A DNA stretch of 32,559 nucleotides, taken from an uncultured Lachnospiraceae bacterium. Its GTDB lineage: Bacteria > Bacillota > Clostridia > Lachnospirales > Lachnospiraceae. The translations under genes and the position numbers were made by a program. Where the stretch lies: contig CADBCZ010000033.1 in assembly GCA_902793335.1 (NCBI GenBank), positions 1-32,559 on the forward strand, read 5' to 3'. Below, piece by piece: positions 1-32,559 of the stretch (position 1 is its first letter; each line of letters opens with the position of its first letter). The notes below the pieces were generated by a model. It was not told the origin of the DNA and did no database searches. It saw nothing but the letters and a program-made list of their open reading frames with translations.

Positions 1-202
1 ACTCTTATCCATGGACAATCAAGACATAAAAATATACCATAATATATCGTAATACGGCGTTCGTAAAAGAAAATAAAACATCCCTACAAACCCAAATTTG
101 TAAATATATCATTTTTTATATATTTATATCACCATGTATATATTTGTTTATAGTATTGTCATAATAAAAATTAAATATATATAATTTTATATCCTTTATT
201 CA

Positions 203-231
203 TTGTATTTCATATTTTTGCCAGTTATAAT
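203..231 (+). promoter_or_regulatory. Sigma-A-type promoter for the nuclease-like gene
   Basis: TTGTAT at 203-208 and TATAAT at 226-231 are separated by exactly 17 bases. This would start transcription near 238, about 40 bases before the ATG at 278. The rest of 1-277 is very AT-rich and I see no gene in it. Confidence 0.7.
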
Positions 232-277
232 CATGACATCATTTGCGCATGTGAAATACAACGTATAGGAGAAACAA

Positions 278-1036
278 ATGACACAGGAGGATAATGAAGA
301 GACAAAAACAGCACTTTCCGAAAACGATATCAAAAAGACAACATTTCATAATGGGATTGGAAGGATATGCAGGAAGTATAATATTTTCGAGTACAAATCC
401 CCAAGACAACCATTATCAATTGATGAGTTTTATAAAACAATGGGATATGCGTACTTATATGCCTGCAGTAATAAAGAATGCTCGATAGATGATATTACAA
501 TTACATTTGTACGAGAAGGCAGACCCAAAAAACTTCTGTCTTTTTTTAATGAAAAGGGTTATAATATAACTAAATATGAAAAGGGCATTTATCATGTTTT
601 GAAAAAAGACCATATAGATATCCAGGTCATAGTAACACGGGAATTGGGTAACGATTACCTGTGGCTTAAAGCGTTATCAGATAACCTGACCTTGGAAGAT
701 GCGATAAGACTTGTTCAGGCAGCGGAAAAAGAAACTGATATAGAAGGTAGGAAAAGAATCGAATCGATACTTAATCTTACATCAAGACTTAATGCCAATA
801 AAGATTGGATGAAGGAGGGAAAGGATATGCAGGCATTTAGATATCTTTTTGAAGATGAATTCAAGGAGAAAGATAAGAGGATAGAAGATCTAAGTGAGCA
901 GTTGCAGAGCAAAGACGAACAGTTACAGAATCAAAGTGAACAGTTACAGAGCAAAGATAAAGAAGTTAAATCCTTAAAGGAGGAAATTGAACATTTAAAA
1001 GATTTGCTCAAACAGAATAAAATAGCAATGTTTTAG
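278..1036 (+). CDS. PD-(D/E)XK nuclease-like protein, N-terminally shortened, with coiled-coil tail
   Basis: Predicted 252-residue protein. AGGAG at 267-271 sits 6 bases before the ATG. Residues about 26-60 carry a motif of the form RKYNIFEYKSP followed by SIDEFYKTMGYAYLY, which resembles the E-x-K half of the PD-(D/E)XK fold (Glu38, Lys40) in clostridial Rpn/transposase-like nuclease proteins. In that family as I remember it, an acidic residue about 20-30 positions upstream completes the metal site. Here only a charged N-terminus without a recognisable beta strand precedes it, so the nuclease is probably incomplete. From about residue 195 to the end the protein is a heptad-like Gln/Glu/Lys/Leu coiled coil containing near-repeats of EQLQSKD. 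It is a single gene between its own promoter and terminator. Cellular role is unknown; the family assignment is by resemblance only. Confidence 0.7.
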   Translation: MTQEDNEETKTALSENDIKKTTFHNGIGRICRKYNIFEYKSPRQPLSIDEFYKTMGYAYLYACSNKECSIDDITITFVREGRPKKLLSFFNEKGYNITKYEKGIYHVLKKDHIDIQVIVTRELGNDYLWLKALSDNLTLEDAIRLVQAAEKETDIEGRKRIESILNLTSRLNANKDWMKEGKDMQAFRYLFEDEFKEKDKRIEDLSEQLQSKDEQLQNQSEQLQSKDKEVKSLKEEIEHLKDLLKQNKIAMF

Positions 1037-1074
1037 TAGTTAACGAAAAAAAATATAGATAATATATTATTTAT

Positions 1075-1101
1075 AAAAAAGCCGGTACTCCGGCTTTTTT
1101 T
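1075..1101 (+). terminator. Rho-independent terminator
   Basis: GCCGG (1081-1085), loop TACT and CCGGC (1090-1094) are flanked by an A-run at 1075-1080 and seven Ts at 1095-1101, so the stem can extend to 11 pairs. It ends the gene at 278-1036. Because of the A/T symmetry it could work in both directions, but no minus-strand gene reads into it. Confidence 0.93.
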
Positions 1102-1312
1102 GTTGAACTAATTGAGGTTTGTACGCGAAACTCTTTCTTAAATTTTTTATGCATGGCGGTTTGTCTAATAATAATATATCACTTGCACTTGGATAAAAAG
1201 ATAGATTATATTTCACATCGCCTGAATTATTCATGTAGAACATCTCTGTATCTTGTAGTATAATATTAAATAACAATATATGGAAATCAGTGAGTAAGAA
1301 AGGATCATTTAT

Positions 1313-2068
1313 ATGACCGATGACAAGATTGTAAAGGCCCGTCTTATGGACCTTGCAAAAACTGCATATAATCAGAACATTTACACATACAGCACATTTC
1401 TTTCTCTTGATGAGCAGTCGCTACTTAATGAGATCGAGGAAGATATTGCATATATTAGTCACACCCTTTTGGGCGGAAATGAATTATGTGAACGACAGAT
1501 AGTTGGATTTGGCTCTGTGGAAGAATTTGGATATGAAGGGCATTTCCCGATCACTCTTATTAAGATCACGCCACTTCTTGCAAAATTTTCCGACGACCTT
1601 AATCACAGGGACTTTTTAGGTGCGCTTATGAATTTAGGGATAGAGCGCAATGTGCTTGGAGATATAATGATTAAGGACAATACCGCTTATGTATTCTGCC
1701 TCGAAAAGATAGCAGACTTTATCTGCGACAATTTGACCAAGGTCAAACATACCAATGTCAAATGCGAGATAAACGACTTAGATATACCAGCCTTGACTCC
1801 AATTTTGGTAGACGAGGAATTTCCTGTAGCATCACTTAGACTTGACGGAATAATCGCTTCATTAATTAAATGTTCCAGAAAAGAAGCACTCTCTCTTTTT
1901 GAAGAAAAACGTGTCACATTAAATGGTAAAGTCACAGGCAGAAACAGCACTATATTAAAGGACGGAGACGTATTTTCGGTAAGGGGTTACGGCAAGTTCA
2001 TTTTTGACCATGCAGGCGGCAGCACGCGAAAAGGAAAAATATATGTACATATCAAGAAATATGTATAA
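1313..2068 (+). CDS. ylmH: YlmH-family S4-domain RNA-binding protein
   Basis: Predicted 251-residue protein with an AGAAAGG ribosome site before the ATG. The N-terminal two thirds matches the YlmH pattern, including the stretch around GFGSVEEFGYEGHFPI. The C-terminal part (about 172-240) is an S4 RNA-binding domain: ASLRLDGIIASLIKCSR followed by the KRVTLNGKV turn. YlmH proteins bind ribosomal or tRNA-containing complexes; in Bacillus subtilis YlmH has been linked to ribosome quality control and the gene lies among cell-division genes. None of those division neighbours is present here. The upstream spacer (1102-1312) holds a TATAAT at 1259-1264 without a convincing -35 hexamer. Downstream trkA has its own promoter, so ylmH may be monocistronic or read through. 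Confidence 0.9.
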   Translation: MTDDKIVKARLMDLAKTAYNQNIYTYSTFLSLDEQSLLNEIEEDIAYISHTLLGGNELCERQIVGFGSVEEFGYEGHFPITLIKITPLLAKFSDDLNHRDFLGALMNLGIERNVLGDIMIKDNTAYVFCLEKIADFICDNLTKVKHTNVKCEINDLDIPALTPILVDEEFPVASLRLDGIIASLIKCSRKEALSLFEEKRVTLNGKVTGRNSTILKDGDVFSVRGYGKFIFDHAGGSTRKGKIYVHIKKYV

Positions 2069-2076
2069 AATAACAG

Positions 2077-2104
2077 TTGTATAATCACAAATAAGTGTTA
2101 TAAT
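2077..2104 (+). promoter_or_regulatory. Promoter for trkA-trkH
   Basis: TTGTAT (2077-2082) and TATAAT (2099-2104) are spaced by 16 bases and lie immediately after the ylmH stop codon, about 60 bases before the trkA start. No riboswitch-sized leader fits between promoter and gene. Confidence 0.65.
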
Positions 2105-2165
2105 TATGGAACGTATTTTTACAAGTTAACGAATCAAGCATAGTCGTTTACAGCAGGAGGAATCT

Positions 2166-3521
2166 ATGAATATAATTATTGTCGGCTGTGGTAAGGTAGG
2201 TTATACCCTTGCAGAGCAGCTCAATCAAGAAGGACATGATATTACAATTATAGATATTAATGAAAGCAAACTGGACAAGACCTTGTCCGAGTTGGATATA
2301 CAGGCCGTTGTAGGTAACGGAACAACATTTAAGACACAGTTGGAAGCCGGTGTTAAAGAAAGTGATCTTCTTATTGCCGTAACAGGAAAGGATGAGATCA
2401 ATCTTTTGTGTTGTCTGATTGCCAAAAAAGCCAGCAATTGTAACACTATTGCAAGAGTCCGTAACCCGGAATATTTTGATGAGATTGACTATCTTCGCGA
2501 GGAACTTGGTCTTTCCATGGCTATTAATCCTGAATATGCATGTGCAGAAAGCATCGCACAGCTTATCGAAATTCCAAGTGCATTGGATGTTACAACCTTT
2601 GCAAAAGGAAGAATCAATTTGATTCAGGTTCAGGTACCGGACGACTCTCCTATTAACAATCTTGCTGTACACGAATTTTCATCAAAGATACACAGCAACA
2701 CATTAATATGCGCTATAGAACGTGAACACGAGGTTGTTATTCCGGACGGTAATACAAGAATATGTTCCGGTGACAACTTATACATAATCATTCCTCCTGC
2801 GGAGATACATCATTTTCTATCAAAAATCGGAATCAAATCAAAACCTATCAAGTCAGTTATGATCACAGGCGGAAGTATGATAGCTTATTATCTTGCGGCA
2901 AAGCTTAATGCAGCGCATCTGCAGGTCAAGATAATCGAGCAGGATTTCGAACACTGTCAGCATCTTTCCGAGAGTCTTCCACACACAATGATAATAAACG
3001 GTGATGCGTCCGACCGACAGCTTCTTTTAGAGGAAGGTATTGATGATACCGATGCATTTATATCGCTTACTAATCTCGACGAAGAAAATCTTATGCTTTC
3101 GCTTTTTGCAAATAAAGTAGGCAAGGCTAAGATTATCACCAAAGTTGACAAGGTATCCTTTGAAGAAGTTATAGACGAACTGCCAATCGGTAAAATTGCA
3201 TGTCCTAAAAACATCACTGCAAAATCGATAATTAAATATGTACGTGCACTGCAGAATTCTTTTGGAAGTAACATTGAGACTCTTTACAGAATGCTCGATG
3301 ACAGGGTTGAAGCACTTGAATTTCGTATAAGACAGGAGTCCAAGGTAACCAACAAGCCTTTGATGGAACTGCAGCTTAAGAAAAACATGCTTATTTGTGC
3401 CATAATCCGTGGTAGAAAGATTATCACTCCAAGCGGTAAGGATATAATCAAAAATGGAGATACCGTAATAGTTGTAACAACCGACATGGGACTTACCGAT
3501 ATAAAGGACATACTTGCATGA
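2166..3521 (+). CDS. trkA: Trk potassium uptake system regulatory subunit TrkA
   Basis: Predicted 451-residue peripheral membrane protein that gates the TrkH channel in response to bound nucleotides. The N-terminus opens with a Rossmann motif, MNIIIVGCGKVGYTLAEQL (GCGKVG at 7-12), with an acidic residue at the end of strand 2 (IIDIN). The first RCK-N/RCK-C pair covers roughly 1-220. A second, more degenerate pair begins near residue 230, where the glycine motif reads GGSMIA. The last 75 residues are another RCK-C domain. The length is typical for full TrkA with duplicated halves. A perfect AGGAGG precedes the ATG. trkH follows 55 bases downstream in the same direction, so the two are probably co-transcribed from 2077-2104. 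Confidence 0.96.
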   Translation: MNIIIVGCGKVGYTLAEQLNQEGHDITIIDINESKLDKTLSELDIQAVVGNGTTFKTQLEAGVKESDLLIAVTGKDEINLLCCLIAKKASNCNTIARVRNPEYFDEIDYLREELGLSMAINPEYACAESIAQLIEIPSALDVTTFAKGRINLIQVQVPDDSPINNLAVHEFSSKIHSNTLICAIEREHEVVIPDGNTRICSGDNLYIIIPPAEIHHFLSKIGIKSKPIKSVMITGGSMIAYYLAAKLNAAHLQVKIIEQDFEHCQHLSESLPHTMIINGDASDRQLLLEEGIDDTDAFISLTNLDEENLMLSLFANKVGKAKIITKVDKVSFEEVIDELPIGKIACPKNITAKSIIKYVRALQNSFGSNIETLYRMLDDRVEALEFRIRQESKVTNKPLMELQLKKNMLICAIIRGRKIITPSGKDIIKNGDTVIVVTTDMGLTDIKDILA

Positions 3522-3576
3522 CAAGTAATGTAGATAATGACAGCTTACACTTTACCAAAACAGAGGTATACAGATA

Positions 3577-5016
3577 ATGAATAAATTAATGATTTCCTAC
3601 CTGTTAGGGTGGATCCTTAACATCATTGCTGCATTAATGATATTACCGTTTATAGTCTCTTTATATTACAAAGAAGCCTGCGGCAAATATTTCATACTAT
3701 GCAGTCTGGTCTATCTTATAATAGGCTATATTTTCACCAGAAAACGTCCCAAAAACGAGCGTTTCTTCGCCAAAGAAGGATTTGTTATGACCGCTTTTGC
3801 ATGGCTTCTTCTATCTATAGTAGGATGTCTGCCCTTCTTTATAAGCGGATCCATACCATCCTTCACGAATTCGCTTTTTGAATGTATTTCAGGGTTCACA
3901 ACAACAGGTGCATCAATACTTGAAAACTGTGGCAAACTGCCAAGATGTATGAATTTCTGGCGTTGTTTCATTCAATGGATTGGAGGTATGGGTGTTCTGG
4001 TCTTCATGCTCGCGCTTATTCCTCTTACAGGCGGACAGGATCTTCATATCATGAAAGCGGAAAGTCCGGGACCTAATGTCGGCAAGCTTGCTCCTAAAGT
4101 TAAAATGACCGCATTTTACCTATATGCAATATATTTTGCACTGACCGTTCTTGAAATAATAAGCCTTGTTTTGGCAAAAATGCCACTTTACGATGCGGTA
4201 TGTACTTCATTTACAACGACAAGTACAGGTGGTTTCGGCGTAAGGCCAACTTCCATGGCAGAATATTCGCCTGCAATACAATATGTATTGTCCGTCTTTT
4301 TGTTCTTATCGGGCTTTAACTACAATTTCTTTTTCTTTGTGTGGATCAAACGATTCAAGGAAGCCATTACAATGGAGGAAATTCGAGGTTATGTAATAAT
4401 ATTCTGGCTGGCAGTTATATTTATTATGGGTGACATACTCGGAAAAGGTTACAATATGGAAGAATCTTTCAGACACGCATTCCTTCAGGTTGGATCAATC
4501 CTTACAACCGCAGGATTTGCATCAACTGATTTCGACCTATGGCCTTCGTTTTCTAAAAGTATACTTGTTCTCTTAATGCTAATTGGTGGCTGTGCCGGCA
4601 GTACCTGTGGTGGTATCAAAGTGTCAAGAATTCTCATTTACTTAAAGACGGTTAAGAAAGAGCTTGAACAGTTATGCCATCCCAGAAATGTCAAAGTAAT
4701 ACAGATGGACAAAAAATCCATATCTCACAGTGTATTGCGTTCTGCAAACAACTTCTTCATAGTATATATAATGTTGTTTGCAATTTCAGTTCTACTTATA
4801 AGCATAGACAATTTTGACCTCGAGACTAATTTCACAGCAGTGGCATCTGCTGTTGGTAATATAGGTCCCGGTCTTTCATTAGTCGGTCCCACAAGGAACT
4901 TTGACCTGTATTCGGATTTTTCCAAGTTCGTTCTGATGTTTGACATGTTGGCAGGACGTCTTGAAATATTCCCGCTTTTGGTTATCATGTCGCCATCGAC
5001 ATGGAGAAAGAAATAA
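3577..5016 (+). CDS. trkH: Trk/Ktr-type potassium channel subunit TrkH
   Basis: Predicted 479-residue integral membrane protein forming the ion-conducting subunit of the Trk potassium uptake system. It has the fourfold repeated helix-pore-helix design of the family. The four filter loops are visible as FTTTGAS, TTTSTGGFG, TTAGFAS and SAVGNIGPG, each with the selectivity-filter glycine. Hydrophobic helices run from residue 5 to the end, and the GGCAGSTCGGIK segment is characteristic of the region before the third-repeat linker. The length matches TrkH. The ribosome site is modest (AGAGG about 10 bases before the ATG). It follows trkA, its regulatory partner, and the transcript ends at the hairpin at 5032-5056. 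Confidence 0.96.
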   Translation: MNKLMISYLLGWILNIIAALMILPFIVSLYYKEACGKYFILCSLVYLIIGYIFTRKRPKNERFFAKEGFVMTAFAWLLLSIVGCLPFFISGSIPSFTNSLFECISGFTTTGASILENCGKLPRCMNFWRCFIQWIGGMGVLVFMLALIPLTGGQDLHIMKAESPGPNVGKLAPKVKMTAFYLYAIYFALTVLEIISLVLAKMPLYDAVCTSFTTTSTGGFGVRPTSMAEYSPAIQYVLSVFLFLSGFNYNFFFFVWIKRFKEAITMEEIRGYVIIFWLAVIFIMGDILGKGYNMEESFRHAFLQVGSILTTAGFASTDFDLWPSFSKSILVLLMLIGGCAGSTCGGIKVSRILIYLKTVKKELEQLCHPRNVKVIQMDKKSISHSVLRSANNFFIVYIMLFAISVLLISIDNFDLETNFTAVASAVGNIGPGLSLVGPTRNFDLYSDFSKFVLMFDMLAGRLEIFPLLVIMSPSTWRKK

Positions 5017-5031
5017 TATAAAAAAAACATC

Positions 5032-5056
5032 GGGCAGGAGAATTTATCTCCTGCCC
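5032..5056. terminator. Bidirectional terminator between trkH and the EF-G-like gene
   Basis: A perfect 10-pair stem, GGGCAGGAGA (5032-5041) with TCTCCTGCCC (5047-5056), closes a five-base loop. On the minus strand it is followed after four bases by a run of seven Us (from 5021-5027), which suits the EF-G-like gene. On the plus strand only a short CTTTAA follows, so it is probably weaker for trkH. Confidence 0.85.
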
Positions 5057-5104
5057 TTTAACATCTCAATTACTATTAATATTATAAGTTATTGATTGTC
5101 TGTT

Positions 5105-7189
5105 TTATTCTTCAGCCTCTCTTTTCTCTCGCTCCTCAATCTCCTTCTTTGCCACTTCCTCAGGAGCCTGCTCATATCTTGCAAACTCATAAGAGAAGGT
5201 TCCGCTTCCACTGGTCATAGAATTGAGTCTCGTATCATATTCATACAATTCAAGATAAGGTATATCTGCAAGAATCTCCTGATATCCATTATCGATAGGA
5301 TTCATGCCCATAACCCTTGCACGGCGTTTGTTAAGATCTCCCATAACATCGCCGGTATAGCTGTCCGGTACAACAACTTTAAGAGAAGCTATAGGCTCAA
5401 GCAAAACCGGTCCGGCCTCCATAAAGCCTTTCTTAAATGCCTGTGTTGCAGCCACCTTAAATGCCATTTCAGAAGAATCAACCGTATGATAGCTTCCATC
5501 ATACAACACTGCTTTAACTCCAATAACAGGATATGCAGCCATAGGACCACTCTTAACCGCATCCGCAATACCTTTCTCAACAGCCGGGAAATAGTTCTTA
5601 GGAACTGCACCACCCACAACTGTCTGCTCAAATATATACGGAGTCTCCATATCTCCGGACGGTTCAAATGTCATCTTAACATGACCATACTGACCATGAC
5701 CGCCGGACTGTTTCTTATACTTATATTCGGTATCGGCTTTCTTTCTGATAGTCTCTCTAAATGCTATACGCGGACGCATAAGATCGATGTCTACCTTGTA
5801 TTTTTCTAAAAGAATACTTTTAACTATCTCTAACTGCTGTCCACTTATACCATATAATAAAGTCTGTCCGTTTTCGCTGTCATTTACACTCTTAAGGGTA
5901 AGGTCCTCTGCTGTAAGCTTTGCAAGTGCCTGTGATATCTTATCCTCATCACCCTTATTCTTAGCCTTGTATCTTAAATAAACATATGGTTTTGATATAG
6001 CGGAACGAATATATGTAATCGGGTTCTTTCTGGTAGAAAGAGAATCTGTCGTCTGGCTGTTTGTAAGCTTTGCAAGCGCTCCGATATCTCCTGCATGGAG
6101 CTCCTTGACCTCCTCTGCCTTATTACCGCACATCACATATAATTTCCCTAACTTCTCATCTGTATCACGGTGATAATTATAGAGAACATCATCAGGTTTC
6201 AAAACACCCGAATTAACTTTAATAAGGGAATATTTACCGATATACGGATCAACTATAGTCTTGAATATATATGCAGACTTCGCCTTAGAGAAATCATAAT
6301 CAGCTTCAAATACCTCATTATTAGTGGTATTGATACCTGCACATTTACACTTGTCAGGACTTGGAAAATACTTGATTATATCGGCCATAAGAGTATACAT
6401 ACCTCTTGCCAATGTATTAGAACCCATAAGAACAGGAACTATCGAACCGTCATAAACACTTACTCTAAGTGCCGAACGGATCTCATCCTCAGAAAATTCA
6501 TCACCCTCGAAATATCTGTCCATAAATTCCTCAGAGGTCTCTGCAACCGCCTCTAAAAGAGCATCACGACAAATATTAAGGTTTTCAAGCGAGTAATCAG
6601 GCACATCGAATTTGTCAACAGTACCTTTATCATTCCATCTCTTGGCTTTCTGTTGAATTACATTAACATAGCCTACAAACTGCTCATTCTCCCTGATTGG
6701 AAGGTGGAACGGTGCAATCTTCTTGCCATAAAGCTCTTGTAAATCCTGAACGACCTGGCGAAAGCTTGCGTTATCATCATCCATATCTGTGACAAAGAAC
6801 ATACGCGGAAGTTTCATCTTCTCACACATCTCCCATGCGCGCCTGGTTCCTGTCTCAATGCCTGCTTTACCCGAAACTACAATTATAGCAGCATCCGCAA
6901 CAGCTATCGCTTCTTCGGCCTCGCCCACGAAATCAAAATAACCGGGTGTGTCTAAAATATTGACTTTGTATCCCTCCCACGGAATCGGAATCAATGAAGT
7001 CCTAATTGAAAAATGTCTCTTAGTCTCCTCCTTGTCAAAGTCACTTAATGTATTGCCGTTATCAACAGTTCCCATACGTTTGGTCATACCGGCCAGATAA
7101 GCCATCGCTTCAACAAGTGAAGTTTTACCGCTACCCCCGTGTCCCAAAAGGACTACATTACGAATCTTGTCCGTAGTAAATACATTCAT
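5105..7189 (-). CDS. EF-G-like translational GTPase (EF-G2 type)
   Basis: Predicted 694-residue protein, full EF-G length with all domains: G domain, domain II, and the III-IV-V block containing GGHGQYGHVKMTF and the C-terminal RRARVMGM region. It is not the housekeeping EF-G. The P-loop reads GHGGSGKTS (16-24) rather than GHIDAGKTT. The switch II motif is DTPGYFDF (80-87) with Tyr in place of the catalytic His. The guanine-specificity motif is TDMD (134-137) instead of NKMD. As I recall, the switch II change is shared with Thermus EF-G-2 and related paralogues; loss of the Lys in the fourth motif is more extreme. No rpsL, rpsG or tuf genes are adjacent, which also argues for a paralogue. GGAGGTG precedes the ATG by about six bases. 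The mRNA begins with a structured leader (7204-7274). The function of this paralogue is not established. Confidence 0.92.
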   Translation of the reverse strand: MNVFTTDKIRNVVLLGHGGSGKTSLVEAMAYLAGMTKRMGTVDNGNTLSDFDKEETKRHFSIRTSLIPIPWEGYKVNILDTPGYFDFVGEAEEAIAVADAAIIVVSGKAGIETGTRRAWEMCEKMKLPRMFFVTDMDDDNASFRQVVQDLQELYGKKIAPFHLPIRENEQFVGYVNVIQQKAKRWNDKGTVDKFDVPDYSLENLNICRDALLEAVAETSEEFMDRYFEGDEFSEDEIRSALRVSVYDGSIVPVLMGSNTLARGMYTLMADIIKYFPSPDKCKCAGINTTNNEVFEADYDFSKAKSAYIFKTIVDPYIGKYSLIKVNSGVLKPDDVLYNYHRDTDEKLGKLYVMCGNKAEEVKELHAGDIGALAKLTNSQTTDSLSTRKNPITYIRSAISKPYVYLRYKAKNKGDEDKISQALAKLTAEDLTLKSVNDSENGQTLLYGISGQQLEIVKSILLEKYKVDIDLMRPRIAFRETIRKKADTEYKYKKQSGGHGQYGHVKMTFEPSGDMETPYIFEQTVVGGAVPKNYFPAVEKGIADAVKSGPMAAYPVIGVKAVLYDGSYHTVDSSEMAFKVAATQAFKKGFMEAGPVLLEPIASLKVVVPDSYTGDVMGDLNKRRARVMGMNPIDNGYQEILADIPYLELYEYDTRLNSMTSGSGTFSYEFARYEQAPEEVAKKEIEEREKREAEE

Positions 7190-7203
7190 GTAACCACCTC
7201 CAA

Positions 7204-7274
7204 AATATTAAAATTGAATGTTCCTATTCTTGATGTGAAACCCTAATGAACCCCCTAATCACATTCAAAATATT
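7204..7274 (-). promoter_or_regulatory. Inverted-repeat leader of the EF-G-like mRNA
   Basis: ACATTCAA-AATATT (7261-7274) is complementary to AATATT-AAAA-TTGAATGT (7204-7221). This gives a 14-pair stem with one four-base bulge and a 39-base loop. The stem ends directly beside the ribosome site (7195-7201). The loop holds two copies of ATTAGGG on the minus strand. The repeat lies wholly between the predicted transcription start and the start codon, so it would fold in the mRNA. Confidence 0.6.
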
Positions 7275-7285
7275 AACATAAAAAC

Positions 7286-7314
7286 ATTATAACACGACAC
7301 AGGTTTCACTTCAA
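7286..7314 (-). promoter_or_regulatory. Promoter of the EF-G-like gene
   Basis: On the minus strand TTGAAG (7314-7309) and a perfect TATAAT (7291-7286) are separated by 17 bases. Transcription would start near 7279, leaving a leader of about 90 bases. Confidence 0.78.
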
Positions 7315-7412
7315 GAATGTATATTTTTTAACGCTCAGATGTTAACTGTTTTCTATGCAGATTAAGGACTTTCACCCGTTAGAAACATGCGTCGCAAATA
7401 AAATTGTTTCCA

Positions 7413-7441
7413 TTGTATTTTCACTACGGGTATTCTATAAT
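7413..7441 (+). promoter_or_regulatory. Promoter of the acidic hypothetical gene
   Basis: TTGTAT (7413-7418), 17 bases, then TATAAT (7436-7441). Transcription would start near 7448. This excludes an in-frame start at 7355 and supports translation from 7481. Confidence 0.78.
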
Positions 7442-7480
7442 CATAGATATATAAGACAAACTTTAAAAGGAGGATTATTA

Positions 7481-8491
7481 ATGGAAGAATTCAGAAAAAG
7501 TATAATAAGAAGCAGTTCCAGGACAGATGATAAAGAACAGAATAACGACTGTAGAAAAATAGATGTGGCGAAGCAATTATTTGAAGAACTTCAATATGTA
7601 TACTATGGATATGACGCTTCCTATCTTCCATATACACATGACGCTATTGAAACCGCAAACGGAATAGAATTCAAATTCAATCCAGAAGCCGCTGAGATAT
7701 TCATCAATGAATTGATAAACACTATCGATGAATTATATTGGCGCAATTATCCTCTTCCGGACGAGCTCTTTGACAAATTCAATGATGACACAAAGAAGTT
7801 TTACAGAAGCTTTCTTTATCTTGCTATACGTATCGCTGCCATAAACATTCCCTCAATAAACAGTCAGGAACAACACACAGAAGTTGGCAGCGGAACATTT
7901 AAGGATCTTTCAACCTTGGCACACTCCATCGTCATTCCGTATTCAGAGTCATCATTTCACAGACGATTCGAGATTGGAATACAGGATACAGAACTTCCTC
8001 AATTATTCTATGACATTGGAAAAATATGTCGTGTTTTAGGCAAAGAAAATATCTTCCTTCACTCATATGAATCTGACGAAGAACAGACAAAAGCTTTCAA
8101 GGAAGACACAAAAAAAGAAAATGATCACATCAAAATGATAGCTGATGAAAACGGAATAGACCTCAAACAGCTTAAGGCAAGTACGCAGTATCTCAGAGAA
8201 ACTAATGCTTTTTACAGGAAACAGGGAGATGATGAATTAAGAAAAATATTAGGGGATTTTGAAGACAAGGAAGCATTTTTCACACACGCTTCCACATACA
8301 GAGATCTTTTATTCAACTATAACAACTTTGATTCCGAAAAATATATTGATACCGCACTTAAGCTATTTCTCTTAAGAAACAATCTTTCAGCTCTTTCAGC
8401 AGATGATTTCTGCCGGGAGTCTCATAACCAGATAGCAGAGGTCATCAACAATATCCGAAATCATAAATATGATAATAACATAAACGAGTAA
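7481..8491 (+). CDS. Hypothetical acidic, mostly helical protein
   Basis: I do not recognise this family. Predicted 336 residues from the ATG at 7481, which has a strong AAAAGGAGG (7465-7473) seven bases upstream; an in-frame start at 7355 lies upstream of the promoter and is rejected. The protein is soluble, acidic and rich in helix-forming residues, with no signal peptide, membrane segment, P-loop or obvious catalytic motif. Aromatic clusters (LQYVYYGYDASYLPYT near residue 40) and a charged stretch around 205-225 (EEQTKAFKEDTKKENDH) are visible. It is monocistronic, divergent from the EF-G-like gene and convergent with the adenosyltransferase-like gene. Nothing in the context indicates function. 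Confidence 0.75.
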   Translation: MEEFRKSIIRSSSRTDDKEQNNDCRKIDVAKQLFEELQYVYYGYDASYLPYTHDAIETANGIEFKFNPEAAEIFINELINTIDELYWRNYPLPDELFDKFNDDTKKFYRSFLYLAIRIAAINIPSINSQEQHTEVGSGTFKDLSTLAHSIVIPYSESSFHRRFEIGIQDTELPQLFYDIGKICRVLGKENIFLHSYESDEEQTKAFKEDTKKENDHIKMIADENGIDLKQLKASTQYLRETNAFYRKQGDDELRKILGDFEDKEAFFTHASTYRDLLFNYNNFDSEKYIDTALKLFLLRNNLSALSADDFCRESHNQIAEVINNIRNHKYDNNINE

Positions 8492-8509
8492 AGAAGCTCA
8501 AGCCAATCT

Positions 8510-8977
8510 TTAAGCCGGCTCAATGTGTGAAAGCATTGATGCGCGGCTTTTTAATTCCTCAGGACAATGTCTTCCTGTAAGAATCAGCTTGACGTCACTG
8601 TTGATATCCAACAAAGATAACAATTTATCCAAATCAAGTAAATTATAATCACGAAGACCCAACACTTCATCTAAGATTACAACATCAGCACTCCCTGTCT
8701 CAATTACTTTTCTGGCATATTGGAAGCTATTCTGAACCTTAGTACTATGCTCTCCTCTCTCATCAGGAGTCATATCCTCGTAAGTCTTTTCGCTATTTTC
8801 AAAAGTAAAAAATTTAATTTCATCATATTGGTTAAGTATGCTGTAATCAGCACCTTTACCCTTCAAAAACTGTATGATCGAGACAGTCTCGCCGGCTGCT
8901 GCCGCTTTAACTGCAAGTCCCATAGCACACGCAGTCTTTCCATATCCATCTCCAAATATAATATGTACATCATTCAT
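8510..8977 (-). CDS. CobA/CobO-like cobalamin adenosyltransferase family P-loop protein
   Basis: Predicted 155-residue cytoplasmic protein. It resembles the CobO/BtuR type corrinoid adenosyltransferases, which transfer adenosyl from ATP to cob(I)alamin precursors. Visible family features are a P-loop FGDGYGKTACAMG (8-20, versus GxGKGKTTAA), the SIIQFLKGKG strand at 33-42, the VVILDEVLGLRDYNLLDLDKL block near 99-119 and LILTGRHCPEEL near 131-142. It is shorter than the usual 170-200 residues and ends soon after the RASMLSHIEPA segment, so the C-terminal part is reduced. No corrinoid genes are nearby, so the true substrate is uncertain; it could act in another nucleotide-dependent reaction. It is probably transcribed alone. 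Confidence 0.8.
   Translation of the reverse strand: MNDVHIIFGDGYGKTACAMGLAVKAAAAGETVSIIQFLKGKGADYSILNQYDEIKFFTFENSEKTYEDMTPDERGEHSTKVQNSFQYARKVIETGSADVVILDEVLGLRDYNLLDLDKLLSLLDINSDVKLILTGRHCPEELKSRASMLSHIEPA
8512..8552 (+). terminator. Terminator of 7481-8491, lying inside the opposing gene
   Basis: AAGCCG (8512-8517) pairs with CGGCTT (8544-8549), and TCAATG (8520-8525) with CATTGA (8534-8539) inside it. A T-rich run continues to 8552. The whole structure overlaps the last 43 bases of the convergent minus-strand gene, whose stop is at 8510. Confidence 0.6.
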
Positions 8978-9058
8978 ACCTTATACCTCTCAGTGTGTAA
9001 TTATAGAGTGGAAAAACAAGACATATCCTACCATATAATATAAAAATATGCAATATTA

Positions 9059-9685
9059 TTATTCAAGGCACTCCATTTTACTAACCGATACTTCGTACGC
9101 AATCCTGTTAATAACGGTATCATCCGAAAGTTTTTTCTGATATTCTCTGCTCTGAATTCTGCCCCATACCGCTACGTGCTCGCCAACCTCTAATTTTCCC
9201 GCAAACCTGGCATTTCTTCCCCAGCAGATACATGGAATATAATCTGATTTTCCGTATGCGCGATTAACCGCGAGCAGAACGTCCGCAATTTCTCTTCCCA
9301 GCGGTGTCATTCTATATATCGGAGCCTTACAGATATATCCGTCAAGATAAATCTGGTTCGGATGCTGCACTTCCTCCCCATCTTCAAGTATGTTAAGCTC
9401 TCTAACAAACAACGACAATATCAGTCTGTTCTTCGTCTCCTCATGCTTATTATATGAACGAAACTGCCCCTTAGCCTCAATATACTGTCCTACATGAGAC
9501 TGTTCAACATCAATCAATCTGTCAGAAACCATAAGAGGGATAATATCCGTTGCATCAGAAAGTCTGTTTACAAGAAGGTCAACCATATAAAAGCCTTCTC
9601 CAAATATCTCATGACTAAATACAAATTCTGATACAATTTCCCCCGCTACGATTGCCTGATTATTACTTAAAGCTTTTTCTGTCAT
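9059..9685 (-). CDS. Tandem OB-fold, single-stranded DNA-binding-like protein
   Basis: Predicted 208 residues. Two SSB-like OB folds can be read. The first spans about 8-95 (AIVAGEIVSEFVF, GQYIEAKGQF). The second is clearer at about 111-206: IYLDGYICKAPIYRMTPLGR, then DVLLAVNR, DYIPCICWGRNA and GEHVAVWGRIQSREY, which is the usual SSB strand order. The acidic DDDIPF-like tip that recruits partners in classical SSB is absent; the protein ends in MECLE. Such two-domain proteins occur in Clostridia in addition to a normal SSB. Its neighbour on the upstream side is the dnaE-trmH group, separated by 98 bases. AAGGAG precedes the ATG. A role in binding single-stranded DNA or RNA is inferred. Confidence 0.78.
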   Translation of the reverse strand: MTEKALSNNQAIVAGEIVSEFVFSHEIFGEGFYMVDLLVNRLSDATDIIPLMVSDRLIDVEQSHVGQYIEAKGQFRSYNKHEETKNRLILSLFVRELNILEDGEEVQHPNQIYLDGYICKAPIYRMTPLGREIADVLLAVNRAYGKSDYIPCICWGRNARFAGKLEVGEHVAVWGRIQSREYQKKLSDDTVINRIAYEVSVSKMECLE

Positions 9686-9783
9686 TTTATTTCTCCTTCC
9701 ATGTACATTGAATACTCTTATATCTTAGTACACGACACCGGAGATGTGAACGGGGTTTTTTGTTCTAAAAAGGACTACTTTTG

Positions 9784-10584
9784 TCAAATACTTGAATATC
9801 TTTGTCGCATAGCCTCATACATCAAAACCGTCGACGCAGTTGCGACATTTAACGACTCAACCTGACCCATCATAGGGATGAGAATCTTATTATTAGTCAC
9901 TTTACAAATCTCATCCGAAAGACCATTCCCCTCATTTCCCATGACAAAAACTGTCGGTTTCCTGTAATCAAAGTCGTAAAAACTCTTTCCCTGTAAATGA
10001 GCACTGTAAGTCATATATCCATGCTCATTTAACTTCTCAATGCATCCCAACAGATTCTCCGTATAGGTAAATGGTACTCTGAAAATCGAACCCATAGTAG
10101 ACCTTACCACCTTGGGATTATAGATATCTACCGTACCGTTGCTCATAATAATTCCTGTAACTCCGGCGCCTTCAGCTGTTCTGATTATAGTACCGAGATT
10201 GCCGGGATCCTGAATATTTTCAAGAGCTATAATTAACGGAGCGTCTTCTGTTCTGTCGTTGCCGGCATTATCCTTTATGGCCTGACCTATCACATCGCTT
10301 TCAAACCGCTTAACTACACTAAGTACCCCCTGCGGTGTTTTTGTATCAGATAAAGCCTGCATCACATTGTCCGAAACCAGCTCATATTTCAAGCCCTCAA
10401 ACAGTTCTCTGTTATTATCATAAAATTTGACCGTGGTAAAACTTTCAACATGATAAGTCTTTGGAATCTCAGAAAACATGCGCACTCCCTCAACAATGAA
10501 GACGCCCTGTTTTTTTCTCTCCTTGGACTGTTTTACACATTTTATGACATTCTTGATTTTCTCATTTCCTGTACTTGTTATCAT
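9784..10584 (-). CDS. TrmH/SpoU-family RNA 2'-O-methyltransferase
   Basis: Predicted 266-residue SAM-dependent methyltransferase that modifies the ribose of a tRNA or rRNA nucleotide. The N-terminal 90 residues are the substrate-binding region (KQSKERKKQGVFIVEGVR). The C-terminal SPOUT domain has all three motifs: NLGTIIRTAEGAG, FVMGNEGNGLS and SLNVATASTVLMYEAMRQR, which form the SAM-binding knot. I chose ATG at 10584 (MITSTGNEK) rather than an in-frame start at 10662, because the extra residues would lie entirely within dnaE and do not resemble the family. GAGGAG (10603-10598) lies 13 bases upstream. It overlaps the dnaE 3' end by 23 bases, so translation is probably coupled. The exact target nucleotide cannot be told. 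Confidence 0.9.
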   Translation of the reverse strand: MITSTGNEKIKNVIKCVKQSKERKKQGVFIVEGVRMFSEIPKTYHVESFTTVKFYDNNRELFEGLKYELVSDNVMQALSDTKTPQGVLSVVKRFESDVIGQAIKDNAGNDRTEDAPLIIALENIQDPGNLGTIIRTAEGAGVTGIIMSNGTVDIYNPKVVRSTMGSIFRVPFTYTENLLGCIEKLNEHGYMTYSAHLQGKSFYDFDYRKPTVFVMGNEGNGLSDEICKVTNNKILIPMMGQVESLNVATASTVLMYEAMRQRYSSI

Positions 10585-13500
10585 TGAAATTGATTTTCTC
10601 CTCTTTAACAACAACCTTACCGCTGCCAAATCTATTCTTAAGTTCCATAACAACATACTCATCAGAGCTTATCGCAAACTGACGTCCAAGCGGTTTCATC
10701 ATTTTCTCTTCTTTTAACACTACTATCACTTCAGCATTACCGGGATGGGCATCAGCAATCTCATAAAGCGACTTTTCGTTGTCACCATATGCCGCCTTAT
10801 TCTCCATCTGAATATATATCTTTTTCGGCACATCTGAAAAAGGTATCATTTTCTCCAAAAGAAGCTTGCCCTCTTTTTCCGTAATGGATGCCCGGCCATA
10901 TACAAATACTTTGGAATCAACCTCCAAATACTGTCTGTACTCCTCATATTTTTTGGGAAATACTACAATCTCAATTGTACCCACGAGGTCTTCTAAGGTT
11001 ATAAATGCCATATTCTGGTTATTCTTGGTCATCTTGACAGTCTTATCCGCTATCATTCCACCCACGGTATAATACTTCTGATCTTTTGCAACCGCCTCTC
11101 CCGATTCCGGATCTTCAGGGAAGAAATCAAGTGTGGCTGCGGTAACATTTTTCGTGAGAAACTCTCTGTAATCATCTAACGGATGTCCGCTTACATATAC
11201 CCCCAACATTTCCTTTTCGTTGGCAAGAAGTTCCTCTTTATCATATTCGGGAATATCCGGATAAACAATATCAAATTCCTTTCTCTCTTCCTCGCCAAGC
11301 ATATCCATTAGAGACATCTGGCCTGAAATGGTGTTTTTCTTTTCATGGTTAATCTGGTCGATTATCTGTGAATACACCACCATCATCTGTCTTCTGTTAG
11401 CAGGGAAGCAGTCAAATGCACCCGACTTTATAAAACTTTCCAGTGTCCTCTTGTTGACCTCCTTAGCAGACAGACGGCTTACAAAATCCTTGATATTCTT
11501 GTATGGGCCACCGATGACTCTCTCAGACACAACAGCATCTATCACAGCTTCACCGACACTCTTAAGCGCTGATAACCCGTATCTTATGCCACTCTCAGAG
11601 ACCGAGAAATAACCAAAGCCCTCATTTATATCTGGAGGTAAAATCTCAATACCCATTCTTCGGCAGCCCGCTATATATGCAGATATCTTGGCTGTGTTAT
11701 CAAGCACCGATGTAAGCAACGCCGCCATAAACTCTCTTGGATAATGGCACTTCAAGTATGCGGTCTGATACGCTACCACTGCATAGGCAGCAGCATGTGA
11801 TTTGTTAAATGCATACTTTGCAAAATCAATCATCTCGTCAAATATTTTGTTGGCAGTAGCCTCATCAATTCCTCTATTGATACACCCCGGTACATTTTCC
11901 TCAGGATTACCATATACGAAATTACTGCGCTCTTTAAGCATCACGCTCTCTTTTTTCTTAGACATCGCTCTTCTTACAAGATCACTTCTGCCCAAAGTAT
12001 ATCCGGCAAGCTCCATAACTATCTGCATTACCTGCTCCTGATAGACAATACATCCATAAGTCGGCGAAAGAATACTCTCTAACTGCGGACAATCATATGT
12101 GATCTCATCCACATGCTCTTTTCCCTTGATATAAAGCGGGATGAAATCCATAGGTCCCGGTCGGTACAGAGAAATACCCGCAATTATATCCTCTATATTT
12201 TGAGGCTTTAACTCCTGCATGAAGCTTTTCATACCAGCACTTTCAAGCTGGAATATACCGTCCGTCTGTCCGCTCGATATCAGTTCATAGACCTTACTGT
12301 CATTCATATCAAGATTATCTATATCAATAGTTATTCCCTGTGACTGCTTGATATTATTGACCGCATCCTGAATTACTGTGAGGTTCCTAAGACCCAGAAA
12401 GTCCATCTTGAGAAGTCCCAGCTCCTCAACCGTATCCTTTGTAAACTGTGTAGTTATCGCACCCTCGGAGCTCTTAGAGAGCGGCACAAATTCATCCATA
12501 GGACGCTGACCGATAACAACTCCTGCTGCGTGAACTGATGCATGCCTTGGCAGTCCCTCTAATTTCTTTGATGTATCAATAAGAAGCCTCGTATCTTCTT
12601 CCTGATCATATGCTTCTCTAAGCTCACTTACCGTCTTCATTGCACTGTCGATAGTAACTCCGATTCCAAGCGGTATCATTTTGGCAATCCTGTCTGCAGC
12701 GGCATAAGACATGTTAAGAGCCCTTCCAACATCTCTTATCACCATTCGTGCTGCCATAGTACCAAATGTTACAATCTGCACTACCTTTTCTTTTCCGTAC
12801 TTATCTACAACATAATCAATAACTTCCTGTCTTCTGTTCGGACAAATGTCAACGTCTATATCAGGCATTGATACTCGCTCAGGATTTAAGAATCTTTCAA
12901 AGAGAAGGTTTAAATGTATAGGTTCGATATTGGTAATCTCAAGACAGTAACTCACTATCGCTCCGGCGGCAGAACCTCTTCCCGGGCCCACCGGAATTCC
13001 ATGGTCTTTAGCGTATTTGATAAAATCCCATACAATGAGGAAATAATCCACATATCCCATTTTCTCAATGGTAGAAAGTTCAAAATCCATCCTGTCCTTA
13101 AGCTCTTTTGTAACAGGATTGTATCTCTTTTTTAATCCTTCTTCACAAAGCATTCTAAGATATGATTCCGAAGTGTAACCTTGCGGCACTTCAAACTTCG
13201 GAAGCTTCTGTACTCCAAACTCAATCTCGACATTACATCTTGCTGCAATCTTTCCTGTGTTTTCTATAGCTTCCTTGGCATAAGGAAACAACTTTTCCAT
13301 CTCCTCTTTGGACTTTAAGTAGTACTGTCCTCCCTCATATCTCATCCTATAAGGATCGTCCACAGTTTTGCCCGTCTGAATACACAAAAGGATATCATGT
13401 GCATCCGCATCATCCGCATTTACATAATGAATATCGTTCGTTGCAACTAAGTCTATTCCGGTCTCTTCATGCATACGCATCAATCCCTGATTGACCGTCT

Positions 13501-14050
13501 GCTGATCTGCAATTCCGTGATCCTGCATCTCAAGATAATAGTTATCCTTGCCAAAAATCTCCTGATGATCAAGAGCAGCTTTTTTCGCCTCCTCATAAAA
13601 TCCCTGACGAAGCTTCACTGCAACCTCACCTGCCAGACATGCGGAAAGACAGATTATACCCTCGTGAAAACATTTAAGTACCTCTCTGTCAACCCGCGGC
13701 TTATAATAAAATCCTTCGGTAAAACCGCGTGATACTATCTTCATAAGATTGTGATATCCCGTATCATTTTCAGCCAAAAGAATCAGGTGATAATATCTAT
13801 TATCACCTCTGTCTGTCTCTCTATCGAATCTTGAATCCGGAGCAACATATACCTCACAACCTATGATGGGCTTTACTCCCTGTTTTTTTGCTTCTTTATA
13901 GAAATCTATCACGCCATACATAACACCATGATCTGTTATGGCAATGCTGTCCATTCCCAGTTCTTTAGTTCTTGCGATCAACTCAGGAATCTTAGATGCA
14001 CCATCTAAGAGACTGTATTGCGTATGAACATGCAGATGAGTAAATGACAT
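10562..14050 (-). CDS. dnaE: DNA polymerase III subunit alpha (type I DnaE)
   Basis: Predicted 1162-residue replicative polymerase. An intact-looking PHP domain covers residues 1-270: HLHVHTQYSLLDG at 5-17, ITDHG at 38-42, GCEVYV, and ATNDIHY near 203-209. The polymerase core has GPGRGSAAG at 355-363 and the catalytic aspartates in PDIDVD at 396-401, and later GIFQLES and the YRPGPMDFIP motif. A helix-hairpin-helix region and an OB fold (about 990-1070, including VGGMIADKTVKMTKNNQNMAF) complete it. There is no exonuclease insertion, so this is DnaE rather than PolC. GAGGAG precedes the ATG. It follows DUF5662 by 13 bases and overlaps the downstream methyltransferase gene. Confidence 0.97.
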   Translation of the reverse strand: MSFTHLHVHTQYSLLDGASKIPELIARTKELGMDSIAITDHGVMYGVIDFYKEAKKQGVKPIIGCEVYVAPDSRFDRETDRGDNRYYHLILLAENDTGYHNLMKIVSRGFTEGFYYKPRVDREVLKCFHEGIICLSACLAGEVAVKLRQGFYEEAKKAALDHQEIFGKDNYYLEMQDHGIADQQTVNQGLMRMHEETGIDLVATNDIHYVNADDADAHDILLCIQTGKTVDDPYRMRYEGGQYYLKSKEEMEKLFPYAKEAIENTGKIAARCNVEIEFGVQKLPKFEVPQGYTSESYLRMLCEEGLKKRYNPVTKELKDRMDFELSTIEKMGYVDYFLIVWDFIKYAKDHGIPVGPGRGSAAGAIVSYCLEITNIEPIHLNLLFERFLNPERVSMPDIDVDICPNRRQEVIDYVVDKYGKEKVVQIVTFGTMAARMVIRDVGRALNMSYAAADRIAKMIPLGIGVTIDSAMKTVSELREAYDQEEDTRLLIDTSKKLEGLPRHASVHAAGVVIGQRPMDEFVPLSKSSEGAITTQFTKDTVEELGLLKMDFLGLRNLTVIQDAVNNIKQSQGITIDIDNLDMNDSKVYELISSGQTDGIFQLESAGMKSFMQELKPQNIEDIIAGISLYRPGPMDFIPLYIKGKEHVDEITYDCPQLESILSPTYGCIVYQEQVMQIVMELAGYTLGRSDLVRRAMSKKKESVMLKERSNFVYGNPEENVPGCINRGIDEATANKIFDEMIDFAKYAFNKSHAAAYAVVAYQTAYLKCHYPREFMAALLTSVLDNTAKISAYIAGCRRMGIEILPPDINEGFGYFSVSESGIRYGLSALKSVGEAVIDAVVSERVIGGPYKNIKDFVSRLSAKEVNKRTLESFIKSGAFDCFPANRRQMMVVYSQIIDQINHEKKNTISGQMSLMDMLGEEERKEFDIVYPDIPEYDKEELLANEKEMLGVYVSGHPLDDYREFLTKNVTAATLDFFPEDPESGEAVAKDQKYYTVGGMIADKTVKMTKNNQNMAFITLEDLVGTIEIVVFPKKYEEYRQYLEVDSKVFVYGRASITEKEGKLLLEKMIPFSDVPKKIYIQMENKAAYGDNEKSLYEIADAHPGNAEVIVVLKEEKMMKPLGRQFAISSDEYVVMELKNRFGSGKVVVKEEKINFNDNKYRK

Positions 14051-14063
14051 ATATAACTCCTCT

Positions 14064-14612
14064 CTAAATCCTCTCTCTACGTACTTCCTTAGTCAGTATC
14101 TCTCTCTTAATATATTCAAAAGTCTTCTCTTCTCCTTCTTCCGCGAGCATCGTGAGCAGCTTTTCAAGAAGTGCAGCCGATTCCTCATGGAGAAGATACT
14201 TTGATTTTCCCTTATTGTAATAATCCAACGGAAATCTGTCAGTGTATTTGTCACCATTATAATTACGACTTGCAGCTATACGGTCACAAAACATCTCAAC
14301 CACATATTTAACAGGCATCTTACAGCCTGACATGCAGTTTTTTTCAAGATCGTAATCAATCCAGTATTCCAGATGGTGTTTGTTACGACCCTTGTGATGC
14401 AACCATGCCGAAGTGTATCCCTTATCTTCACGCTCAGCGTTGTTAGGACTTCTGTCTCCCTGATAATACTTTGCACCCACAAGAAATTCAGTAGGTCCGT
14501 ATTTTGAAAGATCATGAAGAAGGCCCTGTTTGTACAATCCAAGCTTAAAACAGTACTTCATTACAAGCCATTTATGATGATTGATGGTTTTTAAATGTGA
14601 AAGCCACTTCAT
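14064..14612 (-). CDS. DUF5662 family protein
   Basis: Predicted 182 residues. The N-terminal two thirds matches my memory of DUF5662: HLKTINHHKWLVMKYC, then LLHDLSKYGPTEF with an HD pair at 33-34, then SAWLHHKGRNKHHLEYWIDY. The repeated His/Asp residues suggest a metal-dependent HD-like fold, but no activity is established for this family. AGGAG precedes the ATG. Only 13 bases separate it from dnaE, so it heads that transcript. Its own promoter was not identified; the sequence immediately upstream is the palindromic element 14649-14839. Confidence 0.85.
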   Translation of the reverse strand: MKWLSHLKTINHHKWLVMKYCFKLGLYKQGLLHDLSKYGPTEFLVGAKYYQGDRSPNNAEREDKGYTSAWLHHKGRNKHHLEYWIDYDLEKNCMSGCKMPVKYVVEMFCDRIAASRNYNGDKYTDRFPLDYYNKGKSKYLLHEESAALLEKLLTMLAEEGEEKTFEYIKREILTKEVRRERI

Positions 14613-14648
14613 ATCTGATAACTCCTAATCCTACTCAGCCTTACATCC

Positions 14649-14839
14649 TTACTTTATTTGCAGTCCTTCACACAATGCCACAAGCCATCCGCTTCGCAGA
14701 TGTCGCAGTTTCCACTGCTCTTGCTTGTGGCTTCGTGTGGAGTTCCTGCTTCGCAGTTACGATATATAATCAGATATTCGTTCGATTATGCAAGCATATC
14801 GAACTTCATCTCCGATTATATATCTACTGCAAATAGTAA
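14649..14839. repeat. Palindromic intergenic element A, with terminal inverted repeats and nested hairpins
   Basis: Ends: TTACTTTATTTGCAGT (14649-14664) against ACTGCAAATAGTAA (14826-14839). Inside, arms 14666-14685 and 14723-14742 pair over 18 of 20 positions including one G-T. They enclose GCAGT-TTCC-ACTGC (14705-14718). A second large stem is GATATATAATC (14761-14771) with GATTATATATC (14814-14824), enclosing TTCGAT/ATCGAA plus ATGC/GCAT (14781-14803). CTGC-TTC-GCAG lies between them at 14746-14756. It occupies nearly the whole 235-base gap between two minus-strand genes, starting 8 bases after the ATPase stop. No gene is present. Confidence 0.85.
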
Positions 14840-14847
14840 CATCTTTA

Positions 14848-16140
14848 TCAAAAGTTCCAAAGTCCATAAAGAGGTACATTAAGTGTGCCTTTGGAAAAGC
14901 CTAGCTCCTCTAAAGATATTTTAATTGCCATATGGTTATTGTATCTCTCTTTAAACACTTTCATGCTTTGGGCTTTTCTTCGAATTCTCGGTTCTACATC
15001 AACCGGGACAACATCGCCATCATCCTCGAACACAAAATCCACTCTCGCCGTAGCGCCTGATATCCAGAAATATAGCTGCTTCACAGTATTATTCATAGTA
15101 AGCTCTGAAAGCACCAGCTGCTCTAACAGCGCACCGCCAAGATCATTAAATTCTTCTTTACCGGATAATATATCAGAATGACTTATGCCACACATAATCC
15201 TTAATAATCCGTGATCAAGATGATATAGCTCAAAAGACTTGTCATCCACTTGTTCATTTAACGGTGCCACTCCGTCACGAATCCGGTATACTCGTCTGAC
15301 AAAACCTGTATCTACAAGCCAATCCACAGATTTCTCATATTCTCTGGCTCTTGCTTTTTCATCCACATACTGGTACATAAACTTACGGTTATCCTTACTC
15401 ATTTGTTGTGGAATGCTCTCCCATATCTTAGGTACTTTAACGGAATAAGTTCTTGGAACATCCTTCATAATATGTTCTTTGCATCTGATCAGTAAAGCTT
15501 TCAAAATTGCATCAACCCTGTTGAAATCATGGTTCTTTACATAATCAAGAACAACTATCGGCATGCCACCCACAATATAAAATTCTTTCAACAGCTCTAT
15601 TATTCTGTCAGATACCAATGGTGATACCGGCTCAAGCTTCTGATTCTCAATATATTTACACAAGTCCTGAGCTTTGTTAGCTGTCAGAAATTCTTCAAAT
15701 GTCATAGGATAAAGAGTAAGATTATAAAAGCTGTCTTCATACAGCTTTTCATTAGGTATGGTTCCCATGGTTGAGGAAATTACACATATTGGCGTGTCCG
15801 GTTTTTGTTCTTTTAAGCTTACAATAGCCTCTAAAGCTTTCGGACAGTACTGAGGCTCATCAAACACAAAGAGGGTATTACCCTCCTGTGCTATACCGTC
15901 AACGTAGATAGCTAAAGATGCTATAAGCTTAGCTGCATCTGTTTTTGCTCCTCTTTTAAACAGATGGTGGCTGTCTGCATCTTTCTCTAAATCTATATAT
16001 ATCAAATGTTTAAAAAAACCTTGTCCGAAATCAATCATTGTCCAGGTTTTACCAACACCCTTTGCACCCTTCAAAAAAACAATCTTATCCTGCGCCTTAT
16101 CGTACCACTCCATAAGGTCATTCATTATAATTCTATACAT
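14848..16140 (-). CDS. AAA-type ATPase with DUF4143-like C-terminus
   Basis: Predicted 430-residue cytoplasmic ATPase. The P-loop is GAKGVGKT at 25-32 and Walker B is LFVFDEPQY at about 90-98, followed by a sensor-like ISSTMGT. The middle segment (FLTANKAQDLCKYIE, then FYIVGGMPIVVLDYV) and the C-terminal DUF4143-type part, which has VDFVFEDDGDVVPVDVEPR like a nuclease-related beta sheet, match the large family of clostridial and archaeal proteins annotated only as ATP-binding. Function of that family is not established; links to mobile or toxin-like systems have been suggested. AGGAA lies a few bases before the ATG. It is preceded by two hairpins (16176-16256), so it is probably transcribed separately from the Sel1 gene. 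Confidence 0.85.
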   Translation of the reverse strand: MYRIIMNDLMEWYDKAQDKIVFLKGAKGVGKTWTMIDFGQGFFKHLIYIDLEKDADSHHLFKRGAKTDAAKLIASLAIYVDGIAQEGNTLFVFDEPQYCPKALEAIVSLKEQKPDTPICVISSTMGTIPNEKLYEDSFYNLTLYPMTFEEFLTANKAQDLCKYIENQKLEPVSPLVSDRIIELLKEFYIVGGMPIVVLDYVKNHDFNRVDAILKALLIRCKEHIMKDVPRTYSVKVPKIWESIPQQMSKDNRKFMYQYVDEKARAREYEKSVDWLVDTGFVRRVYRIRDGVAPLNEQVDDKSFELYHLDHGLLRIMCGISHSDILSGKEEFNDLGGALLEQLVLSELTMNNTVKQLYFWISGATARVDFVFEDDGDVVPVDVEPRIRRKAQSMKVFKERYNNHMAIKISLEELGFSKGTLNVPLYGLWNF

Positions 16141-16175
16141 AAGATTTCCTCCACTGCAGCCAAATCACTTCATAA

Positions 16176-16213
16176 CAGAAAAACAGTAACTGTTAGATGC
16201 CACAAACAGTTAC
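16176..16213 (-). terminator. Terminator after the Sel1 gene (distal hairpin)
   Basis: On the minus strand GTAACTGTT (16213-16205) pairs with AACAGTTAC (16194-16186) and is followed by TGTTTTTCTG. It sits between the Sel1 stop and the ATPase start. It is the better of two hairpins in this gap because of the U-rich tail. Confidence 0.65.
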
Positions 16214-16233
16214 AATCCTCGTTATATAAATTA

Positions 16234-16256
16234 GGAGAGTACTGTATGTACTCTCC
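16234..16256 (-). terminator. Strong hairpin after the Sel1 gene
   Basis: GGAGAGTAC (16234-16242) and GTACTCTCC (16248-16256) form a perfect nine-pair stem with a five-base loop, 18 bases after the Sel1 stop codon. The minus-strand tail is AT-rich (TAATTTATAT) rather than a clean U-run, so it may be a weak terminator or an RNA-stabilising hairpin. Confidence 0.5.
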
Positions 16257-16273
16257 CAAATAATATCTGTTCA

Positions 16274-19036
16274 TCAAACAAATATAAGTCCCTCGTCTTC
16301 ATCCTCATCCTTGCTGATAGACAACATACTGTTCTCTCCGCCGCCAGACATAAGAAGTGTAAGACCTATACGTTTATTAGCACGTTCTCCTGTAGCAACA
16401 TATATCTCACCTGATTCTACAAGTGTAAGTGCAATATCAAGTGCCTGATCCTTGAATCTCATAAGCTCTCGTCTGTCAATAGAACTCAATTTAAACAGAT
16501 ACTGGTTTCTGTTACTTATAAGAAGGATACTGTATCTATTATTGCCGGCTTTCTTTGTAAGCATTCCCGAACCAACCATTCTTGAATTCGCAACAATAAT
16601 CTCTGCATTCTCCTCATCAGCATACTCTTTGTATAGCAAGTTAAATACCTTATTGTATTCTTCGTCACTATCAACATTTACAGGCATCTCTGCAACCGCA
16701 AACTCTACTGCCGAATCAGCGAATCTAATCGTACCTCCTTCATCGTTGATAACAGCTGTACAACTCTTAGGTACAGAAAGTCTGAAGAACTTATTCTGGA
16801 TAACCTTCTTGCCGTCACCCTCAACAGGATTAAGCAACTCTTTGAATTTCTCCTCAATCATGTGCATAGCTGTAAGAGCATCCACATCACCTGATTTAAC
16901 AACATCCTTAAGTCCTTCATAAAGCTTATCAATCTCAGGATTCAATGTACTGTGCATTTCCAAAAGACTCTTAACAGCCGGTATAGAACCCTTACTTGCA
17001 ACGTCATAATAAAGAGCTTCTTTCTCCTGATCTGAAACACCCTTAGAAATCTTATTCTCGATAACTCTGTAAAGATGTTCTTTATTAAAGTCTGTGTAAC
17101 CTGCCTCGTAAGCTTTATAGAAGTAGTCAAGACTCTTGATAGGACCCTTGTATCCTTCCTCCTGTTCTCTAGCTTCACAGTATACACCGAATTCGTATGC
17201 CGCCTGTACACTTCCGAGGTCGATTGCCTCAGTAAATGCTTTCTCAATAGCATGCTTACTTGCAAGGTAGAATACCTGATCCTTCTTGTACATTGCAACC
17301 TTAAGTGCTGTCTCAGCATCACCTTCTCTGATTGCCTGCTCCCAGGAATCTATTGTAGCCTGCAGCTGATCAGGATCTCCAAGATTAACAATATCAGTGA
17401 TATATGGTTCAGCTTCGAAAATACCATTCTCTATCGCACGCTTAAGGTAAAGCAACGCTCTCTCACCATCTCTTCTTCCATCATCAACAAGACCGTAATA
17501 ATAGAATCTTCCGAGATAGAAAGGTACTCTCTTATGTTTTAATCTGTCGGCATTCTCATACCAGTTCTTAGCATCGTCATAGTTCTTAAGATGTTGCTCA
17601 TAAATGGTACCGATAAGGAACGCAAGATCCGGATCTTTGTTTGAATCAAACAACTGTCTTGCATAACTGATTGTCTTTTCAATATTTCTGTAAGGACTTT
17701 CCTCATCATAGTACAGCTCAATCAACAGGTAACTTGCCTGTGTGCTACCATTCTGTAATGCTATGGTTGCATTCTTCATTGCATTCTCATAGTCTTCTAT
17801 GTTGTAGAAATACATCGCCTCGTTATAGTACTGGATTTCCGTTCTGTTAGCACTCTTATCAGAAAGGAGTGTAGGTATAACAAACGCAAATGAATTAGCA
17901 ACTTCAAATATTATCTCGTTATACTGTTCCATTATATCCATTGTTGAACAAACGAAACGGATACAAGCCCATCTGTTCTTCTGTTTGAAAACAAATGATA
18001 CGATGCCCTTATCCATATCCTTATGGTAAAATCTTGCCGAAATACCATTAGCATACTCAGTAACATATGGTGTTATATTAACATCGCATTCATACGCATC
18101 GTTCATATAATAAAGGTAATCATCTATCTTACGAGGTGACTCCTTAGGAACAGAAGTATACGTTACATAGATTGCGAAATCTGTATATGTATGACTAGGA
18201 GCATAATATTCTTCATCCGTATCGACATCAATACTCTTAATCCAATCCTTCGGAAGTTTGTGAACATATCCGTCAACCTGATTGTGAATATATGAATACT
18301 GATACTGAAGCTTCGTAGCATCATTAGGCTTATAATGGAATTCAATCCCCTTAGCTTTACGTTTCTCAGATATCTCAGAATAAATCTTATCCATCTCCTC
18401 AAACGCAATGCTGTCAGCATGTGTAGCATTGTATTCCATTCTGTCCACTGCAGCCTTCGCCTTAGCATCACCCTTGTCAGCAAGCTTCTGATACCACGAC
18501 TTAGCCTTTTCGATATCAACAGGAACGACGAAGTCACCCTTCCTACCGTCTGCGTCAATACGATTAAGACCATTCTCATAAATGTCACCAAGTCTCATAT
18601 ACGCCTGACTGATATTACTTTCAGCAGCTTTCTCTAAATAAGTAATAGCCTTAGTGTAATTCTGAATATCAAGCATTAACAGACCAAGTTTGTAGAACAT
18701 ATTACCATCTTCCACAAACTGAATATATCTCTCGTAATATTTGGCTGCCTTTTCCCTGTCAATCTTAGCCTTAATATTACCGTACTTTCCGGTTTCATGA
18801 ACCTCACCTAATATCTTAAGTGCTTCACAACCGTACTGTTGATACTGAGGCTCCATCATTACGATATCAGCAATCTGATTAAACGCTTTGATAGCCTCTT
18901 CTGAAATACCATGTTCAAGCAGTTCTTTCGCCTTGTTATACTGCTTTTCTACATTGTTGCTCTGCGAGCCTTCCTTTTTACCAACGGCAGATCTGACTAT
19001 TGGAATTTTATTAATAATGTTAGAAAATAAACCCAT
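16274..19036 (-). CDS. Large Sel1/TPR-repeat protein
   Basis: Predicted 920 residues, starting MGLFSNIINKIP; GGGGAGG (19047-19041) lies just upstream, whereas an in-frame start at 19060 has no ribosome site. Two solenoid regions of Sel1/TPR-like helix pairs are visible. One is at about 30-210, with AAKYYERYIQFVEDGNMFYKLG and AKSWYQKLADKGDAKA. The other is at about 410-720, with DDAKNWYENADRLKH and ALLYLKRAIENG. They are separated by a non-repeat domain near 240-400 (DYLYYMNDAYECDVNI), and a second mixed alpha/beta domain with a DEGGTIRFADSAVEFAV core lies near 750-870. There is no signal peptide or membrane helix. Such proteins usually scaffold protein complexes; the partner is unknown. It sits between the crh-like gene and the dnaE group as an accessory insertion with its own promoter. 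Confidence 0.85.
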   Translation of the reverse strand: MGLFSNIINKIPIVRSAVGKKEGSQSNNVEKQYNKAKELLEHGISEEAIKAFNQIADIVMMEPQYQQYGCEALKILGEVHETGKYGNIKAKIDREKAAKYYERYIQFVEDGNMFYKLGLLMLDIQNYTKAITYLEKAAESNISQAYMRLGDIYENGLNRIDADGRKGDFVVPVDIEKAKSWYQKLADKGDAKAKAAVDRMEYNATHADSIAFEEMDKIYSEISEKRKAKGIEFHYKPNDATKLQYQYSYIHNQVDGYVHKLPKDWIKSIDVDTDEEYYAPSHTYTDFAIYVTYTSVPKESPRKIDDYLYYMNDAYECDVNITPYVTEYANGISARFYHKDMDKGIVSFVFKQKNRWACIRFVCSTMDIMEQYNEIIFEVANSFAFVIPTLLSDKSANRTEIQYYNEAMYFYNIEDYENAMKNATIALQNGSTQASYLLIELYYDEESPYRNIEKTISYARQLFDSNKDPDLAFLIGTIYEQHLKNYDDAKNWYENADRLKHKRVPFYLGRFYYYGLVDDGRRDGERALLYLKRAIENGIFEAEPYITDIVNLGDPDQLQATIDSWEQAIREGDAETALKVAMYKKDQVFYLASKHAIEKAFTEAIDLGSVQAAYEFGVYCEAREQEEGYKGPIKSLDYFYKAYEAGYTDFNKEHLYRVIENKISKGVSDQEKEALYYDVASKGSIPAVKSLLEMHSTLNPEIDKLYEGLKDVVKSGDVDALTAMHMIEEKFKELLNPVEGDGKKVIQNKFFRLSVPKSCTAVINDEGGTIRFADSAVEFAVAEMPVNVDSDEEYNKVFNLLYKEYADEENAEIIVANSRMVGSGMLTKKAGNNRYSILLISNRNQYLFKLSSIDRRELMRFKDQALDIALTLVESGEIYVATGERANKRIGLTLLMSGGGENSMLSISKDEDEDEGLIFV

Positions 19037-19131
19037 AATTCCTCCCCTGCTTTTCTTCAATCGTTTTCTTTGATCACTACTGCTTCAGATAACAATATAT
19101 CTTTGTTTTACAATAATGTCAGTCAATCTGT

Positions 19132-19160
19132 ATTTTATCACAGTATTAATCAAAGGGCAA
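19132..19160 (-). promoter_or_regulatory. Candidate promoter of the Sel1 gene
   Basis: On the minus strand TTGCCC (19160-19155), 17 bases, then TAAAAT (19137-19132). Transcription would start about 90 bases before the ATG at 19036. It lies just downstream of the crh-like stop, so the two units are probably separate. Confidence 0.5.
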
Positions 19161-19185
19161 TACATGAACTGCATTGCATCGCAAT

Positions 19186-19443
19186 TCATTTGATATTTTT
19201 TAGATACGCAACAATGTCGGCAACTGCGTCATTTTCGTCTGTACCCTCTGCCTCTACGGTAACCTCTACACCCTGGGCAAGACCAAGACTCATCATACCC
19301 ATAATACTCTTTGCATTGATCTTTTTATCTCCTGACTTGAAGAATACCCTGCTTTCATACTGGCTGGCTTTCTGAACCAAAACAGCAACCGGTCTAGCCT
19401 CAGCATCTGCAGATAAATTAACACATACAGTTTCACTCACCAT
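19186..19443 (-). CDS. crh: Crh-like HPr paralogue with Glu at position 15
   Basis: Predicted 85 residues from ATG at 19443 (GGAGG nine bases upstream). The HPr fold is clear: LVQKASQYES, NAKSIMGMMSLG and the C-terminal AVADIVAYL helix. In HPr the phosphocarrier site is His15 within GLHARP. Here the segment is SADAEARP and residue 15 is Glu, so PTS phosphotransfer is not possible. Ser46, the target of HPr kinase, is kept in KSIMG. This combination, and the position directly after whiA, match Bacillus Crh, which has Gln15 and acts only as a CcpA co-regulator. The gene overlaps the whiA stop by 11 bases, and its kinase hprK lies 4 kb upstream. The symbol is by analogy. Note the loss of the usual Gly-Leu before position 15. 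Confidence 0.88.
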   Translation of the reverse strand: MVSETVCVNLSADAEARPVAVLVQKASQYESRVFFKSGDKKINAKSIMGMMSLGLAQGVEVTVEAEGTDENDAVADIVAYLKNIK

Positions 19444-20434
19444 TTCTGATTTCCTCCGCAATCTTACTTATTTTTCTTAATCTATGATTCACACCTGATT
19501 TTGAAATAGGTGGATTCAACATAGTGCCCAACAACGCCAGATCCGCATCCGGTTCTGACACCCTCAATTCCGCTATCTGTCTCAGAGCAGGACTCAAACT
19601 TTTAAGTCCTCTGGTTTTTTCTATATATTCTATATCGGATATAATGCGCATTGCAGCGCCCACTGTTTTTTTAATATTGGCTGTCTCACAATTGACCCGT
19701 CGATTGATATCATTGCGCATATCCTTCAATATACGGACATTTTCCATATCCATCAGACTGACATACGCCTCCATGATATTGAGCATATCGACAATCATCG
19801 AACCCTCTTTGAGATATACAACGTAGTATTTCTTGCGCTTGACTACCTTTGCATCAAGCATAAAACCTGTTATAACCTCTCTGACAACCTCTGCCATCTC
19901 TTTAGTTTTGGTAACAATTTCAAAATGATACGCCTTGTTGGGATCATTTACCGAACCGGCTGCAACAAAAAAGCCGCGGATAAATGCTTTCTTACAACAA
20001 TCCTTATGTATCACCTGTTTAGGAAAATGACAGTTCTGAAGAGATATCCCGTGTGATGAAACGTACAAAATATCATTGTATACAAGATTATCCAAAAGCT
20101 CATCCTCATCAAGCCAATCCTCTTCCATAAGATCGATATAGTCCGATAACTTGAGCGTCATCAAAATCTTCTCTGTCATCTCTCCGTGTTTAATTGAAAT
20201 ATATTTGGAATGTACCTCATATTCTATTTCGTTATCAAACAAAACGTCTATGAGTTTACATATTTTATCACTAACCGCCTGATTATCCGGATACAGGTCA
20301 AGCAGTACACTTTCATCCTTAAAGCTGACTTCTCCGGTAGCTAAAACAAGAGCAAGCAATTCTGCTATCATACAATGTCTGGCATGATTTTCATGCTTTG
20401 TAATCTCTTCTTTTACCTTGGTTGAAAACGACAT
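19433..20434 (-). CDS. whiA: DNA-binding protein WhiA
   Basis: Predicted 333 residues. The N-terminal two thirds is the homing-endonuclease-like fold of WhiA (FIRGFFVAAGSVNDPNKAYHFE near 150-172), without catalytic residues. The C-terminal part is a helix-turn-helix: SLSPALRQIAELRVSEPDADL followed by LGTMLNPPISKSGVNHRLRKI, which is the family signature. WhiA is a regulator of sporulation septation in Streptomyces and of cell division and nucleoid organisation in Bacillus. It follows rapZ by 46 bases and overlaps the crh-like gene, as in the Bacillus yvcJ-yvcK-yvcL-crh cluster, except that yvcK is missing here. Confidence 0.96.
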   Translation of the reverse strand: MSFSTKVKEEITKHENHARHCMIAELLALVLATGEVSFKDESVLLDLYPDNQAVSDKICKLIDVLFDNEIEYEVHSKYISIKHGEMTEKILMTLKLSDYIDLMEEDWLDEDELLDNLVYNDILYVSSHGISLQNCHFPKQVIHKDCCKKAFIRGFFVAAGSVNDPNKAYHFEIVTKTKEMAEVVREVITGFMLDAKVVKRKKYYVVYLKEGSMIVDMLNIMEAYVSLMDMENVRILKDMRNDINRRVNCETANIKKTVGAAMRIISDIEYIEKTRGLKSLSPALRQIAELRVSEPDADLALLGTMLNPPISKSGVNHRLRKISKIAEEIRNGE

Positions 20435-20480
20435 ATCAACACACCTTTATATATATACTACGACTGAACACAATCGACTG

Positions 20481-21353
20481 TCAGCCTTTACGAATTGCAT
20501 CTTTATAAATATCCCTATGTTCAACCTTCACACTGTAAGGAGAAGGTTCCAACTCTTTATATATTCCGTTGGCAAGAGTTACAGACCTGTGTTTTCCGCC
20601 TGTACATCCAACAGCTATCACCAGACCGTTCTTTCCCTCTTTAATGTAGTTGGGAATAAGAAACTCCAACAAATCTACAGTCTTATTAAGGAATTCTTTT
20701 GCGACATCAAACTGCATTACAAATTCTTTGATTGGTTCATCATTTCCCGTATACGGTCTAAGTTCAAGATCATAGTACGGATTCGGGAGAAATCTCACAT
20801 CAAAAACCAAATCCGCATCCCTTGGTATCCCATACTTAAATCCGAAGGACACAACACTTACAATGAAATTGCTATATTCGGAGCTTCCCAAAAATATCTT
20901 ATCCAATTCAGCCTTAAGCTCTCTGGTAAGCAGGCTTGTAGTATCTATAATATAATCCGCTTCTTTTCTTAAGAATGCTATACGGCTCCTCTCAGCCTTA
21001 ATTCCTTCTTCGACTCTTCCATCCCTCGCAAGAGGATGGTTTCTTCTGGTTTCTTTGTATCGTTTTATCAAAACATCATCATTCGAATCTAAGAATAATA
21101 TCTCATAATTATAATCAGAGGCCTTCAATTCCTGAAGACATTTCGAAAGCTGTTCGAGGTACACTCCGCTTCTTATGTCAAGCCCAACCGCAACATCATC
21201 AATTTCATTATCTTTGTCATAGGCAATCTCAGCAAAACGTTCCATCAGCTGGATTGGAAGATTATCCACACAAAAATAACCCATATCTTCTAATGTTTTA
21301 AGTGTTGTACTTTTTCCGGCACCGCTCATGCCTGTTACGATAACAAACCTCAT
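20481..21353 (-). CDS. rapZ: RapZ/YvcJ nucleotide-binding protein
   Basis: Predicted 290 residues. The N-terminus has the P-loop TGMSGAGKST at 7-16 and CVDNLPIQLMERF. The C-terminal domain has the family signature VIAVGCTGGKHRSVTLA near 256-272. In Escherichia coli RapZ is an RNase adaptor controlling glucosamine-6-phosphate synthase. In Gram-positives the YvcJ homologue binds nucleotides and has been tied to competence, and the RNA target is not conserved, so the exact role here is uncertain. It lies 22 bases after murB and before whiA in one transcript. Confidence 0.96.
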   Translation of the reverse strand: MRFVIVTGMSGAGKSTTLKTLEDMGYFCVDNLPIQLMERFAEIAYDKDNEIDDVAVGLDIRSGVYLEQLSKCLQELKASDYNYEILFLDSNDDVLIKRYKETRRNHPLARDGRVEEGIKAERSRIAFLRKEADYIIDTTSLLTRELKAELDKIFLGSSEYSNFIVSVVSFGFKYGIPRDADLVFDVRFLPNPYYDLELRPYTGNDEPIKEFVMQFDVAKEFLNKTVDLLEFLIPNYIKEGKNGLVIAVGCTGGKHRSVTLANGIYKELEPSPYSVKVEHRDIYKDAIRKG

Positions 21354-21375
21354 ATCATCCTGCCTTTATCCGTCT

Positions 21376-22287
21376 TTAAAAATCACCAACAAGTCTCACT
21401 TCAGGCGATAACTCCACGCCGAATTTCTCGTAAACGCTATTCTTGACATCTTCAATTAAATTAAGTACGTCTTCCGCACTCGCATTACCTTTATTGATTA
21501 CAAAACCACAATGTTTTTCAGAAACGCACGCATCTCCAACACTATATCCCGCAAGACCTGCATCCATTATCAGCTTACCTGCAAAATATCCCTCAGGACG
21601 CTTAAACGTTGAACCTGCGCTTGGAAATTCAAGCGGCTGTTTTGTCTTTCTTGCCACCGCAAGTTCCATCATTTTATCCGATATTGTCTGAATATCACCC
21701 TTTTCTAACTCAAGAGTTGCTCCCAAAACAATATAATTCTCATCCTCAATTATGCTATGTCTATATGAAAAATCCATCTCTTTTCCTGTTTTTTCAACAA
21801 GATTCCCATCGTAGTCCATAAGAGAAACACTTTTCACAATGTCCTTCATTTCCCCGCCATACGCACCGGCATTCATCATTACCGCTCCGCCAAGTGTACC
21901 GGGTATACCGGAAGCAAATTCAAATCCGGTAAGTCCTGCATCTTTTATATCCTGACCCAGTTTGTTAAGCATTGCGCCCGCCTGAGCTTTAACTATATTA
22001 CCCTTAATAGAATATTTATCAAAATTCTTATATAACTGAATTACAACTCCCTCAATACCCTTATCACCTACAAGGATATTGCTTCCATGTCCTAACACAA
22101 AAAACGGAGTCCCGTAAGCTCTACATGAAGCTATAACCTGAGATAATTCCTCCACATTCATTGGCATTACGAAATACCTGGCAGGTCCTCCTATACGAAA
22201 TGTAGTATGTTTGGACATAGGCTCATTAGTCCTTATGTTATCTTCTCCAACTATTCGACACAACTCATTAAGCAAATTCTGACCCAT
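21376..22287 (-). CDS. murB: UDP-N-acetylenolpyruvoylglucosamine reductase
   Basis: Predicted 303-residue flavoenzyme of peptidoglycan precursor synthesis, reducing enolpyruvyl-UDP-GlcNAc to UDP-MurNAc. The FAD-binding part shows HTTFRIGGPARYF, VLGHGSNILVGD and GFEFASGIPGTLGGAVMMNAGAYG. The substrate domain has SAGSTFKRPEGYFAGKLI with the catalytic Ser, GFVINKGNASAEDVL and the C-terminal LSPEVRLVG with the catalytic Glu. I start at ATG 22287 (MGQNLLNEL). The longer in-frame version from 22344 begins with TTG, has no ribosome site and exceeds the usual length. It has its own promoter upstream and leads the murB-rapZ-whiA-crh transcript. Confidence 0.95.
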   Translation of the reverse strand: MGQNLLNELCRIVGEDNIRTNEPMSKHTTFRIGGPARYFVMPMNVEELSQVIASCRAYGTPFFVLGHGSNILVGDKGIEGVVIQLYKNFDKYSIKGNIVKAQAGAMLNKLGQDIKDAGLTGFEFASGIPGTLGGAVMMNAGAYGGEMKDIVKSVSLMDYDGNLVEKTGKEMDFSYRHSIIEDENYIVLGATLELEKGDIQTISDKMMELAVARKTKQPLEFPSAGSTFKRPEGYFAGKLIMDAGLAGYSVGDACVSEKHCGFVINKGNASAEDVLNLIEDVKNSVYEKFGVELSPEVRLVGDF

Positions 22288-22371
22288 TATAACCCTACCC
22301 ATCCAAAACATTTTTGTATCATTTACGAAGTTCAATACGCACAAATCTTCATAAAATCTTAAGCTTACATA

Positions 22372-22401
22372 ATTATATGCTATAAATTATCGTAAAATCA
22401 A
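22372..22401 (-). promoter_or_regulatory. Promoter of the murB-rapZ-whiA-crh unit
   Basis: On the minus strand TTGATT (22401-22396), 18 bases, then TATAAT (22377-22372). It lies between the glk terminator and murB. The leader to the chosen murB start is about 80 bases. Confidence 0.62.
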
Positions 22402-22415
22402 TATAAGAAGTAACG

Positions 22416-22443
22416 AAAAAAAAGGGGAGAAACTCTCCCCTTT
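22416..22443 (-). terminator. Terminator after glk
   Basis: GGGGAGA (22424-22430) and TCTCCCC (22434-22440), extended by AAA/TTT pairs, are followed on the minus strand by eight Us. It separates hprK-glk from murB and the genes after it. Confidence 0.93.
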
Positions 22444-22468
22444 CGTCTTTTTTACCAACTGACCTTGG

Positions 22469-23410
22469 TTATTTTGTCAGAATCGCTTCCGCACATCCGT
22501 AAATACCTGCATCATTACCAAGTGTAGCCAATACAAACTTAGTATTCTTGCAAGCATGGAATACATACTGCTGATAATATTTTGCAGTTGTATCTATTAA
22601 TATATCTCCGGCACGCGAAACGCCGCCGCCTATTACAAATGCCTCAGGATCACATACGCAGGCTATAGTTGCCAACGCCTTACCGAGTGTCTTTCCATGA
22701 TCTTCAACCAATTCTAAAGCAAGCTCATCACCCTCTTTGGCAGCATCGAATATCTCCTTTGCGGAAATATACTGTACATTTCTAAGCTTTGAAGGACGGT
22801 CTGTATTGTTGAGAGCTCTCTCAGCCAATCTGGTAATTCCTGTTGCAGATGCATACTGCTCAAGGCATCCCCTCTTACCGCATCCACAGGATTCAGTTTC
22901 TGAATCATTAACACAAATATGGCCAATCTCGCCACCTGCTCCGTTCTCGCCATACAGCATCTTGCCATGCATAATGATTCCACCGCCGACACCTGTTCCA
23001 AGCGTAACCATTACTATTGATTTGAAGCCTTTGCCGCCTCCCTGCCACATCTCTCCAAGAGAAGCCATATTAGCATCATTACCAACCTTACAAGAAAGAC
23101 CTGTTAAGTTTTCGAATTCTTCCTCAACATTGAATACACCCCAACCGAGGTTAACGCATCTAAGTACTGTACCATCATCCTTAACCGGTCCCGGAACACC
23201 GATTCCCGCTCCGGCAACCTGATCCTTAGCAATCCCTTTATCTTTCATCTTGTGTTCAATTGATGATGCCACATCCGGAAGTATGAAACGACCTCCCTCG
23301 TCCTTTCTTGTTGGGATTTCCCACTTGTCAAGCATCTCTCCTTCAACAGTAAAAAGTCCAAGTTTTACAGTTGTTCCTCCGATGTCTACACCAAATACAT
23401 ACATGCTCAT
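22469..23410 (-). CDS. glk: ROK-family glucokinase
   Basis: Predicted 313-residue cytoplasmic kinase that converts glucose to glucose-6-phosphate with ATP. Visible ROK features are the phosphate-binding FGVDIGGTTVKLGLF at 6-20, catalytic NDA at 111-113, GTGVGGGII, GGEIGHICV at 159-167 and the zinc motif CGCGKRGCLEQ at 175-185. GGAGG lies five bases before the ATG. It follows hprK by 49 bases and ends at a strong terminator, so it is co-transcribed with hprK. In Gram-positives glucokinase is itself linked to carbon catabolite control. The family also includes other hexokinases; glucose is the most likely substrate. Confidence 0.94.
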   Translation of the reverse strand: MSMYVFGVDIGGTTVKLGLFTVEGEMLDKWEIPTRKDEGGRFILPDVASSIEHKMKDKGIAKDQVAGAGIGVPGPVKDDGTVLRCVNLGWGVFNVEEEFENLTGLSCKVGNDANMASLGEMWQGGGKGFKSIVMVTLGTGVGGGIIMHGKMLYGENGAGGEIGHICVNDSETESCGCGKRGCLEQYASATGITRLAERALNNTDRPSKLRNVQYISAKEIFDAAKEGDELALELVEDHGKTLGKALATIACVCDPEAFVIGGGVSRAGDILIDTTAKYYQQYVFHACKNTKFVLATLGNDAGIYGCAEAILTK

Positions 23411-23459
23411 AATGTCCTCCTTAATAATCTCTTAATATAAATCTATTTCAATTATAATT

Positions 23460-24386
23460 CTATTTCTTTTGCCATTGCTGGGTTACTCTGTTGTACATCT
23501 CCTGTGCAGCATTATATCCCATCTCTTTCTGACGATGGTTAACCGCCGCTGACTCAACTATAACCGCAACATTCCTGCCCGGTCTGATTGGAATATTATA
23601 TGTAACCACCTGATTACCCAAATACTCTGTATAATGATCATCCAAGCCCATTCTATCATAATTGGATTCCTTGTTCCACTCCTCAAGGTTGACAACCATA
23701 TCTATGCTCTGAGTCATCTTGACACATTCAAAACCAAACAAAGCCTTGACGTCAATTATTCCAATACCTCTAAGTTCTATGAAATGTCTTGTTATCTCAG
23801 GTGAAGTACCCACCAAAGTGTCATCAGAGACTTTCTTAATCTCCACAACATCATCCGAGACAAGTCGATGTCCTCTCTTGATAAGTTCCAGAGCAGCCTC
23901 TGATTTTCCGATACCGCTCTCTCCCGTTATAAGAACACCCACACCATACACATCGACCAATACAGCGTGTATCGACAACCTCGGTGCAAGTTCTACATGA
24001 AGCCATCTAACCGTCTCATGTACAAATGCTGAAGTAGTAGCCTCTGTAGTTAAAATAGGTATACCGTACTTACGTCCAACCTCAATAATAAAATCCTGAG
24101 GTTCAAGTCCTCTACAAAATACCAGACACGGGAAATTATGATGAAACAACTTGTCAAATATCTGCGCACGCTTTTCATCATCTTCCATACTTGTTATATA
24201 TGCATGTTCAACGTTACCGCATATCTGAATACGATTCTCATCAAAATGTTCAAAGAAGCCTGACAACTGAACCGCAGGTCTGTTGATATCCGGATCGGTA
24301 ATTATTATCTCGTCAGTATTAATCTCCGGAAGATGATTAACAAGATTCATCTTCTCGATTAATTGCGTTAATGTTATGGAATACAT
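23460..24386 (-). CDS. hprK: HPr kinase/phosphorylase
   Basis: Predicted 308-residue bifunctional enzyme that phosphorylates and dephosphorylates Ser46 of HPr or Crh, controlling CcpA-dependent catabolite repression. The C-terminal catalytic half has His140, the P-loop GESGIGKS at 155-162, the VSDDVVEI pair at 176-183, the signature ELRGIGIIDV at 204-213 and RPGRNVAVIVESAA at 268-281. The N-terminal half (1-130) is the regulatory domain. All catalytic elements look intact. It has its own promoter and is followed by glk. A matching substrate, the Crh-like protein, is encoded 4 kb downstream; ordinary HPr is not in the window. Confidence 0.97.
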   Translation of the reverse strand: MYSITLTQLIEKMNLVNHLPEINTDEIIITDPDINRPAVQLSGFFEHFDENRIQICGNVEHAYITSMEDDEKRAQIFDKLFHHNFPCLVFCRGLEPQDFIIEVGRKYGIPILTTEATTSAFVHETVRWLHVELAPRLSIHAVLVDVYGVGVLITGESGIGKSEAALELIKRGHRLVSDDVVEIKKVSDDTLVGTSPEITRHFIELRGIGIIDVKALFGFECVKMTQSIDMVVNLEEWNKESNYDRMGLDDHYTEYLGNQVVTYNIPIRPGRNVAVIVESAAVNHRQKEMGYNAAQEMYNRVTQQWQKK

Positions 24387-24420
24387 TATCTCTCCTTTCT
24401 TCGCCTGTAATCTTTTCTCA

Positions 24421-24449
24421 TTCTAGCACAAATATCATTGCATGTCACT
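24421..24449 (-). promoter_or_regulatory. Promoter of hprK-glk
   Basis: On the minus strand GTGACA (24449-24444), 17 bases, TAGAAT (24426-24421). Each hexamer matches the sigma-A consensus at five of six positions, and the start would be about 30 bases before the hprK ATG. Confidence 0.72.
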
Positions 24450-24478
24450 ATGATAAAACACAGTTATAACAGTTATTT

Positions 24479-26506
24479 TTACTGAACAACTATCTCTTTC
24501 ACAGCTGTATAGCTACCGTAGAGTTTCTTCTTGCCCGACTTCCTGTAAGGGCGCATCTTTATATAATATACTCCCGGTGCCAATCCCTTACGGCACGAGG
24601 TCTTTGAGTTCTTTTTAATCGTAGCAAGCTTGCTGTAGCTTCCATCCGGTGCTGTTGAATAGTAAACTTCATAACCTGCAGCATCTGAGTCTCTCTTCCA
24701 GGTAATTTTGACCGCCCCATCATTAACGACCTTAAATCCCTTAATACGTTTCGGACCAACCGTAACTTTACACTTGAGTGTCTTTTTACCCGAACCTCCA
24801 ATAAATGTTCCTACGATAGTGGTTGTTCCATATTTCTTTCCCTTAACCTTTCCCGAAACATTTACAGAAGCAATACGACTGTTTTTCGATTTCCAGGTAA
24901 CCTTTCTGTGAACATGCTCCGCAGCAAGGAGCTTGAGTCCCTGACTGTCGCCCTTTGAAACGCCCAGCTTTGATGAACTCAAATGGAAATTTGACTGTAC
25001 CTGTGTAACATCCGTGTACGCCTTAATTCTTGCGTTCGCCTTAAGCTTGGTTCCCATATCATACCATTTACTTCCAACCTTGATAAATGATTGATTTCTG
25101 GATACATTGGCAATAAAACGTATCCAGTCATTCTGAGGATTAAGATATGATGTATCGACACCGATATAAGCATTAGCTCCGGTCATTGTTTTAAGTCTTA
25201 TAACAACTGAAAAATACTCACCTGCTGTTAATGAGACCGGTTCGGGAAGCTGTATCTGCTGATACCCCGCATCAGACAATGTACCTTTGACAGTGGTTGT
25301 AAATGCCTTGGTTCCCGCTGTTGGCTTAGAGGATTTTGACAGTCCCGTATATACCTGCAGTTCATAGCTTGTTCCTGTATTGGTTGTAAATACGCTTACC
25401 GCCTTGAGCTCCTCGTTATTACTTCCCGCTCCCTTGGCTTTGAACACATTCGCATACCATTCTGCCGAGTTATAAGCATAAGAAGGATTTCCCGAACCGT
25501 CATACTGATAACAGTTGTTATACATCGACGACCTCGGAACCATTTCAAATGTTATAAGCTCTGTGATCGATTTATCTTCATATGACAGGTAAAAATATCC
25601 GTCTTTGCCAAATCCCTTTCCATAGCTGTTCTTTACAATCCATGCTCCGTCACGGTTAGGTTTATTGACAAAATTATCCTTTGAATAATTATCATCCCAT
25701 CCAACGATAGTAATGGCATGGTTTGCAGATTTTAAAGTAGTATAGTACGACGCTTTGTTCTTGTCATAATATGCAGATGAAAAATACATTCCCGCAGCAA
25801 CAGCTCCATGCTCCTTGATTGCACCTTTGATCTTATCAATAGTGGCATCAAGATTCACTGAATTATAGTTATATACATACAAATTCTTTACAGAATAATC
25901 TCCCTGATAGCACAGTGTATCGGCAGGCTTTGTCAGATAAGGCGACTGACTTTCCGTGTGAATACCTGCACCGGAAACAAGGGCAATTCCTGTGCCCTGC
26001 AAAGTTCCCGATGCGGTGAGATAATCATATCCTGTCCTTGCTATCATATTATAATCGCCACTGGTATATCCAAATGAATCCGTCTGTCTGTTATAGAAAA
26101 AATATGCAATGGAATTTTCGGAAATATCGATATCTTTACCCGCAAAACCATTCTTGATAAGGTTTGCCTCTATTACAGCAGCTGACGCAAATGACCAGCA
26201 GGTCTCATATTTTCCCTGATCCTTAACCGGGGTTATCCATCCCTGTTTTCTACTGTCAAATGAGCTCTCGTAACCGCCCAGTTTAGCAATTGCAGGAACA
26301 CTATCCTCATCATGTATGACAGCCGGGGTTATCCAATTATCGGATGTGACATATTCTTCTTTTGTTGCATTCTTTGCAGTTACAGTTGTATATCCGCAAT
26401 TAACACAAGCCCCGGCAGCTATCATTATTCCCAAAAGAGTTCGGGACACCACACGTTTTGCGTATCTGATCAAGTTGTCAGTTCTTATAAATCTTATTTC
26501 CTTCAT
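24479..26506 (-). CDS. Secreted papain-like (C1A) cysteine protease with lectin-like, Ig-like and Fn3 domains
   Basis: Predicted 675 residues. A basic stretch and hydrophobic core at about 22-45 form a signal peptide. The peptidase domain covers about 85-315, with oxyanion Gln97 and catalytic Cys103 in KDQGKYETCWSFAS, His263 in SANHAITIVGWD and Asn293 in VKNSYGKGFGKDG. A lectin-like beta domain follows (about 320-500). Next come a bacterial Ig-like segment (TWKSKNSRIASVNVSGKVKG, near 550) and a C-terminal Fn3-like module (ITWKRDSDAAGYEVYYST). This architecture is common in secreted proteins of gut Clostridia, where it is thought to degrade extracellular proteins. It follows the polyphosphate kinase gene by 39 bases and is probably co-transcribed with it, although no functional link is evident. 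Confidence 0.93.
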   Translation of the reverse strand: MKEIRFIRTDNLIRYAKRVVSRTLLGIMIAAGACVNCGYTTVTAKNATKEEYVTSDNWITPAVIHDEDSVPAIAKLGGYESSFDSRKQGWITPVKDQGKYETCWSFASAAVIEANLIKNGFAGKDIDISENSIAYFFYNRQTDSFGYTSGDYNMIARTGYDYLTASGTLQGTGIALVSGAGIHTESQSPYLTKPADTLCYQGDYSVKNLYVYNYNSVNLDATIDKIKGAIKEHGAVAAGMYFSSAYYDKNKASYYTTLKSANHAITIVGWDDNYSKDNFVNKPNRDGAWIVKNSYGKGFGKDGYFYLSYEDKSITELITFEMVPRSSMYNNCYQYDGSGNPSYAYNSAEWYANVFKAKGAGSNNEELKAVSVFTTNTGTSYELQVYTGLSKSSKPTAGTKAFTTTVKGTLSDAGYQQIQLPEPVSLTAGEYFSVVIRLKTMTGANAYIGVDTSYLNPQNDWIRFIANVSRNQSFIKVGSKWYDMGTKLKANARIKAYTDVTQVQSNFHLSSSKLGVSKGDSQGLKLLAAEHVHRKVTWKSKNSRIASVNVSGKVKGKKYGTTTIVGTFIGGSGKKTLKCKVTVGPKRIKGFKVVNDGAVKITWKRDSDAAGYEVYYSTAPDGSYSKLATIKKNSKTSCRKGLAPGVYYIKMRPYRKSGKKKLYGSYTAVKEIVVQ

Positions 26507-26545
26507 AAAAATACTCCATTTTCTTTCTTGTAATATATAAAACTA

Positions 26546-28018
26546 CTATTCCAAACGTTTCTCTATTTCAGTGATAATTGTTCGCAGCGCCTTTATTCTG
26601 GCATACTTCTTGTCATTTGATTCCAAAACAAACCACGGTGCATATGTAGTGTTGGTTTTTTCCAGCATCTCGTTAACAGCATCCTCATAAAGATCCCACT
26701 TCTCCCTGTTACGCCAGTCCTCATCGGTTATCTTCCACTGTTTCTCAGGCGTATTCTGTCTCAGTGTAAATCTTTCCAGCTGGGTATCCTTATCAATCTG
26801 TACCCAGAATTTTATAACAATTGCGCCCCAGTCCGCAAGTTCTTTTTCAAATTCATTAATCTCATAATATGCTCTCTGCCAGTCATTCTCACTGCAGAAC
26901 CCTTCTAATCGTTCCACCATCACACGGCCATACCAGGTACGGTCAAATATTGCAACATGTCCATCTTTGGGAAGTCTGTTCCAGAATCTCCAAAGATAAT
27001 GCCTTGCCTTTTCATGAGGTTCGGGACTTGCAATAGGATGTACCTCATAACCTCTCGGATCTAAGGCTGACGCAATACGTTTGATATTGCCTCCTTTACC
27101 CGCTGCATCCCAGCCCTCATAAGCGATGATTACAGGTATCTTCCTCTTATATATCTCATTGTGAAGCTGACGAAGTCTTCTCTGACACGCCTTAAGTTCA
27201 AGTCTGTATGCTTCATCAGACAGTTTCTTATCCTCAAGTGGAATATCCGCCAGTTTTTCTATAGGCTTGACCGGGAAGGTATTCTGCAATACAGGAACAG
27301 CCTTTGAATAATTCATCAATGCCGTATCAATTCCCGATAACAGAAGCTCTAACATCTGAAGCTCGGCCCATTTCTTATCGGTTGAGGATATGAGATACCA
27401 CGGTGCATTGGGCTGATTTGTCTCCTCAAGATATTCGTCAAAAACCTTCTTGCACTCATCATAGTTTTCATTCTGTTTTATATCCTTCTTAGATACCCGC
27501 CACTTTGTATTCTTGTCAGCAAGCAACAATTCCATACGTTTCTTCTGTTCCTTCTTTCCGATATGGAAGAAAAACTTCATCACAAGATATCCGTTATCTG
27601 TCAGCTGTCTCTCAAATCTCTTGATACTGTTGATTCTTTCTTTATATTTCTTTTTCTTTAGCTTTCCGGAGAGATACTCGCCTGTCACCTCATCCATCCA
27701 TCCACCTTCAAAGAACACAAGTTGTCCCGCTGCCGGAATCTTGACAAAATGTCTGTACAGGAACGGCTTTCTTCTCTCCTCATCAGTTGCCTCTTCCATA
27801 ACAGCAACCTTGAAAAATCTCGGATCCAGATTACGTATAATTTTTCCAAGCACACTTCCTTTGCCAGCTGCTCCCCATCCCTCTAATACAACCAGCACCG
27901 GAAGTTTCTTTTCCTTGATTTCTACCTGCTTAGATGCAAGATCTGCTCTTGCCTTCTCTAATCTCTTTTCAATCTCATCATCCTGTAACTTTTCTCCCCT
28001 GTTCCATTCTTTTAGCAT
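26546..28018 (-). CDS. Two-domain PPK2-family polyphosphate phosphotransferase (PAP type)
   Basis: Predicted 490 residues made of two PPK2 domains. The C-terminal domain (about 275-490) looks active: Walker A EGWDAAGKGG at 301-310, FDRTWYGRVMVER at 358-370 with the usual Walker B and lid residues, and the conserved ending TTYAPWFVLESNDKKYAR. The N-terminal domain (1-235) has a weaker loop, EGWGAAGKGS at 46-55. In place of FDRTWY it has FFEGGWM at 102-108, so it is probably catalytically impaired. This arrangement fits polyphosphate:AMP phosphotransferase, which makes ADP from AMP and polyphosphate; reverse use cannot be excluded. AGGAGAGGG precedes the ATG. The protease gene follows closely. 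No ppk1 or ppx is in the window. Confidence 0.93.
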   Translation of the reverse strand: MLKEWNRGEKLQDDEIEKRLEKARADLASKQVEIKEKKLPVLVVLEGWGAAGKGSVLGKIIRNLDPRFFKVAVMEEATDEERRKPFLYRHFVKIPAAGQLVFFEGGWMDEVTGEYLSGKLKKKKYKERINSIKRFERQLTDNGYLVMKFFFHIGKKEQKKRMELLLADKNTKWRVSKKDIKQNENYDECKKVFDEYLEETNQPNAPWYLISSTDKKWAELQMLELLLSGIDTALMNYSKAVPVLQNTFPVKPIEKLADIPLEDKKLSDEAYRLELKACQRRLRQLHNEIYKRKIPVIIAYEGWDAAGKGGNIKRIASALDPRGYEVHPIASPEPHEKARHYLWRFWNRLPKDGHVAIFDRTWYGRVMVERLEGFCSENDWQRAYYEINEFEKELADWGAIVIKFWVQIDKDTQLERFTLRQNTPEKQWKITDEDWRNREKWDLYEDAVNEMLEKTNTTYAPWFVLESNDKKYARIKALRTIITEIEKRLE

Positions 28019-28053
28019 ATGTACCCTCTCCTTTCGTTATCATACAAGCTACA

Positions 28054-28315
28054 AGATACTTGCGAAACTCTGTTTTTCTTCTTATCCTCTGTACATATTA
28101 TACAGTTCCAACGCTGGTACGCTTTCGCTGCTTGTCGCACGCAGCGGTACTAAACTCATGCTTCGCATTCGTCACCAAGTAGGTGCATGACACTAGAACT
28201 CACTCTGTTCGTTAAGTGTCATTGGAAGTGCCGGCGGCTCCAAAGCACCATGCTTATGGAATCTGTAAAATATGTACATAGCATAACCTTTCACATATGA
28301 GTTTCGCAACTATCT
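28054..28315. repeat. Palindromic intergenic element B, with long inverted terminal repeats
   Basis: The 315-base gap between two minus-strand genes is almost filled by this structure. The outer arms are AGATA and TTGCGAAACTC (28054-28070), paired with GAGTTTCGCAA and TATCT (28299-28315). The inner arms are GTACATATT and TACAG (28091-28105), paired with CTGTA and AATATGTAC (28263-28277). Inside are CGCTGC/GCAGCG (28126-28131, 28141-28146), ATGC-TTC-GCAT (28158-28168), TCATGC/GCATGA (28156-28161, 28185-28190), ATGACACT/AGTGTCAT (28187-28194, 28215-28222) and GTGC/GCAC (28228-28231, 28245-28248). Some of these are mutually exclusive. No open reading frame is credible and no clear target-site duplication is seen. 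Confidence 0.85.
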
Positions 28316-28333
28316 GCAGCAAACCACATCGAA

Positions 28334-29737
28334 CTACTTCTTCTTCCTTAGACTGTGATAAATGGTCCCCTTACTCAATTTGTGACCTCTATATTTAGCA
28401 AGTTCCGATACAGTAACAAGCTGATACCCTTTCTTCTTAAGTTTCGGTATCAGGTAAAGAGCTGCTCTCTTAGTTGGCTCATGAATATCATGCATAAGAA
28501 CAATATCCCCATCTTTAACGTTATTCATTACTGCTGATATTGTCTTGTCAGTATTTCTCGTCTTCCAATCCAATGTATCGATAGACCATAAGATGATCGG
28601 TTTACCAACAGCCCCCTGAACTGTCTTATCAACACCCCCGCCCGGGCAGCGCATGGTCACTGATTTCTTTCCTGTTATTTTCTTGATTTTTGCATCTGTG
28701 TCTGACATTTGTTTAGACACTTCTTTTGCTGAGAGCTTCGTAAGTATTGTGTGATCATAAGAGTGATTACCAATCTCGCATCCTATGTTATAAGCATTCT
28801 TAACAGCCTTCCTATAGCTATTGACATTACAACCCAAAACATAAAATGTTGCCCTTGCATCATTTTTCTTCAAGCAATCAACAATCTCCTGTGTATACTT
28901 TCCCGGACCGTCATCAAATGTAAGAGCGACCATCTTCTTATCAGGATCAATTTTGCTGGCAGCAACCTTTAACACCTTACTTTCTTTTTCTATAAATGTT
29001 CCATCCAAAACCGGTACGCGATACACGACCTTATATTTATAGGTTTTACCATTTCTAACGCTGTCATCTGTAAAACTCTTTTTGTCAGTCTCTTTAAACT
29101 TAATATATTTGCCCTTTGAATTATCTCTGTAAATGATATATTTGCGTGCAGCGGGAACTTCCTTCCATGTAAGTTTAATCTTATTCTTCTTGGTTACCAT
29201 TGATGAAACCAAAAAGCTGTCCGGCTCTAAAAAGCAGTGCGCCACATTAGACGGCGATGATACTTTCGTTTCATCCACGCCCACAGAAACAACATAGTAC
29301 TCATATAAGTTACCTTTCTCTACAGCCTTATCCTTGTAGGTCAACTTCTTAGTACTTGCTATCTCCTCAAAAACCTCATCCGAATCATCTTTATTTGTCG
29401 TTACTTTTCTGTATATACAATACTTAGTTACACCTGCAACCTCACCCCATGTAAGTTTTACAAAAGCTTTTCCTTCTTCACAGGTAAGATTAGCCGGTGG
29501 CAACATCACAATATTTTCAGTATTTGCCGGAACAGCAGGATCAATTGTAGTTTGTTGCTGGGTTGTATTGACTGTAGTCTGTGTAGTGTTATTGGCATCT
29601 GTCACCGTGACTGCATTCATCGCATGTGTTGTGATACTCCCATTCTTTATCACCACAATTGATATTATTAAAAATGCTACAACTTCCACAAATCTGATTA
29701 TTCGATTAATGTAATCGTATTCTTTAATTCTATTCAT
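28334..29737 (-). CDS. Membrane-anchored polysaccharide deacetylase with two Fn3-like modules
   Basis: Predicted 467 residues. A hydrophobic helix at about 17-31 follows a charged N-terminus, giving either a signal anchor or a signal peptide. A Thr/Asn/Gln-rich linker (40-75) leads to two Fn3-like modules (about 78-170 and 175-260), then a carbohydrate esterase 4 (NodB) domain from 268. The catalytic motifs are intact: TFDDGP at 273-278, HSYDH at 325-329 for the metal, RCPGG at 363-367, and LMHDIH at 414-419. The enzyme is expected to remove acetyl groups from peptidoglycan or other wall or dietary glycans. Its stop is 18 bases from palindromic element B. The gene diverges from the purF-like gene. 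Confidence 0.94.
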   Translation of the reverse strand: MNRIKEYDYINRIIRFVEVVAFLIISIVVIKNGSITTHAMNAVTVTDANNTTQTTVNTTQQQTTIDPAVPANTENIVMLPPANLTCEEGKAFVKLTWGEVAGVTKYCIYRKVTTNKDDSDEVFEEIASTKKLTYKDKAVEKGNLYEYYVVSVGVDETKVSSPSNVAHCFLEPDSFLVSSMVTKKNKIKLTWKEVPAARKYIIYRDNSKGKYIKFKETDKKSFTDDSVRNGKTYKYKVVYRVPVLDGTFIEKESKVLKVAASKIDPDKKMVALTFDDGPGKYTQEIVDCLKKNDARATFYVLGCNVNSYRKAVKNAYNIGCEIGNHSYDHTILTKLSAKEVSKQMSDTDAKIKKITGKKSVTMRCPGGGVDKTVQGAVGKPIILWSIDTLDWKTRNTDKTISAVMNNVKDGDIVLMHDIHEPTKRAALYLIPKLKKKGYQLVTVSELAKYRGHKLSKGTIYHSLRKKK

Positions 29738-29935
29738 ATGTCGCCACTCCTTGATGATATTCTAGTAGCTATAAGTATATCACGAACACTCATGAATATC
29801 TATACAATTATCAAGACAAAAAGAGGTGTCGCCACAACATTTTTTAATCATTAAAACGACAGCCCCTTCAGACTTGTACTTATAAATCTATGGCCTTCCA
29901 AAGAATAATTAATATTCATTTTTTCATTTTACCTC

Positions 29936-29964
29936 TTGTAAGTTCTGTTTTCGATTGTTATACT
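29936..29964 (+). promoter_or_regulatory. Promoter of the purF-like gene
   Basis: TTGTAA (29936-29941), 17 bases, TATACT (29959-29964). Transcription would start near 29971, giving a leader of about 85 bases. Confidence 0.7.
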
Positions 29965-29977
29965 ATAGACGCTGTTG

Positions 29978-30004
29978 TGAACAACTGCCGTATGCAATTG
30001 TTCA
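29978..30004. promoter_or_regulatory. Possible operator or leader hairpin upstream of the purF-like gene
   Basis: TGAACAA (29978-29984) and TTGTTCA (29998-30004) form a perfect inverted repeat with a 13-base spacer, beginning about seven bases after the predicted transcription start. The left half is itself part of a near-palindrome, GTTGTGAACAAC. The GAAC core recalls Bacillus PurR boxes, but the spacing differs and a PurR site is only a guess. Confidence 0.4.
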
Positions 30005-30055
30005 TTTAGTATTATTATTATTACATATAATCTAAGCAAGATAAAGGAGAATATC

Positions 30056-31465
30056 ATGGGCGGATTTTTTGGAGTAGTCGCTAAAGAAGATTGCGTATTC
30101 GATCTGTTTTTTGGAACTGATTATCATTCACATCTCGGAACAAGACGAGGCGGCATGGCTATATATGGCAAGAACGGTTTTAACCGCGCTATTCACAATA
30201 TTGAGAATGCCCCATTCCGTACAAAATTTGACAAGGATGTACGTGAAATGGAAGGAAATATGGGTATAGGATGTATATCTGATTACGAGCCTCAGCCACT
30301 GATTGTAAGATCACATCACGGCACTTATGCCATCACAACCGTAAGTAAGATCAACAACACAGAAGAGATTGTCAAACAGATATTTGACAACGGAAACTCA
30401 CACTTTTTAGAGATGAGTGGTGGAGATATCAATGCTACAGAATTGGTAGCAGCTATTATCAATCAGAAAGAGAATATAATCGACGGTATCAATTATGCCC
30501 TCAATCTAATAGACGGTTCACTAACACTCATGGTACTTACTCCTAAGGGTATATATGGAGCCCGAGACCGATACGGAAGAACCCCTCTTGTAATCGGCAA
30601 GAAAAAAGATGCATTCTGTCTCACTTTCGAGGACTTTGCCTATCGCAACCTTGGATATGAGAACTATAAAGAATTAGGTCCGGGTGAAATTGTTGTCGTA
30701 GATACAGATGGCGTCAAAACTTTGGTTCAACCGGGAAAAGACAAGAAAATTTGTACATTCTTATGGGTATATTACGGATATCCTTCAAGCTCATACGAAG
30801 GAATCAGTGTCGAGAAGATGAGATATAACTGTGGTGCGTGTCTTGCCAAACGTGACGACGCCAAACCCGATATCGTTGCAGGCGTTCCGGACTCAGGAAC
30901 AGCTCACGCAGTCGGATATTCCAATGAATCAGGAATTCCTTTCTCAAGACCATTTATCAAATATACACCAACATGGCCAAGATCATTTATGCCTACAATA
31001 CAGAGCAAGCGTGATCTTATTGCCAAAATGAAGATACTTCCTGTCCATGATCTTATCAAGGATAAGAGTATTCTTCTCATAGACGATTCTATCGTTCGAG
31101 GAACACAGCTTAGAGAAACCACAGAGTTCTTATATCAAAGCGGTGCAAAGGAAGTACATATAAGACCTGCCTGTCCACCTCTTCTTTATGGTTGCAAATA
31201 CTTAAACTTCTCCCGTTCCTCATCTGAAATGGATCTTATAACCAGACGTGTTATCGCCAGATTAGAAGGTACAGAGGATGTATCTGATGAAGTATTAAAA
31301 GAATACGCCGATCCTGAATCAGCAAAATACGAGCAGATGCTTGAGGAAATCAGAAAAGAACTCAACTTTACATCTCTTCGCTATAACAGACTTGACGATA
31401 TGTTAGAATCAGTCGGTATTCCGAAAGAACACCTGTGTACTTACTGCTGGGACGGCCGTGAGTAA
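30056..31465 (+). CDS. Amidophosphoribosyltransferase (PurF) paralogue without a glutaminase site
   Basis: Predicted 469 residues with PurF architecture. The C-terminal phosphoribosyltransferase part is intact: PRPP motif ILLIDDSIVRGTQ at 339-351 and VAGVPDSG near 274-281. The Cys residues that bind an iron-sulphur cluster in Bacillus PurF also appear to be present (Cys233, Cys380, and Cys461/Cys464 in CTYC). The N-terminal glutaminase part is not functional. The protein begins MGGFFGV where PurF has the catalytic N-terminal Cys (CGVFG). GHVRYST is replaced by GIGCISDYEP, and the HNG oxyanion motif by KINN. It may use ammonia directly, work with another glutaminase, or be regulatory. AAGGAG precedes the ATG. 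No other purine genes are visible, and a group II intron lies just downstream in the opposite direction. Confidence 0.88.
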   Translation: MGGFFGVVAKEDCVFDLFFGTDYHSHLGTRRGGMAIYGKNGFNRAIHNIENAPFRTKFDKDVREMEGNMGIGCISDYEPQPLIVRSHHGTYAITTVSKINNTEEIVKQIFDNGNSHFLEMSGGDINATELVAAIINQKENIIDGINYALNLIDGSLTLMVLTPKGIYGARDRYGRTPLVIGKKKDAFCLTFEDFAYRNLGYENYKELGPGEIVVVDTDGVKTLVQPGKDKKICTFLWVYYGYPSSSYEGISVEKMRYNCGACLAKRDDAKPDIVAGVPDSGTAHAVGYSNESGIPFSRPFIKYTPTWPRSFMPTIQSKRDLIAKMKILPVHDLIKDKSILLIDDSIVRGTQLRETTEFLYQSGAKEVHIRPACPPLLYGCKYLNFSRSSSEMDLITRRVIARLEGTEDVSDEVLKEYADPESAKYEQMLEEIRKELNFTSLRYNRLDDMLESVGIPKEHLCTYCWDGRE

Positions 31466-31482
31466 TATATAATCGAGTAGGA

Positions 31483-31506
31483 GGGAAAATTAAATAAATT
31501 TTTCCC
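31483..31506 (-). ncRNA. Group II intron domain VI hairpin
   Basis: GGGAAAATT (31483-31491) pairs with AATTTTTCCC (31497-31506) with one bulged T, immediately 3' of domain V on the minus strand. This is the expected place of domain VI with the branch-point region. The exact branch adenosine cannot be fixed. Confidence 0.65.
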
Positions 31507-31515
31507 GACCTCTCA

Positions 31516-31549
31516 CACCACCGTACGTACGGTTCCGTATACGGCGGTT
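31516..31549 (-). ncRNA. Group II intron domain V
   Basis: On the minus strand CGCCGTA (31546-31540) pairs with TACGGTG (31525-31519). TACG/CGTA caps it with a GAAC tetraloop (31535-31532), and a CG two-base bulge lies on the 3' side (31527-31526). This is the canonical domain V shape. Confidence 0.85.
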
Positions 31550-31552
31550 CAA

Positions 31553-32559
31553 TCAACTTAACAAGTAACACATCTTTCGGTGTAGTAATCTAACATTGAT
31601 CCAAGCCGTGTCTTTATCAACTCCAAGCTTCAACAAATTCTTTATACGATTCTGTGGAGTTTTCCAATGTTTCCAAATACACATACGCAATCTAAAACGA
31701 ATTCTTGAGTCCATTTCCTTGCAAAGTGTTTTCATACTACCTATCTTGAAGTAGTTTATCCAACCTCTGATGAGCTGATTGAGCTTTTCCACCTTGTAAC
31801 TGTTGCTAACGCCCCAACTACGGCTGGTGAGTTCTTTCATTCTCTTCTTAAACTTTGCTACTGATTTTGCATGCGGCTTTGCCTTAAACTGATGTGCTCT
31901 TGAATCAAAGTAGAATCCGAATCCAAGATATTTAAGTCCTTGTGGTTTATCCACTTTACTCTTGGTCATGTTGACCTTGAGACCTAGTTTTTCCTCAATG
32001 AATCGAGAGATATTTCTCATGACTCTATTAGCAGACATTTCACTACCAACCATGATGATACAATCATCTGCGTATCTTACAAAGTTAAGCGAGGTTTCCT
32101 CCTTGTGGTGTTCCCACTATAGAGTCCTCGTACTCATCATCAAACATGATTCCGCTGACTAGGTATCTTCTAACGATAGAAATAACATCTCCATCTTTTA
32201 TAGTTCTACCTATGATAGTCATAAGCTTGTCATGGTTTACTGTGTCAAAGAACTTTTCCAAGTCAATATCTACAATCCAATCATTACCGTCATTCATCAT
32301 ATCAAGCGCTGTTAGGATTGCTTGCTGTGCACATCTATTAGGTCTGAATCCATAACTGTGGTCATGGAACTGTTCCTCATAGATTGGTGTTAAAACCTGT
32401 GCTATGGCTTGTTGTATAAATCTGTCTGTTACTGTTGGTACTCCTAGGTTTCTGACACCGCCATCAGGCTTTGGTATCTCCACTCTTCGTACTGGTTGAG
32501 GTTTATACTTTCTTGTCCTCAACTGTTCTTTGATGTTTTCGCCGTTCTTTGCAAGATGT
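31553..32559 (-). pseudogene. ltrA: Group II intron reverse transcriptase/maturase, disrupted by two deletions
   Basis: The gene is open to the right edge of the window. Its residues before the first break include RRVEIPKPDGGVRNLGVPT, QQAIAQVLTPIYEEQF, YGFRPNRCAQQAI, DIDLEKFFDTVNHDKLM and GTPQGGNL, all reverse transcriptase blocks. At about 32090 the frame breaks. The text goes from GGNL straight to LNFVRYADD, and the SPLLANIMLNELDKEL-like segment expected between them is missing, with an immediate stop in the original frame. The catalytic YADD is therefore in another frame. A second break near 31594 joins DTAWIN to LDYYTERCVTC, again out of frame, losing about 30-40 residues before the usual C-terminus. 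The middle part (EKLGLKVNMTKSKV, RGWINYFKIGSM) is otherwise well preserved. No active protein can be made. Confidence 0.88.

What the first reader, a model, noticed from the sequence alone, without database searches (positions are those of the whole stretch)
14649..14839. Palindromic element A: 191-base terminal-inverted-repeat structure of nested hairpins
The sequence directly shows matching ends (ATTTGCAGT with ACTGCAAAT), an 18/20 paired stem, an 11-base perfect inverted repeat with a hairpin in its loop, and two further small hairpins. Nearly every base is in a stem. It is not coding, and it is not a simple terminator. It begins 8 bases after one stop codon and ends just before the next gene. 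It could be a non-autonomous mobile element (MITE-like), a structured RNA, or an mRNA-processing element.
Basis: seen in the sequence. Interest (0 to 1): 0.7.

Follow-up and report, generated by a model that had tools for sequence, protein, structure and literature searches.

The report
A folded, jumping intergenic DNA element
The 190-base "palindromic element" looks like an old copy of a small mobile DNA element, spread among bacteria of the family Lachnospiraceae, that carries no gene yet keeps an elaborate folded shape and seems related to a known but unexplained RNA family.

Summary
Window 14648-14840, read on the minus strand, is one copy of a dispersed non-coding element of about 193 bp. 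A covariance model finds it in 31 of 194 genomes searched, the window's own included.

Mobility: copies end in GTTACTATTCACAGT inverted repeats and are flanked by 8-bp target duplications. 12 of 79 are perfect and 24 of 79 match at 7 or 8 bases, against 0.00 and 0.18 expected. Gaps of 11-15 nt without the element exist in 5 of the 14 genomes with the same gene pair. The window copy has frayed ends and no duplication left (1 of 8).

Fold: 68 of 69 base pairs show compensatory change over 79 copies.

It does not pass as Rfam's Clostridiales-1 (22.2 bits; cut-off 48). Some family members share its capped arm and an internal motif, though the window copy lacks the motif. Clostridiales-1 copies themselves show 5-bp duplications.

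No transposase partner was found. An IS4-type element first took that place, but its relatives mostly insert into these ends. A function of the fold in RNA is suggested, not shown.

The parts
14648..14840 (-). whole mobile structured element
   Evidence: covariance model R1, 156.6 bits, model positions 1-191 of 191; the window copy is one of the 30 rows R1 was built from
14826..14840 (-). 5' terminal inverted repeat, GTTACTATTTGCAGT (family consensus GTTACTATTCACAGT)
   Evidence: alignment A1
14648..14664 (-). 3' terminal inverted repeat, ACTGCAAATAAAGTAAG, frayed by a 2-base insertion
14761..14824 (-). long arm P2, capped by GCTTGC (14790-14795)
14746..14756 (-). mini-hairpin P3, CTGCGAAGCAG, among the most conserved blocks of the family
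14665..14743 (-). arm P4 with an internal branch (the arm that in 28 of 79 copies carries the T[GA]AGCA..TGCG[AC]AT motif; the motif is absent in this copy)
14705..14718 (-). small hairpin P5 within P4
14687..14701 (-). small hairpin P6 within P4
14848..16140 (-). upstream gene in the same direction: AAA_14 / DUF4143 ATPase
14064..14612 (-). downstream gene in the same direction: DUF5662 protein

Best explanation
The feature is an old, end-frayed copy of a dispersed, non-autonomous mobile element (MITE-like, about 193 bp) of Lachnospiraceae. A transposase supplied from elsewhere recognises the ends (outer box GTTACTRTTCAC) and inserts the element with an 8-bp target duplication, mostly into intergenic gaps (duplication and ends shown for the family; transposase inferred). 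In this lineage it sits in the short spacer between an ATPase gene and a DUF5662 gene, which is 11-15 nt in five relatives (shown). The body is two branched arms around a conserved mini-hairpin, and the pairing is kept across copies by compensatory change (shown). I think the fold is under selection on the source copies, most likely in the transcript read from the strand with the stronger fold (inferred, about even odds). Some members share arms and an internal-loop motif with Rfam's Clostridiales-1, so the two probably have a common folded core (inferred).
For: Copies: 3 in the window's own draft genome, the window's included; R1 matches in 31 of 194 genomes, 23 of 155 genera (the output shows 13 candidates scored per genome, so copy counts are floors); 29 of the 31 genome-contig loci given to R1, out of 37 pattern hits. 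Target duplication: 79 copies, 12 perfect 8-mers (expected 0.00), 24 at 7 or 8 of 8 (expected 0.18), no other length from 4 to 13 comparable. Sites without it: 14 genomes have the same gene pair; gap 11-15 nt in 5, 65-70 nt in 3, 120-265 nt in 6 including the window. Fold: 69 pairs, 68 with changes on both sides, 91.9% of cells paired, covariation score 0.610 against 0.178 in shuffles and at most 0.097 when slid (that alignment is fitted to the model). On the MAFFT alignment of 30 copies: 49 of 69 pairs, 89.9% paired, score 0.409 against 0.162 in shuffles. G.U cells 154 against A.C 90; P2+P3 78 against 20; on A1, P2+P3 35 against 8. Shared motif, in either of its two forms: 28 of 79 copies here, 24 of 40 Clostridiales-1 copies. 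A model built from 24 of those arms finds the matching arm in 25 of 40 Clostridiales-1 loci at E up to 1, 20 of them at E below 0.01.
Against: The window copy itself has no target duplication (1 of 8 bases) and its 3' repeat is frayed, so its own insertion is inferred from its family and from the sites without it. No clean empty site with the window's own flanks was found: the sister genome G004 has a truncated, rearranged copy and G013 only a remnant. No autonomous partner was identified. Copies lie in both orientations to the genes equally (30 against 30), which argues against a role tied to the host mRNA. G.U does not clearly exceed A.C in P1 (30 against 24) or P4-6 (46 against 46), and G-T is also more stable than A-C in single-stranded DNA (general knowledge), so the excess does not prove RNA. 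The window copy lacks the motif shared with Clostridiales-1, and R2 scores it only 11.7 bits. R2 was built from arms chosen for the motif, so mainly test that motif.
Confidence: 0.82

Rival explanations
1. A purely selfish MITE: the pairing is kept without selection, because palindromes are corrected by template switching during replication, or because each burst copies a source that happens to be well paired.
For: Target duplications, short derivatives of 77 and 98 bp with the same ends and orientation neutrality need no RNA function. Many covarying cells are shared by near-copies, and cells count sequences, not events.
Against: The GAA loop and the CTGCGAAGCAG block are nearly invariant in the 30 rows of A1, the P2 cap is exactly GCTTGC in 50 of 79 copies, and a non-standard internal motif is kept in 28 of 79; correction to perfect palindromes should erase such mismatches. 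G.U exceeds A.C in P2 and P3. The motif switches as a pair in 28 of 28 copies, 3 changes on a quick tree of which supported branches force 2.
Confidence: 0.35
2. A member of Rfam's Clostridiales-1 candidate RNA family.
For: Sub-threshold full-length matches on the right strand: window 22.2 bits, L016 34.9, L061 36.8, L194 39.9. Shared GCUUGC-capped arm and internal motif.
Against: Every family copy with a listed match is under the cut-off of 48 bits, and of 37 loci with copies scanned (L036 repeats L017) only 7 list a match that overlaps a copy (L016, L061, L186, L187, L189, L194, L214; limits E 0.1, 1 and 1). The 32.3-bit match in L024 and the 128.6-bit match in L194 lie elsewhere in those loci. 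R1 found none of the five Clostridiales-1 loci given to it (L093, L094, L103, L111, L113) at E up to 0.01. Ends differ: TGATG.. with 5-bp duplication against GTTAC.. with 8-bp. The L016 score includes flanking sequence that resembles a Clostridiales-1 3' end.
Confidence: 0.2
3. A MITE mobilised by the IS4-family element of genome G130 (L236), whose ends start with the same bases.
For: L236 1501-3248 has GTTACTATTCACAGTC at both ends, an open 471-codon frame of IS4-family transposase and an outer 7-of-8 duplication.
Against: Of seven cases whose flanks I joined, L246, L294 and L302 have an exact 10-bp duplication at CAATGTCATTTAG that lies inside the GTTAC-type end, L298 8 of 10, L300 7 of 10; L236 and L290 are mirror-flanked without it. 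That fits insertion of the IS into these ends. Two further paired cases (L251, L267) were not joined. This transposase has no match at E <= 1e-20 in G000, G004, G007 or G013, which carry the element.
Confidence: 0.12
4. A cis-acting mRNA element (processing site or stabiliser) of the ATPase-DUF5662 gene pair.
For: It lies between two genes in the same direction and would be transcribed with them. The same gap holds other structured inserts in two relatives (L127, L129).
Against: Five of 14 genomes have a gap of only 11-15 nt there. Over 79 copies the orientation to the neighbouring genes is neutral.
Confidence: 0.08

Closest known systems
Clostridiales-1 RNA (Rfam RF01699; listed in PMC2864571, of which I saw passages found by search)
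   Same: Size, P1 stem at the ends, long arm with GCUUGC loop, a second arm with the AUGAGCA..UGCGAAU motif in some members, many copies in related genomes, some copies in tandem.
   Different: Scores below the Rfam cut-off; different ends (TGATG.. against GTTAC..); 5-bp against 8-bp target duplication; a different small hairpin in a different place; the window copy lacks the shared motif.
Bacterial MITEs with strong secondary structure (Correia, ERIC, RUP, BOX; recalled, not searched)
   Same: Short, non-coding, inverted-repeat ends, intergenic, fold when transcribed.
   Different: Here a branched fold with covariation at 68 of 69 pairs and conserved loops; other hosts; no partner known.
REP / REPIN elements and the insertion sequences that target them (PMC1525189, PMC2817692, PMC3116915; listing and abstract starts seen only)
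   Same: Intergenic palindromes that serve as landing sites for insertion sequences.
   Different: REPs are short and, as I recall, tied to RAYT transposases; here the element has inverted-repeat ends and 8-bp duplications.
IS4-family insertion sequences (NCBIfam NF033592)
   Same: One copy (L236) has the family's end sequence on both sides.
   Different: The IS proper ends in CAATGTCATTTAG and makes 10-bp duplications; 5 of 7 joined cases fit insertion into a GTTAC-type end.

Membership tests
MITE | terminal inverted repeats | tested here: met
   36 copies with both ends recognised at up to 5 mismatches each; 79 R1 matches over the full model; frayed in the window copy
MITE | target-site duplication of fixed length | tested here: met
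   8 bp at family level, 12 of 79 perfect; not met for the window copy alone (1 of 8)
MITE | short, no transposase gene, dispersed copies | tested here: met
   about 193 bp; 71 of 79 copies not inside an ORF over 450 nt by a simple ORF rule
MITE | autonomous partner with the same ends | tested here: inconclusive
   no convergent pair of exact 14-base ends 1-4 kb apart in the list for 26 genus genomes; L236 ambiguous; the listing was cut
Clostridiales-1 (RF01699) | score at or above the curated cut-off of 48 bits | tested here: not met
   window 22.2; best copy 39.9
Clostridiales-1 (RF01699) | arm with AUGAGCA..UGCGAAU | tested here: inconclusive
   motif in this form in 7 and in the partner form AUAAGCA..UGCGCAU in 21 of 79 copies, not in the window copy; arm model R2 hits 25 of 40 Clostridiales-1 loci at E up to 1
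Clostridiales-1 (RF01699) | same ends | tested here: not met
   TGATG.. with 5-bp duplication, 14 of 24 perfect, against GTTAC.. with 8-bp
IS4-derived MITE | ends of the IS and of the MITE correspond and both are the cleavage ends | tested here: inconclusive
   3 exact 10-bp duplications inside the GTTAC-type end, 8 of 10 and 7 of 10 in two more, none in two, among 7 joined cases
functional non-coding RNA | transcription of the folded strand | not testable with these tools
   no expression data
REP / REPIN | associated RAYT transposase | not tested
   -

The most novel reading that the evidence does not exclude
This family and Rfam's Clostridiales-1 are two kinds of mobile structured RNA in Lachnospiraceae: one folded core (GCUUGC-capped arm plus an arm with a co-varying non-canonical internal loop) carried on different transposable ends with different target duplications (8 bp and 5 bp). 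The RNA core, not the ends, would then be what selection keeps, so the core does something for the element or its host.
Probability: 0.3. Interest if true: 0.78.

Novelty: new variant of a known kind. Interest (0 to 1): 0.52.

Why it matters
Bacterial MITEs are usually treated as inert debris, and Clostridiales-1 is one of many candidate structured RNAs for which I found no function in print. Here the two meet: a family with clear marks of transposition keeps a very strong covariation signal, and its nearest relative in Rfam also shows marks of transposition. That makes one question testable: is the fold needed for jumping, for life inside host transcripts, or for some host function?

Tried and rejected
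Autonomous partner: I first took the IS4-family element L236 as the source of the transposase. Wider sampling showed that most joined relatives inserted INTO the GTTAC ends with 10-bp duplications, so I withdrew the claim. Two other long end pairs that I checked in G130 (L191, L237) enclose host genes (a decarboxylase and a seryl-tRNA synthetase, named by eye). R1 found no copy at E up to 0.01 in the 25 IS loci.

Phage, plasmid and viral sources: no match in phages or plasmids (blastn, E 1e-5), 0 exact pattern hits in viral contigs.

Orientation-dependent cis element: rejected as a general role (genes called by a simple ORF rule, not a trained finder). Of 79 copies, 5 have no downstream gene in the stretch held and 8 were flagged as inside an ORF over 450 nt.

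Rfam matches to microRNA and other families are hairpin hits under their cut-offs (tRNA, RNase P and rRNA matches there are real neighbours). Of the 37 pattern loci, L053 and L054 have no R1 match; L032, L035, L036, L048, L052 and L057 were not given to R1 because they repeat loci already held (same sequence). A first scan of 40 Clostridiales-1 copies with fixed ends showed no clear duplication; the rule for their 3' end was set after viewing those flanks, and 16 of 40 whose end was not recognised were dropped. L028 and L199 (long inserts) and two L207 arms were left out of alignment A4.

Papers: judged by titles and abstract starts, the listings hold nothing on this family; only open-licence full texts were searched.

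Full report
WHAT IS THERE. On the minus strand it folds at -87 kcal/mol (z -10.8), and the tile that covers it is the most stable of 648 tiled windows of 193 nt. Read on that strand it starts 7 bases after the stop of an AAA_14/DUF4143 ATPase gene and ends 35 bases before a DUF5662 gene. The longest perfect inverted repeat listed inside it is 10 nt, at the ends; the 11-base one was not found.

IT IS REPEATED. blastn with the element finds two further copies in the window's own draft genome and matches in 6 of 98 searched genomes, its own included. A DNA pattern of the conserved block found 37 stretches among named species genomes, 31 of them titled Lachnospiraceae. Of 31 of these stretches given to model R1, 29 matched; L053 (Prevotella) and L054 (Planctomycetota) did not; L042 and L059 matched weakly, at about 23 bits. 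R1, built from 30 copies, matches 31 of 194 genomes, 28 of these in the window's own taxonomic family. It is absent from the phage, plasmid and viral collections at the sensitivities used.

IT MOVES OR MOVED. Copies share the end GTTACTATTCACAGT and its complement. Over 79 full copies the 8 bases on either side match perfectly in 12 and at 7 or 8 positions in 24; pairing flanks of different copies gives 0.00 and 0.18. Lengths 4-7 and 9-13 show nothing comparable. The window copy scores 1 of 8, so it is old or rearranged. The downstream gene was found in 23 of 26 genomes of the genus. In 14 the ATPase end lies directly upstream. The gap is 11, 12, 15, 15 and 12 nt in five, 65-70 in three, 120 in one, 124 (a remnant of arm P4) in G013, 151 and 214 in two that hold a different structured insert, 265 in G004 (a truncated copy plus other sequence) and 235 in the window. 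In seven further loci no ATPase end was found within 420 nt, and in three the gene start was not found.

THE FOLD IS KEPT. On the MAFFT alignment of 30 copies, 49 of 69 pairs have changes on both sides and 89.9% of cells pair. On 79 copies aligned to the model the numbers are 68 of 69 and 91.9%, with the score 0.610 against 0.178 for shuffles and at most 0.097 for slid structures; that alignment leans towards the structure. Related copies inflate such counts. G.U pairs outnumber A.C mismatches in P2 and P3 (78 to 20) but hardly in P1 (30 to 24) and not in P4-6 (46 to 46); the MAFFT alignment gives 35 to 8, 11 to 9 and 29 to 22. If only double-stranded DNA mattered, both kinds should be equally common; single-stranded DNA would also favour G-T. 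I read this as a hint of selection on the transcribed strand, no more.

A NON-STANDARD MOTIF. In 28 of 79 copies arm P4 holds T(G/A)AGCA facing TGCG(A/C)AT; shuffled letters give 0.01. G goes with A (7 copies) and A with C (21 copies) without exception. On a quick tree this needs 3 changes, of which supported branches force 2, so the switch rests on few events. The window copy lacks the motif.

RELATION TO CLOSTRIDIALES-1. Rfam's Clostridiales-1 (RF01699) matches the window copy at 22.2 bits against a cut-off of 48 (nothing at the gathering threshold). Of 37 loci with other copies scanned (one repeated), 7 list a match overlapping a copy, the best at 39.9 bits. Matches to the Rfam model are abundant in related genomes: 43 of 98 have one, 30 of 98 over the cut-off. 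They share the GCUUGC-capped arm (exact GCTTGC in 50 of 79 of our copies) and, in 24 of 40 copies read, the motif in one of its forms. Model R2, built from 24 motif-bearing arms of our family, finds the corresponding arm in 25 of 40 Clostridiales-1 loci at E up to 1, 20 of them below 0.01, all on the strand of the RNA. In 100 kb of other sequence it gave 3 matches: L239 at 36.9 bits, 30 bases from a GTTAC end and so probably a member; L242 at 23.9; and the window element at 11.7. Because R2 was trained on motif-bearing arms, this tests the motif more than the whole arm. R1 did not find the five Clostridiales-1 loci that I gave it. I therefore call the two relatives, probably, and not one family.

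CLOSTRIDIALES-1 LOOKS MOBILE TOO. A first scan with fixed ends over 40 copies from four genomes showed nothing clear. Viewing the flanks suggested a 3' end beyond a further hairpin; in the 24 copies where that end could be recognised, the 5 bases on either side match perfectly in 14 (expected 0.74, with an AT-rich background), and no other length from 3 to 10 stands out so. In the paper that lists the motif I saw only a table row and passages by search; the row gives Clostridiales and human gut.

NO PARTNER YET. An IS4-family element in G130 (L236) has our end on both sides and an open transposase frame. However, 16 places in 12 of 397 family genomes show the same kind of junction, 0 in the reversed control. 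Of seven cases joined, three have exact 10-bp duplications inside the GTTAC-type end, two have 8 and 7 of 10, and two, L236 and L290, none. Those two remain unexplained. Other IS4 relatives in the set sit in terminator-like palindromes with duplications of about 10-12 bp (read by eye), so this group seems to target palindromes.

HOW IT PROBABLY WORKS. Shown: ends, duplication, dispersal, intergenic location, maintained pairing. Inferred: a transposase acting from elsewhere; transcription as part of the ATPase-DUF5662 message; selection on the fold in RNA. Orientation to the neighbours is neutral (both genes same direction as the element 30, both opposite 30, divergent 9, convergent 5, undecided 5), so any function is more likely the element's own than its neighbours'. 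Short 98-bp forms consist of the ends plus P2. The direct repeat ACTGYGAA that brackets the rest of the element would explain them by a simple deletion (inference).

VERDICT. A family of structured mobile elements that I found neither in Rfam above its cut-offs nor in the papers searched: ordinary in being MITE-like, unusual in the strength of its fold and in its link to an orphan Rfam RNA. In the self-check I mended counts (seven loci without the ATPase end, L300 at 7 of 10, six repeated loci, 7 of 37 Rfam matches); the odds did not need to change.

Noticed in passing
L306-L345 (Clostridiales-1 copies in G052, G033, G028, G027): Rfam's Clostridiales-1 copies are flanked by 5-bp target duplications (14 of 24 perfect, 0.74 expected; 16 of 40 dropped), beyond a 3' hairpin that lies outside the Rfam match.
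   Followed up: partly
L246, L294, L298, L300, L302, L236, L290: IS4-family insertion sequences sit at a fixed place about 16 bp inside GTTAC-type ends, several with 10-bp duplications; relatives sit in terminator-like palindromes.
   Followed up: partly
L233 3001-3651; L033 106-651: Head-to-tail arrays of the element (four copies at about 160-bp and three at 180-bp spacing).
   Followed up: no
L127 and L129, gap upstream of the DUF5662 gene: The same intergenic gap holds a different structured insert with a GCTTGC-type arm in two relatives.
   Followed up: no
L190, L191, L087, L090 (98 bp); L063 (77 bp): Short derivatives with the same ends, the 98-bp ones perhaps made by deletion between ACTGYGAA repeats.
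   Followed up: partly
L239 2832-2915; L242 2547-2622: Matches to the arm model R2 outside the catalogued copies; the first lies next to a GTTAC end.
   Followed up: no
L194 3001-3197 and 4140-4292: A copy of this family and a strong Clostridiales-1 match (128.6 bits) lie about 1 kb apart.
   Followed up: no
window 31472-31549: Group II intron end (RF00029, 49.1 bits, minus strand).
   Followed up: no
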